From an uncultured Roseobacter sp. (lineage in GTDB: Bacteria > Pseudomonadota > Alphaproteobacteria > Rhodobacterales > Rhodobacteraceae), in contig CANMWT010000007.1 in the NCBI GenBank assembly GCA_947501635.1, forward strand, positions 124,001-188,000: a stretch of DNA of 64,000 nt, written 5' to 3'. Shown piece by piece: positions 1 through 64,000 of this stretch. Made by a program: the position numbers and the translations under genes. The notes beneath the pieces are model-generated. The model searched no databases, was not told where the DNA came from, and saw only the letters and a list, made by a program, of their open reading frames with translations. Every line of letters begins with the position of its first letter. Positions within the stretch are counted from its first letter, which is position 1.

Positions 1-1380
1 TACGACGTAATCATCATCGGCTCGGGTCCGGGCGGCTATGTCTGCGCCATACGCTGCGCGCAACTCGGCCTCAAAACAGCCTGCGTGGAAGGGCGCGACA
101 CCTTGGGCGGCACCTGCCTGAATGTCGGCTGCATCCCTTCCAAAGCCCTCTTGCATGCAAGCCACATGTTGCATGAGGCAGAACACAACTTTGCCGCCAT
201 GGGCCTTAAAGGCAAAAGCCCCTCCGTCGACTGGAAACAGATGATGGCCTATAAGGAAGACACCATTGGCCAGAACACCAAAGGCATCGAATTTCTTTTC
301 AAAAAGAACAAGATAGATTGGCTGAAAGGCTGGGGATCGATCCCTGAGGCAGGCCGCGTAAAAGTCGGCGAAGAGGTGCATGAGGCCAAGCATATCATCA
401 TCGCCTCGGGGTCCGAACCTGCGTCCCTGCCGGGCGTTGAAGTCGATGAAAAGGTCGTGGTCACATCAACCGGCGCGCTGGAGTTGGGCAAGGTGCCCAA
501 GAAAATGGTGGTCATCGGCGCGGGCGTCATCGGGCTCGAGCTTGGGTCTGTCTACGCGCGTCTGGGCGCCGAGGTGACAGTGGTCGAATTTTTGGATGCC
601 ATCACCCCCGGCATGGACGGCGAAATTCAGAAAACCTTCCAAAGGACACTGAAAAAACAGGGCCTTAACTTTGTCATGGGGGCAGCCGTCCAGAAAACGG
701 AAGCCACCAAAACCAAAGCCAAAGTGCACTATAAACTGCGCAAAGATGACAGTGAACACGTGCTGGACGCAGATGTGGTGCTGGTCGCTACGGGCCGAAA
801 ACCCTTTACCGAAGGGCTTGGGCTGGACGCACTGGGCATGAAAATGTCCCCGCGGGGACAGATAGAAGTTAACGCCACATGGGAGACATCGGTGCCCGGC
901 ATCTATGCCATCGGCGACGTCATCGCAGGCCCGATGCTCGCCCATAAGGCCGAAGACGAAGGCATGGCAGCGGCCGAGCAGGTCGCAGGCAAACACGGTC
1001 ACGTCAACTACGGCGTGATCCCCGGCGTGATCTACACACACCCCGAGGTCGCCAACGTGGGCCACACCGAAGAAGAACTCAAGGAAGCCGGACGCGCCTA
1101 TAAGGTCGGCAAATTCAGCTTTATGGGAAATGGACGGGCCAAGGCGAATTTTGCCGGCGACGGCTTTGTCAAAATTATCGTGGACAAGGAAAGTGATCGT
1201 ATTCTCGGCGCGCATATCATCGGGCCGGCAGCAGGTGATCTTATTCACGAAATCTGCGTTGCCATGGAATTCGGCGCCTCCGCCGAGGACCTCGCCATGA
1301 CGTGCCACGCGCACCCGACATACTCCGAAGCGGTCCGCGAAGCCGCTCTCGCCTGCGGCGATGGACCCATCCATATGTGA
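1..1380 (+). CDS. lpdA: Dihydrolipoyl dehydrogenase (E3), 5' end outside the window
   Basis: This is the flavoprotein E3 subunit of 2-oxoacid dehydrogenase complexes (2-oxoglutarate or pyruvate dehydrogenase), which reoxidises protein-bound dihydrolipoamide with NAD+. The frame is already open at base 1 and starts within the FAD-binding motif GSGPGG, so only a few N-terminal residues are missing. The redox-active disulfide CLNVGC (codons 39-44 of the window frame), the second nucleotide-binding motif [10 protein letters not shown], the FAD-binding segment ATGRKP..IYAIGDV and the C-terminal His-Glu pair HPTYSE are all present. About 459 residues are visible, close to the usual 460-470. An intrinsic terminator follows directly, so this is probably the last gene of an operon whose earlier genes lie outside the window. 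Identification is firm; which complex it serves cannot be decided here. Confidence 0.96.
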
Positions 1381-1417
1381 TACGCATCCGCGAAAGCGGC
1401 TTGCGGGGACCGGGGGC

Positions 1418-1449
1418 ACACCCTGCCGTTTACGCGGCAGGGTGTTTTC
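1418..1449 (+). terminator. Intrinsic terminator after lpdA
   Basis: An 11-bp perfect inverted repeat (ACACCCTGCCG at 1418-1428, CGGCAGGGTGT at 1435-1445) encloses a 6-nt loop and is followed by TTTTCC. It lies 38 bp after the lpdA stop codon and probably ends the lpdA transcript. Confidence 0.85.
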
Positions 1450-1507
1450 CGTGCAGCCCTCCGGCCTCGCTAAGCAATCAGAACCAGCTGCCTGGTGAAG
1501 GCCTCGC

Positions 1508-2134
1508 CTACCACATGGTCTTGGCCGCGCGCGCGGGCCACGCGTCATCATAGGCGGCACCGCCCTCTTCGCCATCTGTCATCTCGGCAAGTATCTCGCC
1601 CGGCGAAGGCAGCCCCGCGCTGTGATCCACCCCCGACCATAGCCCCGCACGGATCTGGGCGCGAGCGCATTGCGTATAGATCTCGGCGATTTCGATCACA
1701 ATCACCGTGGCCGGCTGCCGCCCCGCCTTGTCGAAGCGCGCCCGCAGTCCTGCATCCGCCGTGAGCCACGCGCGCCCATTCAGGCGCACAACCGTGTTGG
1801 ACCCCGGCACCATGAACATGAGCGACACACGACCGTCTTCAACAATATTTCTAAGTGAATCCACGCGATTGTTCCCGCGCCAGTCAGGCATAAGCAACGT
1901 ACCCGGGTCCTGTTCCAGCACCACGGGGCCGTCATCGCCGCGGGGGCTTCCGTCGGTCCCACCCGCGCCCACTGTCGTCAGAACACAGAAGCGGGAAGCC
2001 ATGATCCACTTGCGGTAAAGCGGTGTCATCCGCCGCGCGACTTTGCGCAACGACGGCGCGCCCGGTGTGCCGTAGTGGGTCTCCAGCACGTCGATGCTGT
2101 CGATGCGTTCAGGCCTGCCGGACCGCTCAACCAT
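1508..2134 (-). CDS. Pyridoxamine 5'-phosphate oxidase-like FMN flavoprotein
   Basis: A 208-residue protein of the split-barrel PPOX superfamily, resembling the MSMEG_1061-type FMN-dependent group. Supporting features are an N-terminal helix region, the strand FCVLTTVGAGGTDGSPRGD, LMPDWRGNNRVDSLRNI typical of the flavin-binding half of the barrel, and SLMFMVPGSNTVVRLNGRAWL. Substrate and reaction are unknown; members include flavin reductases and heme- or F420-interacting proteins. I chose the ATG at 2134 over an in-frame TTG at 2149, because 2149 lies inside a perfect 20-bp palindrome and has no Shine-Dalgarno sequence. With this start the gene overlaps the end of plsC by 8 bp, suggesting translational coupling and one transcript with ftsE-ftsX-plsC. 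Confidence 0.85.
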   Translation of the reverse strand: MVERSGRPERIDSIDVLETHYGTPGAPSLRKVARRMTPLYRKWIMASRFCVLTTVGAGGTDGSPRGDDGPVVLEQDPGTLLMPDWRGNNRVDSLRNIVEDGRVSLMFMVPGSNTVVRLNGRAWLTADAGLRARFDKAGRQPATVIVIEIAEIYTQCARAQIRAGLWSGVDHSAGLPSPGEILAEMTDGEEGGAAYDDAWPARAAKTMW

Positions 2135-2858
2135 CGGCTTTGCCGGCAAAGCCGGCTTCCGCCATCAATGCATCGGACCGGCTTTCGACCGCCTCTTCCA
2201 GCTGTGTCATGAACGCGTCACGTGCAAGCCCCGGCTCGATTGGTGGCAGGAACTCGACCACCGCCACACCGGGTTTGCGCAACATGCCGCGCTTTGGCCA
2301 CAGCACCCCGACATTTGTGGCAACCGGCACACAGGGCTGGCCCAACTGCTCATAAAGCACGCCGGTCCCGACCTTGTAGGGTCGCTTTTCACCCGGTGGC
2401 ACCCGCGTGCCCTGGGAATAGATGATCAGCTGCCCCGGCGTGCTGCGGCCCGCCTCGACATCCGCCACCATCTTTTCAATCGCGGCGCCGCGCTTGCCCC
2501 GGTCCACCGCGACGCAATCCAGCCGCCGCGCATATAGCCCGATGATCGGTGTCCAGAGTATCTCTTTTTTCATAATGAACTTGCCAGCAGGCAAGGCCGT
2601 GAAGATCATCATGATGTCCAGAAAAGACTGATGCTTTGCGGCGATGAGCGCCTCCTGCCCGGGGGGGGTGCCCCGAACCTCGCAGCGCAGCCCGACCATC
2701 CAGCGCGCTGTCCAGAACACATAGCATGAATACCCCTTGCACGCGGCATAGGCACCGCGTTTGTCAAAGAGGGCCCAGGGCGCAAAAATCAGGCCGATGA
2801 TGGGCATCGCGATATACATCTGCGCGATGAAAAGCACAGACCGCAGGTATTGAAACAT
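2127..2858 (-). CDS. plsC: 1-acyl-sn-glycerol-3-phosphate acyltransferase
   Basis: This enzyme makes phosphatidic acid by acylating lysophosphatidic acid at the inner membrane. The 243-residue protein has an N-terminal membrane segment (MFQYLRSVLFIAQMYIAMPI), the catalytic HX4D motif HQSFLD at about residues 76-81, and an acceptor-binding motif YSQGTR, where Gln replaces the usual Glu of the EGTR box. The start is the ATG at 2858, because the ftsX stop codon overlaps it in a TGATG junction; a longer frame upstream runs through ftsX and is rejected. The gene is downstream of ftsE-ftsX in one leftward run. Family assignment is strong; the exact acyl acceptor is inferred. Confidence 0.92.
   Translation of the reverse strand: MFQYLRSVLFIAQMYIAMPIIGLIFAPWALFDKRGAYAACKGYSCYVFWTARWMVGLRCEVRGTPPGQEALIAAKHQSFLDIMMIFTALPAGKFIMKKEILWTPIIGLYARRLDCVAVDRGKRGAAIEKMVADVEAGRSTPGQLIIYSQGTRVPPGEKRPYKVGTGVLYEQLGQPCVPVATNVGVLWPKRGMLRKPGVAVVEFLPPIEPGLARDAFMTQLEEAVESRSDALMAEAGFAGKADG
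2135..2154. repeat. Perfect 20-bp palindrome at the plsC/PPOX junction
   Basis: CGGCTTTGCC is followed at once by its exact reverse complement GGCAAAGCCG. The palindrome covers the last sense codons of plsC and ends one base before the ATG of the downstream flavoprotein gene. With no spacer it could form a cruciform or, in mRNA, a hairpin beside the start codon. It is not followed by a T-run, so it is not a standard terminator. Confidence 0.75.
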
Positions 2859-3763
2859 CACGCCACCTCTCTCAGCACACGCCGCGCCGCCCACGCCGTG
2901 GCACAGAACGCCACAGCGCCCGCGATCACGGGGATTAACACCGGAAGAAACCACTGCAGGCCCTGAAAGCCAAGACCCGTCAGAAAACCGCCCATGTCAG
3001 AGGCGCGCGGTAGCATGAGCACCGCAGCCAAACCGATCACACAGCCACCCGCTGCGCCTGCCGTCGCGCGCAGCGTGAACCGGCGCACAAAGGCATTGGC
3101 GATATGGCTGTCAGAGGCGCCGACCAGCCGCAACACCCCGATGACCTGCGCATTGGCCGCCAGTGCAGTATTGGCCGCAAGCGTTACCATGGCCGCCATC
3201 ACACCGGCCAGCAACACCACTGACACTGTCCCCAATGTCTTGAGCCGCCCTGCCGCCTCTACCAGCGGCGCGCGCCACTGCGCATGGTCATCCAGCACCG
3301 CCCCCGGCACCTCGGCTTCCAGCCGCAAACGCAGACCCGTTGCATCAAACCCGCCATCTTCCTGAACGATTTCAATAAGCTGAGGCACCGGCAGGCTGGC
3401 CAGATCAAGGTCATCGCCGAACCACGGCGCCAGCAGGGCCTGCTGTTCTGACATATCCAGCGCCCGCGCGAAAGCGACGCCTGCCGTCGTCTCCAGAATG
3501 CGCAAGGCGGTCTGTGTCTGCGCCGCGCGGGTCTCAGCCGGAGCCGATATCCGGATCGTCGCGGATTGCGCAAGTTCGTCGCCCCAACGCTCTGCCAGAC
3601 GGCCAGACGCGAGGCTCAACGCCAGCGCAAACACCGCGAGAAAAGCCATGGCAGCCGCCGCCAGTACCACCAGATGCCCAGTCACCCCGGAGGGCGGCAC
3701 GATGCGATCCGCCTTTGCATCCGCCCGCAAGGGACCGAACAGGGCCGCAACCAAACCCCTCAC
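2858..3763 (-). CDS. ftsX: Cell division protein FtsX
   Basis: This is the membrane partner of FtsE. In other bacteria the FtsEX complex acts at the septum to control peptidoglycan hydrolases. The 301-residue protein has the FtsX layout: one N-terminal membrane segment (about residues 29-50), an extracytoplasmic domain, then three further membrane segments (about 178-200, 224-246 and 270-290). It starts with GTG at 3763, overlapping the ftsE stop codon in a GTGA junction. Direct adjacency to ftsE and the four-helix topology support the call; sequence conservation in this family is low. Confidence 0.92.
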   Translation of the reverse strand: MRGLVAALFGPLRADAKADRIVPPSGVTGHLVVLAAAAMAFLAVFALALSLASGRLAERWGDELAQSATIRISAPAETRAAQTQTALRILETTAGVAFARALDMSEQQALLAPWFGDDLDLASLPVPQLIEIVQEDGGFDATGLRLRLEAEVPGAVLDDHAQWRAPLVEAAGRLKTLGTVSVVLLAGVMAAMVTLAANTALAANAQVIGVLRLVGASDSHIANAFVRRFTLRATAGAAGGCVIGLAAVLMLPRASDMGGFLTGLGFQGLQWFLPVLIPVIAGAVAFCATAWAARRVLREVA

Positions 3764-4443
3764 AGGTCCGCTCCTGCCAGTTGGATGCTGTTGTTGGCAA
3801 TCCGCAGGACCCGGGCCTGCACCTGTGTCTTTGCCGCGCGGATCAGACTTAGATCGTGGGTCGCAATCAACACCGTCTTGCCCATCTTGTTCAGTTCCAC
3901 CAGCAGGCGCAGCAGGCGCTGGGACATCTCCCAGTCCACATTGCCCGTAGGCTCGTCTGCGATCAGCACCTCAGGAGACATGATGACCCCGCGCGCCAAC
4001 GCCGCGCGCTGTCGCTCACCACCCGACAACTCCGGCGGATAGGCATCCGCGCGGTGGGTCAACCCGACCCATGCCATCAATTCTGTCAGGTCCTCCTGCG
4101 CCTCGACATCCTCTGTGCTGCGCCCTGACACGCTCAGCGGAAGGGCGATATTGTCGGCAACATTCAGATGGTCGAGAAACTGGCAATCCTGATGCACGAC
4201 GCCCATGCGCCGGCGCAGATCGGCGATGTCATCACGCGCCAGCCCCGCCAGATCGCCGCCGAAAACTTCCACGCTGCCAGCGGTCGGTCGCAAAGCACCG
4301 TAGCACAGCTTGAGAAAGGTCGTTTTGCCCGCGCCGGAGGGCCCGGTGAGAAAATGGAATGAACCCGGCGTCAGACTAACCGAAACATCAGAAAAGAGTG
4401 CGCCGCCATTGTAGCTGTAGGCGACATTATTCAACTCGATCAC
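3760..4443 (-). CDS. ftsE: Cell division ATP-binding protein FtsE
   Basis: This is the ABC-type ATPase that works with FtsX. Walker A GPSGAGKTT (about residues 36-44), signature LSGGERQRAALARG, Walker B VLIADEPTGNVD and the switch histidine in IATHDLSL are all intact, and the length of 227 residues is typical. It starts at GTG 4443 and is the first gene of the leftward run ftsE-ftsX-plsC-PPOX. The 163 bp between it and the divergent zinc-ribbon gene must hold both promoters. Confidence 0.95.
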   Translation of the reverse strand: MIELNNVAYSYNGGALFSDVSVSLTPGSFHFLTGPSGAGKTTFLKLCYGALRPTAGSVEVFGGDLAGLARDDIADLRRRMGVVHQDCQFLDHLNVADNIALPLSVSGRSTEDVEAQEDLTELMAWVGLTHRADAYPPELSGGERQRAALARGVIMSPEVLIADEPTGNVDWEMSQRLLRLLVELNKMGKTVLIATHDLSLIRAAKTQVQARVLRIANNSIQLAGADL

Positions 4444-4606
4444 GTGGCCTCCGGATGCTGCTCAGCGCCCTTTTGCCTGAGCACAAGGCTGGTTTCAATG
4501 CATCACTTGACCAGTTTATCCGGAGTTAGCACTTTTCGCCGGGACAGCTTCACCATATGGTGGCAAAAAAACTTTCCGGCAGTCCACCAATGCAGCAGGA
4601 GCCATC

Positions 4607-5509
4607 ATGCGTTTGATTTGTCCCAATTGCGATGCGCAATATGAGGTCCCGGATGACGTAATGCCGCCCGATGGGCGCGATGTGCAGTGTTCAAACTGCG
4701 GAACAACATGGTTTCAGGAACATCCTGATGCGGTTCTGGCAGCAGAGGCCGTGGCCGATAATGCCCCGCAAGAAGACGAGGAATTCGTCAGTTTTGACAA
4801 GCCGGCCACCCAAAGCCGCGGTGCAGAAGCGATCCCCCCGGTAGAAGATGAAGAAGAGGACGCGGAGGACATCGCGGAAGAAGCGGACGCAGCCGCTCCT
4901 GCCCCGCAACCCGCGCCCACGCCTGCACCTGCACCCGCACGGCGCGAGCTGGACCCCTCCGTAGCGGATGTGTTGCGTGCCGAAGCGGAGCTGGAAGAGC
5001 AGGCGCGACGCAACGAGAACGCCAGCATGGAAAGCCAGCCCGAGCTTGGCTTGCAGGAAGAAACGGGTGACGCCAAAAAACGCGCACGCGAGGCACGCGA
5101 CCGCATGGCCCGTATGCGTGGCGAGACACCGCCATCAGAAGACCCGGGCGCGGCCGAGGCCGATGGTCTGGGGTCGCGGCGCGATCTGTTGCCCGATATC
5201 GAAGAAATCAACTCCACTCTGCGCTCCAATAATGACCGCTCGCCGGCGACAGACCCCGGCCAGACCGCCCAGATTGAAGTGCAGGAAAAACGCAGCTCAA
5301 GGCGGGGCTTCGTGTTTACCGTGGCGCTGGTGTCTCTGCTGGCGGTGACCTACAGCTTTGCCCCCGCCATCGTCGACGCAGTGCCGCAGCTTGAAAGCTT
5401 TATGAATGGGTATGTGAACATGGTGAACAGCTGGCGTATGTGGCTGGATGCCCGCGTGTCGGACATGCTCAGCTGGCTGGATGCCGCAGCTGTTTCCAGC
5501 GGTCAGTAA
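4607..5509 (+). CDS. Zinc-ribbon membrane protein with acidic/proline-rich linker
   Basis: A 300-residue protein beginning with an MJ0042-type zinc ribbon (CPNC at residues 5-8 and CSNC at about 34-37), followed by an acidic and Pro/Ala-rich low-complexity region (about 85-115), a charged region, one predicted membrane segment (about 231-252) and a short tail. This layout suggests a cytoplasmic zinc ribbon tethered to the inner membrane. Such proteins are common next to ftsEX in alphaproteobacteria but, as far as I know, have no assigned function. A good ribosome-binding site (GCAGGAG) precedes the ATG. The gene is divergent from ftsE and convergent with the TIGR02302 gene. Confidence 0.85.
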   Translation: MRLICPNCDAQYEVPDDVMPPDGRDVQCSNCGTTWFQEHPDAVLAAEAVADNAPQEDEEFVSFDKPATQSRGAEAIPPVEDEEEDAEDIAEEADAAAPAPQPAPTPAPAPARRELDPSVADVLRAEAELEEQARRNENASMESQPELGLQEETGDAKKRAREARDRMARMRGETPPSEDPGAAEADGLGSRRDLLPDIEEINSTLRSNNDRSPATDPGQTAQIEVQEKRSSRRGFVFTVALVSLLAVTYSFAPAIVDAVPQLESFMNGYVNMVNSWRMWLDARVSDMLSWLDAAAVSSGQ

Positions 5510-5563
5510 ATACCACCGGCCCGCACGCACTGCGCCGCCTAAAGGCCGCAAATGCTTGTATGC

Positions 5564-8167
5564 TCAGAACCGGTCCAGCAGCCGGTTGAGGTAATTCCGC
5601 TCGACTTCAGGGCGGTCCGCATCCCCCGAGCGGCGGCGGATTTCATCCAGCAGTTCACGCGCGCGCCCGTAGGCGTCATCATTCAGTGCCAACGGGCTGT
5701 CATCGCCCTGCACACCGGAATTGCCGGATTCGCGGCCCAAAGGATCACGGCTGTCGGCGCGGCGGTCGCTTTCCTGCATGCCCTGACCGGGCTGGCCGGT
5801 CTGCTGTTGCTGCTGCATCATCTCGCCCAGGGCGCGCATCCCTTCTCGCAGCGCCTCCATCGCCTGTCCCTGATTGTCGATTGCCTCGGCCAGATCGTTC
5901 TCGCGCAGCGCTTCCTCAGCGCCATCCATCGCGCGGCCCGCACGGTCCAGCGCATCCCGCGCCGTTTCACCTTCGGGCGTACCGGCACCGGGCAGGTTCT
6001 GCTGCTGGCGACTTAGCTCGTTGCGCAACGCTTGCTGACGGTCGGCGATGCTGTCGCCAGGCGCACCCTGCTCGCCCCCGTCGCCCTGACTTTGACCGTT
6101 CTGGGCTTGCCCTTCGCCGTTCTGGCCCTGTCCCTGACCCTCATGTTCGGTTCCGCGGCCCTGTCCGCCGTTGCGCCCTTCGTTGCCCTGGTTTTCGCCA
6201 GCCTGCGCATTCGGGTTGAATTGCTCCTGCAGGTCGCGGAACGCCTGATCGCTCAGGCCCTGTTGTTCGCGCAGCGTCTCTGACAAGCCTTCCATCGCCT
6301 GCTCGCCCGGGCTTTGCCCACCCTGACCCTGCTGGCCCTGGGTGACGCGCATATTCTCCATCATCTGCTGCAGTTCCTGCAGGGCCTGCTGCGCTTCGGC
6401 CATACGGCCTTGTTCCATCAACTCTTGTATCCGGTCCATCATGCGCTGCAGATCGTCCTGTGTCATCTGCATGGAGTTCTGAGGTTGCCCCTGCTGGCCT
6501 TCCTGTCCCTCTTGCTGCTGCTGGCGTTGCGCCTGGCGGGACAGCTGCTGCAGATAGTCCTCTGTGGCGCGGCGCAGCTCTTGCATAAGCTCCGCAATCT
6601 CCTCGTCGGAAGCACCGTTCTTGATCGCCTCGTTCAAGCGCTCCTGCGCGCGACGCATACGTTCCGCCGCATCGGCCAGATCACCCTCTTCGAGGATCAG
6701 AGCCAGCTCCCACATCTCGTCCGCCAGCGCCTGCTGTTTTTCGTCGCTCATCCCGTATTTGGCATGGAACTCCAAAGACCTGATGATCTTGCGTACACGC
6801 AGATTGTCGGTGTCGCTGCGAAAGACATCGTCCGGCAGATAGGACACGGCGCGCAGCACCTGCGAAATGCGTGTCCCGTTGGCGCGAGACCACAACAGAT
6901 CGCGCCGCGCCTCAATCACCGATGCGGCCATCGGGTCGAAAAAGCGGCGTCCCGGCAGGATCATTGCGCGCGGTTCGGTCTGGAATTGCTGTTCTGCGCC
7001 ATCCAGCGCAGTCAGACGCACGGTCACCGGCAGGTTGGCCCAGGGGTGTTCCGAGAAATCCTCGATCAGATTCTCTTCGAACGCGGCACGGCTGCCCGAG
7101 ATCGGGGTTGGCAACGGCACCACAAGTGCCGGACGCGGTTCGGGGTCGATGGTCAGGCCGTAGCGGCGCTCAACCGATACCAGATCAAGTTCGAACAGCG
7201 CCTCGCCCGCTTCGACGCCATAATCGTCGCGCGCTTCGAACGGCAGCGTCATTTCGCCCATGGCAGATGCGGATGGATCGTCAAGCACCGCGATTTCGGG
7301 CGGCTGATCTGGGACTACGACCACTTGCCAGCTGCGCCCGCCGGGGCCATTGATGGCGATCTCGCCATCCTGCACAACGGTAAAATCCTGCGCCGGTTCT
7401 GCAACTGAGGACACCTCGGTGCGGCCTGAAACGGTCTCGGCCAGCGTCAGCGCCCCCACTTCACCATAGAGGCGCACGGTAATCAGGCTGCCCTGCGGGA
7501 CAGACAAGGTGCCTGCGTCGATATCGTTAAGGTAAATGGTGGGTCGCCCGGTATAGCGCGGGCTTTCCGCCCAACCTTCCCAGACCGGGCCGGAAGCCAG
7601 CGCGCCGCCGCCCGGGGTCATATCTGTTACCGATCCTACCCGCCAGATCGACCCGAAGAGCAGCGCCACGGCAAAGGCAAGCACGGCCACATACCGCAAA
7701 GCGTAAGGGTCGCGTGCAGACACGCGCAAATCTGCCGGCACGGGCTCTGCCGTGGCCGCACGGGCCGCCATCCGCGCCTGATGCGCACGCCACACGGCCG
7801 CCGAAGCTGCATCCTCGGCGCCGATGGTCTGCGTATCGGTCAGCGCCTGCAGCGGCCTGCCGGGCAATGTCGCATCCAGCCGCGCGACCGCATCCTCGCG
7901 GGTCGGCAGGCGGAGCTTGCGAAACGCGTATCCCAACGTACTCAGACCGGCGACACCGGCCACGACAAGAAATGTCCAGACAACTTCGACCACAACACTG
8001 TCCTGCAGCCCAAGCATCAAGGCCGCCAGCACCAGCAGGATCACGCTCATCAACGGCCACAGGCTTTGAACGACGGCCTCGGCGCACATCCCCAACCACG
8101 TCAGCCGCACGGGCCACCGCACGGACTTCAGGGTGTGGTCCACATCGTGCCGGGAAAAAGACGCCAT
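5564..8167 (-). CDS. TIGR02302/DUF4175 family membrane protein
   Basis: A large 867-residue protein with two membrane segments near the N-terminus (about 23-50 and 60-82), a third at about 158-176, a presumed periplasmic domain (about 180-480), and a C-terminal half very rich in Gln, Gly, Glu and Arg (about 540-800, with runs such as RQQQQEGQEGQQGQPQN). This architecture matches the alphaproteobacterial TIGR02302 family, for which I know no function. It is the last gene of the leftward run from argH, starting 43 bp after the lysA stop. The repeated Gln/Gly-rich part is probably disordered or coiled coil. Large antisense frames lie opposite this gene; its composition explains them. Confidence 0.9.
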   Translation of the reverse strand: MASFSRHDVDHTLKSVRWPVRLTWLGMCAEAVVQSLWPLMSVILLVLAALMLGLQDSVVVEVVWTFLVVAGVAGLSTLGYAFRKLRLPTREDAVARLDATLPGRPLQALTDTQTIGAEDAASAAVWRAHQARMAARAATAEPVPADLRVSARDPYALRYVAVLAFAVALLFGSIWRVGSVTDMTPGGGALASGPVWEGWAESPRYTGRPTIYLNDIDAGTLSVPQGSLITVRLYGEVGALTLAETVSGRTEVSSVAEPAQDFTVVQDGEIAINGPGGRSWQVVVVPDQPPEIAVLDDPSASAMGEMTLPFEARDDYGVEAGEALFELDLVSVERRYGLTIDPEPRPALVVPLPTPISGSRAAFEENLIEDFSEHPWANLPVTVRLTALDGAEQQFQTEPRAMILPGRRFFDPMAASVIEARRDLLWSRANGTRISQVLRAVSYLPDDVFRSDTDNLRVRKIIRSLEFHAKYGMSDEKQQALADEMWELALILEEGDLADAAERMRRAQERLNEAIKNGASDEEIAELMQELRRATEDYLQQLSRQAQRQQQQEGQEGQQGQPQNSMQMTQDDLQRMMDRIQELMEQGRMAEAQQALQELQQMMENMRVTQGQQGQGGQSPGEQAMEGLSETLREQQGLSDQAFRDLQEQFNPNAQAGENQGNEGRNGGQGRGTEHEGQGQGQNGEGQAQNGQSQGDGGEQGAPGDSIADRQQALRNELSRQQQNLPGAGTPEGETARDALDRAGRAMDGAEEALRENDLAEAIDNQGQAMEALREGMRALGEMMQQQQQTGQPGQGMQESDRRADSRDPLGRESGNSGVQGDDSPLALNDDAYGRARELLDEIRRRSGDADRPEVERNYLNRLLDRF

Positions 8168-8210
8168 ATATCACGCTCCGTTGCCTGAGGCCCCGACGCG
8201 CGCGCCGCGC

Positions 8211-9476
8211 CTAAAGCCATGAGGGAATGGTATCTCGATTTATCATTTCGTCAAAGGTCGGGCGTGGGCGAATAACCGCAAATTGATCTTTATGCACCAA
8301 AACCTCGGGAATTAGTGGTCGAGAATTGTATTCGCTGCTCATTACAGCGCCATATGCGCCCGCCGAACGGAAGGCGACAAGCTCTCCAGCGGCGACAGGC
8401 GGCATCGCACGACCCTTGGCGAAGGTATCCCCAGATTCGCAAACCGGACCCACGATATCAAATTTCACCTGCTCGATACCGGCATCAGGTTCAATCACGG
8501 GAACGATATCATGATAGGCTTCATACATGGCCGGTCTTATCAAATCGTTCATGGCCCCGTCGATGATGAGGAAATCGCGGTCCTCCCCCGACTTCACATA
8601 GATGACCTCAGAAACCATCAGCCCCGCGTTACCGGCGATCAGGCGGCCGGGCTCGATCTCGATCTCGCAGTCCAGATGGCCCAGCGTGCGCTTGACCAGT
8701 GCGCCGTAATCTGACGGCAGTGGTGGTGCCTGATTGTCGCGCGCGTAGGGAATGCCCAAGCCGCCACCCAGATCAAGCCGCCGGATATTGTGGCCCTCGG
8801 CGCGCAACTGCACGGTCAGTTCGGCGACCTTCTGATAGGCAAGCTCGAACGGGGATAGGTCGGTCAACTGGCTGCCGATATGCACGTCAATGCCAATCAC
8901 CTCCAGCCCCTGCATCGCGCCAGCCAACGCATAGACTTCCTGCGCGCGCGAGATCGGGATGCCGAACTTGTTCTCGGACTTTCCGGTGGCAATCTTCGCG
9001 TGGGTTTTGGCATCCACGTCCGGATTGACGCGAATTGTAATCGGCGCGGTTACCCCCAGTGCAAGCGCCGTCGCATTCAGCACTTCCATCTCGGGCTCGG
9101 ATTCCACGTTGAACTGGCGGATGCCACCTTCCAGCGCAAGTCGAATTTCGGCGGCCGTCTTGCCGACGCCGGAAAAGACGATCTTGTCGCCGGGAACGCC
9201 GGCCGCCTTGGCACGCATGTATTCACCGCCCGACACCACGTCCATACCGGCACCCGCCTGTGCCAGCGTCTTGAGGATCGCCTGATTGCTCGCCGCCTTC
9301 ATTGCGTAGCAGACCAGATGGTCCATCCCTTCCAGCGCCTCGTCGAACAGCTGGAAATGGCGCAAAAGCGTCGCCGTTGAGTAAACATAGAACGGAGTAC
9401 CCACCGCCGCCGCTATCTCGGGGATGGGAACCTCTTCAGCGCAAAGCACGCCATCTTTGTAAAGAAAATGATCCAT
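8211..9476 (-). CDS. lysA: Diaminopimelate decarboxylase
   Basis: This PLP enzyme performs the last step of lysine synthesis, converting meso-diaminopimelate to L-lysine. The 421-residue protein has the PLP lysine in VCYAMKAASN (K60), the phosphate-binding GGGLGIPY, the substrate/dimer motif CESGD and a C-terminal sheet domain including GAYGAVMSSEYNSRP. Length is typical. It lies in a leftward run downstream of argH, two lipoprotein genes and a DUF2834 gene. Confidence 0.96.
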   Translation of the reverse strand: MDHFLYKDGVLCAEEVPIPEIAAAVGTPFYVYSTATLLRHFQLFDEALEGMDHLVCYAMKAASNQAILKTLAQAGAGMDVVSGGEYMRAKAAGVPGDKIVFSGVGKTAAEIRLALEGGIRQFNVESEPEMEVLNATALALGVTAPITIRVNPDVDAKTHAKIATGKSENKFGIPISRAQEVYALAGAMQGLEVIGIDVHIGSQLTDLSPFELAYQKVAELTVQLRAEGHNIRRLDLGGGLGIPYARDNQAPPLPSDYGALVKRTLGHLDCEIEIEPGRLIAGNAGLMVSEVIYVKSGEDRDFLIIDGAMNDLIRPAMYEAYHDIVPVIEPDAGIEQVKFDIVGPVCESGDTFAKGRAMPPVAAGELVAFRSAGAYGAVMSSEYNSRPLIPEVLVHKDQFAVIRPRPTFDEMINRDTIPSWL

Positions 9477-9528
9477 GACTGCGCCTTACGCAAATCCACA
9501 GCCAATATCAATTGCGCATCGGGACGGT

Positions 9529-9858
9529 TCAGGCGGCTTCGCTGTCCGCAGGGCGCATCCGCAGATACAGATAGAGAGGCAGACCGCAACTGACCCCGAT
9601 GCAAAAGATCGCGGGGATGGCCAGCAGACCCATCCAGCGCCGCGTCTGCACAACCTCGACAACTATCCAAAGGGTCAGGGCCACGGCGGCAATCGTCAGA
9701 TCCCAAACCAGCCCGCTCGTGGCGGCATTTACGTGCCACGCATCGACCATGGCCATGAGGTCATAGCCGTTTTCATTGAACCACGAGATGAAATAGTACA
9801 TCGGGTGGATGGATCCCCACACCGCCAGTGCAAGGAAAATCATCCGCAATACACGCAT
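9529..9858 (-). CDS. DUF2834 family small membrane protein
   Basis: A 109-residue protein with three predicted membrane segments (about residues 3-21, 51-70 and 77-97) and the sequence pattern of DUF2834 proteins (HPMYYFISWFNENG, then SGLVWDLTIAA). Function is unknown. The start ATG at 9858 follows the stop codon of the upstream lipoprotein gene after one base, so the two are probably translated from one message. lysA follows 52 bp downstream. Confidence 0.85.
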   Translation of the reverse strand: MRVLRMIFLALAVWGSIHPMYYFISWFNENGYDLMAMVDAWHVNAATSGLVWDLTIAAVALTLWIVVEVVQTRRWMGLLAIPAIFCIGVSCGLPLYLYLRMRPADSEAA

Positions 9859-9859
9859 G

Positions 9860-10021
9860 TCAGCCGCCTTTCTCTACTCCGACCCGGGCATAGCCCGACA
9901 AGCTGACACCGGTGGATGCTTCAGCCGTGGGCTGAGGCGGAACATAGTCCTCGGCATCCTGACCGCCACCCGTGCAGGCAGCAACACAACCGCAAAAGAC
10001 CAAAGCATAAATCAAGCGCAT
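9860..10021 (-). CDS. Small lipoprotein (53 aa) between argH and lysA
   Basis: A short frame encodes MRLIYALVFCGCVAACTGGG and then 33 further residues. The hydrophobic start ending in the lipobox VAAC predicts lipid attachment at C16, leaving a mature peptide of about 38 residues that is Pro-rich and ends in SGYARVGVEKGG. It sits between a similar lipoprotein gene (2 bp upstream) and the DUF2834 gene (1 bp downstream). The place next to lysA recalls the LptM/YifL-type small lipoproteins found near lysine/diaminopimelate genes, but the LptM signature after the cysteine is not clear. Function is unknown. Confidence 0.8.
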   Translation of the reverse strand: MRLIYALVFCGCVAACTGGGQDAEDYVPPQPTAEASTGVSLSGYARVGVEKGG

Positions 10022-10023
10022 GT

Positions 10024-10203
10024 TTATAACCCCAGAAAAATGGAAACAGGGCCCTGGCTCACGCCGACACCGACGTTTCCATAGACGCTACCGCTGGACC
10101 CGACGGCAACAGAGGCCGCAACCGTGGGGGGCTGGGGTTCTCCATCCACGCCACAGGCGGCAAGAGCACCCAGTGCCGCGGCAATCAATCCTTTACGGAT
10201 CAT
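10024..10203 (-). CDS. Small lipoprotein (59 aa) overlapping the end of argH
   Basis: The frame encodes [20 protein letters not shown] followed by 39 residues. The lipobox LAAC predicts lipidation at C17. The mature part has a Pro-rich segment (EPQPPT) and a Gly/Val-rich end ([12 protein letters not shown]). Its ATG overlaps the argH stop codon in an ATGA junction, a strong sign of translational coupling. The mature part resembles that of the next lipoprotein in layout (Cys, Pro-rich, then G-x-V/A-x-VGV), suggesting a tandem duplication. Function is unknown. Confidence 0.82.
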
Positions 10204-11603
10204 GACATTAACTCCTTCCAGCGGGCCACCTGTTCGCGCACGCGCGCAGGGGCGGTTCCCCCATAAGATAAGCGACTTGCGACCGAGTTTTCCACCCCGA
10301 GCACATCAAAGACTTCGGCGGTGATGCCGGGATGCGCCGATTGCATGTCTTCAAGGCTCAACTCGGGCAGGTCGCAGCCCTTCCTTTCAGCAAGCGCCAC
10401 AAGGCTGCCGGTGACGTGATGCGCGTCGCGGAACGGCAGACCCGGAACGCGCACAAGCCAGTCCGCCAGATCGGTTGCCGTGGAAAAGCCCGCCCCCGCC
10501 GCTGCGGCCAGACTGTCGCGATTTGCGGTCATATCCGTCACCATGCCGGTCATGGCCGCCAGCGCCAGCATCAGGTTGTCGGCGGCATCAAAAACCTGCT
10601 CTTTATCTTCCTGCATGTCTTTGGAATAGGCCAGCGGCAGACCTTTCATCACCATCATCAAGGCTGTGTTGGCACCAAATATCCGCCCGACCTTGGCACG
10701 GATCAGCTCTGCCGCGTCAGGGTTTTTCTTTTGTGGCATGATCGAGGAGCCTGTCGAAAAACGGTCCGACAGGGCCACAAAACGGAACTGTGCAGACGAC
10801 CAGATCACCAGCTCTTCGGCGAACCGGCTGAGATGCACAGCACAGATGCTCGCCACGCTCAGAAACTCCAGCGCGAAATCGCGGTCACTGACCGCATCGA
10901 GCGAATTGGCGGATGGGGCGTCAAAACCCAGCGCTTCCGCTGTCATGTGACGGTCAATGGGAAATGACGTGCCCGCCAGCGCCGCAGCCCCCAGAGGACA
11001 TTCGTTCATCCGCGCGCGTGCATCTCGCACGCGGCTCAGATCACGGCCGAACATTTCGACATAAGCCATCATGTGATGGCCCCATGTCACCGGCTGTGCG
11101 GTCTGCAAATGCGTAAAACCCGGCATCACCCACTCTGCGCCGGCTTCCGCCTGTGCCAGCAAGGCACGGATCAGCGCACATAGCCCGGTATCGGTCGCGT
11201 CCAGCTGCTCGCGCACCCAAAGCTTGAAATCCGTCGCGACCTGATCGTTGCGGCTGCGCCCTGTGTGCAAACGCCCCGCCGGTTCGCCGATGATTTCCTT
11301 CAGCCGCGCCTCGACATTCATGTGAATGTCTTCCAGTGCCGTCGAAAAAGCGAACTCACCAGCTTCTATTTCTGACAAGACCGTGAGCAACCCTTCCCGA
11401 ATGGCGTCCACATCGCTAGCTTGCAAGATGCCCGTCGCCCCCAACATGGCGGCGTGCGCGCGCGAGCCTTCGATGTCTTGAGTGGCCATACGCTTGTCGA
11501 ACCCGATCGAGGCATTAATTGCCTCCATGATCGCATCAGGTCCGGCGGCGAAACGGCCACCCCACATCTGGTTGGAGGACTTGGAGCTCGTCGTGTCGGT
11601 CAT
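10200..11603 (-). CDS. argH: Argininosuccinate lyase
   Basis: This enzyme cleaves argininosuccinate to arginine and fumarate in the last step of arginine synthesis. The 467-residue protein carries the fumarase/aspartase signature [12 protein letters not shown], the N-terminal MWGGRF and the substrate loop [14 protein letters not shown] chose the ATG at 11603, preceded by AAGGG at suitable spacing, over an in-frame GTG at 11612. It leads a leftward run with two lipoproteins, DUF2834, lysA and TIGR02302. The divergent thioredoxin gene starts only 23 bp away, so at least one of the two promoters must lie inside the opposite gene. Confidence 0.96.
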
Positions 11604-11626
11604 CTTTGTCACCCTTCGGAGGGATT

Positions 11627-12205
11627 ATGAAAATTCTGGTTTCCGCGCTCGTTTATACGGCCCTTAGCTTGGGCGCAATCACGGGTGGCACAATGGCCCA
11701 TGCCGACCTTGCCGCAGCCGAAGCCATGCGCGAAGGCGATATGAAAAAGCTGGTTTTCAGCGATGCTCCAGAAATGACGCCGGATGTCGCATTCAAACTG
11801 GCGGATGATGCCGGTGAGGCGACGCTGAAGGACTATCGAGGCAAATACATCCTGCTGAATTTCTGGGCGACATGGTGTGCACCCTGTCGCAAGGAGATGC
11901 CACAGCTTGCCGAATTGCAAAGCGAGTTCGGCGGGGACGATTTTGAGGTGCTGACAATCGCGACCGGGCGCAACTCTCCTACGGGGATCAAAAAGTTCTT
12001 CGAGGAAATCGGCGTCGATAACCTGCCACGCCATCAGGACCCGCGCCAGTCACTGGCCGGTCAAATGGCCATATTCGGTTTGCCGATCACGGTGCTGATC
12101 GATCCCGAAGGCCGCGAGGTCGCGCGCTTGCGGGGCGACGCGGACTGGGCTTCGGACAATGCCAAGGCCATCATCGCAACGGTTCTGGGGCACACTCCGG
12201 GCTGA
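11627..12205 (+). CDS. TlpA-type thiol-disulfide oxidoreductase
   Basis: A 192-residue protein with an N-terminal signal peptide (MKILVSALVYTALSLGAITG, likely cleaved near MAHA-D) and a thioredoxin fold with the redox motif WCAPC (C84 and C87). The cis-proline loop GLPITVLID follows. TlpA/ResA-like proteins act outside the inner membrane, reducing disulfides, for example during cytochrome c or cytochrome oxidase maturation. The start is fixed by GGAGGG just before ATG 11627; an earlier in-frame ATG at 11606 would spoil the signal peptide. It diverges from argH. Confidence 0.92.
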   Translation: MKILVSALVYTALSLGAITGGTMAHADLAAAEAMREGDMKKLVFSDAPEMTPDVAFKLADDAGEATLKDYRGKYILLNFWATWCAPCRKEMPQLAELQSEFGGDDFEVLTIATGRNSPTGIKKFFEEIGVDNLPRHQDPRQSLAGQMAIFGLPITVLIDPEGREVARLRGDADWASDNAKAIIATVLGHTPG

Positions 12206-12239
12206 CGACCGAATGCCGCACGGTGCGAGAAAGGCCAGG

Positions 12240-13304
12240 TCAGGCCGCGCGCAACAGGATGGCGGCTTCGGGTGCCGTCAGGTTGCGCCGCGCGTAGCCC
12301 CCATAGGTATGTGGATCAAACGACAGGTCAGGATAGCGCGCCAGCAGCATTGCGCGGTCATCGGAGTGAATACTTGAAAGCGCCGTGTTGGCGGGGTGAA
12401 AGCTTTCTGTTGCGACCCCGTTGGCCCAAAGAATATTGTGTTGCGGCAGAAGCAGATGGATGTATGTGACCGCGCGCGCCTGCGCATCGGTGGCAATGAG
12501 GTGCCCGTCAATCATGTCCTTGGCCGCAACCAGCACCTCGGGCGTGTTGAACAGCTCCTGAGCCACCGGCCCCGTCAGCAACATCCTGTGTTCGGGCGAT
12601 ACCAGAAACTCCTGATCGGGGCGTTCTACCCCCAAGGCGCCGGTTCTGATCCGCACAGGTCGTAGCCGCGGCATCGCAAAAAGCCGTGCACCCGTCATAT
12701 GCCGGCTGCCAATCCATTCGATCGGTTGCGGTCCATTGTCTTTGGTCAGCACCAGATCGCCGACGCGCAGCCCCTCGACAGGCAGACTGCCTTGCGGCGT
12801 GGCGATCGTTGTGCCCTTGGTAAAACAGATAACGCCGCCTGCATCGGGCCCCGGGGCGGTATCAAGCTTGGCACCCAGCGTATGATAGACGACCCACAAC
12901 TCGGTATTGCGCGGGGGCAACTCGTCCAGAAACATCAACAAAGGCTGGGCACCACGGCCGACATCAATCACGGTCACGGTGTAGCTTTGGGCGCCGTCGG
13001 TAATGATAAAGCTGCTGTCGCCAAGGGCTGCCATGCGTTCGCGCTCGGGCTCTGACAGGGTGTCATGATCCAGTGCCGCGCCTACAAGACGATGCACCAT
13101 GCGCGCTGCACGCTTGCGCAACGCTTCTGAACCATCCGCCCGATCCAATCGCAAAACCCCGGATGCTCCATCCACCTGCACGGCATCGCCGCGCCATGAC
13201 CACGCCGCCCCCACAGAGAGGTTTTTAACCGGCGCGGCCTCAAGGCCATCCACTTCAGTCTGCGACCAGGAAATTACGAACGTGCCGCGAAAGCCCGTTT
13301 TCAT
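12240..13304 (-). CDS. Hint (hedgehog/intein) domain protein
   Basis: A 354-residue protein with an N-terminal domain of unknown role (about 1-150) and a Hint domain from about residue 158. The presumed catalytic Cys160 starts CFTKGTTIATPQG, followed by VEGLRVGDLVLTKDNG, the block SPEHRMLL and ESFHPANTAL. Hint domains in other proteins cleave the peptide bond before their first cysteine, and many Rhodobacterales proteins carry one. Whether this one cleaves itself, and the purpose, are unknown. It converges with the thioredoxin gene; about 0.7 kb of apparently non-coding DNA lies upstream. Confidence 0.85.
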   Translation of the reverse strand: MKTGFRGTFVISWSQTEVDGLEAAPVKNLSVGAAWSWRGDAVQVDGASGVLRLDRADGSEALRKRAARMVHRLVGAALDHDTLSEPERERMAALGDSSFIITDGAQSYTVTVIDVGRGAQPLLMFLDELPPRNTELWVVYHTLGAKLDTAPGPDAGGVICFTKGTTIATPQGSLPVEGLRVGDLVLTKDNGPQPIEWIGSRHMTGARLFAMPRLRPVRIRTGALGVERPDQEFLVSPEHRMLLTGPVAQELFNTPEVLVAAKDMIDGHLIATDAQARAVTYIHLLLPQHNILWANGVATESFHPANTALSSIHSDDRAMLLARYPDLSFDPHTYGGYARRNLTAPEAAILLRAA

Positions 13305-13892
13305 TTGCCTGTATGCCTGCTCTTTTCTTTTTATTGAGCCAACATTAGCAACAACGAATCACTCTGTGAAGCCGGAAATTTCGGCGATTCCAATGTGTTG
13401 CAAAAATCCTGTCGTATAGTGGAAAGGCGCGCGCCCTGACGCGACAGAGCCGATACGTCGCTATGGGCCGCTGCGCGCCGCCGAAATCACCCATTTTTGA
13501 GAATCTGTCAGTTCAAATCAGTGTGACCAAGGCCGCTTTCTCGTCATTTCTGGCCGTGAAACCCGCGTTTGGGCCCGCCGAAATGTGGCAACACCAAGGT
13601 CATTTTGTGGCATCCATGTGGCGCAAATCCGGCCATTGTCAGGCACGTTTCGGGTGCATACCACATTCTCAAAATATCGCAATAAAAACAGCCGCCTACA
13701 GACACGCCAGCCGCCACATTTTAATGGTAAAAAAATCACCCAACATGTGTAAATCCATATAACCGGCGCGCGTATTTTTGATAAATTGTTCGGATTCCGG
13801 GCCCCGCGTAAAACTGTATTCATCGAACGACGGTTTGATACCTGTAAGTGAGTAAAAGTTAGCCCTGTGTGTTTGGGGTTTGGTAAAAGAGT

Positions 13893-13906
13893 AAACGGTA
13901 CCGTTT
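13893..13906. promoter_or_regulatory. Perfect 14-bp palindrome, operator-like
   Basis: AAACGGTACCGTTT reads the same on both strands and lies in an AT-rich, non-coding surrounding about 150 bp before the AraC-type gene. Size and symmetry fit a binding site for a dimeric repressor such as a TetR- or LacI-type protein, but no cognate regulator can be named from the window. Confidence 0.5.
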
Positions 13907-13951
13907 CACATTTTTTCGAAACATCTGCCGCCCATATGTTTGTTATCAGTC

Positions 13952-13976
13952 GCGCCGGGGTCTGCCACCCCGGCGC
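13952..13976. terminator. GC-rich hairpin upstream of the AraC gene
   Basis: GCGCCGGGG (13952-13960) and CCCCGGCGC (13968-13976) form a perfect 9-bp stem with a 7-nt loop, followed by TTCGCTTTG. It resembles a weak intrinsic terminator on the plus strand, but no gene ends just before it. It could end a short transcript starting near the palindrome at 13893, or act as a leader hairpin. Confidence 0.5.
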
Positions 13977-14058
13977 TTCGCTTTGAGGGCACAGCGATGG
14001 CGTAGAGGCTTGGCAAAACGCTCTGTAAATGCTGTGGACGCTAGGCTATTTTGGCCCC

Positions 14059-15063
14059 ATGGGTCAGGTCACTTCGCTTTTTGTCCGGAAAATGCTCAAC
14101 GCTGCGAGCGACAGGATAGACGCGACATCACTTCTAGCGCAGGTCGGGATCGACGCTCAAAGCCCGCCTGACCCGAAGCTCAAGATATCCGACACCGCCT
14201 ACTATGACCTGCTGGAGCGGATCGCCGAAGAGATTGACCCTACGGATCTTCCTCTGAAAGTCGGGGCCAGCATGCGTTGTGACGACTACGGCGCGCTGGG
14301 ACTGGCATTTAAGGCCGCAACAACGCTGCAGGGTGCCTTTGAACGCGTCGTGCGCTATGCCAGACTGTGGACTGATGTGGTCGACTATACGCTGGTGCCC
14401 GACGGTCAGGCCACGTGGTTTCAACTACACCGCAGCGGTCCGCGCCGTTTGGGGCTGCGTCTGTCAAACGAGGCGACATTGGCCAGTGCAGCCGCTATTG
14501 CCGCCGAGGTATCACCCACGGGGCGCTTTTCTCCACTGGAAGTGCATTTCGCGCATCCCGCGCCCAAGACGCTGCAGCATCACACAGAATACTTCGGCTG
14601 CCCCGTGGTGTTCGATGCCGGACAGGACGCCATGCTGATCGCCAATGAAAGGTTGTCCCTGCCCAATCGACTGGGCGATCGCGGGATCACTGAATTTCTG
14701 ATTGGCCATCTGGAGCAGGAGATCGCGGCCCTCGCTCCGGCACATGTCCTGCGGGACCGCCTGCGCGACGCCATCGCACGCGCGCTGAGCAATGGCGCGC
14801 CTTCGATGGAGGACACTGCGCGCAGGCTTGGCATGAGCACAAGGTCACTGCACCGCAAACTGGCCGATGACGGGTTGAACTTTCAGACGCTGACCACCCA
14901 AACCCGTGCCGAACTGGCCGAAGGGTTGCTACGCGATGCGCGCTACTCGCTTGCCGAGGTCGCCTTCCTGACCGGGTTTGCAGAACAAAGCTCTTTCACG
15001 CGGGCATTCAAACGCTGGTTCGGCGAAACGCCCGGAAGTTTCCGCAGACGCGTGACTGCATAG
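14059..15063 (+). CDS. AraC-family transcriptional regulator (ligand-binding N-domain)
   Basis: A 334-residue regulator of the OruR/ORF-type AraC group with a long N-terminal ligand/dimerisation domain (starting VTSLFVRKMLNAA and including GDYGALGLAFKAATTLQGAFERVVRYARLWTD-like blocks) and a C-terminal double helix-turn-helix (about 240-334: MEDTARRLGMSTRSLHRKLADDG, then SLAEVAFLTGFAEQSSFTRAFKRW). I prefer ATG 14059 because family members begin close to the VTSLF block; ATG 14029 is also in frame. Neither has a clear Shine-Dalgarno sequence. The next two genes on the same strand are probable targets. Confidence 0.88.
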   Translation: MGQVTSLFVRKMLNAASDRIDATSLLAQVGIDAQSPPDPKLKISDTAYYDLLERIAEEIDPTDLPLKVGASMRCDDYGALGLAFKAATTLQGAFERVVRYARLWTDVVDYTLVPDGQATWFQLHRSGPRRLGLRLSNEATLASAAAIAAEVSPTGRFSPLEVHFAHPAPKTLQHHTEYFGCPVVFDAGQDAMLIANERLSLPNRLGDRGITEFLIGHLEQEIAALAPAHVLRDRLRDAIARALSNGAPSMEDTARRLGMSTRSLHRKLADDGLNFQTLTTQTRAELAEGLLRDARYSLAEVAFLTGFAEQSSFTRAFKRWFGETPGSFRRRVTA

Positions 15064-15156
15064 GTCAATCCTTTGGCGGGTTGGGTCAAGCCGTCGGGCC
15101 TCCGACGCGGCTAGGGTGCGGGCAATTGAAACCCAAAGATCAAAGGAGTGCACAAA

Positions 15157-15984
15157 ATGACCCGCCAACCCGTTCTCGTGATCGGCGCAACCGGCAAGAC
15201 CGGCGCGCGCGTGGCCGCCAAGCTCAAGGCAGAAGGCACGCCGGTGCGTGTGGCTTCGCGCAACGCCGAAACCCCTTTCGACTGGGATGTGCCAGATACC
15301 TGGGCCCCCGCCCTGGCAGGAGCACGCGCAGCCTATGTCACCTATTTTCCCGATCTTGCCTTCCCCGGCGCGGTTGAAAAGGTTACAGCCCTCGCGGCGC
15401 AGGCCAAAGCACAGGGCGTTGCCCATATCGTGCTGCTGTCGGGCCGGGGCGAGCAGCATGCCCGTCTTGGCGAAGAGGCCATCCGCAACAGTGGTCTGGA
15501 CTATACATTGATCCGATCCGCGTGGTTTGCGCAGAACTTCTCAGAAGGCTATCTGCGTGCCCCCATTATGGATGGGGTGCTGCCCATGCCTGGCGGAACC
15601 GTGAAGGAACCAATCATCGACGTTGAGGATATCGCGGATGTCGCGGTCGCAGCGCTCACGCAGGACGGTCATCGCGGCAAACTCTATGAAGTGACGGGCC
15701 CCGAGCTTTTGAGCTTTGCAGACATGGCGCAGGAGATTGCCCAAGCCACCGGCCGCAGTATCCGGCACATACCGATCTCTTTCGAAGAGTTTCACCAGGG
15801 CATCGAACAGAGTGCTGGCGACTACGTTGCGGATGTCTTTACAGCCATCGCGCGCGAAACGCTGGATGGCAGGAATGCGCAGGTCTCCGGCGGTGTTTTT
15901 CAAGCCTTGGGCCGGCCCGCCCGCAGCTTTGCGGAATTCGCTCGCACTGCTGCCAAGGCAGGCATTTGGCAGTCCGCTGCCTGA
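15157..15984 (+). CDS. NmrA-like NAD(P)-binding protein
   Basis: A 275-residue atypical short-chain dehydrogenase of the NmrA/TMR group. The nucleotide-binding motif GATGKTG at residues 10-16 is followed by VRVASRN, suggesting NADP(H) preference. The segment HIVLLSGRGE..NSGLDYTLIRSAWFAQNF matches the QOR2/NmrA-type quinone oxidoreductase or sensor proteins. An excellent AAGGAG precedes ATG 15157, 93 bp after the AraC gene. It probably forms a transcript with the DUF1772 gene 26 bp downstream. Substrate is unknown. Confidence 0.88.
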   Translation: MTRQPVLVIGATGKTGARVAAKLKAEGTPVRVASRNAETPFDWDVPDTWAPALAGARAAYVTYFPDLAFPGAVEKVTALAAQAKAQGVAHIVLLSGRGEQHARLGEEAIRNSGLDYTLIRSAWFAQNFSEGYLRAPIMDGVLPMPGGTVKEPIIDVEDIADVAVAALTQDGHRGKLYEVTGPELLSFADMAQEIAQATGRSIRHIPISFEEFHQGIEQSAGDYVADVFTAIARETLDGRNAQVSGGVFQALGRPARSFAEFARTAAKAGIWQSAA

Positions 15985-16010
15985 CCCGGCCCGATAACAG
16001 GAGGTTTACG

Positions 16011-16490
16011 ATGCCCCAATGGTTTGTTCTACTCACCGCAGCAAATGTGCTTGCCTATGCCGCTGTTGGCGGCGTCTTTCTTGCCTTTTCGGATTTTTTG
16101 ATGCGCTCCATGGCCCGCAGCCCGCAAGGCGATGCGACCATGCGGTCCGTCAACCAAGAGGTCTTTCGTTCAGTCTTCATGGTGCTGTTCCTCACCTTGA
16201 CGCCTGTATCGCTTGGCGTTGCGATCTTTGCGCTGGTCCATGTGGGCGGCGCGGGCGGTGCGCTTCTGGCTGGGGCGGGCGGGCTCTACCTTGTTGGGGT
16301 CTTCCTCGTTACCGCCTTGTTTAACGTACCGATGAACAACGCCCTCGCCCAAGCCCCTGACGGCACAGCGGACGCCATGACGTATTGGACAGACACCTAT
16401 CTGCCCCGCTGGACGTTCTGGAACAGCCTGCGTGCCGGCGCGTGCATGGGGGCTGCAACCCTCACGCTGCTTGCTTTGCTACCGCTTTAA
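16011..16490 (+). CDS. DUF1772 (anthrone oxygenase-like) membrane protein
   Basis: A 159-residue protein with four predicted membrane segments (about 7-25, 55-75, 83-103 and 136-157) and the pattern FNVPMNNAL..W..YLPRWTFWNSLR typical of DUF1772, a family that includes anthrone oxygenases. A strong AGGAGG precedes ATG 16011. It follows the NmrA-like gene closely and probably shares its message, so an AraC-controlled redox response is plausible, but no substrate can be named. Confidence 0.88.
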   Translation: MPQWFVLLTAANVLAYAAVGGVFLAFSDFLMRSMARSPQGDATMRSVNQEVFRSVFMVLFLTLTPVSLGVAIFALVHVGGAGGALLAGAGGLYLVGVFLVTALFNVPMNNALAQAPDGTADAMTYWTDTYLPRWTFWNSLRAGACMGAATLTLLALLPL

Positions 16491-16521
16491 GCCTGCTGGA
16501 GCAGAACCCGAAGCGCGCACC

Positions 16522-16947
16522 CTAGCGGATGACAAAGACGGACTGTGTCGAATGACGGGCCACACGAGCCGAGTTTGGCCCGATCAGGTAGTCTTTCAAC
16601 TCCGGCCGGTGCGCGCCGACAAAAATGGCATCGGCCCCGAGCGATGCTGCCGTTTTGATGATCTGGTCATAGACTGTGCCCCGCAAAACATGCAGATGCA
16701 GATCAATCCCGTCAGGAATGTTATCGGCGGCCCAAGCTTCAAGATCGGCCTTGGCCGACGCCATGATGCGGTCAGCGTGTTGTGGTCCAAGGGACGCCCC
16801 GACAATCGACATACCGCTGTCCGGCACCACGTTGAGCACATGCAGTGACGCCTGTTCATTGCGCGCCATGGACGCCGCCGCTTGTCCGCAGCGCTGCGCG
16901 CCGTGCGCATCGTTCAGATCGACAGCCAAAAGCAGATTTTTGAACAT
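16522..16947 (-). CDS. Universal stress protein (UspA family), TRAP-associated
   Basis: A 141-residue protein with the UspA fold: starting MFKNLLLAVDLNDAHGA and ending with the nucleotide-binding GAHRPELKDYLIGPNSARVARHSTQSVFVI, which matches the G-2X-G-9X-G(S/T) type of ATP-binding loop. It begins 11 bp after the stop codon of the TRAP permease and is surely co-transcribed with it. Such pairing is known for TeaD beside the ectoine TRAP transporter TeaABC, where the Usp protein down-regulates uptake; a similar role here is inference. Confidence 0.92.
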   Translation of the reverse strand: MFKNLLLAVDLNDAHGAQRCGQAAASMARNEQASLHVLNVVPDSGMSIVGASLGPQHADRIMASAKADLEAWAADNIPDGIDLHLHVLRGTVYDQIIKTAASLGADAIFVGAHRPELKDYLIGPNSARVARHSTQSVFVIR

Positions 16948-16958
16948 GTGACCGCTCC

Positions 16959-19583
16959 TTAGAATGCTGGTTGCGTAGCGCGGGGCCGCTGGATCATCAC
17001 AACCCCCGCCAGCAACAAAAGCGCCGGAATAAAGAAGAGCTCCTTGGGCAGGCGCTCATTCTCGATTTGCACCTCGGTGATCTGCACCGGTGTGTCGCCG
17101 TAGAAGTCATACTCGTTTCCGAGGCTCTCAAAGAACGGCGTGCCGGGGAAGGGTTCGTCCATGGTAACTGCGTCCCCGTCGGCAAAGACAGTTAGACCCT
17201 GCGCCTCCAGCGCCGCTTGCGCGTCCCCCTGCACCGCCGGCACCGTGATCGTGGTCGGTCGGATGCGCCCGGTGTCAAAGTCGGGACCTTCCACCACCAG
17301 CCGCACCTCTTTGCCAGTCTCTGCGCCGGCCATAAGCTCGATCGCGGCGGGGCCGGTGGCGCTGGCGTATTTGTCGCTTATCTGATCGAGGAAGAAATCC
17401 GGCCGGAACAGCATGAAAGCAATAAAGAGCAGCGCCACTGTCTCCCAAATCCGGTTTTTGGCGATGAAGTATCCCTGCGTGGCCGCCGCAAAAAGCAGCA
17501 TCGCGATCAGGGATATGAAGAACACCAGGATCGCCTTGGCGAAACCGACATCAATCAGAAGTAAATCGGTGTTGAAGATGAAGAGGAACGGCAAAAGTGC
17601 CGTCCGGATATCGTAGGCAAAGCCCTGTACACCTGTCTTGATGGGATCACCGCGGCTGATCGCGGCCGCCGCATAGGCGGCCAGCCCAACGGGCGGCGTG
17701 TCATCGGCAAGGATACCGAAGTAGAATACAAACAGATGCACCGCGATCAGCGGAAAGATGTATCCCGCCTGCGCACCGACCGACAGGATCACCGGTGCCA
17801 TCAACGACGACACGACGATATAGTTCGCGGTCGTCGGCAGGCCCATCCCGAGGATCAGTGACATCACAGCGACGAGGATCAGCAGAATCCAGATGTTTCC
17901 ACCCGCCACAAGTTCGACGACCTGACCGATGACCTGATGCGCACCGGTCAGAGAGATGGTGCCGACGATCACGCCAGCCGCTCCTGTCGCGACGCCGATC
18001 CCGATCATATTGCGTGCGCCCAGGATCAGGCCCTCGATAAAGTCGCGCCAGCCCTGCACCGTTTCTCCACTAAAACCCTGCCCACGGAACAGTGCCTTGA
18101 GCGGTCGGTGCGTCAGGGCGACGATGATCATGAAGATTGTGGCCCAGAAAGCCGACAGCGAGGGTGACAACCGGTCGAGACTGTCGGTCCGGACCATGAG
18201 GTTCCACACCAGAATGAAAATCGGCAAGGAGAAATACGCGCCCCCCAGCAGCGTGGGTGTCAGGCGGGGTGCTTCAAGTGCCCCGTCCGGGTCATCCATG
18301 GCGATATCGGGATAGCGCGAGGCCAGATAGACAAGCAGCAGATACAGCACGGCGACAATCGCCACGCCGCCGTAGACGCTTTCGGTCATAAAGCCGTCAA
18401 GGATGCCGCGCAGCCCGATCATCAGATACGTGCAGGCTCCAAGCAGCAGAAAACCGGACAAAAAGAGCAAAAGGATCAGAACCGGCCCTATGTGCCGCCC
18501 CGCCTTGGTCAGTCCCTGCATCTGCATTTTCAACGCCTCGAGATGCACGATGTATAGCAGCGCGATATAGCTGATGACCGCTGGCAGAAAGGCGTGTTTG
18601 ACCACGTCGATGTAGGGAATATTGACATACTCCACCATCAGGAAGGCCGCAGCGCCCATTACGGGCGGCGTCAACTGTCCGTTGGTGGATGAGGCCACTT
18701 CGACAGCGCCCGCCTTTTCGGCCGGGAACCCGATGCGTTTCATCAGCGGAATGGTGAATGTGCCCGTGGTCACCGTATTCGAGATCGAACTGCCCGAGAT
18801 CATACCAGTCAGCATGGACGACAGAACCGACGCTTTTGCAGGCCCGCCGCGCAGCGAGCCCAGCAGCGCCACCGCGACTTTGATAAACCAGTTGCCCCCG
18901 CCGGCACGATCCAGCAGTGCACCAAACAGAACAAACAGAAAGATCATCGTGGTCGACACACCCAGCGCCACGCCGAAGACCCCTTCGGTTTGCATCCAGT
19001 AGTGCCCCAGGGCCTTGCTTAGCGACGCACCGCCATAATTTGTGATGTTGCGCGCCCATTCCGAGTAGCCGCCAAAAAAGGCGAAGGCGACAAAGCAGGT
19101 TGCGATGATGACAAGTGGTAACCCCAGCGAACGGAAAACCGCAACCAGCAGCACGAACATGCCAATCGCCGACATCGTGATGTCCGACGTGCTCCACAAA
19201 CCGGGGCGGTCGGCGATCTCGAAGCGGAACACGATAAGATAGAGACACGAAGAGACACCCAGAACAATCAGCGCCCAGTCGTACCATGGGATACGGTCGC
19301 GCGGCGAAGACTTGAACAACGGGAAGGCCAGCGTGGCCAGCATAATCGCAAAGGCAAGGTGCACGAACCGCGCCTGCGCCACAATATTCGCGAAGATATT
19401 GAGGCCAGTTGCCTGCGCCAGAACGCCGGGCACTTTCGACGAAATGTAAAGCTGGAACACGGACCAGACGATACAGGTGCCGATAATCAGGTTTGCCTGC
19501 CATTTGGCCGATGGGTTGCGCGCGCCAGTGTCCGCTTCTGCGACCAGATCGTCTGCAGATGGTGCTTGTGAATTCTGTGCCAT
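16959..19583 (-). CDS. TRAP transporter permease, fused small and large subunits
   Basis: An 874-residue integral membrane protein of the TRAP 4TM/12TM fusion type, which couples Na+ or H+ entry to uptake of a carboxylate-like solute delivered by a TAXI binding protein. The N-terminal part gives several membrane segments, and the central DctM-like region contains SSMLTGMISGSSISNTVTTG, PVMGAAAFLMVEY and GMGLPTTANYIVVSSLMAPV. A non-TM segment at about 740-845 precedes a last hydrophobic helix. The gene follows the TAXI binding-protein gene after 100 bp containing a stem-loop, and overlies the usp gene downstream. Confidence 0.95.
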   Translation of the reverse strand: MAQNSQAPSADDLVAEADTGARNPSAKWQANLIIGTCIVWSVFQLYISSKVPGVLAQATGLNIFANIVAQARFVHLAFAIMLATLAFPLFKSSPRDRIPWYDWALIVLGVSSCLYLIVFRFEIADRPGLWSTSDITMSAIGMFVLLVAVFRSLGLPLVIIATCFVAFAFFGGYSEWARNITNYGGASLSKALGHYWMQTEGVFGVALGVSTTMIFLFVLFGALLDRAGGGNWFIKVAVALLGSLRGGPAKASVLSSMLTGMISGSSISNTVTTGTFTIPLMKRIGFPAEKAGAVEVASSTNGQLTPPVMGAAAFLMVEYVNIPYIDVVKHAFLPAVISYIALLYIVHLEALKMQMQGLTKAGRHIGPVLILLLFLSGFLLLGACTYLMIGLRGILDGFMTESVYGGVAIVAVLYLLLVYLASRYPDIAMDDPDGALEAPRLTPTLLGGAYFSLPIFILVWNLMVRTDSLDRLSPSLSAFWATIFMIIVALTHRPLKALFRGQGFSGETVQGWRDFIEGLILGARNMIGIGVATGAAGVIVGTISLTGAHQVIGQVVELVAGGNIWILLILVAVMSLILGMGLPTTANYIVVSSLMAPVILSVGAQAGYIFPLIAVHLFVFYFGILADDTPPVGLAAYAAAAISRGDPIKTGVQGFAYDIRTALLPFLFIFNTDLLLIDVGFAKAILVFFISLIAMLLFAAATQGYFIAKNRIWETVALLFIAFMLFRPDFFLDQISDKYASATGPAAIELMAGAETGKEVRLVVEGPDFDTGRIRPTTITVPAVQGDAQAALEAQGLTVFADGDAVTMDEPFPGTPFFESLGNEYDFYGDTPVQITEVQIENERLPKELFFIPALLLLAGVVMIQRPRATQPAF

Positions 19584-19627
19584 ATTGTCCCCCGGCCCCA
19601 GTTTGCAAGTATTATTGGGTATCGGTT

Positions 19628-19658
19628 GAGACCGCCCGCGCAGGCGGCGGACGGTCTC
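19628..19658 (-). other. Stem-loop between TRAP binding-protein and permease genes
   Basis: Bases 19628-19639 and 19647-19658 pair over 11 of 12 positions around a 7-nt loop (arms GAGACCGCCCGC and GCGGACGGTCTC). On the transcribed strand no T-run follows, so it is more likely an mRNA-stability or partial-attenuation hairpin than a full terminator. In TRAP operons the binding protein is needed in excess over the permease, and this hairpin is placed to allow that. Confidence 0.65.
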
Positions 19659-19683
19659 GTCTTATGATGACGCGCAGCTGCGT

Positions 19684-20652
19684 TTAGTTGAGAAGCCCAA
19701 GTTCCTTATAGGCTTTCTCCGCACCTGGATGCAGCGGTGCGGACAGGCCGTCGGACACCATCTGCGCAGGGTCAAGATTGGCAAACGCCGGGTGCAAGCC
19801 ACGGAAATCGTCAATGTTTTCCATGACCGACTTCGCAACGATGTAGACGACATCTTCGGAGACATCCGCCGATGTCACAAAGGTAGCACCAACGCCAAAG
19901 GTCGTCGTGTCGCCATCTGTTCCCTTATACATACCGCCCGGAATTGTCGCGACGCGGTAGAACGGGTTGTCTGCAACAAGCTTTTCGATGGGCGCGCCGG
20001 TGACTGACACAAGCCGCGCGTCACAGGTTGTTGTCGCTTCTTTGATGGCGGCCGCCGGGTGGCCGATGGTGTAGATCATCGCATCGATATTGCCGTCGCA
20101 AAGCTGCTTGGCCATTTCGGACCCTTTATACTCCGTAGCGAGCGCCAGATCATCCATACCAATGCCGAAAGCATCCATTACGACTTCCATCGTCGCGCGC
20201 TGGCCCGACCCGGGGTTGCCCACGTTGACACGCTTGCCCTTGAGGTCTTCGAAGCTGCCGATGCCGCTGTCACCGCGTACAATCAACGTGAAAGGTTCGG
20301 GATGCACGGACATTACAGCGCGGATACCCGGAAACGCCGCATCACCCTCGAACTTGGACGTGCCGTTAAACGCATGATACTGCCAGTCCGACTGTGCGAC
20401 GCCGAACTCAAGCTCACCCGCTTTGATGGTGTTGATGTTGTAGACCGACCCACCCGTGGATTCGACCGCGCAGCGGATGCCATGTTCTTTGCGCGATTTA
20501 TTTACGAGCCGGCAGATCGCACCACCTGTGGGATAGTAAACGCCGGTCACGCCTCCTGTCCCGATTGAGATAAATTCCTGCGCCGTGGCCATCGACCCCG
20601 CAGTCAGCGCGCCAATCAAGACCGCGCCGCTAAGCTTAAGCTTTGAAAACAT
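19684..20652 (-). CDS. TAXI-family TRAP transporter solute-binding protein
   Basis: A 322-residue periplasmic binding protein. After a signal peptide (MFSKLKLSGAVLIGALTAGS, cleaved near ATA-QE), the mature start FISIGTGGVTGVYYPTGGAI is diagnostic of the TAXI family. Further blocks are CAVESTGGSVYNINTIKAGE and NVGNPGSGQRATMEVVM. ATG 20652 has GGGAGA upstream; longer in-frame starts would spoil the signal peptide. It is the first gene of the leftward TRAP unit. The ligand is unknown; TAXI systems characterised elsewhere carry dicarboxylates or amino acids. The divergent class III aminotransferase may hint at an amino compound. Confidence 0.94.
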   Translation of the reverse strand: MFSKLKLSGAVLIGALTAGSMATAQEFISIGTGGVTGVYYPTGGAICRLVNKSRKEHGIRCAVESTGGSVYNINTIKAGELEFGVAQSDWQYHAFNGTSKFEGDAAFPGIRAVMSVHPEPFTLIVRGDSGIGSFEDLKGKRVNVGNPGSGQRATMEVVMDAFGIGMDDLALATEYKGSEMAKQLCDGNIDAMIYTIGHPAAAIKEATTTCDARLVSVTGAPIEKLVADNPFYRVATIPGGMYKGTDGDTTTFGVGATFVTSADVSEDVVYIVAKSVMENIDDFRGLHPAFANLDPAQMVSDGLSAPLHPGAEKAYKELGLLN

Positions 20653-20860
20653 TTGGTTTCTCTCCCTATTATTTATTGATCCCGCGGTCCGGTTCGCCAG
20701 ACTCACGGCCATAGGCGGGAATTGTGCGGATCAAACCATCTGCGTCAAGGTCAGTCATCAAAACGGGGTGCTACAAAATCCAAAGTGCCGCCCCATGATC
20801 AGTTGTTCGCGGTATCAATCTGTGCTTGATACACAGCATATGCTGCCAAAAGGCCAAATC

Positions 20861-22189
20861 ATGAGCCATGTTTTCCCGCGCAACTCGAAAACGCCGCCAA
20901 TCAAAGTGTCCCATGGCGAGGGTGCCTATCTGTTCGATGAAGGCGGCAAGGCCTATCTGAATTGCGGTGATGCCGCGGTTTCCTGTCTGGGGCATTCGGA
21001 TGCACATGTCGCGGCCGCCGCCAAAGCGCAACTGGATCGCGTGGCCTTTGCCCATACCGGATTTTTCACTTCTGAGCCGGCCGAACAACTGGCCGACAGG
21101 CTGGTCTCGCTCGCACCCGAAGGGATCGACCGGGTGTATTTTGTGTCTGGCGGGTCCGAAGCGATGGAAGCAGCGCTGAAACTTGCGCGCCAATACTATA
21201 TTGAAAAGGGCGAGCCGCAACGCCACCGCGTGATCGCGCGACGGCAAAGCTATCACGGCAATACACTCGGTGCCTTGGCGACCGGCGGCAACGAATGGCG
21301 GCGCGCGCAGTTTGCACCTCTGCTGATAGACGTAAGCCATGTGTCACCTTGCTATGCCTATCGCGGCAAGCGCGCTGACGAGACGGATGGCGCCTATGTC
21401 GACCGGCTTGTCGCTGAGCTGGAGGCAGAAATCACGTCACTTGGCGCTGAAACCGTGATGGCCTTCGTGGCCGAACCTGTAGTCGGCGCTACTCTTGGTG
21501 CGGTGCCCGCCGTTGGCGACTATTTCAAACGCATTCGCGCAGTCTGCGACCGGCATGGTATTTTGCTGATCCTTGACGAGGTGATGTGCGGCATGGGGCG
21601 GACCGGCACGCTGTTTGCCAGCACACAATACGGTGTCTCACCGGATATCTGCGCCATCGCCAAGGGGCTGGGTGCGGGATACCAGCCTATAGGTGCGATG
21701 CTGTGCAGCGCTGACATTCATAACACGATCCTGAACGGCTCGGGGTTTTTTCAGCACGGGCACACCTACCTGGGCCATCCCGTGGCCTGCGCTGCGGCGC
21801 TGGCGGTTCTGGAACGGCTGGTTGATGACGGGGTGTTGCATCAGGTCACGCCGCTGGGTGACAAGGTGCGCGCCGCACTGAACAGCCGTCTGGGCCAACA
21901 TCCAAACGTCGGCGACATACGGGGCGTGGGTCTGTTTCAGGGGGTCGAACTGGTGCAGGACCGTGACAGCAAGGACCCCTTCGACCCAGCCCTTAAAACA
22001 CATGCCAAAGTGAAAGCAGCTGCATTCAAAGAGGGCCTGATCTGTTACCCGATGGGCGGCACGATTGACGGTCAGCGGGGGGATCACATCCTGATCGCAC
22101 CGCCTTTCATTCTCGAAGATACGCAAGTGGAGGAGCTTGCAGACAAGCTGGCCAAAGCGATCCACAGCGCGTTGCCGGCCAGTGGTTAA
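20861..22189 (+). CDS. Class III aminotransferase (PLP)
   Basis: A 442-residue fold-type I aminotransferase. The PLP lysine lies in AIAKGLGAGYQPIGA (K268), preceded by LLILDEVMCGMGRTG with the cofactor-binding Asp; the N-terminal YLNCGDAAVSCLGHSD and VSGGSEAMEAALKLARQYY are typical of omega-amino-acid/pyruvate transaminases. Start ATG 20861 is chosen because family members begin near this MSHVFPR block; the frame extends upstream without support. The gene is divergent from the TAXI-TRAP unit with 208 bp between starts, so shared regulation and a role in using the transported compound are plausible. The amino donor cannot be specified. Confidence 0.9.
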   Translation: MSHVFPRNSKTPPIKVSHGEGAYLFDEGGKAYLNCGDAAVSCLGHSDAHVAAAAKAQLDRVAFAHTGFFTSEPAEQLADRLVSLAPEGIDRVYFVSGGSEAMEAALKLARQYYIEKGEPQRHRVIARRQSYHGNTLGALATGGNEWRRAQFAPLLIDVSHVSPCYAYRGKRADETDGAYVDRLVAELEAEITSLGAETVMAFVAEPVVGATLGAVPAVGDYFKRIRAVCDRHGILLILDEVMCGMGRTGTLFASTQYGVSPDICAIAKGLGAGYQPIGAMLCSADIHNTILNGSGFFQHGHTYLGHPVACAAALAVLERLVDDGVLHQVTPLGDKVRAALNSRLGQHPNVGDIRGVGLFQGVELVQDRDSKDPFDPALKTHAKVKAAAFKEGLICYPMGGTIDGQRGDHILIAPPFILEDTQVEELADKLAKAIHSALPASG

Positions 22190-22249
22190 CCGGGCTGCGG
22201 GCCGCGACAGCCGCAGATACAAAAACCCGCAAAGCCGGACGACACGCCG

Positions 22250-22570
22250 ATGATACGCCATATCGTTCTGACAAGGTTCAGACCCGAAACCAGTGAAGAC
22301 AGGATCGCGGCACTTTATTCTCAGTTGTCAGCATTGGTCGACAAGCTGCCGGGCGCGCGGGGTTTCACCGGCGGGCGCTCGGAGAGCCCCGAACAGATGG
22401 AGCAGGGCTACAGACATGGCTTTGTCATCGACTTCGACAGTTGGGATGCGCTGCGCCACTACGCGGACCACCCCGAGCATAAGGCACTGAGCAGCCAGTT
22501 GGTCGAACACGCCTCAGGCGGGCGCGACGGGATACTGGTTGTTGATCTTGATGTCGAAGCCAGACGCTAA
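22250..22570 (+). CDS. Dabb family (stress-responsive A/B barrel) protein
   Basis: A 106-residue dimeric alpha/beta-barrel type protein. MIRHIVLTRFRPETSEDRI, the central FVIDFDSWDALRHYADHPEHKAL and the final strand ILVVDLDVE fit the Dabb family, whose members include small oxygenases/cyclases and stress proteins of unknown role. It lies 60 bp after the aminotransferase gene and may be co-transcribed. Its stop codon overlaps the stop codon of the convergent PEP-mutase-like gene. Confidence 0.85.
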   Translation: MIRHIVLTRFRPETSEDRIAALYSQLSALVDKLPGARGFTGGRSESPEQMEQGYRHGFVIDFDSWDALRHYADHPEHKALSSQLVEHASGGRDGILVVDLDVEARR

Positions 22571-23379
22571 ACAGCTCCGCCCAGAATGGCGTCAACCTCT
22601 GCCGAGCTAGCGGCACCCTTCAGCGCCGTGAAGTCGCCGTGTTCAAGCATTGCGCGTGTTCCATCAAGAATCATCTGCTGCGTGACGCGTGCCAGACCAC
22701 CGCCAATGGAGATGCGTGCCACCCCAAGCGCGCCGACCTGCTGGGCGCTCAGATCACGCATCGCGCCGGCGGCCAGCAAGTTGACAGCTTGCCCCGTGGC
22801 AACCAGAGCACGGGTCGTATCCGCATCGACCAGCGGCGCGTAGATGACCTCGGCCCCCGCTTCGGCAAAAGCCTGACAGCGGTGCAGCGCCTCAGCCTGA
22901 TCGTAGTTTCCGCACAACCACCCGTCTGCCCGGGCCGTCAACACTATTCCCACAGCGCGCGCAGCCTCGATAGCAGCTTCAATCCGGGCCAATGCCAGAT
23001 CAAACGGGTAAGAGCCCGACCCCGGCACAACGGTGTCCTCAATGGACACCCCTGCCAGCCCCGTCTCTGCAGCCAGACGCACTGTCTCGGCCACAGTTTC
23101 CGGCGTGTCCCCGAAACCGTTTTCAAAATCGCCGTTTATGGGCACATCGACAGCCGAACAGATGTCTGCTGCATGCCGCAACACCGCGTCGCGTGAAACC
23201 AGCCCGCCATCCGCCAGCCCCATCGTGAACGCATACCCCGAAGAGGTCGTGGCCAGTGCCTTTGCCCCAAGACCGGCCATCAACTTGGCCGAACCGATGT
23301 CCCACGGGTTTGGCATCACCAAAGGCTGCCCTGCGACATGCAAGGCGCGAAACCTCTCCGTTAATTCGTGTCGGTTCAT
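22567..23379 (-). CDS. Isocitrate lyase/PEP mutase superfamily enzyme
   Basis: A 270-residue (beta/alpha)8 enzyme. Supporting blocks are PLVMPNPWDIGSAKLMAGLGAKALATTSSG, the metal-binding INGDFENGFGDTPETV and GLAGVSIEDTV, and RADGWLCGN later. The family includes PEP mutase, oxaloacetate decarboxylase, methylisocitrate lyase and petal death protein; the loop expected to carry the KKCGH-type catalytic Cys of lyases is not present, so C-C cleavage of an isocitrate-like substrate is unlikely. ATG 23379 is the start that fits the family; longer frames are not supported. It diverges from an AraC gene. Confidence 0.85.
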   Translation of the reverse strand: MNRHELTERFRALHVAGQPLVMPNPWDIGSAKLMAGLGAKALATTSSGYAFTMGLADGGLVSRDAVLRHAADICSAVDVPINGDFENGFGDTPETVAETVRLAAETGLAGVSIEDTVVPGSGSYPFDLALARIEAAIEAARAVGIVLTARADGWLCGNYDQAEALHRCQAFAEAGAEVIYAPLVDADTTRALVATGQAVNLLAAGAMRDLSAQQVGALGVARISIGGGLARVTQQMILDGTRAMLEHGDFTALKGAASSAEVDAILGGAV

Positions 23380-23588
23380 GCTGTGGTCCTCCGCGCAGCT
23401 TGGGACCACTGCAGAAACAGGCGACCCCAACAGTCCTGCCCCAAGCATAGTGTCGGCGCAAAGACCACACCAGCCCCGCGCAGCAAACGCGCCAACTGCC
23501 CCTGCGCGGCGATTTCCAAAAATCGTGAGCCTTTATCATCTGGCAAAAGCGCAAGCCTGTATTACCTTCACGCGAAAGGATACTGCCG

Positions 23589-24476
23589 GTGCCACGACGC
23601 TATGAAGAAATCTATCCGTCGCTTCCGCTGCTGAACAGCGACGCGCAAGAGCATACTTCCGCCGCGGCGCTGATGTCAGTGCGATACTTTCAGGCGGCAC
23701 CTGACAGCATGCCCGAAGATGTTTTTGCAGAACATCATGTACTTTTGAACCTGCAAACAAAGCCACACCGCGTGCAGAACACCTGCAATGGGAAGCTGCA
23801 CGACTTCACCTTTCACAAAGATGAAATCGTGGTCACACCGGCCGGGATGCGATCGGGCTGGCGCTGGTTCGACACATCGGACGTAATTGTCGTGACCCTT
23901 GATCCGGCAAAGGTCGAACGCTTTGCCCAGACCGAACTGTCCATGCTTCTGGATCAGCAACAATTCGAAGACACACCGCTGTTTTCCGATCCCGACCTAT
24001 GCGCGGCGGGTGTCATGCTGCGCGACGCGCTGGAAAACGATGACATAACATCGGGCGTCATGTTCGAGGCGATGAGCCGCGTGCTGCTTGTCAAGCTGCT
24101 GCAGCGCTATGGAAAACGCCGCCCCGAAGACGTGGCTCTGAGCGCGCGCTTTACATCACAACACTATCATCGTGTCCTTGCCTATATCCGCGCGCATCTC
24201 GACCAGACAATTACACTGGACGCGCTCGCCCGAGAAGCCGGCATGTCGTCCTCTCACTTCAGCCGTGTGTTCAAGGAAACCGTCGGGTCCACGCCCATGC
24301 AATACACCCTCGCCTACCGCATCGAACAGGCGCTGAAGATGATGGAAGATCCAGCCAGCCCGCTGGGCCACATCGCACTTGCCTGCGGCTTTGCAGATCA
24401 GGCGCATTTCTCGCGCAGCTTCAAACAGGTTACCGGCAAGACACCGCGTGACCACCGCAAGGCATCAAACGGCTAG
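23589..24476 (+). CDS. AraC-family transcriptional regulator
   Basis: A 295-residue regulator with a cupin-like N-terminal half (HHVLLNLQTKPHRVQN.., PAGMRSGWRWFDTSDVIVVTLDP) and a C-terminal AraC DNA-binding domain (about 195-292) with both helix-turn-helices: LDALAREAGMSSSHFSRVFKE and LGHIALACGFADQAHFSRSFKQVTGKTP. It starts at GTG 23589. It diverges from the PEP-mutase-like gene and precedes the exported hydrolase by 130 bp; either could be its target. The effector is unknown. Confidence 0.88.
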   Translation: MPRRYEEIYPSLPLLNSDAQEHTSAAALMSVRYFQAAPDSMPEDVFAEHHVLLNLQTKPHRVQNTCNGKLHDFTFHKDEIVVTPAGMRSGWRWFDTSDVIVVTLDPAKVERFAQTELSMLLDQQQFEDTPLFSDPDLCAAGVMLRDALENDDITSGVMFEAMSRVLLVKLLQRYGKRRPEDVALSARFTSQHYHRVLAYIRAHLDQTITLDALAREAGMSSSHFSRVFKETVGSTPMQYTLAYRIEQALKMMEDPASPLGHIALACGFADQAHFSRSFKQVTGKTPRDHRKASNG

Positions 24477-24606
24477 CCCATCCCACGCTGAAAGCATGAT
24501 CCTTCAAAAACGCAACAAGCCGCTTCAAGTAATCACGGACCGGCCCACGTATCTCTTGTGTCATCGGGCAAGACGCCCACGACCCTACAGAACAGGAGAG
24601 ACTGAA

Positions 24607-25566
24607 ATGAAACTCTTTAGCCTTGCAACCGCCGCCGCTCTCATGACTTCCACCGCTGCCATCGCGCAGGTTGAAACACGCACGGTGACTTTCACCAACG
24701 AAGGCGCCACGCTCTCAGGTACGCTTTATCTGCCCGAAGGTCATGATGGCACCGCATTGCCAACGGTCGTCGTCACCGGCGCATGGACAAGCGTCGAAGA
24801 ACAGATGCCCAGCGTCTATGCCGAAGAGATGGTCGACCGCGGCTTTGCCGCCTTTACCTTCGATTTCCGCGGTTGGGGTAAATCCGGCGACCTGCCGGAG
24901 GATACGCGCTTTGTCGAAAGTCCGGCCGCCAAGACCTCTGACATCCGCGCCGCCTTCGATTTCGTCGCGACATTGCCGGAAGTCGACCCGACCCGTATCA
25001 ACGGTCTCGGTATCTGCGCCTCAGCGGGCTATATGGTTGACGCATCCGCCGGCAACGCGCGTGTCGCACGCGTAGGCCTTGTCGCGCCATGGCTGCAAAA
25101 TCAGGAAATTGTAAACGCCGTTTACGGCGGCGCAGAGGGTGTCGACGGCCTTATTGAGATGGGCCGCGCCGCAAAAGCGGCAGGGGGGCAGATCATCCCC
25201 GCAGCGGGTCCCGAAGGTGCAACTGGCGTGCTGATGCCAATTGGCGGATATTACTACGAACAAGACCGTGGCGCGATCCCCGCCTATGACAACCAGTGGA
25301 ACAATGCTGGCTGGGAAGGCTGGCTGACCTACTACCCCGCCGATCACGGGAACCGCCTGACGCAACCGCTGGCGATCGTGCATTCCGAAGCTGCCGCAAT
25401 CCCCCAAGGCGTGCGTGCCTTCCTGCAGAACTACACAGGTGACGCCACCCTACGGATGCTCGAAGAGGTCACGCAGTTTGACTTTTACGACAGTCCCGAA
25501 GACGTCACGCGTGCAGCTGACACCATAGCAGGGCACTTCAAAGCACACACCGGCGGCGACAGCTAA
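24607..25566 (+). CDS. Exported alpha/beta hydrolase with cysteine nucleophile position
   Basis: A 319-residue protein with a signal peptide (MKLFSLATAAALMTSTAAIA, then Q) and a dienelactone-hydrolase-like alpha/beta hydrolase domain. The oxyanion region PTVVVTGAWTSVEEQMPSVYAEEMVDRGF and FDFRGWGKSGD precede the elbow GLGICASAGYM, where Cys137 takes the nucleophile place as in YcjY/dienelactone-hydrolase relatives; Ser139 follows. Start ATG 24607 has an AGGAGA upstream. Substrate is unknown. Its position after an AraC gene on the same strand suggests control by that regulator. Confidence 0.85.
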   Translation: MKLFSLATAAALMTSTAAIAQVETRTVTFTNEGATLSGTLYLPEGHDGTALPTVVVTGAWTSVEEQMPSVYAEEMVDRGFAAFTFDFRGWGKSGDLPEDTRFVESPAAKTSDIRAAFDFVATLPEVDPTRINGLGICASAGYMVDASAGNARVARVGLVAPWLQNQEIVNAVYGGAEGVDGLIEMGRAAKAAGGQIIPAAGPEGATGVLMPIGGYYYEQDRGAIPAYDNQWNNAGWEGWLTYYPADHGNRLTQPLAIVHSEAAAIPQGVRAFLQNYTGDATLRMLEEVTQFDFYDSPEDVTRAADTIAGHFKAHTGGDS

Positions 25567-25580
25567 GCGACGCAGAAGTA

Positions 25581-25610
25581 CACGGCGGCCCGTGCCTTAA
25601 GGTCGCCGTG
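25581..25610. terminator. Hairpin between convergent hydrolase and nrdJ genes
   Basis: CACGGCGGCC (25581-25590) and GGTCGCCGTG (25601-25610) form a 10-bp stem with one G-U pair and a 10-nt loop. It lies between two convergent stop codons and can fold in both transcripts, so it may serve as a shared terminator, although no T-run follows on either side. Confidence 0.5.
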
Positions 25611-25613
25611 CCC

Positions 25614-27908
25614 CTATCCACATTTTGAATATCCGCAGGATCCGCAGGTCATACAGCCCTCGACCATCCGCAAGTCATACTGCCCACAACTGCTGCATGC
25701 TTGCCCGCGCTGCCCCTCCAGCCCGACGACCTCGGCCTGCGGATCGCTTTTCAGCCCCATGCCCTCGCCTGCGATAAAGCCGGTGGCGATCATATGTTGC
25801 TCGATCACACCGCCGATGGCCGCAAGGATCGAAGGGATGTACTTACCCTGCATCCATGCACCACCCCGCGGGTCAAACACCGCCTTCAGTTCTTCCACGA
25901 CAAAGGAAACGTCTCCGCCGCGCCGGAACACCGCCGAGATCATCCGCGTGAGCGCCACGGTCCAGGCAAAGTGCTCCATGTTCTTGGAGTTGATGAAGAC
26001 CTCGAAAGGACGCCGGTGCCCGTTCAGCACGATATCGTTTATCGTAATATAAAGCGCGTGCTCACTGTCAGGCCATTTGACCTTGTAGGTATTGCCTTCA
26101 AGCTCGCTGGGCCGGTCCAGCGGTTCGGACATGTAAATCACATCGCCATGGGGTTGCTGAGGTTCGGCATCCGAAGTTGTGATGACCTCGGGGGACTGCT
26201 CCTTGGGTTTATCCTCCGACACACTCAACACCGATCCCGTCACCGCGTTGGGCCGGTAGGTGGTGCAGCCTTTGCAGCCGGTATCCCACGCCTCCATGTA
26301 GACGTCCTTGAACGCGTCAAAGGAGATGTCTTCGGGGCAGTTGATCGTCTTGGAAATCGACGAATCCACCCATTTCTGCGCCGCCGCCTGCATCTTCACA
26401 TGCTCCAGTGGCGCCAGCGTCTGGGCGTTGACGAAGTAGTCGGGCAGCTCTTTGTCCCCAAACTTTTCGCGCCACAGCTGCACGGCGTAGTCCACCACTT
26501 CTTCCTCAGTGCGCGATCCGTCTTTCTGCAAAACCTTGCGGGTGTAGGCATAGGCGAAAACAGGTTCAATCCCGGAAGACACATTCCCGGCATAGAGGGA
26601 AATCGTCCCGGTGGGCGCGATCGATGTCAGCAAGGCATTGCGGATGCCGTGGGCGCGCACGGCCTCGCGCACGTCCTCATCCATCGCCTGCATCGTCCCC
26701 GAGGCAAGGTACGCCTCTGCGTCAAAGAGTGGGAACGCGCCCTTCTCCTTCGCCAATTGTACCGACGCCAGATAGGCGGCGCGGGCGATAGCGTGCAACC
26801 AGCGGTCGGTCTGACGCGCCGCATCGTCTGACCCATAGCGCAGCCCAACCATCAACAACGCATCAGCAAGACCCGTCACGCCCAGTCCGATCCGCCGCTT
26901 GGCCTGCGCCTCAAGCGCCTGTGCCTCCAGCGGGAATTTCGAGGCATCCACCACATTGTCCATCATCCGAACAGCTGTGGCGACCAGATCATTCAAAGCG
27001 TTTTCGTCCAGTGAAGCTGCATCCTCGAAAGGGTCACGGACCAGTCGCGCCAGATTGATCGAGCCCAGCAGGCAGGCTCCATAAGGCGGCAAGGGTTGCT
27101 CGCCGCAGGGGTTCGTTGCGGCGATGGTTTCGCAGTAGTTCAGATTGTTGGCCTGATTGATGCGGTCGATAAAGATCACACCAGGCTCGGCATAGTCATA
27201 GGTCGCCTGCATGATGCGGTTCCACAGGTCACGGGCCTGCACCGTGCGATACACTTTGCCGTCAAAGACAAGATCCCATGACCCGTCCGCCTTGACCGCC
27301 TCCATAAAGGCGTCTGTCACCAGCACGGACATGTTGAACATGCGCAGCCGCGCCGGATCCGACTTTGCCGCGATAAAGGCTTCAATGTCGGGGTGATCGC
27401 AGCGCATGGTCGCCATCATCGCTCCGCGGCGCGACCCGGCAGACATGATGGTGCGGCACATCGCGTCCCAGACATCCATGAACGACAAGGGCCCTGACGC
27501 ATCCGCCGCAACCCCGGCAACACCTGCCCCTTTGGGACGTATCGTCGAGAAATCATAGCCGATGCCGCCGCCCTGCTGCATGGTCAGCGCGGCCTCTTTC
27601 AACATGTCAAAGATGCCGCCCATGCTGTCAGGTACGGTGCCCATCACAAAACAGTTGAACAGCGTGACAGAGCGCGCCGTCCCGGCACCCGCAGTGATCC
27701 GCCCCGCCGGCAGATACTTGAAATCTGCCAGCGCGTCATAGAATTTGCCTTCCCACTGCGCCGGGTCTTTCTCCACCCGTGCAAGGTCAGTGGCAATGCG
27801 CCGCCACGTGTCTTCGACGGTTTGATCAATGGGCGTGCCATCCGCTTCCTTGAAGCGGTACTTCATATCCCAGATTTGTTCAGCGATAGGGGCGGCAAAG
27901 GCTGACAC
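25614..27908 (-). CDS. nrdJ: Class II (adenosylcobalamin) ribonucleotide reductase
   Basis: Converts ribonucleotides to deoxyribonucleotides using adenosylcobalamin, independently of oxygen. The 764-residue protein has LPAGRITAGAGTARSVTLFNCF, the active-site block NPCGEQPLPPYGACLLGSINL, SAPTGTISL-type loop TSIAPTGTISLYAGNVSSGIEP and a C-terminal cysteine-rich tail (CSSC, CMTCGSCGYSKC) that probably binds zinc and relays electrons. I prefer GTG 27908, which has AGGAG nine bases upstream; GTG 27914 is too close to it. No cobalamin riboswitch fits in the short upstream region, where an inverted repeat (27930-27953) lies instead. No other ribonucleotide reductase appears in the window. Confidence 0.95.
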   Translation of the reverse strand: MSAFAAPIAEQIWDMKYRFKEADGTPIDQTVEDTWRRIATDLARVEKDPAQWEGKFYDALADFKYLPAGRITAGAGTARSVTLFNCFVMGTVPDSMGGIFDMLKEAALTMQQGGGIGYDFSTIRPKGAGVAGVAADASGPLSFMDVWDAMCRTIMSAGSRRGAMMATMRCDHPDIEAFIAAKSDPARLRMFNMSVLVTDAFMEAVKADGSWDLVFDGKVYRTVQARDLWNRIMQATYDYAEPGVIFIDRINQANNLNYCETIAATNPCGEQPLPPYGACLLGSINLARLVRDPFEDAASLDENALNDLVATAVRMMDNVVDASKFPLEAQALEAQAKRRIGLGVTGLADALLMVGLRYGSDDAARQTDRWLHAIARAAYLASVQLAKEKGAFPLFDAEAYLASGTMQAMDEDVREAVRAHGIRNALLTSIAPTGTISLYAGNVSSGIEPVFAYAYTRKVLQKDGSRTEEEVVDYAVQLWREKFGDKELPDYFVNAQTLAPLEHVKMQAAAQKWVDSSISKTINCPEDISFDAFKDVYMEAWDTGCKGCTTYRPNAVTGSVLSVSEDKPKEQSPEVITTSDAEPQQPHGDVIYMSEPLDRPSELEGNTYKVKWPDSEHALYITINDIVLNGHRRPFEVFINSKNMEHFAWTVALTRMISAVFRRGGDVSFVVEELKAVFDPRGGAWMQGKYIPSILAAIGGVIEQHMIATGFIAGEGMGLKSDPQAEVVGLEGQRGQACSSCGQYDLRMVEGCMTCGSCGYSKCG

Positions 27909-27929
27909 GTGCACTGTCTCCTACATCAG

Positions 27930-27953
27930 TTGTCCACAGCTTCCTGTGGAGAA
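27930..27953. promoter_or_regulatory. Inverted repeat with two DnaA-box-like 9-mers upstream of nrdJ
   Basis: TTGTCCACA (27930-27938) and TGTGGAGAA (27945-27953, reverse complement TTCTCCACA) each differ from the consensus TTATCCACA by one base and point at each other. They form 10-bp arms with one mismatch and a 4-nt spacer (CTTC). The site is 22 bp upstream of the nrdJ start, in the region shared with the divergent DUF1489 gene. It could be a DnaA-binding site or an mRNA hairpin before the ribosome-binding site. Confidence 0.5.
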
Positions 27954-27999
27954 AACACAAAGCATTGAGGGTTTCAAAACCGGAGCTACAATATACGGC

Positions 28000-28449
28000 A
28001 TGAACAAACAGAATCAAAGCGTCAATAGCGTGCACCTCATCAAACTGTCTGTCGGGACTGAAAACATCGACGACCTTGCCGCGTGGCAGGCCACAAAACG
28101 CGCCCAGACACCCGAAGGTTTGCCGCGTCACGTCACCCGCATGTGGCCCAAGCGCGAAGCGGAAATCCTCAACGGGGGCTCGATCTACTGGGTCATCAAA
28201 GGCGTGATCCAGTGCCGCCAGAAAGTCGTCCGGCTGGATGAATACATCGGGCAGGACGGGATCCGTCGCTGCGCCATCGTACTCGACCCAGTGCTGGTCC
28301 GCACCCAGACCAGCCTTAAACGCCCGTTTCAGGGGTGGCGTTATCTTTCATTTCAGGACGCGCCCCCCGACTTACCCGCCGGCAGAGCAGCAGAAGACCC
28401 GCTGCCCGTCGAACTCAACCGCGCCCTTGCCGAAATCGGCGTCCTGTGA
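28000..28449 (+). CDS. DUF1489 family protein
   Basis: A 149-residue soluble protein matching the alphaproteobacterial DUF1489 family: VHLIKLSVGTENIDDLAAWQ, then HVTRMWPKREAEIL, GGSIYWVIKGVIQCRQKV and RPFQGWRYLSFQDAPPDL. Function is unknown. It diverges from nrdJ. The ATG at 28000 lacks a close ribosome-binding site; a GTG at 28030 directly before HLIKL would match the usual family start, so the first ten residues are uncertain. Confidence 0.88.
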   Translation: MNKQNQSVNSVHLIKLSVGTENIDDLAAWQATKRAQTPEGLPRHVTRMWPKREAEILNGGSIYWVIKGVIQCRQKVVRLDEYIGQDGIRRCAIVLDPVLVRTQTSLKRPFQGWRYLSFQDAPPDLPAGRAAEDPLPVELNRALAEIGVL

Positions 28450-28453
28450 ACTG

Positions 28454-29146
28454 TCAACCCTCGACCCGGGCCACCAGTTCAGCCACCACCTGCCGTTCGT
28501 CCGCCGTCACCTTTGCGTTGCGGCTGCGCCAAAGCGTCGCCTGAGACCGCAGGATAGGCCCGTCACTGAGAACTTTGAGGTGATTGGCCCGCAATGTCTC
28601 GCCGCTTGAAGTAATATCCGCAATCGCCTCGGCGGTTTCATTCGCCACGGTGCCTTCGGTCGCGCCCTGACTGTCGACCAGGGCATAGTCCGCAACACCG
28701 CCGTGACGCAGGTACTCGCGCACAAGCCGGTGATACTTGGTGGCAATGCGCAGCCGTAGCCCGTGGGTCTGGCGAAACGCGGTCGCCACCGCGTCCAGAT
28801 CATCCAGTGTCTCCACATCGACCCAGGCCATTGGCACCGCCAGCACCAGATCGGCAAATCCAAAACCCAACTCCCGCACCGGCTCCACCTGCTGCTCCCA
28901 CAGAGGCAGTTTTTCCTGTACAAGATCAGTGCCCGTCACACCGAAGTTGATACGTCCCGCGGCAAGCTCCCGCGGTATCTCACCCGCGGACAAAAGGATC
29001 AGGCTGACGCCTTCCACCCCGTCCACAGCCCCGGCGTATTCGCGGTCGGACCCGGTGCGCGACAGGGTGATGCCGCGTGCGCCGAACCAGTCAAAGGTCT
29101 TTTCCATCAACCGCCCCTTGGAGGGCACACCCAGCCTGACCGTCAT
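28454..29146 (-). CDS. hisG: ATP phosphoribosyltransferase, short form
   Basis: Catalyses the first step of histidine synthesis, joining ATP and PRPP. At 230 residues it is the short form, which lacks the C-terminal regulatory domain and needs HisZ. The blocks LGVPSKGRLMEKT, VTGTDLVQEK, RIATKYHRLVREYL (PRPP loop neighbourhood) and LVDSQGATEGTVANETAEAIADI are present. It overlaps the hisZ stop by 4 bp (ATGA). Confidence 0.96.
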   Translation of the reverse strand: MTVRLGVPSKGRLMEKTFDWFGARGITLSRTGSDREYAGAVDGVEGVSLILLSAGEIPRELAAGRINFGVTGTDLVQEKLPLWEQQVEPVRELGFGFADLVLAVPMAWVDVETLDDLDAVATAFRQTHGLRLRIATKYHRLVREYLRHGGVADYALVDSQGATEGTVANETAEAIADITSSGETLRANHLKVLSDGPILRSQATLWRSRNAKVTADERQVVAELVARVEG

Positions 29147-30228
29147 TGGCTCGCCTCCAACTGGACGATCAGATCGGGCCGCAGCACACCGCCCACCGCC
29201 GGAATGGCCGCGTCATCATCGCCCAGACGCTGTGTCAACGCATCGTACCGCCCCCCTGTAGCCAACGGTGGCAGATCGGGGCGCTGCGCGCTGTAAAACC
29301 CAAAGACAAAACCGTCATAGTATTCCATAGACGTGCGTCCATAGCTGGCCTCGAAGGGCAGCGCATCAACATCAACCCCCCGCGAAGCCAATGCCTCGGT
29401 CCGCGCCGCCAGCCGCGACACAGCGCCGGAGATATTTGGCATATCCATGGCAAGATCAGACAGCTGCTGATGCGCGAAGGGCAGCATCTCGCGCACGCCC
29501 AGCAACGCATCGAGCAAATCAACCTCTCCGGCCGCAATCGGCGGTTCTGCTGCATCAGCCCGCAACACGTCAATGCGCTGGTCAATCTCGGACTGCCGAC
29601 GCCGCCCGATCAGCGGTGCCTTGCACGGGGCGGCTTTGCCCTCGATCAGGGCGATGCGCTGCTCGGATGGGCGCACCCGCCCCGCATAGCGGTCCAGCAG
29701 ACCTCGAAAACGGCGCGGGCGCCAGATATGGCGCAACAAGGCCGCTTTGCGCGCGTCGCTGGTCTGCAACCCCCGCACTGCCGCCATCAGGATACCAATA
29801 TCCCCTGTCGCCGCGCGCAGTTTCAGATGCGCCACGGCCTGCGCAAAAAGGGCAAAGACCTCGGCATCTGCCGCCGCGACATTCGCACGGTCAAACACCT
29901 CAAAGCCCACCTGCAGATATTCGTTTGCACGCGACGGGTCGTGCTCCTGCCGACGGAAAACTTCGCCCGAATAGGTATAGCGCGCGGGCTCGGCACCATC
30001 AGCCATATGCATCTGCACCACCGGCACCGTAAAGTCAGGCCGCAGCATCTGTTCACCGCGCAGCGCATCGGACGTCACATAGGCACGGGCGCGGATTTCC
30101 TCGCCATAAAGATCCAGCAGCGTATCCGCCGGCTGCAATACTGGCGTTTCCACAACCTGTGCGCCCGCCTCTTCAAAGCCTGCACGCAAGGCTGCAGCGC
30201 GGGCAAGAACCTGCGACGGGCTGGTCAT
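29143..30228 (-). CDS. hisZ: ATP phosphoribosyltransferase regulatory subunit
   Basis: A 361-residue histidyl-tRNA-synthetase-like protein without synthetase activity that activates short HisG and confers histidine feedback. It keeps the class II fold: [62 protein letters not shown], and a degenerate C-terminal end. The length, adjacency and ATGA overlaps with both hisS and hisG support HisZ over a second HisS. Confidence 0.94.
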
Positions 30229-31727
30229 TTGTCGCGCCCGTGCAGCGCGAGAATTTCGCGCACTTTCGCAACCAGCTCGCCGCGCGGCACCTCAAACTGG
30301 CTGGGACGGTCCTTCCATTCCTCAAGGGTCGCACTCTCCGCCATCTGTGCACCGAGGATCAGGTCTTTGATCTGGATGACGCCTTTTTCCTTCTCGTCGC
30401 CCCCCTCGATGACGGCCACGGGGCTGTCGCGACGGTCCGCATATTTCAACTGGTTGCCAAAGTTCTTGGGATTACCCAGATAGACTTCGGCACGGATACC
30501 CGCCTGCCGCAACTCGGCCACCATCGCCTGATAATCCGCCATGCGGTCCCGGTCCATCACCGTGACGACGACGGGGCCTTGTGTATCGTCCTGCAGCCGG
30601 CCCTTGGCATGGAGGGCGGCCAGCAACCGGTCAACCCCGATGGAGACACCTGTCGCTGGCACCTCTTGTCCGGTGAACCGTTTCACCAGATCGTCATAGC
30701 GCCCGCCGCCGGCAACAGACCCGAACTGCCGCTTGCGCCCCTTTTCGTCAAAAATTTCAAAGGTCAGCTCGGCCTCGTAGACCGGGCCGGTGTAGTAACC
30801 CAGACCGCGCACGACTGACGGGTCAATCTCGATCCGGTCCGGGCCGTACCCGCCGGCATCCAGCAGGCTTTCGATTGTCTCCAACTCGTCGACACCCTGC
30901 GTTCCCACAGTGGAGCCCGCAACCAGCGCCCGCAACCGCGCGACCGTCTCTGCGCCCGTGTCCCGCTTGGCCTGCATAAAGCCCATCACCACATCGGCCT
31001 GTTCCGCCGACAGCCCTGCGCCTTCGGTAAAGTCGCCACTTTCGTCTTTGCGGCCTTCGCCCAGCAGCGCGCGGACACCCTCAGGCCCCAGCCGGTCCAG
31101 CTTGTCGATGGCACGCAGAACGATCCCGCGTTCGTGCTCTTTGTCGTCACCGGCAAGGCCCGCGACCTCCAGCACACCGTTGAGCACCTTACGGTTATTG
31201 ACACGCACCACATAGTCGCCGCGCTCGATCCCGACCGCTTCCAGACAGTCTGCCAGCATCGCACAAATCTCAGCATCCGCAGCCACTGACGGCGCGCCAA
31301 CCGTGTCCGCATCACATTGGTAAAACTGGCGAAAACGCCCCGGCCCTGGCTTTTCGTTGCGCCAGACCGGCCCCATCGCATAGCGGCGGTAGGGCGTGGG
31401 AAGATCGTTGCGGTGCTGAGCATAGACGCGTGCAAGTGGCGCTGTCAGGTCATAGCGCAGTGCCAGCCAGTCGCCCTTGCCGCTCTCGTCATCCTCCTGC
31501 CAGGCGAAAACACCCTCGTTCGGGCGGTCAACGTCGGGCAGGAACTTTCCCAGCGCTTCGACTGTTTCCACGCCTGAGCTTTCCAGCGCGTCAAAGCCGT
31601 ACCGATGATAGACAGCCGCAATCGCATTAAGCATCTCTGCGCGCTGCGTGACCTCTGCACCGAAGTAGTCGCGGAAGCCTTTGGGCGTCTGCGCCTTGGG
31701 GCGGGGTGTCTTTTTGGGCTTGGCCAT
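30225..31727 (-). CDS. hisS: Histidyl-tRNA synthetase
   Basis: Charges tRNA-His. The 500-residue class II synthetase has motif 2 [20 protein letters not shown], the histidine-binding [14 protein letters not shown], motif 3 [15 protein letters not shown] and a C-terminal anticodon-binding domain (about 400-495). Start ATG 31727 ([10 protein letters not shown]..) is chosen; the frame runs about 93 codons further upstream without a family match. It is the first gene of hisS-hisZ-hisG. Confidence 0.96.
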
Positions 31728-31861
31728 GAGAGGTCCCTTGGGCTGGTCGGTTCGCGCGCGGTCTAGCGGAAGTGGACACGGCAGACAAGGCGCGAGCGCT
31801 GCACACTTTATCGCCGCAGCCGGGCGTGCTAGGACCAGACCCGCACCAAAAAGGCAGAGCC

Positions 31862-32056
31862 ATGCAAGAGCTGGAAGAAAAGTTGGCCCATCTGATCCGC
31901 ACCGTGGACGATCTATCGGACGTCGTGGCCCGTCAGGAAAGTGAGATCGCGACCCTGACGCGCCGTGTCCATATGCTGATGCAGCGCGAAGGCGAGCGTG
32001 ACGCACAAGGCTCGGGCGGCATTGTGCTGGGCGACGAACGCCCGCCTCACTACTGA
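31862..32056 (+). CDS. slyX: SlyX family protein
   Basis: A 64-residue protein with the heptad-rich N-terminus of SlyX ([20 protein letters not shown], then [20 protein letters not shown]), predicted to be coiled coil, and the family C-terminal ending PPHY. The role of SlyX is not known. The ATG at 31862 is chosen because family members begin here. It diverges from hisS and converges with dnaE. Confidence 0.88.
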
Positions 32057-32077
32057 CCGGTACCCCCGCGCGGCGCG

Positions 32078-35000
32078 CTAAATGTCCTGCACTTCAACCA
32101 CACCGCTCAGCGATTTGATCGCGCCTTTGATCTGCGGGTTCACGGCGAACTGCTGACCCAGGTCAATCTCGACCTCACCCGGCAGGTCCGGATCCATAAG
32201 ACACAACTGCACCGGGCCACGGCCCGATTTGCGGGCGGCCTGTTGTGCGCCTTCCAGCACGGTCGCGACAGCGGCAATTGCCTCTGGTGCCTCGACAAAC
32301 ACCTTGAGCCCTGCGCCTCCCACGTCCGCCACCGCCATATCGGCCGGATTGACCGACCGGCCCAAAAGCTTGAGCTGATCCGCCTCCATCGTCGCTTCGA
32401 CCGCAACCAAAACCTTCGATCCCGTCTCCAGATGATCACGCGCCGCCTCCAACGTGTCTGAAAACAGAGTGACCTCATACGCACCAGTCGGATCCGAGAG
32501 CTGCGCAAAGGCAAACCGATTGCCCCTTGCAGACTTCCGCTCCTGCCGTCCGGCGACAACACCGGCCAGACGCGCATTCATCGCACCGCGCTCGCTCACC
32601 TTTTCGGTCAGCTCGTCCAGCGTCAGGAAGGGCATGCCCCGATCACCGCCGTGCTTGCGCTTCAGCGGCGCCATGTAATCGTCGAGCGGATGGCCAGACA
32701 GATAGAACCCCACCGCCTTGAACTCCTCGCTCAACCGCTCTGCGGGCAACCAGTCGTCCACAGGGGGCAAACGTGGCTCCGGCAAGTCATCCCCCGCCTC
32801 GCCAAAAAGCGATACCTGATTGGACGCCTTCTGCTCAAAAATCGCAGCTGAATACCCCGCCAACGCATCCAGCGCGCCGAAAACCCGCCGTCGGTTCGGA
32901 TCCAGCTGGTCAAAAGCCCCCGACCGCGCCAGCATTTCAAGCGGGCGCTTACCCACCCGTTTCAGATCAACCCGCCGCGCCAGATCAAAGAGCGTGGCAA
33001 AGGGCTTGTCCGGGCTCTGCGGATCTGAGGGGTCGGCGCGGCGCCCCTCGGTCACCAGCTTCATCGCTTCCACACCTACGTTTTTGAGCGCGCCCAAAGC
33101 ATATACCAAAGCACCGTCCACCACTTTGAACGTAGCGTCCGACCGGTTCACGCAAGGCGGCACCCAAGGCAACTCCAGCCGCTTGCGCACCTCCTCGAAG
33201 TAAACGGCCAGCTTGTCAGTCAGATGGATGTCGCAGTTCATCACACCGGCCATGAACTCCACTGGATGGTTGGCCTTCAGCCACGCGGTCTGATAGCTGA
33301 CGACCGCGTAAGCCGCGGCATGGCTTTTATTGAACCCATAGTTGGCAAATTTCTCCAACAGGTCGAAAACCTCGCGGGCCTTGTCTGCATCCACCCCATT
33401 CGCCACAGCGCCCTTTTCGAACTTGGGGCGCTCCTTGGCCATCTCTTCGGCAATCTTCTTGCCCATGGCACGACGCAGCAGGTCCGCGCCGCCAAGGCTG
33501 TAACCCGCCATGACCTGCGCAATCTGCATCACCTGCTCCTGATAAACGATAATACCCTGAGTTTCCTCAAGAATATCGTCAATCAGCGGGTGAACTGACG
33601 CCCTTTCCCGCTGCCCGTTCTTGACCTCGCAATAGGTCGGGATGTTCTCCATCGGACCGGGACGGTACAGCGCGACCAAAGCCACAATATCCTCGATGCA
33701 GGTGGGTTTCATACGCTTGAGCGCATCCATCATGCCCGAGCTTTCAACCTGAAACACCGCCACCGTTTTGGCCGCAGCATACAACCTGTAGGATGCCTCG
33801 TCATCGAGCGGGATCGCATTGATATCGTTCTCTGTGCCGGCCGCAGGAGTATACAGCTCCGTCCCATCCGCTGCGATGTGCAAGGGCCGGCCCGCTGCGT
33901 TTATCTGCTCGACCGCGTTCTGGATCACGGTCAGCGTCTTTAGCCCGAGAAAGTCGAACTTGACCAAGCCGGCCTGCTCGACCCACTTCATGTTGAACTG
34001 TGTCGCCGGCATGTCCGAACGCGGATCCTGATAAAGCGGTACCAGCGCATCGAGCGGGCGGTCACCAATCACAACACCCGCCGCATGGGTCGACGCATTC
34101 CTCAGCAAACCCTCAACTTGCTGGCCATAGTCCAGCAAGCGCGCCACGACCTCTTCGTTCCTGGCTTCTTCACGCAGCCGCGGCTCATCGGCCAGAGCCT
34201 TCTCGATGGACACGGGCTTGACCCCTTCCACCGGTATCATCTTGCTCAGCCGGTCCACCTGCCCGTAAGGCATCTGCAGAACACGGCCGATATCGCGCAC
34301 CGCCGCCTTGGACAACAACGCGCCGAAGGTGATGATCTGGCCCACCTTGTCGCGACCGTATTTCTCCTGCACATAGCGGATCACTTCCTCTCGGCGGTCC
34401 ATGCAAAAGTCGATGTCAAAGTCCGGCATGGAAACACGTTCAGGGTTCAAAAACCGCTCAAACAGCAGGTTGTAGCGCAAGGGGTCAAGATCGGTGATCG
34501 TCAACGCATAGGCGACCAGACTGCCCGCACCCGACCCGCGACCGGGCCCTACCGGAATGCCCTCATCCTTGGCCCATTTGATAAAATCGGCCACAATCAG
34601 GAAATACCCCGGGAATCCCATGCGCTCGATGATGCCCAGTTCGAAATCAAGCCGCTGTGTATACGCGTCCACGCTCGCCGCATGCGGAATGACCGCCAGT
34701 CGCGCCGCCAGACCCTCATGTGCCTGCCGCCGCAATTCATCGATCTCGTCATCGGCAAACTTAGGCAGAATGGGATCCCGCCTATAGGCCTGAAACGCGC
34801 AACGCCGCGCAATCTCCACTGTGTTCTCAATCGCTTCAGGCAAATCCGCAAAAAGCGTCACCATCTCGGCCTGTGACTTGAAGTAGTGCTGATTGGTCAG
34901 GCGCCGACGCGCGTCCTGCTGGTCCACATAGGCACCATCGGCGATACAGATCAGCGCGTCATGCGCCTCATACATCGTTGCATCGGGAAAATAGACGTCA

Positions 35001-35629
35001 TTCGTCGCCACAAGGGGAATGTCCATGGCATAGGCCATTTCAACAAATCCCCGCTCGGTCACCCGCTCGACCTCGGGCTGGCCACTTTCTCCCGGATGGC
35101 GCTGTAACTCCATGTAAAGCCGGTCACCAAAAGCCGCGCCAAGCCGCGCGACAAGCGCTTCGGCGGCCGGCAACTGGCCAGCCTGCACCAATCGGCCCAC
35201 CGGCCCGTCTGGCCCCCCCGTCAGACATATCACATCGGCGGAATGCCGCTCCAACTCCTCCAGTGTGACCTGAGGCAGCGCACCGCCCTTATCGACATAA
35301 AGACAGGTGTTAAGTTTCATCAGATTTTCATAACCCGCCTCGCTCTGGGCCAGCAAAACCACCGGTGCGGGATCACTCGGACGCTCGCCAGGCCGCGGTG
35401 TCACATAGGCCAGATCAACCTGACACCCCAGAATGGGCTGAACGCCAGCACCCGACAACGCAACCGAGAACTCCAGCGCTGCGAACATATTGTTGGTATC
35501 GGTCAACGCCAAAGCAGGCATTTCAGCGTCGCGGCACAGACCGGCCAGCTTTTTCAGACGCAAAGCCCCTTCCAGTAAGGAATATTCCGAATGGGTGCGC
35601 AGGTGAATGAATCGGGGGGCGTTGCTCAT
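32078..35629 (-). CDS. dnaE: DNA polymerase III alpha subunit
   Basis: The replicative polymerase subunit, 1183 residues, of DnaE1 type. In order: an N-terminal PHP domain ([16 protein letters not shown]), the palm with the catalytic aspartates in [16 protein letters not shown], the fingers with [16 protein letters not shown] and [21 protein letters not shown], a helix-hairpin-helix region (about 850-910) and a C-terminal OB fold (about 1010-1080). The upstream 300 bp, shared with xdhA, hold its promoter. Confidence 0.97.
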
Positions 35630-35929
35630 GGCGAAATGCTACCCCAGACCCGCAATCAGAGCCCAGCCCAAATCCGCAGACCATCAGCAAAAAAGCCCGA
35701 AAGAGGCCACCGGCATATGAAAATGTGGCCGGAACACCCTGCCCGCAGCACAAGAGCAACGCGCGTTTTTTCGGCACGCCGTACCACCGCCACGCGACGC
35801 TTCGACCTTTTTACTTGCCAGCCGGAAACACCGCGCGTAGCCTCGGTTGCGGACTGACCGTCTGCGTTCTACGCCGCATCGAACGCAAGACAATCCAAAG
35901 GTCTGGGGTAAGGCGGTGGATCAAACCTG
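35630..35929. other. Intergenic region between divergent dnaE and xdhA
   Basis: This 300-bp stretch holds no convincing gene. It must contain promoters for dnaE (leftward) and the purine cluster (rightward). The only structure noted is a weak stem (GGCCAC at 35707-35712 and GTGGCC at 35725-35730) followed on the minus strand by a T-run (complement of 35689-35694); it might stop transcripts entering dnaE from upstream. No clear operator was seen. Confidence 0.55.
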
Positions 35930-37336
35930 ATGAACATTACGTTTCGCCTCAACGGAGAAACTGTGTCCTTGAGCAACGTCGCTCCGACAACCACACTGCT
36001 TGACTGGCTGCGCGACACCCGCGGGCTCACCGGAACGAAAGAAGGATGTAACGAAGGAGACTGTGGCGCCTGTACGGTCATGGCAACGGACGAAACCGGA
36101 GCCCGCGCTCTCAATGCCTGCATCCTGTTTCTCCCCCAGATTAACGGCATGGCAATACGTACAGTCGAAGGTATCGCGGCACCCGACGGTACGCTGCATC
36201 CGATGCAACAAGCCATGATTGACCAACATGGCAGCCAGTGCGGCTTCTGCACACCCGGCTTTGTCGTCTCCATGGCAACAGCACACCTTAACGGCGCGAC
36301 TAATTACGACACCGAACTGGCCGGCAACCTGTGTCGTTGCACAGGCTATGCACCAATCATCCGCGCCGCAGAACAGGCGCAACATGAGGCTGTGCCAGAT
36401 CACATGCACGACACTCCTGTTCCAAATGGTCCAAATACCGCCGGGGGAAAAGCCGCAGGCTTTGGGGGCGGGCAGCCCCCGCTGTGGGTGCAACCCACCT
36501 CTTCGGACGAACTTGCCGCATGGTACAGCGCGCACCCGACCGCAACCCTGATAGGTGGTGCAACAGACGTAGGCCTGTGCGTCAACAAGGACTTTCGCGA
36601 CCTCGGCCCGATTGCTTTCCTCAACCGCTGCGCCGACCTCGCCACTGTGACCGTGTCAGAGAGCGAAATCCGCATTGGTGCGGCCGCGACCCTCACCGCC
36701 CTGCGCCAGTCTTTGGGCCCATTGCATCCATCGTTGGCGACCCTCATTGACAGATACGGGTCGGTGCAGGTTCGCAACGCCGCCACCATCGGCGGCAATA
36801 TCGCCAACGGATCTCCCATCGGTGACGGCCCGCCTGCCCTGATCGCTCTGGGTGCCACACTTCACCTGCGCATGGCAGACGAACGCCGCCAGATGGCCCT
36901 CGAAGACTTCTTCCTGGACTACGGCAAACAAGACCGCCGCCCCGGCGAGTTCGTCGAGTTCATCACCCTACCCCGGCAACCGGATCGCTTGAAATGCTAC
37001 AAACTGTCAAAACGCTTTGATCAGGATATCTCCGCCGTCTGCGGGTGCTTCTCGATCACTGTGGAAAACGACCTCGTCCGAGAGGCGAGAGTGGCCTTTG
37101 GCGGCATGGCTGGCGTGCCCAAGCGGGCGGAAAAGGCCGAAGCCGCGCTGCGCGGTGCCTCTTGGTCAGAAAAGACAGTCCGCGGCGCCATGTCCGCGCT
37201 GGACGCAGATTTCACCCCGTTAAGCGATATGCGTGCCTCGGCGAACTACCGCATGACGAGCGCGCGGAATATGCTCTGGCGTTATTGGCTGGAGGACAAC
37301 GGCACAACGGTTTCGGTACGCGAGGTATCGGTATGA
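35930..37336 (+). CDS. xdhA: Xanthine dehydrogenase small subunit (Fe-S/FAD)
   Basis: Carries electrons from the molybdenum subunit to NAD+. The 468-residue protein has an N-terminal [2Fe-2S] ferredoxin domain (C40, C45 and C48 in [14 protein letters not shown]), a second [2Fe-2S] domain ([12 protein letters not shown] and [12 protein letters not shown]), then an FAD domain with [16 protein letters not shown] and [20 protein letters not shown]. It is the first gene of the rightward purine cluster; its stop overlaps the xdhB start (ATGA). Confidence 0.96.
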
Positions 37337-39651
37337 CGGTTGCCAGAAACCTGCCGCATGATGCGGCCGATCTGCATGTCACCGGCGCGGCACGGTATGT
37401 AGACGATATCCCAACCCCTTCCGGCACGTTGCATCTGGCCTTTGGAACATCGACCGTAGCGCATGGATCGCTCAAATCCCTCGCACTGGACAAGGTCCGT
37501 GCCGCCCCGGGTGTCGTGGATGTGATAACCCCGGCCGACCTGCCTTTTGCCAATGATGTCTCGCCCTCGGCGCATGACGAGCCGCTCTTGGCACAGAACA
37601 AGGTGTTTTACGTGGGCCAGCCGTTGTTTCTGGTGGTGGCCCGCAGCCACTTACAAGCGCGCCGCGCCGCGCGATTGGCCGTGGCGGACATCGAGCCTCT
37701 GGACGCGATCCTCACGCTGGAGGATGCCTTGGCGGCGGACAGCCGTTTTGAAGAAGGGCCGCGCATCTATGCGCGGGGTGATGTCGAAGGCGCCATGGCG
37801 CAAGCAGCGCATGTGGTGACAGGGGCGTTTGATATCGGCGGACAAGAGCACTTTTATCTTGAAGGTCAAGCCGCGCTTGCCCAGCCGCAGGAAGGCGGCG
37901 ACATGATCATCATGAGCTCCACGCAACATCCCACGGAAATCCAGCACAAGGTCGCGGAAGCCTTGGGCGTTCCGATGCATGCGGTAAGGGTCGAAACCCG
38001 GCGTATGGGCGGTGGTTTCGGCGGAAAAGAAAGTCAGGGCAACGCGCTGGCTGTCGCCTGCGCGATCGCAGCCAGCCGTACGGGACGTGTGTGCAAGATG
38101 CGCTACGACCGAGACGACGACATGATGATTACCGGCAAAAGGCATGACTTCAGGATTCTTTACAAAGCGGCCTGTGATGCGGAAGGGCGCATTTTAGGCA
38201 TTGATTTCACCCACCTTGTCAGATGCGGTTGGGCGCAGGATCTGTCGTTGCCGGTTGCCGATCGCGCCATGTTGCATGCCGACAATGCCTATTTCCTGCC
38301 GCATGTCCGTATCACAAGTCATCGTCTGAAGACCCATACGCAAAGTGCGACCGCGTTCCGGGGTTTCGGCGGGCCGCAGGGGATGTTGGGGATCGAGCGG
38401 GTCATGGACCATATGGCCCAGGCGCTGGATCAAGACCCCCTCGCGCTGCGCCGAAAAAACTTTTATGCCTCCGGCGGGGATATTTCGGGACCAAAGAACC
38501 GGACGACCACGCCTTATGGCCAGACGGTAGAAGATTTCTGTCTGGGCGAAATGACAGAGCGATTGTGCGAGACCAGCGGATTTGTCGCGCGACAAGCGGA
38601 GGTCACGGCGTGGAACAGCACCCACACCGTTTTGAAGAAGGGTCTCGCGCTTACCCCTGTGAAATTCGGGATTTCATTCACGTTGACGCATCTTAATCAA
38701 GCCGGTGCGCTGGTGCATGTGTATCAGGATGGTTCTGTGCACCTCAACCACGGCGGCACGGAAATGGGACAGGGATTGTTTCAGAAAGTGGCTCAGGTAG
38801 CCGCAGCCCGGTTTGGAATTGATACAAGCCAGATCCGAATAACCGCGACGGATACGGCGAAGGTGCCCAATACATCGGCCACTGCAGCGTCCTCGGGAAG
38901 TGACCTGAACGGCATGGCGGTACAGGCAGCCTGTGACACAATCCGCGCGCGCATGGCCGCATTTATGGCACGTGAGCACCAGTGCGATGTTGCGCAGGTT
39001 GTGTTTCGCGATGGTGAGGTTTTGGTGGGAAGCACAGCCTACAGTTTCGCGCAGGTGGCCGAGAAAGCCTATCTTGGGAGGGTAAGCCTGTCTGCGACCG
39101 GATTTTACAAAACACCGAAAATTGCCTGGGACCGATTGAAAGGGCAAGGCCGGCCATTTTTCTATTTTGCCTATGGTGTTGCGGCCAGCGAAGTGGTTGT
39201 GGATACACTGACTGGTGAGAACCGTCTTCTGCGTGTCGATATCCTGCACGACACAGGCGCATCCTTGAACCCGAGCCTTGATATCGGGCAGATCGAAGGC
39301 GGGTTTGTTCAGGGAGCCGGGTGGTTGACCACCGAAGAGCTGGTTTGGGACCGCACAGGGCGTCTTCGGACCCATGCTCCCTCGACTTACAAGATCCCGG
39401 CCTGTTCGGACCGTCCTGACGTTTTCAACGTAGCGCTTTGGGATCAACAGAACGGTGAAGAAACGGTTTATCGGTCCAAAGCGGTGGGAGAGCCCCCGCT
39501 TATGCTGGGCATTTCGGCTTTCTCAGCGCTTTCACAAGCTGTGCAGGCCTGTGGTCCGCACTACGCGGATTTGCAGGCACCGGCGACTGCCGAGGCCATT
39601 TTGCGTGCCATCGGGCGTGCCAGAGGCGCGGGGGGGTCTGATGTCGTTTGA
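37333..39651 (+). CDS. xdhB: Xanthine dehydrogenase molybdenum-binding large subunit
   Basis: Oxidises hypoxanthine to xanthine and urate at a molybdopterin centre. The 772-residue protein has the molybdopterin-contacting [47 protein letters not shown] and the catalytic glutamate in VGEPPLMLG. Residues 377-389 ([13 protein letters not shown]) are encoded by a 38-bp element nearly identical to one upstream of the permease gene at 42156, so this loop looks like an in-frame insertion; relatives usually pass from NFY to TPYGQ with a shorter link. Start ATG 37333 overlaps xdhA; the frame extends upstream but is not used. The end overlaps xdhC by 11 bp. Confidence 0.95.
38461..38498 (+). repeat. 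38-bp repeat, copy A, inside xdhB
   Basis: This segment matches 42103-42140 at 36 of 38 positions; only the two bases at 38486-38487 differ (CG against TT). The core is GCCTCCGGCGGGGATATTT followed by GGACCAAAGAA. It is read in frame by xdhB as residues 377-389. Both copies have the same orientation. Similar strings seem familiar to me from other Rhodobacterales genomes, but this was not checked. Confidence 0.85.
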
Positions 39652-40573
39652 TCGCACCAGTCTGATCGCGGCTTGCGCACGCCATGGGCGCGTCTGCCGG
39701 GTGGTTGTGGCGCGCGTGCGCGGGTCGGCCCCACGCGAGGTGGGCGCATCGATGCTGGTGTGGAAAGACGGATTTTCCGGTACCATTGGCGGCGGACGGC
39801 TTGAACACACTGCAATGCGGGCGGCGCGCGCCTTACTCGACGCGGGCGGGCAAAGGGTGACGCGGCATGCTTTGGGACCTGATCTGGGTCAGTGCTGTGG
39901 CGGTTCTGTGGACCTGTTCACGACTGTGTATGATCTGGCCACCGCGCGCGCGTTGCCTGACGATGTTGTCCTGTCCGGCGCGGGTGATATGCCGTTGTCG
40001 GTGGCCCGCATCCGCGCAGGATGCACAGCCGCGGGCAACGCGCCGCAACCACAGCTTGTGGACGGGTGGATGGTTGAACCTGTCTCGAGCCCTGCGCGGC
40101 ACTTGTGGATATGGGGCGCGGGTCATGTAGGGCGTGCGCTTGTGGAGGTCTGCGCCCCGTTGCCTGACATGGCGCTGACCTGGGTGGATACGGATAGCGC
40201 GCGGTTCCCTCTGGATGTGCCTTCACAGGTCAACACGATCGCCGCCGGGCAGCCTGAAAGGCTGGTGGTGTACGCGCCGGCGGCAGCGGAACATCTGATC
40301 GTGACCTATTGCCATGATCTGGATCTGGAACTGTGTCACCGTCTTTTGGCGCATGGTTTCGGGTCTGCTGGGCTGATCGGCTCCGCGACCAAATGGGCGC
40401 GTTTTCGGTCGCGGCTCGGTGACCTGGGGCATTCCCCTGAGGCGATTTCGCGTATCACCTGCCCCATCGGACGGCCTGGGCTTGGCAAGCACCCGCACCA
40501 GATCGCCGTCGGCGTGGCCGCTGAGATGCTTGAAGCCGGCAGCTGCCTTGCGGAATTGGAGGGAACAGGATGA
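39641..40573 (+). CDS. xdhC: Xanthine dehydrogenase accessory protein XdhC
   Basis: Inserts the sulfurated molybdenum cofactor into XdhB and protects it. The 310-residue protein has the XdhC/CoxI N-terminal part (VRGSAPREVGASMLVWKDGFSGTIGGG with a following DLGQCCGGSVDL) and a C-terminal Rossmann-like part (LWIWGAGHVGRALVEV, GLIGSATKWARFRSRL). Its start overlaps the xdhB end by 11 bp and its stop overlaps the ABC ATPase start by 4 bp (ATGA), tying cofactor loading and transport to one message. Confidence 0.94.
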   Translation: MSFDRTSLIAACARHGRVCRVVVARVRGSAPREVGASMLVWKDGFSGTIGGGRLEHTAMRAARALLDAGGQRVTRHALGPDLGQCCGGSVDLFTTVYDLATARALPDDVVLSGAGDMPLSVARIRAGCTAAGNAPQPQLVDGWMVEPVSSPARHLWIWGAGHVGRALVEVCAPLPDMALTWVDTDSARFPLDVPSQVNTIAAGQPERLVVYAPAAAEHLIVTYCHDLDLELCHRLLAHGFGSAGLIGSATKWARFRSRLGDLGHSPEAISRITCPIGRPGLGKHPHQIAVGVAAEMLEAGSCLAELEGTG

Positions 40574-42084
40574 CAGAATTGCTCTCTTTAAAGGGGCTGA
40601 CGAAGGCCTATCCGGGTGTTGTCGCGAACGATGATGTGACCCTGTCGATCGGCAAAGGTGAAGTGCACGCCTTGCTGGGAGAAAACGGTGCGGGGAAGTC
40701 CACGCTCGTCAAGATGATCTACGGTTTGGTGAAACCTGACAGCGGCGAGATGACGTTCGACGGTGAGGTTTTTTTGCCACCTGAACCGCGTGCCGCGCGT
40801 GCTGCCGGTGTGGGTATGGTGTTTCAGCATTTTTCGCTTTTTGATGCGCTAAGTGTGGCGGAAAACATCGCGTTAGGCATGGAAGATGCCCCGAAGATGA
40901 ACACCTTGTCAGAGCGGATTTCAGAGGTGTCCGACACTTACGGCCTGCCCTTGTCGCCGGATCGCATTGTGGGGGATCTATCGGCAGGTGAGCGGCAACG
41001 GGTGGAGATCATTCGGTGCCTTCTGCAGGCACCACGGCTTTTGATCATGGACGAACCCACGTCGGTGCTGACGCCGCAAGAGGTTGATATCCTGTTCGAA
41101 ACACTCCGCAAGCTGCGCGGGGAGGGCACATCTATTCTGTATATCTCGCACAAGCTGGAGGAGATCAGGGCTTTGTGTGACGCCGCGACGATCCTGCGGC
41201 TTGGCAAGGTCGTGGGGACCTGCATTCCGCGTGACACAACGGCACGGGATATGGCGGAAATGATGGTGGGCAAGGTGTTGACCACGCCCAAGCGGTCCGG
41301 TGTCAGCCTGGGAGAGGTTGTGCTGGAGCTTGACGGGCTGTCGCTGCCATCGCCATCTGCTTTTGGCATGCCATTGCGCGATGTTTCCTTTGCGCTGCAA
41401 AAGGGAGAGATACTGGGTATCGGAGGTGTTGCGGGGAATGGGCAGGACGAACTGCTGGCGGCCCTGTCGGGAGAAATGCGCGCGCCGGCGGGCATGCTGC
41501 GGTTTAAAGGCCAGAGCATTGGTGGCGACGGGCCGGTCAGGCGGCGGCAGATGGGGGTACTGGCCGCTCCTGAGGAACGCCTCGGCCATGCAGCCGCCCC
41601 GGATATGTCCCTGACCGAGAATGCAATGCTGACCGGTGCGGTGCGGGAGGGGCTGGAGCAAAACGGGTTTTTGAACTGGCCTGCAGCGCGTGGCTTTGCG
41701 CAGACCATCATCGAAGCCTTCGATGTGCGCACCCCCGGGCCTGCCAATGCCGCAAGGTCTTTGTCGGGCGGCAATCTGCAGAAATTCGTGATCGGGCGTG
41801 AGGTTCTGCAACGCCCCGAGGTGCTGGTTGTGAACCAGCCTACCTGGGGAGTGGATGCTTCAGCGGCGGCCGCGATCCGGCAGGCGTTGCTGGATTTGGC
41901 AGAAGCGGGAGCTGCGGTTGTTGTGATAAGTCAGGACCTGGATGAACTGATGGAGATATCTGACCGTTTTGCGGCCCTGAACGAGGGACGCCTGTCAGCG
42001 CCGAGGCCAACTGAGGGGCTGACGGTAGAGCAGATCGGCTTGATGATGGGCGGCGCACATGGGATGGAAGTCGCCCATGTATAA
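40570..42084 (+). CDS. Nucleoside/purine-type ABC transporter ATPase (two domains)
   Basis: A 504-residue double ABC ATPase. The first domain is complete (Walker A GENGAGKST, signature LSAGERQRVE, Walker B LLIMDEPTSV). The second has a degenerate Walker A (GVAGNGQDELL), signature LSGGNLQKFVIGRE and Walker B with VNQPTWGVD, as in the YufO/NupA and RbsA-like group, so only the first site is likely to hydrolyse ATP. Neighbouring xdhABC and a BMP-type binding protein indicate purine or nucleoside uptake; the precise substrate is inferred. Confidence 0.92.
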   Translation: MTELLSLKGLTKAYPGVVANDDVTLSIGKGEVHALLGENGAGKSTLVKMIYGLVKPDSGEMTFDGEVFLPPEPRAARAAGVGMVFQHFSLFDALSVAENIALGMEDAPKMNTLSERISEVSDTYGLPLSPDRIVGDLSAGERQRVEIIRCLLQAPRLLIMDEPTSVLTPQEVDILFETLRKLRGEGTSILYISHKLEEIRALCDAATILRLGKVVGTCIPRDTTARDMAEMMVGKVLTTPKRSGVSLGEVVLELDGLSLPSPSAFGMPLRDVSFALQKGEILGIGGVAGNGQDELLAALSGEMRAPAGMLRFKGQSIGGDGPVRRRQMGVLAAPEERLGHAAAPDMSLTENAMLTGAVREGLEQNGFLNWPAARGFAQTIIEAFDVRTPGPANAARSLSGGNLQKFVIGREVLQRPEVLVVNQPTWGVDASAAAAIRQALLDLAEAGAAVVVISQDLDELMEISDRFAALNEGRLSAPRPTEGLTVEQIGLMMGGAHGMEVAHV

Positions 42085-42102
42085 ACATTTGAAATCCAGA
42101 AT

Positions 42103-42140
42103 TTTTATGCCTCCGGCGGGGATATTTTTGGACCAAAGAA
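42103..42140 (+). repeat. 38-bp repeat, copy B, before the first permease gene
   Basis: The second copy of the element in xdhB (36 of 38 identical), placed in the 71-bp gap between the ABC ATPase and permease genes. It ends 15 bp before the permease ATG, just upstream of the ribosome-binding site CCGGAGAGG. It contains GCCTCCGGC, which can pair GCC with GGC around TCC, but no strong hairpin. Confidence 0.85.
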
Positions 42141-42155
42141 ATCCGGAGAGGCATT

Positions 42156-43238
42156 ATGGTCAGGTTTGAAAAGAGGCCCCAGCCAAGCCGTTTGTTTGCC
42201 TATGCGACACCGCTTTTGGCGGTGCTGGCAACTTTCTTTTTCGGCGGCTTGCTTTTTGCGGCCCTCGGTAAGGATCCGGTCGTGTCGATCGTGACGATTT
42301 TCTGGGAGCCGCTGTTTGGTGAGTTTTCTTTCTTTTACCGGCCGCAACTGCTTATCAAGGGGGCACCTTTGGTGCTGATCGCAATCGGGCTGAGCCTGGG
42401 TTTCAAGGCAGGTATCTGGAATATTGGTGCCGAAGGTCAGTACATCATGGGGGCACTGGTGGGTGCGGGTGTCGGGCTGGCATTTTACCCGACAGAAAGC
42501 GTTCTGATATTTCCGCTGATGGTGCTGGCTGGTGCTTTGGGCGGCATGTTGTGGGCGATGATCCCTGCGCTTTTGAAAGTGAGGTTTGGCACCAATGAAA
42601 TTCTGGTGTCATTGATGCTGGTCTATGTCGCCGAGCAGTTTCTTGCTTCCATGTCATTGGGGTTGTTGAAAAACCCGGAGGGCTTCGGCTTTCCGGGGAG
42701 CCGGAACCTGCAACAGTATCCCTCAGCTCATAATGCCGAAATCATCGCCGGTTCCGGAATGCATTGTGGCGTTGTTGCCGCACTGATTGCAGTGATCTTC
42801 GCCTATGTGCTTTTTGCGCGCCACAAGCTGGGATTTGCGATCAGGGTGACGGGTGAGGCACCGCGCGCGGCACGGTTTTCGGGGGTGAACCCGAGCCGGC
42901 TTGTGGTGTTCTGTCTTGGCGCGTCTGGCATGCTGGCGGGGTTGGCAGGCCTGTTCGAAGTTTCTGGACCAGCGGGACAGGTCACCATCGATTTCAACGT
43001 GGGATATGGCTTTACCGCGATTATCGTGGCGTTTCTGGGGCGGCTCAATCCGATTGGAATCGTGCTTGCGGGATTGCTCATGGCGCTGACCTATATCGGC
43101 GGCGATATTGCACAGAGCCAGCTGCAGCTACCGGCAGCAGCCATTCAGGTCTTTCAGGGGATGCTTTTGTTTTTCCTGCTGGCCTTTGATCTTTTCACAA
43201 ATTACCGGCTTCGGTTTGGCCGGTCCGAGGTGGCATGA
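42156..43238 (+). CDS. Nucleoside/purine-type ABC transporter permease 1
   Basis: A 360-residue inner-membrane permease of the BPD_transp_2 family (YufP/NupP-like) with about nine membrane segments. The block LSLGFKAGIWNIGAEGQYIMGAL and later VTGEAPRAARFSGVN followed by SGMLAGLAGLFEVSG are typical. It starts at ATG 42156 after GGAGAGG, downstream of repeat copy B, and its stop overlaps the start of permease 2 (ATGA). Confidence 0.92.
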   Translation: MVRFEKRPQPSRLFAYATPLLAVLATFFFGGLLFAALGKDPVVSIVTIFWEPLFGEFSFFYRPQLLIKGAPLVLIAIGLSLGFKAGIWNIGAEGQYIMGALVGAGVGLAFYPTESVLIFPLMVLAGALGGMLWAMIPALLKVRFGTNEILVSLMLVYVAEQFLASMSLGLLKNPEGFGFPGSRNLQQYPSAHNAEIIAGSGMHCGVVAALIAVIFAYVLFARHKLGFAIRVTGEAPRAARFSGVNPSRLVVFCLGASGMLAGLAGLFEVSGPAGQVTIDFNVGYGFTAIIVAFLGRLNPIGIVLAGLLMALTYIGGDIAQSQLQLPAAAIQVFQGMLLFFLLAFDLFTNYRLRFGRSEVA

Positions 43239-44158
43239 TGGATTTATCAGCAATCAATCCGATACTTCTGGTCGCTGCATTGATGAGCGCGGCGACGCCT
43301 ATCCTGCTGGCCGCGACCGGCGAGTTGGTGGTGGAGCGCGCGGGCGTTCTGAACCTGGGCGTTGAAGGCATGATGATCATCGGCGCAATTTGCGGGTTTG
43401 CCATTGCGGTTGAGACCGGATCGCCCACAATCGGCTTTGTCGCAGCAGCGGTGGGCGGGGCGCTGCTGAGTTTGCTTTTTGCTTTCCTCACCCAGATCAC
43501 GCTGGCCAACCAGGTTGCATCCGGACTGGCGCTGACGCTCTTTGGTCTTGGCCTCTCCGCCCTTTTGGGTCAGGGGTATGTCGGCATAAAGCCACCGCGT
43601 ATGCCGGACATCAATTTTGGTCCGCTGGCGGACATTCCCGTGCTTGGGCCCATCCTGTTTTCACATGATCCGATCCTCTATGTCGGGCTGCTGATCGTGG
43701 CGGTCGTCTGGGCCGTATTGAAGTTTACTCGTGTGGGGCTGGTACTGCGTGCAGTCGGCGAAAATCACGATGCCGCGCATGCGTTGGGCTACAAGGTTGT
43801 GCGGATCAGAACACTTGCCATCATGTTCGGGGGCGCCTGTGCCGGCATGGGTGGTGCCTACATTAGTCTGATCCGCGTCCCGCAGTGGACCGAAGGTATG
43901 ACGGCGGGTGTTGGATGGATCGCACTCGCGTTGGTTGTCTTTGCCTCATGGAAGCCCTGGCGCGTCTTGCTTGGTGCCTATCTTTTTGGCGGAATAACCC
44001 AATTGCAGCTTAATTTGCAGGGCGCCGGCGTTGCCATTCCCGTCGAATATCTGGCAATGTCGCCCTACGTTATCACAATCGTTGTGCTCGTTATCCTGTC
44101 TGCGGATAAGAGCGCCGCTCCCGGCTCCTTGGGCCGGACATTCCACGCCTCAAGCTAG
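43235..44158 (+). CDS. Nucleoside/purine-type ABC transporter permease 2
   Basis: A 307-residue permease of the same family (YufQ/NupQ-like). It has ATPILLAATGELVVERAGVLNLGVEGMM near the N-terminus, then VLRAVGENHDAAHALGYKVV and GACAGMGGAYISL. It pairs with permease 1 to form the membrane channel. Its ATG overlaps the stop codon of permease 1, and the binding-protein gene follows after 53 bp. Confidence 0.92.
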   Translation: MMDLSAINPILLVAALMSAATPILLAATGELVVERAGVLNLGVEGMMIIGAICGFAIAVETGSPTIGFVAAAVGGALLSLLFAFLTQITLANQVASGLALTLFGLGLSALLGQGYVGIKPPRMPDINFGPLADIPVLGPILFSHDPILYVGLLIVAVVWAVLKFTRVGLVLRAVGENHDAAHALGYKVVRIRTLAIMFGGACAGMGGAYISLIRVPQWTEGMTAGVGWIALALVVFASWKPWRVLLGAYLFGGITQLQLNLQGAGVAIPVEYLAMSPYVITIVVLVILSADKSAAPGSLGRTFHASS

Positions 44159-44211
44159 AGGCATTTCAGCGCCCCGGTACAGGGGCGGTTCAACATGGGG
44201 AAGACCTGAAC

Positions 44212-45294
44212 ATGAAACTCACCACCCTTTTTGCCAGCGCGGCACTCGCGCTTGGACTTGCGTCCGGCGCATGGGCCGACGGGCATGAAAAGACCAAGGT
44301 CGGCTTTGTCTACGTGGGGCCTGTCGGCGATGGCGGCTGGACCTTTACGCACGATCAGGGCCGCCTTGCAGTCGAGGAAGAATTCGGCGATGCGGTTGAA
44401 ACCGTTTTTGTTGAGAACGTAGCCGAAGGCCCGGATGCCGAACGTGTAATGACACAGATGGCGCTCGACGGGGCAGACCTGATTTTCACCACGTCCTTCG
44501 GATATATGGACGCCACCAACAATGTCGCGGCCAAGTTCCCTGACATCAAGTTCGAACATGCGACGGGCTACAAGCGCCTGCACCCCAATGTGTCGACCTA
44601 TTCTGCGCGTTTCTACGAAGGTCGCGCCGTGCAGGGTCATATCGCAGGCAGCATCACCGAAAGTAACATCATCGGCTACATCGCCTCCTTCCCGATCCCC
44701 GAGGTTATCCGGGGCATCAACTCGGCCTATATCCACGCCAAGAAGGCAAACCCGGATGTCGAGTTCAAGATCATCTGGGTCTACACATGGTTCGATCCAG
44801 CCAAGGAAGCAGACGCAGCAACCGCACTGATCGAACAGGGTGCCGATGTTATTCTGCAGCACACGGACTCGACCGCACCGCATGCGGCAGCACAGGAAGC
44901 AGGCAATGTCGCAGCCTTTGGTCAGGCGTCTGACATGAGCGCCTACGCCCCCTACCCGCGCGTCAGTGCGATCCTTGACCTTTGGGGCCCCTACTACGTA
45001 GAGCGCACCCGCGCCGTGATCGATGGTACGTGGGAAAGCGTGGACACCTGGAACGGCATCGGCGACGGTATGGTCGGCATTGGCGAGATCACAGATGCTG
45101 TGCCCGCCGAGGTCAAAGCCGAAGCGCTGGCGCTGAAAGCGTCGCTGGCGGATGGGTCCTATCACGCCTTTACCGGCCCGCTGAACAAGCAGGACGGCTC
45201 CGCTTGGCTGGGCGAAGGGGAAAGCGCAGATGATGGCACGCTTGCAGGCATGAACTTCTACGTTGAAGGCATCACCGGCGACATCCCGCAGTAA
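44212..45294 (+). CDS. BMP-family ABC transporter substrate-binding protein
   Basis: A 360-residue periplasmic binding protein of the BMP/PnrA family, characterised members of which bind purine nucleosides or related compounds. After a signal peptide (MKLTTLFASAALALGLASGA, cleaved near WA-DG) come KVGFVYVGPVGDGGWTFTHDQGR, DLIFTTSFGYMDATNNVAAKFP and GRAVQGHIAGSITESNIIGYIASFP. It is the last gene of the purine cluster and is followed by a strong terminator. Confidence 0.94.
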   Translation: MKLTTLFASAALALGLASGAWADGHEKTKVGFVYVGPVGDGGWTFTHDQGRLAVEEEFGDAVETVFVENVAEGPDAERVMTQMALDGADLIFTTSFGYMDATNNVAAKFPDIKFEHATGYKRLHPNVSTYSARFYEGRAVQGHIAGSITESNIIGYIASFPIPEVIRGINSAYIHAKKANPDVEFKIIWVYTWFDPAKEADAATALIEQGADVILQHTDSTAPHAAAQEAGNVAAFGQASDMSAYAPYPRVSAILDLWGPYYVERTRAVIDGTWESVDTWNGIGDGMVGIGEITDAVPAEVKAEALALKASLADGSYHAFTGPLNKQDGSAWLGEGESADDGTLAGMNFYVEGITGDIPQ

Positions 45295-45316
45295 GCAATC
45301 CAAAATCACAAAAACA

Positions 45317-45347
45317 AAAGGCCCTGTCCCGCTGGCAGGGCCTTTTT
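45317..45347 (+). terminator. Intrinsic terminator of the purine cluster
   Basis: AAAGGCCCTG (45317-45326) and CAGGGCCTTT (45336-45345) form a 10-bp stem with a 9-nt loop, followed by TT as part of a five-T run. It lies 22 bp after the binding-protein stop. The A-run on the other side lets it also act on the convergent cytochrome gene. Confidence 0.92.
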
Positions 45348-45366
45348 CATTGTTTCTGCGTCTGCG

Positions 45367-45786
45367 CTAGGGTTGCTGAATGCTTTCCAGATAGGCCAGC
45401 AAAGCCGCTAGAACGCGCGGCGTCGGCGTCAGGGTTCCCTCGATCTCGACCGGCACCAGATCATCTGCCATCGCGCCCCCAAATTGCGGCATAACACGTG
45501 CAAGATGGGCCTGTTCAGGATCACCGTAGATGTAGCTAAGCGCCTGTGCCTTGGGGAAAGTACCGCCGTTTTGCGCTGAAAGCTGCGTCAGGTCTGTCGG
45601 ATTTTGCGACAGCGCTGCGGCCGTCGGCCCGTTCCCACGACCATCGGCACCATGGCAGGCGGCACAGTTTTCGGTATAAAACATCGCCCCCTCAGGCGCG
45701 TCCGGCATCGACACCTCGGTCGAACAGGCGATCACGGCTGTCAGGGCAAATACCGACACGGCTATTCTGTGAATTTTGTCAAACAC
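45367..45786 (-). CDS. Class I cytochrome c, predicted lipoprotein
   Basis: A small monoheme c-type cytochrome with heme motif CAACH in MFYTENCAACHGADGRGNGP and a probable axial Met near VMPQFGGAM. From GTG 45786 (AGGG six bases upstream) the product has 139 residues and a clear lipoprotein signal, MFDKIHRIAVSVFALTAVIAC, with lipidation at C21. The ATG at 45825 would add 13 charged residues before the signal and is less likely. It should be an electron carrier anchored outside the inner membrane; partners are unknown. It diverges from a universal stress protein gene. Confidence 0.85.
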   Translation of the reverse strand: MFDKIHRIAVSVFALTAVIACSTEVSMPDAPEGAMFYTENCAACHGADGRGNGPTAAALSQNPTDLTQLSAQNGGTFPKAQALSYIYGDPEQAHLARVMPQFGGAMADDLVPVEIEGTLTPTPRVLAALLAYLESIQQP

Positions 45787-45941
45787 GCTCCACCCTCTGC
45801 TTTTGATGCCCTTACTCTGCACCATGACAGGCGGTACTGCATATGACCCATATCAATCCGACGTGCCCTGAGCGGATGATCTTGATCAATGCCGAACACG
45901 GTGTTCCTTGGTATTGTGAATGGCGAAACAAGGAGGCTCAT

Positions 45942-46352
45942 ATGTACAACAATATCCTCGTTCCTGTCGTTTTCGATCACGGAGGGCGCGCCGCCGCTTC
46001 TCTGAAAGTCGCCAAAGAACTCTTGAATGACGGCGGCAAAGTCACGCTGATTCATGTGATGGAAGAAGTGCCGTCATATGCGACGACATATCTTCCGGAA
46101 GGTCTGGCAGAGAGACACCACGACGAAGCGGTCGAGACCCTGACAGGCATCGCCAAAGGCGTGGATGTGCCAGTTGATGCGGTTGTGATCCACGGCCACG
46201 CCTATTCCAGTATCCTGGAATACAGCCAAAAGCACGGAACCGACTGCATCGTGATCGCGTCGCATAAACCCGGTTTCGAGGATTACTTCCTCGGCTCGAC
46301 GGCCGCGCGCGTTGTTCGTCATGCGAAATGCGGGGTCCACATTCTGCGCTAG
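45942..46352 (+). CDS. Universal stress protein (UspA family)
   Basis: A 136-residue UspA protein: MYNNILVPVVFDHGGRAAASL, GKVTLIHVMEEVPSY, then IVIASHKPGFEDYFLGSTAARVVRHAKCGVHIL with the nucleotide-loop glycines. A perfect AGGAGG precedes ATG 45942, which rules out the longer frame starting at 45843. It is only distantly like the TRAP-linked Usp at 16522. It diverges from the cytochrome gene. Confidence 0.92.
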   Translation: MYNNILVPVVFDHGGRAAASLKVAKELLNDGGKVTLIHVMEEVPSYATTYLPEGLAERHHDEAVETLTGIAKGVDVPVDAVVIHGHAYSSILEYSQKHGTDCIVIASHKPGFEDYFLGSTAARVVRHAKCGVHILR

Positions 46353-46380
46353 CAGACATCCCGGACCTGAACGGTTGGCC

Positions 46381-46412
46381 AAAAAAGTTAGGACCGCCCG
46401 AGCGGTCCTAAT
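46381..46412 (-). terminator. Intrinsic terminator after the VPLPL-CTERM gene
   Basis: TTAGGACCGC (46388-46397) and GCGGTCCTAA (46402-46411) form a perfect 10-bp stem with a 4-nt loop. On the minus strand it is followed by a run of six T (complement of 46381-46386), so it terminates the leftward gene ending at 46437. Confidence 0.92.
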
Positions 46413-46436
46413 CGAGCATTCAAAGTCGGGTGTGGA

Positions 46437-47186
46437 TCAGGCTTTGGCTTTGCGCTTCAGCTTTTTCATACCACCCAGCATTCCAAGCCCGACCGGCAGG
46501 AGCGCCAGGCTCAAAGGCAATGGCACCTCAGGGGTTTCCGGCAGTTCGCTGCCGACGCCCAGCGACACGTTGATGTCACCGCCCAATTCTCCACAATCGT
46601 CGTCGACCAGCAGAACTTGCAGGGGCTGGAGACAGGACGCTTTTTGCATGTAAATCCAAGATGACAAGCCAAACCCTGAATCTTTGTCATTCGCACCCAG
46701 ACCCATCTGAACGGCGTAGTCCTTGTCAGCGGGCGACATAAGACGCGTGATGACATAATCGTGCAGATCGCTGCTTACCGACGTAAGGGTACCGCTGACC
46801 AGCGTGAAAAACGTCCACAGGCTGATGTCTGGGCTGCCTTTGGGGCCCTTGGCGTCATAGGAATTTACGTCGTCAACCATCAGGTTCATCACAAGATCAA
46901 AACCCTGGCCGTCGTCGTTCAGCACCGTACCGGTGAGCTGCGCCTCGCCATTGTCATAGACAATCAGCTTGCCTTCACCAGAGTCAGAGTTTGACAGTAG
47001 GAAGTGGTTGGGGTTCGTGCCCGTCGCACCATCAGGGTTAGCCGGGACCGAGTTGTCATTGTTGAACCACAAAGCGTGTTCGGGCGAGCCGCCCTCGTTG
47101 TGATCGAAAACGTCGTACATAGTAGCGGCAGACGCGACAGATGCCCCGCCGACCGTCAGAACCGCAGCTGTAATAATAGACTTCAT
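46437..47186 (-). CDS. Secreted protein with VPLPL-type C-terminal sorting signal
   Basis: A 249-residue protein with a signal peptide (MKSIITAAVLTVGGASVASA, then AT) and a secreted domain of unknown function rich in Asp, Asn and Gly. The C-terminus (about 221-249) begins VPLPLSLALLPVGLGMLGG and ends KKLKRKAKA: a VPLP motif, hydrophobic helix and basic tail, as in VPLPA-CTERM substrates of exosortases. No exosortase gene lies in the window. Start ATG 47186 or ATG 47192, two codons earlier; AAAGG lies upstream of both. A terminator follows the gene, so it is probably monocistronic. Confidence 0.85.
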   Translation of the reverse strand: MKSIITAAVLTVGGASVASAATMYDVFDHNEGGSPEHALWFNNDNSVPANPDGATGTNPNHFLLSNSDSGEGKLIVYDNGEAQLTGTVLNDDGQGFDLVMNLMVDDVNSYDAKGPKGSPDISLWTFFTLVSGTLTSVSSDLHDYVITRLMSPADKDYAVQMGLGANDKDSGFGLSSWIYMQKASCLQPLQVLLVDDDCGELGGDINVSLGVGSELPETPEVPLPLSLALLPVGLGMLGGMKKLKRKAKA

Positions 47187-47383
47187 GACCATCCAACCTT
47201 TCCAATCGTTAACCAGTCCACACGATCCAAACAGGACGCCGTGCCGCTCGTCAAAGAAAAAGGCAGAAATGTGACAGTTTCTTGGCACTCTCTGGGAATA
47301 GCGAAACAATGTACACATCCTAAGCCGACTGTTTCGCATTAAGCCACGCCTGCAACACGCCAGCGACTGCACATAAAAGCAGA

Positions 47384-48754
47384 CTAGTACGAATATTCCT
47401 GGTAAATCCGTGACAGATCACCACCCCAGTCGCCGTGATACTTTTCCAGCAATTCATCTGCCGGCGTCATGCCACTTTCAACGGTCTCGTGAAGCGCGTT
47501 AAGGAAGTGTGTCTCGTCCGGCACCATCCCGCCAGCACCCGAACGGGCGCGGTTTACCAAACCCTTGTGGCTTATCGCAACCGCTTCGCGCGCAAGGTCA
47601 TGCAGCAGCACGCCATTGGCCGACCCTTGCAATCCATGCGATGAGGCGACGACGCGCAGCGCATCACGTGTGCCTGCGTCCAGACCCTTTACCAGATCCC
47701 ATGCCGCATCCAGCGCCTCCTGATCGTAGGTCAGCCCGACCCAAAAAGCAGGCAGTGCACACAAACGGCGCCATGGGCCGCCATCCGCGCCCCGCATTTC
47801 AATGAATTTCTTCATCCTCGCTTCGGGAAATGCCGTTGTCAGATGATCGGCCCAATCGGAAAGTGTCGGCACTTCGCCGGGCAAAGCAGGCAAGTTGCCT
47901 TTCAGGAAATCACGAAACGACATTCCAAGCGCGTTGATGTATTTGCCATCGCGATAGACGAAATACATCGGCACATCCAAGGCGTATTCCACCCATGCCT
48001 CAAAGCCAAAGCCTTCGTCGAACACAAAAGGCAGCATACCCGTGCGCGAAGCATCCAGTTCGCGCCAGGACCGCGAGCGCCACGACTTGTGCCCGTTCGG
48101 TTTGCCTTCAAAGAACGGGGAATTTGCAAAAAGTGCCGTGGCCACGGGTTGCAGCGCCAAAGCCACACGCATCTTCTGCACCATGTCCGCCTCCGACCCG
48201 AAGTCGAGATTGACCTGCACGGTGCAGGTCCGGCGCATCATGATCCGCCCCATCGACCCGACACGCCCCATATAATCGTTCATCAGCTTGTAGCGGCCCT
48301 TGGGCATCAGATCCATCTGGTCATGGGTCCAAACCGGTGCCGCACCCAGCCCGATAAAACCAACACCGATACGGTCAGCGATCTCTTTGACTTCGCGCAG
48401 ATGCGCGTTAACCTCGTCACATGTCTCGTGGATCGTCTCAAGCGGTGCGCCTGAAAGCTCCAGCGCGCCGCCCGGCTCAAGGCTGACGTTCGCACCCTCT
48501 TTTTCAAGACCGATGATGTTGCCTTCTTCAAGCACTTCCGTCCAGCCAAAGGCATCCCGCAGCCCTTCCAGCATCGCCCTGATCGAACGCGGGCCCTCGT
48601 AAGGCAGCGGCAACTGGTTGTCTTTGCAATAGCCGAATTTCTCGTGCTCAGTGCCGATCCGCCAATCTGACTTGGGCTTGCAACCGCTTTCCAGATAGCC
48701 GACGAGCTGGTCATAGGATGTGATCGGGCCACCGCCGGATTGTGGAATGGACAT
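47384..48754 (-). CDS. gshA: Glutamate-cysteine ligase (plant/alphaproteobacterial type)
   Basis: First step of glutathione synthesis. The 456-residue protein matches the class typical of plants and alphaproteobacteria: RIGTEHEKFGY, SLEPGGALELSGAPLETIHETC, TCTVQVNLDFGSE, NGHKSWRSRSWRELDASRTGMLPFVF and EMRGADGGPWRRLCALPAFWVGL. The length fits. It is the last of the leftward genes in this segment; 65 bp separate its start from the small membrane-protein gene upstream. Confidence 0.95.
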   Translation of the reverse strand: MSIPQSGGGPITSYDQLVGYLESGCKPKSDWRIGTEHEKFGYCKDNQLPLPYEGPRSIRAMLEGLRDAFGWTEVLEEGNIIGLEKEGANVSLEPGGALELSGAPLETIHETCDEVNAHLREVKEIADRIGVGFIGLGAAPVWTHDQMDLMPKGRYKLMNDYMGRVGSMGRIMMRRTCTVQVNLDFGSEADMVQKMRVALALQPVATALFANSPFFEGKPNGHKSWRSRSWRELDASRTGMLPFVFDEGFGFEAWVEYALDVPMYFVYRDGKYINALGMSFRDFLKGNLPALPGEVPTLSDWADHLTTAFPEARMKKFIEMRGADGGPWRRLCALPAFWVGLTYDQEALDAAWDLVKGLDAGTRDALRVVASSHGLQGSANGVLLHDLAREAVAISHKGLVNRARSGAGGMVPDETHFLNALHETVESGMTPADELLEKYHGDWGGDLSRIYQEYSY

Positions 48755-48819
48755 GGGGGAGGCTCCGTTTGTTCGTCATCGCTCAGGCGCAAAAGGGATG
48801 GGCCTAATTCGACCCGCTG

Positions 48820-49341
48820 TCAATGTAGAGTGGTCTGTGCGGAAATCGACACGTCGCGCTGCCAGATCACAATCGGTTGTTTTCCCGTACTCTTCAAGGC
48901 GGCAAGCGCCTGCTCCATCCGCAACCCGGGCAACGTGGCGAATGCATCAAACAGCCGCTCAGCGCCCTCGGCATTGACCGGGATCAGCAGTTCTGGCGCG
49001 CGCCCTTCCCGCAAGCGCCAGTGCGGCGGATAGAGCCCTGGATCCAGCGTGACGCTGGTGATCTCCCGCACAGCGACGGCACCACCCGTCAAGGGGCCGT
49101 AGTAGGTGATCTGACCTTCGTCCACATCTACCGAACCGGGCCCTTGCCCTTCGCCGCGAAAACGCGCCCTCTGAATGCCTATCCAGATCAAGGCGGCACC
49201 AGCGGCAACCAACGCGCCCCCCGGCAACAGTAAAAGCTGGCTGTTGCCAATCAGCCACCACGCGCCCAGCACCAGCGCCAACGCCCCAGCCAGCACTTCG
49301 CGCCACCGAATGATCTGCGCCTTGGCCTCAGGGCGGATCAT
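48820..49341 (-). CDS. Conserved small membrane protein of unknown function
   Basis: A 173-residue protein with two adjacent membrane segments (about 17-34 and 38-57) and a soluble C-terminal domain containing VDEGQITYYGPLTGGAVAVREI. I do not recognise a family. Its ATG overlaps the rsmE stop codon (ATGA), so it is translated from the rsmE message, with gshA next downstream. Confidence 0.8.
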   Translation of the reverse strand: MIRPEAKAQIIRWREVLAGALALVLGAWWLIGNSQLLLLPGGALVAAGAALIWIGIQRARFRGEGQGPGSVDVDEGQITYYGPLTGGAVAVREITSVTLDPGLYPPHWRLREGRAPELLIPVNAEGAERLFDAFATLPGLRMEQALAALKSTGKQPIVIWQRDVSISAQTTLH

Positions 49342-50069
49342 CGCCAGTCCCCCAGTCTCGTCTGCCAGAGTGTGAGTGCGGCCACCGCGGCGGTATCGGC
49401 ACGCAGAATACGAGGCCCCAAAGAAACCGCGTGTGCATGGTCGAACCTGTGCAAGCGGTCCCGTTCGGGTGCAGAAAACCCACCCTCAGGCCCGATCAAC
49501 ACAGCCCAGGGGCCCGGTATATCCGGCACGACCAGCGCACCGCCTGCCTGCGCTTCGTCGCAAAACATGATCTGACGCTCAGACGGCCAAGTCGACAGCA
49601 GACGATCAAGCCGCGCCAGTGGCTCCACAGTTGGCACAAAGGTGCCTCCGCACTGCTCTGCCGCCTCTATGGCATGCGCCTGCAGACGCTCGCGCTGAAT
49701 ACGGCCCGCGTTGGTAAACTCTGTCTGGACTGGTAAAATGCGCGCCACACCCATCTCGACTGCCTTTTCGACAATGAAATCAGTGCGCGCCTTTTTGATC
49801 GGCGCAAAGAGCAGCCAAACGTCGGGAGGGGGCTGCATATCGCGCAGTTTCCGCGTCAAGCGCAGCAGACCGCCACGCTTGCCCGCCTCGACAACCTCGG
49901 CGAGCCACTCCCCACTCACCCCGTCGAAAACCTTGAGAACAGCGCCGATGCCCAGCCGCATGACCCCGAAAAGGTAATGTGCCTGTTCCCTGGTGACAGG
50001 AACCGATTGCTCCTCCCCCAAAGGGTGATCTACATAAAGGCGTATTTTGGCTGTCTCGCTACGGTCCAT
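49338..50069 (-). CDS. rsmE: 16S rRNA m3U1498 methyltransferase
   Basis: Methylates N3 of U1498 in 16S rRNA. The 243-residue SPOUT-fold protein shows KIRLYVDHPL.., HYLFGVMRLGIGAVLKVFDG, the trefoil-knot motifs LIGPEGGFSAPERD and VSLGPRILRADTAAVAALTLW. ATG 50069 is the only suitable start, yet it has no Shine-Dalgarno sequence and lies only 11 bp from the divergent ubiA ATG. Confidence 0.93.
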   Translation of the reverse strand: MDRSETAKIRLYVDHPLGEEQSVPVTREQAHYLFGVMRLGIGAVLKVFDGVSGEWLAEVVEAGKRGGLLRLTRKLRDMQPPPDVWLLFAPIKKARTDFIVEKAVEMGVARILPVQTEFTNAGRIQRERLQAHAIEAAEQCGGTFVPTVEPLARLDRLLSTWPSERQIMFCDEAQAGGALVVPDIPGPWAVLIGPEGGFSAPERDRLHRFDHAHAVSLGPRILRADTAAVAALTLWQTRLGDWR

Positions 50070-50080
50070 AGGAGGTACAT

Positions 50081-51043
50081 ATGCAAGAGCCCGCCCCAAC
50101 ACCAGACGGTCAGGTCGCCGATGCGGTGAAAGACAATTGGGTCGACCTTTATGCACCCGCAGCCACACGACCCTATCTGCGCCTGAGCAGAGCCGACCGC
50201 CCCATCGGAACATGGCTCTTGCTGATTCCCTGCTGGTGGGGGCTTGCTCTGTCCATGCTCAACTCACAGCAAGCCAGCTGGCATGATGCTTGGATTGCGC
50301 TGGGGTGTGCCATCGGCGCGTGGCTGATGCGCGGTGCTGGCTGTACGTGGAACGACATCACCGACCGCGACTTTGACGGTCAGGTGGAGCGGACACGCTC
50401 ACGTCCAATCCCCTCTGGACAGGTCAGCCTGCGCGGCGCGATTGTCTGGATGTGCGTTCAGGCTTTGCTGGCCTTCTGCATCCTTCTGACCTTTGACCCG
50501 GCCGCCATCCGGCTTGGTATTCTGGCGCTGGTGCCAGTGGCCATCTATCCATTTGCCAAACGCTTTACGTGGTGGCCGCAGGTCTTTCTCGGCCTTGCGT
50601 TCAACTGGGGCGCTTTGCTGGCATGGACCGCACATAGCGGCAAGCTCGAAGCGCCTGCCGTGGTGCTTTACCTCGCTGGCATCGCGTGGACCCTGTTTTA
50701 CGACACCATCTATGCCCACCAGGACACCGAGGACGATGCGCTGATCGGCATCAAATCAACCGCACGCCTGTTCGGTGACAAAACGGCAAGCTGGCTGCGC
50801 CGCTTTTTGATGCTGACTGTCGGCTTGATGGGCATCGCGGTGATTTTCTCCGCGATCGAAAATGCACATGTCCTTGCCTTGGTCGTCGCACTTGGCGGGC
50901 CATGGGCCATGGGCTGGCATATGGCGTGGCAACTGCGTGGTTTTGACAGTGAAAACAATGACAAGCTGTTGCAACTCTTCCGGGCCAACCGCGATACAGG
51001 CATGATCCCGCTTGTCTTCTTTGCTGTCGCGCTCATGCTGTGA
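50081..51043 (+). CDS. ubiA: 4-hydroxybenzoate polyprenyltransferase
   Basis: Attaches the polyprenyl chain to 4-hydroxybenzoate in ubiquinone synthesis, in the inner membrane. The 320-residue protein contains both prenyl-diphosphate-binding Asp motifs: NDITDRDFDGQVERTRSRP and DTIYAHQDTEDDALIGIKS, within about eight membrane segments. AGGAGG lies seven bases before the ATG, inside the 11-bp gap to rsmE. Confidence 0.95.
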   Translation: MQEPAPTPDGQVADAVKDNWVDLYAPAATRPYLRLSRADRPIGTWLLLIPCWWGLALSMLNSQQASWHDAWIALGCAIGAWLMRGAGCTWNDITDRDFDGQVERTRSRPIPSGQVSLRGAIVWMCVQALLAFCILLTFDPAAIRLGILALVPVAIYPFAKRFTWWPQVFLGLAFNWGALLAWTAHSGKLEAPAVVLYLAGIAWTLFYDTIYAHQDTEDDALIGIKSTARLFGDKTASWLRRFLMLTVGLMGIAVIFSAIENAHVLALVVALGGPWAMGWHMAWQLRGFDSENNDKLLQLFRANRDTGMIPLVFFAVALML

Positions 51044-51103
51044 TTGAAACACGGCCCGCCAGCGCGTATCACGACGTACAATCACTTTCGGCTTCTGGAT
51101 GAC

Positions 51104-52981
51104 ATGACCCTCTCCCGCGCCCACCTTGTCGCAATCGCATTTTCGCTTGCCGCCGCCTGCGCCTTGCTGGCAGCGAGTTTTTCGGTGCAGCTCATCGAAG
51201 AAAACACCGAGACAGAGGTGCGTTACATCCTCGACCGCAACGGCTTGACATGGGCCGAAGTCGAGGCCGACGGGCTGCGTGTGCTGATGGCCGGAAAAGC
51301 ACCGACCGAAGCCTTGCGATTTCGCGCGCTGAGCCTCGCTGGCTCCATGGTCGACGCCTCGCGCATCATAGACGAAATGGAAGTGGCCGCGGTCGCCGAT
51401 CTGGATGCCCCCCGATTTTCTGCAGAAGTCTTGCGCAACACCTCGGGCCTGACCGTGATTGGCCTGATCCCCGAAAGCAGCGGCCGCGAAGCTGTGATCG
51501 AAGGGTTTTCTTCGGCAACCGACGACACGGTGACGGACCTGCTGGAGACGGCGAACTACCCTGCCCCCAGCGGATGGGATGACGCACTGGCCTACGCCAT
51601 GGCCGCAATTGAAAACCTTCCGCGTGCGAAGGTATCAGTTGACGCCGGCCGCGTCGCCATCACCGCAATCGCAAATGACGCCGAAGACAAGGCCGAAATG
51701 GAAGCGCGCCTGCGGCGCAGCGCGCCACCGGCCTTGAGGGTCCGCCTGAACATCACAGCCCCCCGCCCTGTCATCTCGCCATTTGCGTTAAGGTTCGTGA
51801 TCGATGAAGACGGATCAAGGTTCGATGCCTGCTCTGCTGATACACTGGCGACGCAAACCCGCATCCTTGACGCAGCTTTCCGTGCCGGCCTGACCGGCCC
51901 CGGCACGTGCACCATTGGCATGGGTGTCCCCACGCCCACCTGGGGCGATGCTGTTGAAAAATCTATCGATGCGTTGTCAGAACTCGGTGCGGGCACAGTG
52001 ACCTTTTCGGACGCGCAGATCACAATCTCCGCTGTCGAAGGCACGCAGGCAGTGCTTTTTGATCGTGTCATCGGCGAGTTGGAGAGCAGCCTGCCAGACG
52101 TCTTTGTGCTCAACGCCGTGCTTCCTATCGCTCAGGATGAAGCGAACGGCCCGCCGGAGTTTACCGCAACGCTCAGCCCCGAAGGGCAGGTTCAGTTGCG
52201 CGGCCGCATCAGTGGGGAAGAGATGCGCAGCGTTATCGACAGCTTCGCGAAAGCGCGGTTCGGCTCGGATATGGTCTATACCGCGGCACGCGCTGTGCCA
52301 AACTTGCCCGCAAACTGGCCGACACGCGTTGTGACGGGGATCGATGCAATGGGGTATCTGGACAGCGGGGTGGTCACCGTGTCCCCGGATGTTATCAACA
52401 TATCAGGCCGTTCCGGCAACGCAGGCGCAAATGAAGCGATAACGCGGCTGATTGTGGACAAGCTCGGCGATGATGTGGCGTTCGAAATTGACGTGACCTA
52501 CGTCGAAGCGCTTGATCCGGTTGCTGCGCTTCCCACACCTGAGGAATGCGAAGCCCGGATCGCCGAGATCATCGCTGGCAGCAAAATCAGCTTTGAGCCC
52601 AGCTCAACAACCATCGTCCCCGCTGCCGTCCCCACGATGGACGCGATCGCAGAAGTCTTGCTGGAATGCGGGGACCTCAAGCTTGAAGTGCAGGGCCACA
52701 CGGACAGTCAAGGCCGCGAAGAAATGAACCTGTCGCTTAGTCAGGCGCGCGCGGAATCAGTATTGAACGAGTTGCGCGCCCGCCGCGTGCTGACGGGCGG
52801 TTTTGTCGCCAAAGGCTACGGCGAGGCACAGCCCATCGACGACAATGGCACCGAAGCGGGACGCGAGGCCAACCGCCGCATCGAATTCCGTTTGATCCAG
52901 CCCGAACCGAGCATACCGCAGGGCGAATCCACGCTGGAAAGCATCGCGGAAAAGAACGATAGAGAGGCAACCGAAGAATGA
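51104..52981 (+). CDS. OmpA-family protein with BON-like N-terminal repeats
   Basis: A 625-residue envelope protein: an N-terminal hydrophobic segment (MTLSRAHLVAIAFSLAAACA), a long middle region with BON-like modules (for example VRYILDRNGLTWAEVEADGLRV), and a C-terminal OmpA peptidoglycan-binding domain (about 500-605) with LEVQGHTDSQGREEMNLSLSQAR and GYGEAQPIDDNGTEAGREANRR. It probably links the envelope to the cell wall. Start ATG 51104 gives the hydrophobic segment at the N-terminus. It lies 60 bp after ubiA and is followed by a small coiled-coil protein gene. Confidence 0.88.
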   Translation: MTLSRAHLVAIAFSLAAACALLAASFSVQLIEENTETEVRYILDRNGLTWAEVEADGLRVLMAGKAPTEALRFRALSLAGSMVDASRIIDEMEVAAVADLDAPRFSAEVLRNTSGLTVIGLIPESSGREAVIEGFSSATDDTVTDLLETANYPAPSGWDDALAYAMAAIENLPRAKVSVDAGRVAITAIANDAEDKAEMEARLRRSAPPALRVRLNITAPRPVISPFALRFVIDEDGSRFDACSADTLATQTRILDAAFRAGLTGPGTCTIGMGVPTPTWGDAVEKSIDALSELGAGTVTFSDAQITISAVEGTQAVLFDRVIGELESSLPDVFVLNAVLPIAQDEANGPPEFTATLSPEGQVQLRGRISGEEMRSVIDSFAKARFGSDMVYTAARAVPNLPANWPTRVVTGIDAMGYLDSGVVTVSPDVINISGRSGNAGANEAITRLIVDKLGDDVAFEIDVTYVEALDPVAALPTPEECEARIAEIIAGSKISFEPSSTTIVPAAVPTMDAIAEVLLECGDLKLEVQGHTDSQGREEMNLSLSQARAESVLNELRARRVLTGGFVAKGYGEAQPIDDNGTEAGREANRRIEFRLIQPEPSIPQGESTLESIAEKNDREATEE

Positions 52982-53024
52982 TCGTCGCATTTTTGGTCGT
53001 TGTCGTTGAGAGAAGGACGCCGGT

Positions 53025-53354
53025 ATGAGCAGCCCGCAATTTGTGATCGCCACCGCCGTTATGCTGTTCGTTGCCTTTTGTCTCGGCTGGTTTGCAAACT
53101 GGCTGGTGCACAGGTTCTCGCGCGTTGCGGCAGACGATGTGGCGCAACTGGACCGGATGAGCCAGGAGTTGCACGAGGCCGAAGAAACCCGCGATCAGGC
53201 CATCACCTACCTGCAGCAACGTGAAGCAGAGCTGACAAACCAACTTGCCCAGACCGAAGCTGAATTACGTGCGGCGATGGACGGGCTGCGCGAAGCCCGG
53301 CACGAAGTCGAAGAAATGCGCGGACGCATTCTCGAGCAAAAAAACCCGAATTGA
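53025..53354 (+). CDS. Small membrane-anchored coiled-coil protein
   Basis: A 109-residue protein with one N-terminal membrane helix (about 6-28) followed by a heptad-rich charged region (about 38-104: LDRMSQELHEAEETRDQAIT, QREAELTNQLAQTEAELRAA) predicted to be coiled coil. It follows the OmpA-family gene by 43 bp and may belong with it, for example as an envelope scaffold. I do not recognise a named family. Confidence 0.82.
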   Translation: MSSPQFVIATAVMLFVAFCLGWFANWLVHRFSRVAADDVAQLDRMSQELHEAEETRDQAITYLQQREAELTNQLAQTEAELRAAMDGLREARHEVEEMRGRILEQKNPN

Positions 53355-53429
53355 ATCGCGGGCGGCCAGTCCACGGGTCACGGACGGATGCTCACCAGAA
53401 GACCGTCCTTCGCGTGGATCAGCACAGTG

Positions 53430-53873
53430 CTACCACCGCTCCAATGCGGCTTCATCTTCGTCCCGTGCGGCAACCCACGCAGCGCCCTGCCCGGTCACTT
53501 CACGTTTCCAGAATGGCGCGCGTGATTTCAGGTAATCCATCAAAAACTCCGCCGCCTCGAAAGCATCCTTGCGATGCCGCGACGCTGTGGCCACCATCAT
53601 GATCATTTCGCCCGGCACCAGCCGCCCGTGGCGGTGAATGACCAGCACATCCCCCAAGCTCCACCGTGCCAAGGCCTCATCGGCGATCTTGGTCAGGGCC
53701 GCTTCAGTCATTCCGGGATAATGCTCGATCTCCATAGCCTCCAGCGCGCCGTCGCCGGTATCGCGCACCACACCCGTAAAGGTGACAATTGCCCCCATAT
53801 TCGAATGCCCACTGGCAAAATCCTGCGCTTCCTGCCCGAAATCGAAAGGCGCCTGCTGCACGACAATCCGCAC
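53430..53873 (-). CDS. moaE: Molybdopterin synthase catalytic subunit
   Basis: With MoaD converts cyclic pyranopterin monophosphate to molybdopterin. The 147-residue protein has the family blocks GAIVTFTGVVRD, LEIEHYPGM-like MEIEHYPGMTEAALTKI, HRHGRLVPGEMIMMVATAS and FLMDYLKSRAPFWKRE. It lies 3 bp after moaD, and its product is needed by xanthine dehydrogenase. Confidence 0.94.
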   Translation of the reverse strand: MRIVVQQAPFDFGQEAQDFASGHSNMGAIVTFTGVVRDTGDGALEAMEIEHYPGMTEAALTKIADEALARWSLGDVLVIHRHGRLVPGEMIMMVATASRHRKDAFEAAEFLMDYLKSRAPFWKREVTGQGAAWVAARDEDEAALERW

Positions 53874-53876
53874 CGG

Positions 53877-54122
53877 TCAGCCTCCCGTCATTGGTGGGAA
53901 AAAGGCCACCTCCTGCACGCCGGCCAAAGGCGCGTCGAAACTGCTCAGTTCCTGATCCACCGCAACGCGCAACGCGGACATATCCGCAAAGGCGGCCGCA
54001 TAGCGCTCTTCCCGCGCGCTCAGCTCCTCGACCAGTTCGCCAACCGTCTCCGCTTGTGTTTCCACACGCTCGCGCGGAATACCGATACGCTCGCGCACCC
54101 AGGCAAAGTAAAGCACATTCAT
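53877..54122 (-). CDS. moaD: Molybdopterin synthase sulfur carrier subunit
   Basis: An 81-residue ubiquitin-fold sulfur carrier ending in the diagnostic Gly-Gly (FFPPMTGG). Starts MNVLYFAWVRERIG. Its ATG overlaps the pgsA stop codon by 4 bp, and moaE follows after 3 bp. Confidence 0.93.
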   Translation of the reverse strand: MNVLYFAWVRERIGIPRERVETQAETVGELVEELSAREERYAAAFADMSALRVAVDQELSSFDAPLAGVQEVAFFPPMTGG

Positions 54123-54787
54123 GCGTTATCATCCTTCAGGTAGGGCATGGACTTCATCAAATAATCCACGCCAGTGATAAGGGTCAGTGTCGCCGCCACC
54201 CACAACAGACCAAGCCCGACAACACCGGCCCACTCCATGGCAGTGTGCTTCCAGCGTAATCCCTGCAGGTCAGGTGTTTCACCGGCAAATATCGCATCTA
54301 CCATAGCCTGATCCATACCGTAGGCGGACATGCCCAGGTAATGCTCGAACACGCCATGCGAAAACAGCACGGCAATCGCTACCATCTGGCAGGTCGTCTT
54401 CCATTTGGCGAGCGTGGTCACCTTCAGTGTCCCCGCCGTGTCGCCCAGAAACTCTCGAAGACCCGACACGAAAACTTCGCGAAACAGAATGACAGTCGCC
54501 GGCAGCACCAGCCAGGGCGACCAGCTGGAAAACCCGATGATAACCATCAGCGCGATCACCACCATCGCCTTGTCCGCAATCGGATCAAGCATCGTCCCCA
54601 GTTTTGTTTCCTGCTTCCAGGCACGGGCCAGATAGCCGTCAAACCAATCCGTCACAGCCGCTGTCACAAACAGGATCAGCGCAAACCAATCCGCGTAAGG
54701 CCGCGTGAAATACAAAAACATCACTGCCACCATCGGCGCCGCGAGGAGCCGGATAATGGTCAGGATATTTGGGATCGTCATTCTCAT
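54119..54787 (-). CDS. pgsA: CDP-diacylglycerol-glycerol-3-phosphate 3-phosphatidyltransferase
   Basis: Commits CDP-diacylglycerol to phosphatidylglycerol synthesis in the inner membrane. The 222-residue protein has the CDP-alcohol phosphotransferase motif DGYLARAWKQETKLGTMLDP followed by IADK (pattern DG-x2-AR-x8-G-x3-D-x3-D) and about five membrane segments. It lies between uvrC (124 bp upstream) and moaD (overlapping). ATG 54781, two codons in, is an alternative start. Confidence 0.94.
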   Translation of the reverse strand: MRMTIPNILTIIRLLAAPMVAVMFLYFTRPYADWFALILFVTAAVTDWFDGYLARAWKQETKLGTMLDPIADKAMVVIALMVIIGFSSWSPWLVLPATVILFREVFVSGLREFLGDTAGTLKVTTLAKWKTTCQMVAIAVLFSHGVFEHYLGMSAYGMDQAMVDAIFAGETPDLQGLRWKHTAMEWAGVVGLGLLWVAATLTLITGVDYLMKSMPYLKDDNA

Positions 54788-54911
54788 GATCGTACCTTAC
54801 TACGGCGATTTTGCCGACGAAAGCGGCAACGACACGGCGCATTATGCGACACATTGCTTTTCGGCAGAAAAGTACAAGCAACAGTGTCGCTCCACGGGAG
54901 CGGCCGCCCAA

Positions 54912-56789
54912 TCATCCACGCTCGTGAAAATAGTCATAGATTTTCTCTGCTAGCGCGCCCGACACCCCCTCAACCGCCTTGAGATCGCTCAGGTTTGCCC
55001 GCGCCACCGCTTTGGCAGACCCGAAATGCGCAAGCAATGCCCGCTTGCGCGCCGCGCCGACGCCGGGCACGTCGTCCAGCGGTGTAGCACCCACCGCCTT
55101 GGAACGTTTCGCCCGATGGGTGCCGATGGCAAAGCGGTGCGCCTCGTCGCGCAGGCGCTGCACGAAATAAAGAACGGGGTCATTGTGGCGCAATGCAAAG
55201 GCAGGCCGGCCAACCCGGTAAAACTCTTCTTTGCCCGCGTCTCTGTCCACACCCTTGGCAACACCCACCATGGGGATGTCTTCAACCCCGTACTCCTTCA
55301 TGATGGATGCGACAGCACTGACCTGACCAGCGCCGCCGTCGATCAGCAACAGGTCGGGCCAATGACCTTCCTTGCGCTCGGGGTCTTCCTTGATGAGCCG
55401 CTTGAACCGACGGGTCAGCACCTCTTTCATCATGCCGAAGTCATCTCCGGGGGTCAGCTCCTCGCCGCGAATGTTGAATTTGCGGTACTGGTTTTTCAGA
55501 AACCCCTCGCTGCCCGCCACAATCATCGCGCCGACGGCAAAGGCCCCTTGAATGTGCGAGTTGTCATAAACTTCGATCCGTTGAGGGGGGCTGGACAGAT
55601 CAAAAGCCTCCGCGAGACCCTTCATCAGCCGCGCCTGCGTCGCGCTCTCCGCCATTTTACGCGCGAGCGACTCGCGGGCGTTGCGCAGGGCACCATCCAC
55701 CAGCTCCGCTTTTTCACCGCGTTTGGGCACAACCAACTCAACCCTGCGCCCCAGCTTGCCAGACAGGGCCTCGGCCATAAGATCAGGGTTTTCGATATCA
55801 TTGCTCAGAATAACCTGACGCGGCGGCTCGCGGGTGTCGTAGAACTGACCCAGAAAGGCCTCAAGCGCTTCCGCTGCATCCACATCCGGGCCCACGCGCG
55901 GATAGTAGTCTCGGTTGCCCCAGTTCTGGTTCGCACGGATAAAGAACACCTGAACGCAGGCCTGCCCGTTTTCCATATGCAACGCACAGATGTCAGCCTC
56001 GGTCACACCTTTGGGGTTAATCCCCTGTGCCGTCTGCACCTGTGTCAGCGCCTTGATCCGATCGCGCAGGGCCGCCGCCCGCTCGAACTCCATTGCCTCT
56101 GACGCGGCAGACATCTCACCCGCCAGACGGGCCTGTATGTCCGTGGTTTTTCCTGTCAGGAATTTTTCTGCGTCTCTGACGGTTTGCCCATAGTCTTCCG
56201 GGCTGATCTTTCCCACGCATGGCGCCGAGCAACGCTTGATCTGATATTGCAGACAAGGACGGGTGCGGCTTTCAAACATCGTGTCTGAGCAGTCGCGCAG
56301 CAAAAATACCCTCTGCAACTGGTTTAGGGTCCTGTTGACCGCACCGGCCGACGCAAAGGGACCATAATAGCTGCCTTGCTCCTTCTTGGCCCCGCGGTGT
56401 TTTTTGATCTGCGGATAGTCATGCGCAGCAGTCACAAGAATGTTCGGAAAGCTTTTGTCATCGCGCAAAAGAACGTTGAATTTAGGCTTCAGCTGCTTGA
56501 TGAGGTTTTGCTCCAGCAACAGCGCTTCTGTTTCTGTCTTCGTCGTCAGAAACATCATGGACGATGTCAGCGAAATCATCCGTGCAATCCGCGCGGAATG
56601 TCCCGTCGGGCGCGCATAGCTGGACACGCGCGCACGCAGGTTTCGGGCCTTGCCGACGTAAAGCACACGGCTTTCGGAATCGAGCATCCGGTAGACGCCG
56701 GGGGAAGAATCCAGCGTTTTGAGGTATCCCTGGATGATCTCGCGACCGGGTTTTTCACCTTCTGGATGAGTGTCTACCAAACTAGTCAT
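54912..56789 (-). CDS. uvrC: Excinuclease ABC subunit C
   Basis: The nuclease of nucleotide excision repair. The 625-residue protein has an N-terminal GIY-YIG domain (SSPGVYRMLD..VLYVGKARNLRARV), a UVR motif (about 200-240: AGEMSAASEAMEFERAAALRD), the RNase H-like second nuclease domain (ALRHNDPV.., with IEVYDNSHIQG and LLIDGGAGQVSA) and C-terminal helix-hairpin-helix repeats (VPGVGAARKRALLAHFGSAKAV). I prefer ATG 56789 (MTSLVDTHPEGEK); a longer frame begins at 56843. An inverted repeat lies 64 bp upstream. Confidence 0.94.
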   Translation of the reverse strand: MTSLVDTHPEGEKPGREIIQGYLKTLDSSPGVYRMLDSESRVLYVGKARNLRARVSSYARPTGHSARIARMISLTSSMMFLTTKTETEALLLEQNLIKQLKPKFNVLLRDDKSFPNILVTAAHDYPQIKKHRGAKKEQGSYYGPFASAGAVNRTLNQLQRVFLLRDCSDTMFESRTRPCLQYQIKRCSAPCVGKISPEDYGQTVRDAEKFLTGKTTDIQARLAGEMSAASEAMEFERAAALRDRIKALTQVQTAQGINPKGVTEADICALHMENGQACVQVFFIRANQNWGNRDYYPRVGPDVDAAEALEAFLGQFYDTREPPRQVILSNDIENPDLMAEALSGKLGRRVELVVPKRGEKAELVDGALRNARESLARKMAESATQARLMKGLAEAFDLSSPPQRIEVYDNSHIQGAFAVGAMIVAGSEGFLKNQYRKFNIRGEELTPGDDFGMMKEVLTRRFKRLIKEDPERKEGHWPDLLLIDGGAGQVSAVASIMKEYGVEDIPMVGVAKGVDRDAGKEEFYRVGRPAFALRHNDPVLYFVQRLRDEAHRFAIGTHRAKRSKAVGATPLDDVPGVGAARKRALLAHFGSAKAVARANLSDLKAVEGVSGALAEKIYDYFHERG

Positions 56790-57078
56790 TTCGGATGTTA
56801 CATGATTCCCTAACGCGCTGCACTTTAACGTGGTTGGCTTCAAGCCTTAAGGTGTCCACGAAACCTGTGGACAACTCTGCAGATAACTTACCGACAGCGG
56901 GAATTTCTCGTTGTCTTTTCAGGATTTCGCCGAATTGCACAAAATTTAAGCAATCTTCTAAGCATTTGAAAACACTTAATATTTTTCTTTGTATCAGGCA
57001 AGGCACTGAAATTAAAGGCATTTTGATGACGGAATTATGACACGCAAAATCAAGGTGCAAAACTTTACTGCCCTCCGT
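56790..57078. other. AT-rich gap upstream of uvrC
   Basis: These 289 bp have no convincing gene. The part from about 56930 to 57050 is strikingly AT-rich compared with the rest of the window and may hold the uvrC promoter; it contains imperfect repeats TTAAGCA and CTAAGCA. A GTCCAC/GTGGAC inverted repeat (56853-56873) lies closest to uvrC. I saw no alphaproteobacterial LexA box (GTTC-N7-GTTC). Confidence 0.55.
56853..56874. promoter_or_regulatory. Inverted repeat with DnaA-box-like half upstream of uvrC
   Basis: TGTCCAC (56853-56859) and GTGGACA (56867-56873) are exact inverted repeats with a 7-nt spacer. The right arm extended to 56874 is the reverse complement of TTGTCCACA, one base from the DnaA-box consensus and identical to one arm of the nrdJ element at 27930. 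It is 64 bp from the uvrC start. Confidence 0.45.
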
Positions 57079-57858
57079 TCATTCCACGCCCAAAACGTCC
57101 GGGGTTTGCCAGCCCAGATGCTGCCCGCCATCAAGGCACAACAGCTGGCCGGTAAGCGCTGGGGCATCCAGGATAAATCCAAGCGCCGCGGTGATATCTT
57201 CGGGGTTGGCGCCGCGCTCCAGAACGGTGCTTGCCCGCTGTTTTGCGAAATGTTCAGCTGACTGACGGGCGCCCTGCAGTGTAGGTCCGGGGCCAATCGC
57301 GTTCACCCGGATCGCCGGTGCCAGCGCCTGCGCGGTGGTCTGGGTCAAGGCCCACAGCCCCATCTTTGCCAGTGTGTAGGTCATGAATTCAGGCGTCAGC
57401 TTACGCACGCGTTGGTCAATCATATTGACGATGACCGCTGCCGCCATCGGCTCTCCGCTAGTGTCCACAACAGGGTCAAGCCCCTGCGCCGCCATTTTCT
57501 GCGTCAGAATGAACGGGCCGCGCAGGTTGCTTTGCATATGCCGGTCCCAGCTTTCACGGGTGGCTGATGTGATCGTATCATATTCGAAGATCGACGCATT
57601 GTTTACAAGGCATGTGATGTCACCGCGCAATGCCCTCCGCGCCTCATCAAAGAGCCGCGCAACAGCCGTATCATCGAGCATATCCGCCTGCAGCGTGACG
57701 GCCCGCCCGCCGAGCGCTTGGATCTCAGCTGCGGTTTCAAGCGCACCCGCCTCGGAGCTGGCGTAGTGCACCGCGACACCGTAGCCACGCTGCGCCAGAT
57801 AGAGCGCCATGGCCCGCCCCAAGCGGTGCCCCGCGCCGGTAACCAATGCGTTCTTCAT
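57079..57858 (-). CDS. SDR oxidoreductase, pteridine-reductase (FolM)-like
   Basis: A 259-residue short-chain dehydrogenase. The N-terminal motif TGAGHRLG (residues 7-14) is the TGxxxRxG form typical of pteridine reductases, the catalytic YxxxK is Y161-K165, and the usual Ser is replaced by Asp148 (NMIDQRV), as in PTR1 and E. coli FolM. The ending LCLDGGQHLGW also matches FolM. A role in reducing dihydrofolate or dihydromonapterin is therefore likely, though unproven. It is last in the leftward run S49 peptidase, zinc ribbon, antiporter, SDR. Confidence 0.85.
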   Translation of the reverse strand: MKNALVTGAGHRLGRAMALYLAQRGYGVAVHYASSEAGALETAAEIQALGGRAVTLQADMLDDTAVARLFDEARRALRGDITCLVNNASIFEYDTITSATRESWDRHMQSNLRGPFILTQKMAAQGLDPVVDTSGEPMAAAVIVNMIDQRVRKLTPEFMTYTLAKMGLWALTQTTAQALAPAIRVNAIGPGPTLQGARQSAEHFAKQRASTVLERGANPEDITAALGFILDAPALTGQLLCLDGGQHLGWQTPDVLGVE

Positions 57859-57879
57859 TCCGCTCCCTTTCCTGCTGCG

Positions 57880-58827
57880 CTAAGCCAGCAAAAGCACAAT
57901 ATAACCAATGTAGAGCGCCGAAAGCACAATGCCCCAAATCCGGGTGATGTTGAGGCCAAGGAAAACGAATGGCAGCAACAGTACCGATGCGGCCAGCATG
58001 ACCCACAAGTCAAATCGCAAGAACTCCGGATCGACGGGAATGGGGCCTACAAAGCTGGCAATGCCGATGATGGCCAGCAGGTTGAACATGTTTGATCCGA
58101 TAACATTGCCCAGCGCCACATCCGCTTTGCGCCGCAAGGCCGCCATCAGCGTCGTCGCAAGTTCGGGCAAGGACGTCCCGATGGCGACCAGCGTCAGGCC
58201 GATAATGACATCCGACACACCGTACTGCCGCGCGATAATCGTGGCATTGTCCACCAAGAGGTCCGCGCCCAGCGGCAGACCCAGCAAACCAAGCACAAGA
58301 AAAACGACAATTCGCCACGTTGGCATATCAGGGTCCGCGCCCTCCGGCTCTTCTTCTGCGTCTTCTTTCTCAGCGTTCCGGTGTTGGTGCGCATCGCGAA
58401 ACGCATCCCCAAGTACAAAAGCCAATGCGCCCAGCAGAACAGCCCCGGCCACCCAGTCAAAGACCCCCCTGAACGCCAGCCCGATGAACAAGACCGACGC
58501 CATCAGCATAAAAATATACGTTTTACGGGTCTCGCATTCGGAGGTATGCATCGTCGCCAACAGCGCCGGCACCCCCAAAACCAGCAGGATGTTCGCGGTG
58601 TTCGACCCGACCACATTGCCGAGCGCCAGCCCGGGTGCATCGTCCAGAATAGCTTGAATAGAGATCAAAAGCTCAGGTGCCGACGTACCGAAAGCCACAA
58701 TCGTCAGGCTGACGATCAATGCCGGCACACCAAGCCGCAGGCTCAGATTGACGGCGCCCTTGACCAGCGAGTCGCCTGCCAAAAGCAGGATGACCAGCCC
58801 CAGGCCAGACAGCAGCCAAGGCGTCAC
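57880..58827 (-). CDS. Calcium/sodium antiporter (CaCA family)
   Basis: A 315-residue membrane exchanger with the two alpha-repeats of the K+-dependent Na+/Ca2+ exchanger-like YrbG group: VAFGTSAPELLISI with GNVVGSNTANILLVLG, and VAIGTSLPELATTL with GNVIGSNMFNLLAIIG. An acidic loop (about 145-165: AEKEDAEEEPEGADPD) separates the halves. It starts at GTG 58827, overlapping the stop of the small zinc-ribbon gene (GTGA). Confidence 0.92.
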   Translation of the reverse strand: MTPWLLSGLGLVILLLAGDSLVKGAVNLSLRLGVPALIVSLTIVAFGTSAPELLISIQAILDDAPGLALGNVVGSNTANILLVLGVPALLATMHTSECETRKTYIFMLMASVLFIGLAFRGVFDWVAGAVLLGALAFVLGDAFRDAHQHRNAEKEDAEEEPEGADPDMPTWRIVVFLVLGLLGLPLGADLLVDNATIIARQYGVSDVIIGLTLVAIGTSLPELATTLMAALRRKADVALGNVIGSNMFNLLAIIGIASFVGPIPVDPEFLRFDLWVMLAASVLLLPFVFLGLNITRIWGIVLSALYIGYIVLLLA

Positions 58828-58997
58828 GACCGATTGCCCTTTTCACCACATGGACAGGGCCCGCGACCGATGCGGTAGCGACCGCAGCCGCGACACTTGG
58901 CCGAGGCAAGGCGTTTGCCCCCCAGCCAGTGCATTTTGCCGAACATGGCCAACACGGCCATAACGACGAGAAACAAAGTGACGATCTTGAAAATCAT
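58824..58997 (-). CDS. Small membrane-anchored zinc-ribbon protein (57 aa)
   Basis: The frame encodes MIFKIVTLFLVVMAVLAMFG, a membrane anchor, then a basic linker and CRGC...CPC (residues 35-38 and 48-50), a four-cysteine (three spaced plus one) zinc-binding arrangement: CRGCGRYRIGRGPCPCG. It fits exactly between the S49 peptidase gene (ATG 4 bp after its stop) and the antiporter gene (GTGA overlap), strong evidence that it is real. Function is unknown; adjacency to a membrane peptidase is the only clue. Confidence 0.85.
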   Translation of the reverse strand: MIFKIVTLFLVVMAVLAMFGKMHWLGGKRLASAKCRGCGRYRIGRGPCPCGEKGNRS

Positions 58998-59001
58998 CTA
59001 T

Positions 59002-59799
59002 TCACAAACCGAACTGGGCATAGGCGCTGCGCTCCTCAACTGCATCAAGCGCATCGTCGACAATCTGCGCACCAAAGCGGGCCAGAAACGGCCGCCGCAC
59101 ACCATAGCGACGGAACTTCACTTTGTCTCCGAACCGGTCCTGCATCATCGGTTTGAGGTGCCCGATCCCGTCGATAAGGCCCAACTCGACCGCGCGTCGG
59201 GCCAGCCAGACTTCACCGGTAAACAGGTCGCGGTCTTCGGGAAGCTTACCGGCACGGCGCGCCAATACATGATCTTTGAAATTCTGATGGATATCTTCCA
59301 GCAGCCCTTTGAGCCGTTCAACATCCTCGGGGTTTTCGGGGCGGAAAGGGTCCAGCATGGATTTGGACTTGCCCGCGGTGTAAACGCGGCGCTCGATCCC
59401 CTGCCGTGCCAGGAACTCATGGGCACCGAAGGATGCCGAGATAACGCCGATTGAGCCCACAACCGAGCTTTCGTCACCGTAGATTTCATCCGCCGCCGCG
59501 GCGAGCCAATAGCCACCCGATGCCGCAACGTCTTCGACAAAGGCAATCACTGGGATGTCTTTTTCTTCCGCCAGACGCCTGATCCGCGCACCAATCAGCG
59601 ACGACTGAACCGGGCTGCCTCCGGGCGAGTTCACTTCCAGCGCAACCGCACTGGGCTTGCCGCGGGAAAACGCTTTTTCAATCAGTGGGGCAAGGCTTGC
59701 GTCATTCAATACCCCGCGCCCACCGGCACTTATCACCCCCGAAAGGCGCAGAACGGCAATGGTCGGGTCAGATTTGAGGAAAGGGATCCAGCGTTTCAT
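59002..59799 (-). CDS. S49-family membrane serine peptidase (SohB/SppA-like)
   Basis: A 265-residue peptidase with the Ser-Lys dyad of signal peptide peptidase A: nucleophile Ser94 in EDVAASGGYW and general base Lys146 in GKSKSMLDPF. The oxyanion region NSPGGSPVQSS is intact. The short N-terminus lacks the long extra domain of E. coli SppA, so it is the half-size type. It heads the leftward run ending with the SDR gene. Substrates are unknown. Confidence 0.92.
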   Translation of the reverse strand: MKRWIPFLKSDPTIAVLRLSGVISAGGRGVLNDASLAPLIEKAFSRGKPSAVALEVNSPGGSPVQSSLIGARIRRLAEEKDIPVIAFVEDVAASGGYWLAAAADEIYGDESSVVGSIGVISASFGAHEFLARQGIERRVYTAGKSKSMLDPFRPENPEDVERLKGLLEDIHQNFKDHVLARRAGKLPEDRDLFTGEVWLARRAVELGLIDGIGHLKPMMQDRFGDKVKFRRYGVRRPFLARFGAQIVDDALDAVEERSAYAQFGL

Positions 59800-59868
59800 G
59801 TGTGCTCATGTAGATTGAGGGTGCAGTGCAAACAAGGCACCTGCGCAAAGAGTTTTGGACATGTGCTT

Positions 59869-60633
59869 TCATTGACGAAGCCGCCAGCCTGTCTTGAATA
59901 TCCATCCGATGACCGCAAGACACAGAAGCGTGAACCCGCCGATTGCAAAAAGCGACAAAACCACAGGCAGGTCGGATGTATCGAAGAATGACCACCGAAA
60001 TCCTGAAATAAGGTAAACAACTGGGTTAAAAAGGGAAATAACCTGCCAAACCGGTGGCAACATGGTGATCGAGTAAAACGCGCCCCCCAGAAAGACCAAC
60101 GGCGTGACGACCAGAAGCGGCACAAGCTGCAACTGCTCAAAACTGCCCGCCCAGATCCCGATGATGAACCCCATCAGCGAAAAACTGATACAAGTCAGCA
60201 CCAGAAAGGTGATCATGGCCAGCGGATGGGCAATGCTTACCTCGACAAACAGAAACGACGTCCCCAGAATGATAAGCCCGATCAGAAGCGCTTTGGTCGC
60301 GGCAGCTCCCGCATATCCAGCCACGATCTCAAGAAAGTTCACCGGTGCAGAAAAAAGTTCGTAGGTGGTGCCGATGAACTTTGGAAAATAGATGCCGAAG
60401 GACGCGTTCGAGATCGCCTGCGTGATGACCGATAGCATGATAAGGCCCGGAACGATGAACGCCCCGTAGCTGACACCTTCCACCTGATCAATCCGGCTGC
60501 CGATGGCAGCGCCAAAAACCACAAAGTACAGCGACGTCGACAACACAGGAGAGATAAGACTTTGTGCCAACGTGCGGAAAAAGCGGGCCATCTCGAACAT
60601 GAAAATCGCTTTGACTGCGTGTATGTTCATCAC
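59869..60633 (-). CDS. ABC-2 type transporter permease
   Basis: A 254-residue inner-membrane exporter subunit with six predicted membrane segments and the ABC-2 pattern ([78 protein letters not shown]). Its start overlaps the ATPase stop by 4 bp (ATGA). The exported compound is unknown; YadH-type exporters look most similar. Confidence 0.92.
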
Positions 60634-61565
60634 GCGATCTCCTCTTCAGCGTGCACCAGATCCACAAAGATGTCTTCCAGACTGCTCTGCCGCGTTGCCA
60701 CATCGCGCAAGACAAGGCCGGCTTCGGACACATCCGACAAAAGCTTTGTGATACCCGTCCGCGCGGCGCGCGTGTCGTAGGTATAGGTCAGCGTCAGACC
60801 ATCATTGCTGAGCAGCAAGTTGTATTTGGCAAGCCTGGCCGGAATATCATTGACCGCAGACGACAACTGCACATCCAGTTGCTTCTGGCCCATCCGGCGC
60901 ATCAGTTGCATTTTTTCCTCGATCAGCAGCATCTCGCCTTTGGCGATCACTCCGATGCGGTCTGCAATTGCTTCGGCTTCTTCGATGTAATGCGTCGTCA
61001 GCACAATCGTCACACCGGATGCCTTGAGACCTGCCACGATGTTCCACATGTCTTTGCGCAACTCAACATCGACACCAGCGGTTGGCTCGTCGAGGAAAAG
61101 TAGCTGAGGCTCGTGCGCGAGTGCTTTCGCAATCAGAACGCGACGCTTCATACCGCCCGACAGTGCGCGTATCTGGGTGTCGCGTTTGTCCCACAAAGAC
61201 AATTGCCGCAAAATCTGTTCCAGCTTGGTGTCGTCGCGCGACTTGCCGAAAAGCCCCCGTGAAAACCGCACTGTATTGATAACCCGCTCAAAGGGTTCCA
61301 GATTGATCTCTTGCGGCACCAATCCAACTAATGCGCGGGCCGCACGAAAGTCGCGCAGGGTGTCAAACCCGCCGATCCGCACCTGACCCGACGTCGGTTG
61401 GGTGATGCCGCAAACTGTTGATATCAGTGTCGTTTTTCCTGCGCCATTCGGGCCCAGAAGGGCGACAATCTCGCCGCTGTTGATCGTCAGTGAAACGCTC
61501 TTGAGCGCTTCGAACCCGTCCGCATACGACTTGCGAAGGTCATCAATCTCTAAAATAGGCTGCAT
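60630..61565 (-). CDS. ABC-2 type exporter ATPase
   Basis: A 311-residue ATPase with Walker [11 protein letters not shown]-loop, signature [15 protein letters not shown], Walker [13 protein letters not shown] and the switch His in LTTHYIEE, followed by the C-terminal extension found in the YadG/DRA family. Start ATG 61565 (MQPILEIDD) fits the family; the frame runs on upstream without support. It pairs with the overlapping permease gene. Confidence 0.93.
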
Positions 61566-61722
61566 CTCACGGCTCCCCGACGTCGTGCAAGCCCACAAAT
61601 ACGGTCTGCGGCAGGCAAATGACAGTGCAGAAATGCACAACACACCCGTGAGGCCAAATAGCCAAGTCACACCGTGTCGCGTTCGTGCTCGACATCAGTG
61701 CTGAACGTGATACCGCAAAGCT

Positions 61723-62700
61723 ATGACCGCGACGGCTCAAAACCACGCCACCCTCGGCATTCTCTTTGTGACTGCAGGCATTCTGGCGATTTCGATCAAC
61801 GATATGTTGTTCAAACAACTATCGGGTGCCTACCCGCTGCACGAGCTTGTCTTTTTGCGCTCAGCGCTGGGTCTGATCTTTTCACTTGTTCTCGTCCGTT
61901 TTGAAGGGGGCTGGCAGATCCTGAAAACCCGCAGGCCGGGGCTGCACATCTTTCGCGGCCTGCTCATCGTAACCGCAAATATGTGCTATTTTGCGGCCCT
62001 CGCGGCATTGCCACTGGCAGATGCAACGGCTTTGTTCTTTGCGGCACCGCTGTTTATCACACTGCTGTCAATACCGATCCTCGGTGAGAAGGTGGGGCTC
62101 GTCCGGTTCACCGCCGTGCTAATCGGTTTTATCGGGGTCGTCATCATGCAACGGCCATGGGCAGATGCGGACAGTCTCGAAGTATCGCGGCTGGTACTGC
62201 TGTTGCCGGTGATTGCGGCGCTGACCTACGCGATGACACAGCTGATGACCCGCAAACTCGGTGTTGAAAGCAAAGCATCGGCCCTGTCCGTCTATATCCA
62301 CGCGTCCTTTGTCGCCGTTTCGGTCTGTTTCTTCATCGCCGTAGGCGACGGCAGATATGCCGCGGCTTTCGATGACCCGTCGATGCAGTTCCTACTGCGC
62401 GCCTGGATATGGCCTGCACAGAAGGATTGGCCTGTCATCCTCGGGCTAGGCATTAATGCCGCGATTATCGGGTATTCCCTTAGTCAGGCCTACCGTCTGG
62501 CAGATGCCGCCACGGTGGCTCCGTTCGAATACCTGGGGCTGCCGCTGGCCGTCTTTTGGGGCTGGATCATCTTTGCTGAACTGCCGCTCATCGAAGTCTG
62601 GATCGGAATGGCGCTTATCCTCGGGTCAGGCATCTTCGTGTTCCTGCGCGAAAAGCAAAAGGCGCGCGTCGTGGCACGCGCGCCGGTCAAGCGCCGCTGA
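61723..62700 (+). CDS. DMT (EamA) family transporter
   Basis: A 325-residue ten-helix exporter-like protein with two EamA repeats (ITVDDMLFKQLSGAYPLHELVFLRSALGL-like start ISINDMLFKQLSG.., and second half from about residue 165). Substrate is unknown. It diverges from the ABC-2 exporter with 157 bp between starts and converges with the quinone oxidoreductase gene. Confidence 0.9.
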   Translation: MTATAQNHATLGILFVTAGILAISINDMLFKQLSGAYPLHELVFLRSALGLIFSLVLVRFEGGWQILKTRRPGLHIFRGLLIVTANMCYFAALAALPLADATALFFAAPLFITLLSIPILGEKVGLVRFTAVLIGFIGVVIMQRPWADADSLEVSRLVLLLPVIAALTYAMTQLMTRKLGVESKASALSVYIHASFVAVSVCFFIAVGDGRYAAAFDDPSMQFLLRAWIWPAQKDWPVILGLGINAAIIGYSLSQAYRLADAATVAPFEYLGLPLAVFWGWIIFAELPLIEVWIGMALILGSGIFVFLREKQKARVVARAPVKRR

Positions 62701-62709
62701 CGGACGCTG

Positions 62710-63672
62710 CTAGTTGATCCGGACAACCACCTTGCCCGTCGCCTTTCGCTCACGCAGCAAATCCAGCGCCTCATTTGCGTGCTCAAGCGGCAGGACGTGG
62801 CTCACATGGGGGTGCAGTTTGCCCTCTTTATACCACTGCGTCAGCACCTTAAAACTGTCTGTCAACACTTTGGGGTTCACCCGCGTGTACCCTCCCCAGT
62901 AAAACCCAATCACTGTCAGGTTCTTGACCAGCAGGTGGTTCGCTGGGATCTGCGGCACCTCGCCAGAGGCAAAGCCCAGCGGGATCAACCGCGCCTCGGG
63001 CCGACAGGCGCGCAACGCCGCCTTGAACTGGTCACCCCCGATCGGATCATAAACCACATCGGCACCCCCAAGAGCTTTGACCACCGCACGGATGTCATCG
63101 GTTTCCGAGTTTACAAGATGATCCGCTCCTGCCGCCTTGGCGACGGCGAGCTTGTCTTGTCCACGGGCCACGGCAATCACCTCCGCTCCCATCAACTTGC
63201 CCAGTTCAACAGCCGTCAACCCGACACCGCCAGATGCTCCCAGAACCAGCAAACGCTCGCCAGGCTTCATATGCGCCTTATAGTCCAAGGCGACATGGCT
63301 GGTGCCATATGTAATCAGAAAGGCCGCCGCATGTTCGGGGGTCATCGCATCGGGGATCGGCACACAAACGCTGGCCGGAACTGCCGCATAATCTGCCAGG
63401 GCGCCAAACCCACAATAAGCGGCAAGGCGTTGACCCACCGAAAAGTCGCTGACGCCCTCGCCCACTTCGGTCACCGTCCCGCACAGTTCCATCCCAAGCG
63501 TAAAGGGCAGCTCGGGGCGTTCCTGATAGGTGCCTTTGATCGCGAGCGTATCGCCAAAGTTCAAACCGCAGGTGTGCACCTTGACAACGACCTCACCTGC
63601 AGCGGCAGTTGGTATGGGAACGTCCTGCAGCACAAGAGGCTGGCCCAGTTCGGTCACTTGCATCGCCCGCAT
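62710..63672 (-). CDS. Zinc-independent quinone oxidoreductase (MDR superfamily)
   Basis: A 320-residue medium-chain dehydrogenase of the NADPH:quinone oxidoreductase type. It has CGLNFGDTLAIKGTYQ, GMELCGTVTEVGEGV and the NADPH-binding LLVLGASGGVGLTAVELGKLMGA, and lacks the zinc-binding cysteines of alcohol dehydrogenases. ATG 63672 (MRAMQVTE) or ATG 63663 are possible starts; the longer frame to 63735 is not supported. Confidence 0.9.
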   Translation of the reverse strand: MRAMQVTELGQPLVLQDVPIPTAAAGEVVVKVHTCGLNFGDTLAIKGTYQERPELPFTLGMELCGTVTEVGEGVSDFSVGQRLAAYCGFGALADYAAVPASVCVPIPDAMTPEHAAAFLITYGTSHVALDYKAHMKPGERLLVLGASGGVGLTAVELGKLMGAEVIAVARGQDKLAVAKAAGADHLVNSETDDIRAVVKALGGADVVYDPIGGDQFKAALRACRPEARLIPLGFASGEVPQIPANHLLVKNLTVIGFYWGGYTRVNPKVLTDSFKVLTQWYKEGKLHPHVSHVLPLEHANEALDLLRERKATGKVVVRIN

Positions 63673-63816
63673 CACAAAGTTCCTTTTCCGTGACTTTCTT
63701 GCGCACAGATGTTCAGAACATCCCCGGATTGGCAAGCGCTTCGGTCAGATGCCCAGTCCGGCGGCCCTGCTATCAGGCTTTGCCGGCAATCAAGCCGCAG
63801 ATTTCCAGCCGGAAAA

Positions 63817-64000
63817 CTACAGAAAACCCAGTTGACTTAAAGCCAGGCGCGCATCTGTGCGTTGCGTCTCTGTCCCGAACAGCAGGTCGCGGTTCAGATC
63901 CCTTATCAATACGCTCAACGATCGCTCGCGCAGGCATTGGCGTACAAAAGGCGGCACATCCGATGGCTTCATGCTTAAAACACGTGCCGCTGACGGCGTG
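63817..64000 (-). CDS. C-terminal part of an unidentified protein, cut by the window end
   Basis: An open frame enters from the right edge and ends at TAG (63817-63819), encoding about 60 residues including MKPSDVPPFVRQCLRERSLS and ending LALSQLGFL. Composition and codon use look coding. An ATG at 63972 could be an internal methionine or the start of a 51-residue protein, but it has no ribosome-binding site. I do not recognise the family. Confidence 0.55.
   Translation of the reverse strand, partial: TPSAARVLSMKPSDVPPFVRQCLRERSLSVLIRDLNRDLLFGTETQRTDARLALSQLGFL

Follow-up and report, generated by a model that had tools for sequence, protein, structure and literature searches.

Short two-part elements dispersed in Rhodobacteraceae genomes, with in-frame copies in xdhB and bchB, as possible sites of a DNA-reading factor

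The window analysed here, a stretch of 64,000 nucleotides from an uncultured Roseobacter sp., contains a forward-strand cluster of genes for xanthine dehydrogenase and an ABC transporter. The genes xdhA (35930-37336), xdhB (37333-39651), which encodes the molybdopterin subunit, and xdhC (39641-40573) score above the cut-offs of TIGR02963, TIGR02965 and TIGR02964, and the best solved relative of XdhB is chain B of 1JRO. They are followed by CDSs for an ABC transporter ATPase (40570-42084) and an ABC permease (42156-43238), the best models for which, NF047930 and NF047929, are matched below their cut-offs. Two near-identical 38 bp sequences lie within this cluster on the forward strand, at 38461-38498 and 42103-42140. 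Direct reading verifies the coordinates, shared orientation, separation of 3.6 kb and identity at 36 of 38 bases given for them in a preliminary description. The first copy is, as also claimed there, translated in frame as part of XdhB: residues 376-378 of the protein starting at 37333 are NFY, and residues 379-389 are encoded by the element. The second lies between the stop codon of the ATPase gene (42084) and the start of the permease gene (42156), ahead of CCGGAGAGG.

Each copy consists of a GC-rich 5' module (GCCTCCGGCGGG at 38467-38478 in the first copy; 42109-42120 in the second) and a two-part box. The first half of the box is GATATTT (38479-38485 and 42121-42127), the second, which carries the 'dialect', is GACCAAAGAA (38489-38498 and 42131-42140), and between them is a variable spacer, CGG at 38486-38488 in the first copy and TTG at 42128-42130 in the second. 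Both mismatches between the copies fall inside this spacer (CG at 38486-38487, as against TT at 42128-42129). The 19-base core, allowing up to three mismatches, is found at just these two places in the window, while shuffled windows contain an average of 0.06 and never had two (0 of 100), in agreement with the view that chance fails to explain the pair.

Across the 4,214,070 bases (4.2 Mb) of the genome, there are 32 perfect matches to the 19-base core, a number that rises to 44 when as many as two mismatches are allowed, and the reversed control has none. A search for the box itself, as GRTATTT-NNN-GACCAAAGAA, finds 58 exact instances, all beginning GATATTT, along with five containing one mismatch, two containing two and 16 containing three, compared to a total of four in the reversed control; the copy in xdhB is one of both the 32 exact cores and the 58 exact boxes. 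The low number of boxes with one or two mismatches implies that the family holds hardly any decaying copies. The alternative named beforehand was that part of xdhB had been duplicated locally, giving rise to the copy upstream of the permease gene. The location of both copies in one cluster, 3.6 kb apart, would suit such an event, but it is refuted by the 30 further exact cores elsewhere in this genome, as well as by copies across the Rhodobacteraceae, and its probability is negligible.

Sixty-one copies were read in approximately 195 kb of DNA from this genome, the spacer being three bases long in 59 of them, two in one and four in another. Between the near-invariant halves of these 59, the information at the three spacer positions is 0.01, 0.12 and 0.62 bits, with a purine at the third position in most cases. 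Two kinds of 5' module are found ahead of the one shared box: type A (GCCTCCGGCGGG, or the variant GCCTTCGGCGAG), to which both copies in the window belong, accounts for 35 of 59, and type B or other modules for 24. Type B modules mostly consist of a run of G, then one of C and then a further C run followed by GGGATATTT, the two C runs often having a second inverted repeat between them, and at least one element in this genome, L101, has no clear module. The consensus reveals little conservation outside the element, with the best conserved part lying downstream of the GC-rich module, after which TTT alone is fixed. More generally, the box takes the form [GA][AG]TATTT-NNN- followed by a ten-base A-rich dialect, and is preceded in most elements by a GC-rich 5' module.

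The positions of the elements relative to genes are approximate, as the purpose-built codon-usage gene finder used for the gene calls missed some genes, such as xdhA. The search with the core found many copies, mainly intergenic, and 59 of the 61 read copies lie between genes, as expected of the small, mostly intergenic repeat family that had been proposed. Of these, 25 are sense and 12 antisense between codirectional genes, 17 are between converging genes and five between diverging genes; background junctions at the same loci number 41 (++), 31 (--), 13 (+-) and 15 (-+). A neighbouring gene ends towards the element in 54 of the 59 cases, and in 51 a stop codon is found within 60 bases. The two copies inside genes are that of xdhB in the window and one in a 521-residue open reading frame identified as BchB (TIGR01278, over cut-off). 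A similar status for L139, L188, L293 and L302 was discounted on inspection, these representing wrong starts or overlaps with gene ends. In other genomes, a looser pattern gave 63 matches, of which 15 are sense, 18 antisense, 21 converging and three diverging, with six overlapping a predicted gene, two of them at the bchB site.

Twenty of the 65 stop-adjacent genes were scanned against Pfam, and 19 fall into unrelated families, including those of dnaN, acyl-CoA dehydrogenase, PdxA, GrpE and TRAP transporters, while one falls into none. Because these neighbours are unrelated, the elements probably do not define a regulon.

The proximity of stop codons is compatible with an RNA signal, that is, an intercistronic or 3'-end hairpin serving as an exonuclease stop or in processing or termination, with the box as a tail for an RNA-binding protein. 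When both coding copies, each of which is sense, are included, this genome has 27 sense and 12 antisense elements (binomial p 0.024), a lean that would suit an RNA role and counts against a factor reading DNA. Furthermore, the runs of type B modules tend towards equal lengths (G1=C1 in 74%, G1=C2 in 71% and C1=C2 in 83%, as against approximately 41% when shuffled) across 101 such elements pooled from every locus retrieved, a set whose members are not independent of one another. However, antisense placement is common, accounting for 12 of 37 codirectional elements in this genome and 18 of 33 in others, and the element sits within the translated parts of xdhB and bchB. Folding of seven elements found none clearly stabler than shuffled sequences (z of +1.4 and +1.9 for type A, and -1.8 to +0.4 for type B), which argues against a stable RNA hairpin as a common feature. 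An intrinsic terminator is disfavoured by these folds, the mixed orientation and the fixation of TTT alone after the module. For 21 loci, Rfam 15 gave no match over threshold; with E allowed to reach 1, a single hit appears (E 0.68), scoring 22.9 bits where 40 are required. An RNA signal is consequently judged improbable, and less likely than either a DNA-reading factor or a selfish element.

The occurrence of similar strings in other Rhodobacterales, suggested in the preliminary description, is confirmed. In a scan of one genome per genus, 90 of 149 family genomes contain the 19-mer with at most one mismatch, in 0 to 81 copies, with a count of 0 in the reversed control. Outside the family, the box pattern in this genome's style has 69 matches in 285 genomes of the class, compared to 39 in the reversed control, with no more than three per genome in either case. 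No other family stands out, such that the elements appear confined to the Rhodobacteraceae in a class-wide search whose pattern is dialect-limited, having found elements in two of the four family genomes in that test. The second copy in the window, used as a query against annotated plasmids, matched 26 records with E no higher than 10; in genera presumably belonging to the Rhodobacteraceae, no annotated gene lies under the best match in these annotated records, the gene tables of which are incomplete. A phage origin was discarded, as a phage collection searched at E up to 10 gave weak matches alone (best E 0.2).

The ten bases of the second half differ between genomes. The dialect is AACCAGAGAA in G153, GCCAGAAGAA in G163, G156 and G162, AACAGAAGAA in G005, ACCAGAAGAA in G006 and GCAAGATGAA in G010, while Cognatishimia has CAAAGGTGAA and CAAAGAAGAA, Tritonibacter AAAAGGTGAA, and Phaeobacter GTTAGAAGAA and AAAAGATGAA. 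Two or three dialects coexist in several genomes, which dilutes the concept of a single dialect per genome and is a point against a DNA-reading factor.

Thirty loci were compared in five congeners, with the pattern detecting an element in 26. Fourteen congener loci, from four congeners and including three at the bchB site, correspond to nine places also occupied in the genome of the window, with matching orientation. None of the 15 elements at these shared places has the spelling of this genome: 12 have the commonest spelling of the genome in which they are found, and three (L119, L134 and the type A copy of L125) have a second local spelling that recurs elsewhere in the same genome. The spacer, by contrast, is the same as in this genome in one of the 15 and different in 14. 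At one junction occupied in three congeners (L126, L127 and L137), the boxes are identical and the spacers all different. Homogenisation of a copying type should carry the spacer along with the box, yet the spacers differ, which suggests that selection acts on the box halves. A further candidate, L138, was dropped as a shared site, as its element is found where the shared gene starts, whereas in L084 it is found at the stop. The conservation of place rests on four congeners and mainly concerns type B elements.

The coding copy in xdhB allows one site to be followed more widely. A sample of 113 loci yielded 99 reading frames, 91 readable loops and 89 distinct ones, with L205 and L252, duplicate records of L041 and L044, included in the 91 and left out of the 89. 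The box is present in 33 of the 89 distinct loops (13 type A and 20 type B), and all 33 are in one common frame, despite 29 of the 35 box-bearing rows being open in all three. Hence the in-frame copy in a loop stands as described, but a single recent stray insertion cannot account for two forms of a box spread over so many loops in the same frame. The solved XdhB of Rhodobacter capsulatus (1JRO) itself has a type B module and a decayed box at this loop (L261). On a protein tree of the 89 sequences, built without the loop, box presence changes 25 times, at least 12 of these changes being forced by well-supported branches, compared to a mean of 27.0 when shuffled. Types A and B are exchanged at least five times among the box-bearing rows. 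The xdhB site has thus been gained or lost many times, and such frequent, near-shuffled changes imply that no single site is indispensable; this scattering is another observation against a DNA-reading factor. Both a single ancestral insertion, followed by many losses and rewritings, and repeated arrivals fit these data, with the constant frame favouring the former.

Where the xdhB box is present, its spelling follows that of the genome around it. In 13 of 28 genomes it is exact over 17 bases to the sampled elements of its own genome, as are 1.3% of other-genome pairs, and a sum as high as that observed was never reached in 20,000 shuffles; this comparison covers the sampled box-bearing genomes, one of the 29 having been dropped as it had no sampled element. 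The other 15 boxes differ from an exact match to their own genome's sample. In a test with hand-picked rows that included minor dialects, eight of the 28 are closer to another genome, some of these having one or two sampled elements and some appearing decayed. Both figures weigh against a DNA-reading factor. Across seven Roseobacter xdhB copies, codons for the same residue are identical in 102 of 102 cases inside the element, compared to 54% elsewhere in the gene, in comparisons that share sequences and in which eight of 656 six-codon windows score equally high. The copy at L040 is distinguished from the others by F in place of S and E in place of G, and its module, GCCTTCGGCGAG, is found at six other places in the genome of the window.

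The bchB box is in frame in the genome of the window, G153, G162, G163 and Thalassococcus sp. S3, and bchB has no box in R. litoralis, R. ponti, Tateyamaria, two Sulfitobacter and Roseinatronobacter; the linker of the Novosphingobium BchB was not located by the script. The coding copies in both genes mostly obey the local dialect. The preliminary description considered the xdhB copy to be tolerated in a molybdoenzyme loop. The loop location is upheld, but mere tolerance sits poorly with a spelling that tracks the dialect, codons conserved in seven Roseobacter and the presence of the element in bchB as well. Judged from their sequences, the coding copies look selected more than merely tolerated.

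The main rival to a DNA-reading factor is a selfish REP-like or MITE-like element with a putative mobilising enzyme, new copies of which would overwrite old ones so frequently that each genome becomes uniform, and which would favour sites beside stop codons and two permissive coding sites. REP repeats are placed near 3' ends, form inverted pairs and have lineage-specific types, and in E. coli they number in the hundreds. The preference for 3' ends seen here resembles theirs, and inverted pairs occur, such as five at 51-53 bp among the G063 places listed. As far as the available part of PMC8266576 describes them, REP, BIME and REPIN sequences are 20-50 nt, dispersed and mostly intergenic; this element is likewise short, dispersed and mainly intergenic, with about 60 copies, fewer than in E. 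coli. The wide range in copies of one spelling between genomes, the frequent gains and losses at xdhB and the swapping of types at that site also suit such an element. Unlike REP/RAYT systems, however, the consensus in this genome has no GTAG-type tag, and a search of 16 genomes for the Y1 transposase (PF01797) found none in 15, including this one, and a match of 44 residues in G163. RAYT/IS200 mobilisation was rejected on the transposase result, and by its defining enzyme, without a PF01797 match in 15 of 16 genomes, this is not a REP/RAYT system. The nearly random spacer between invariant halves, which copying would bring along with the box, differs from REPs, as do the retention of places while the spelling differs and the type A elements without a stable fold. 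Additionally, some places are common to several species, decayed copies are almost absent from this genome and the xdhB copies keep to one frame. A selfish origin therefore seems unlikely, although it deserves more weight than an RNA signal.

The preferred reading, to which a probability of roughly 0.5 is assigned, is that this family of short dispersed elements of the GTDB Rhodobacteraceae consists of sites held by selection for a putative, co-evolving DNA-reading factor. The box would be the predicted binding site of a sequence-specific factor acting in trans. The specificity of this factor may drift, with selection for recognition keeping the dispersed sites in step, and coding copies would be retained as sites in loops or linkers able to accommodate them. 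As both orientations are used, the putative factor more likely reads DNA. The search for a candidate covered one family, PF01797, and found none. A more elaborate version, which is tentative and falls somewhat short of even odds, is a genome-wide address system of the Rhodobacteraceae, with dozens of two-part sites, a free three-base spacer and a putative drifting factor dragging its sites with it, those in coding regions overriding protein evolution. If this is true, a large marine and soil family would possess a lineage-specific word, partly at fixed places, the drift of which can be traced site by site, providing a natural experiment on how sites scattered over a genome and the system recognising them change in concert. 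The variable xanthine dehydrogenase loop, including that of Rhodobacter capsulatus, and the BchB linker would then represent nucleotide-level elements rather than protein adaptations.

Several known systems share features with this family. DNA uptake sequences are words of 10-12 bases present in very many copies. Those of the Neisseriaceae form species-specific dialects, according to the available part of PMC3630211, and a short genome-wide word with a species dialect is found here too. By contrast, the present element has 20 bases with a spacer, as well as a GC-rich module, and about sixty copies, a low number that argues against a role in DNA uptake. Text searches of the literature returned no description of this element among the matches listed, and a term search of PMC3733652 was without a match. 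Type B modules, with their three tandem G/C runs, are similar to the intrastrand triplex motifs (TM-ECO) of PMC4666352, the available text of which reports searches for runs of 6-15; six names looked for, among them Rhodobacter, Roseobacter and Paracoccus, are not present in its main text as available. Type B runs are instead of approximately five bases with a second gap that is often larger, and type A has no runs. The Rickettsia palindromic elements, as outlined in the accessible part of PMC10969869, are repeats of approximately 150 bp that occur in frame inside unrelated proteins, nearly half of them being in genes. The element described here is also in frame in two unrelated proteins, XdhB and BchB, but just two of the 61 read copies are in genes, and these keep the spelling of their genome.

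The 19-base core shared by the two window copies of the repeat is also found in inverted arrangement. Among the places listed for another Rhodobacteraceae genome, G063, there are five head-to-head inverted pairs of this 19-mer with a spacing of 51-53 bp (for instance, contig C9 at 50887 and 50939, and C10 at 20233 and 20284), and one further inverted pair with a spacing of 33 bp. The head-to-head pairs resemble BIME/REPIN pairs. A whole-genome core search of the source genome, G000, identified a variant core, GCCTCCGGCGGCGGTATTT, at C3:404804, C3:404855, C6:150063 and C6:260152, with one occurrence as an inverted pair. This variant is absent from the copies that carry the genome's own box, and possibly represents a separate subfamily. 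One element with a type A and one with a type B 5' module are observed to oppose one another at a single convergent junction (loci L029 and L125), with both also present in a same-genus genome.

At loci L188 and L302, the box in one genome is the apparent source of a start codon, and in another the C-terminus of a gene is apparently encoded by the element's antisense strand.

In Rhodobacter capsulatus xdhB (L261), the enzyme of which has a solved structure (1JRO), the variable loop carries a type B module with a decayed box. Two additional peptides, roughly D-x-x-S-R-G-A and R-F/Y-G-x-x-x-S-P, recur at this loop among XdhB sequences (e.g. L081, L082, L209, L219 and L243). The ABC transporter set adjoining xdh (window positions 40570-45294) is similar to the putative B6 transporter models NF047927-NF047930, with scores under their cut-offs.
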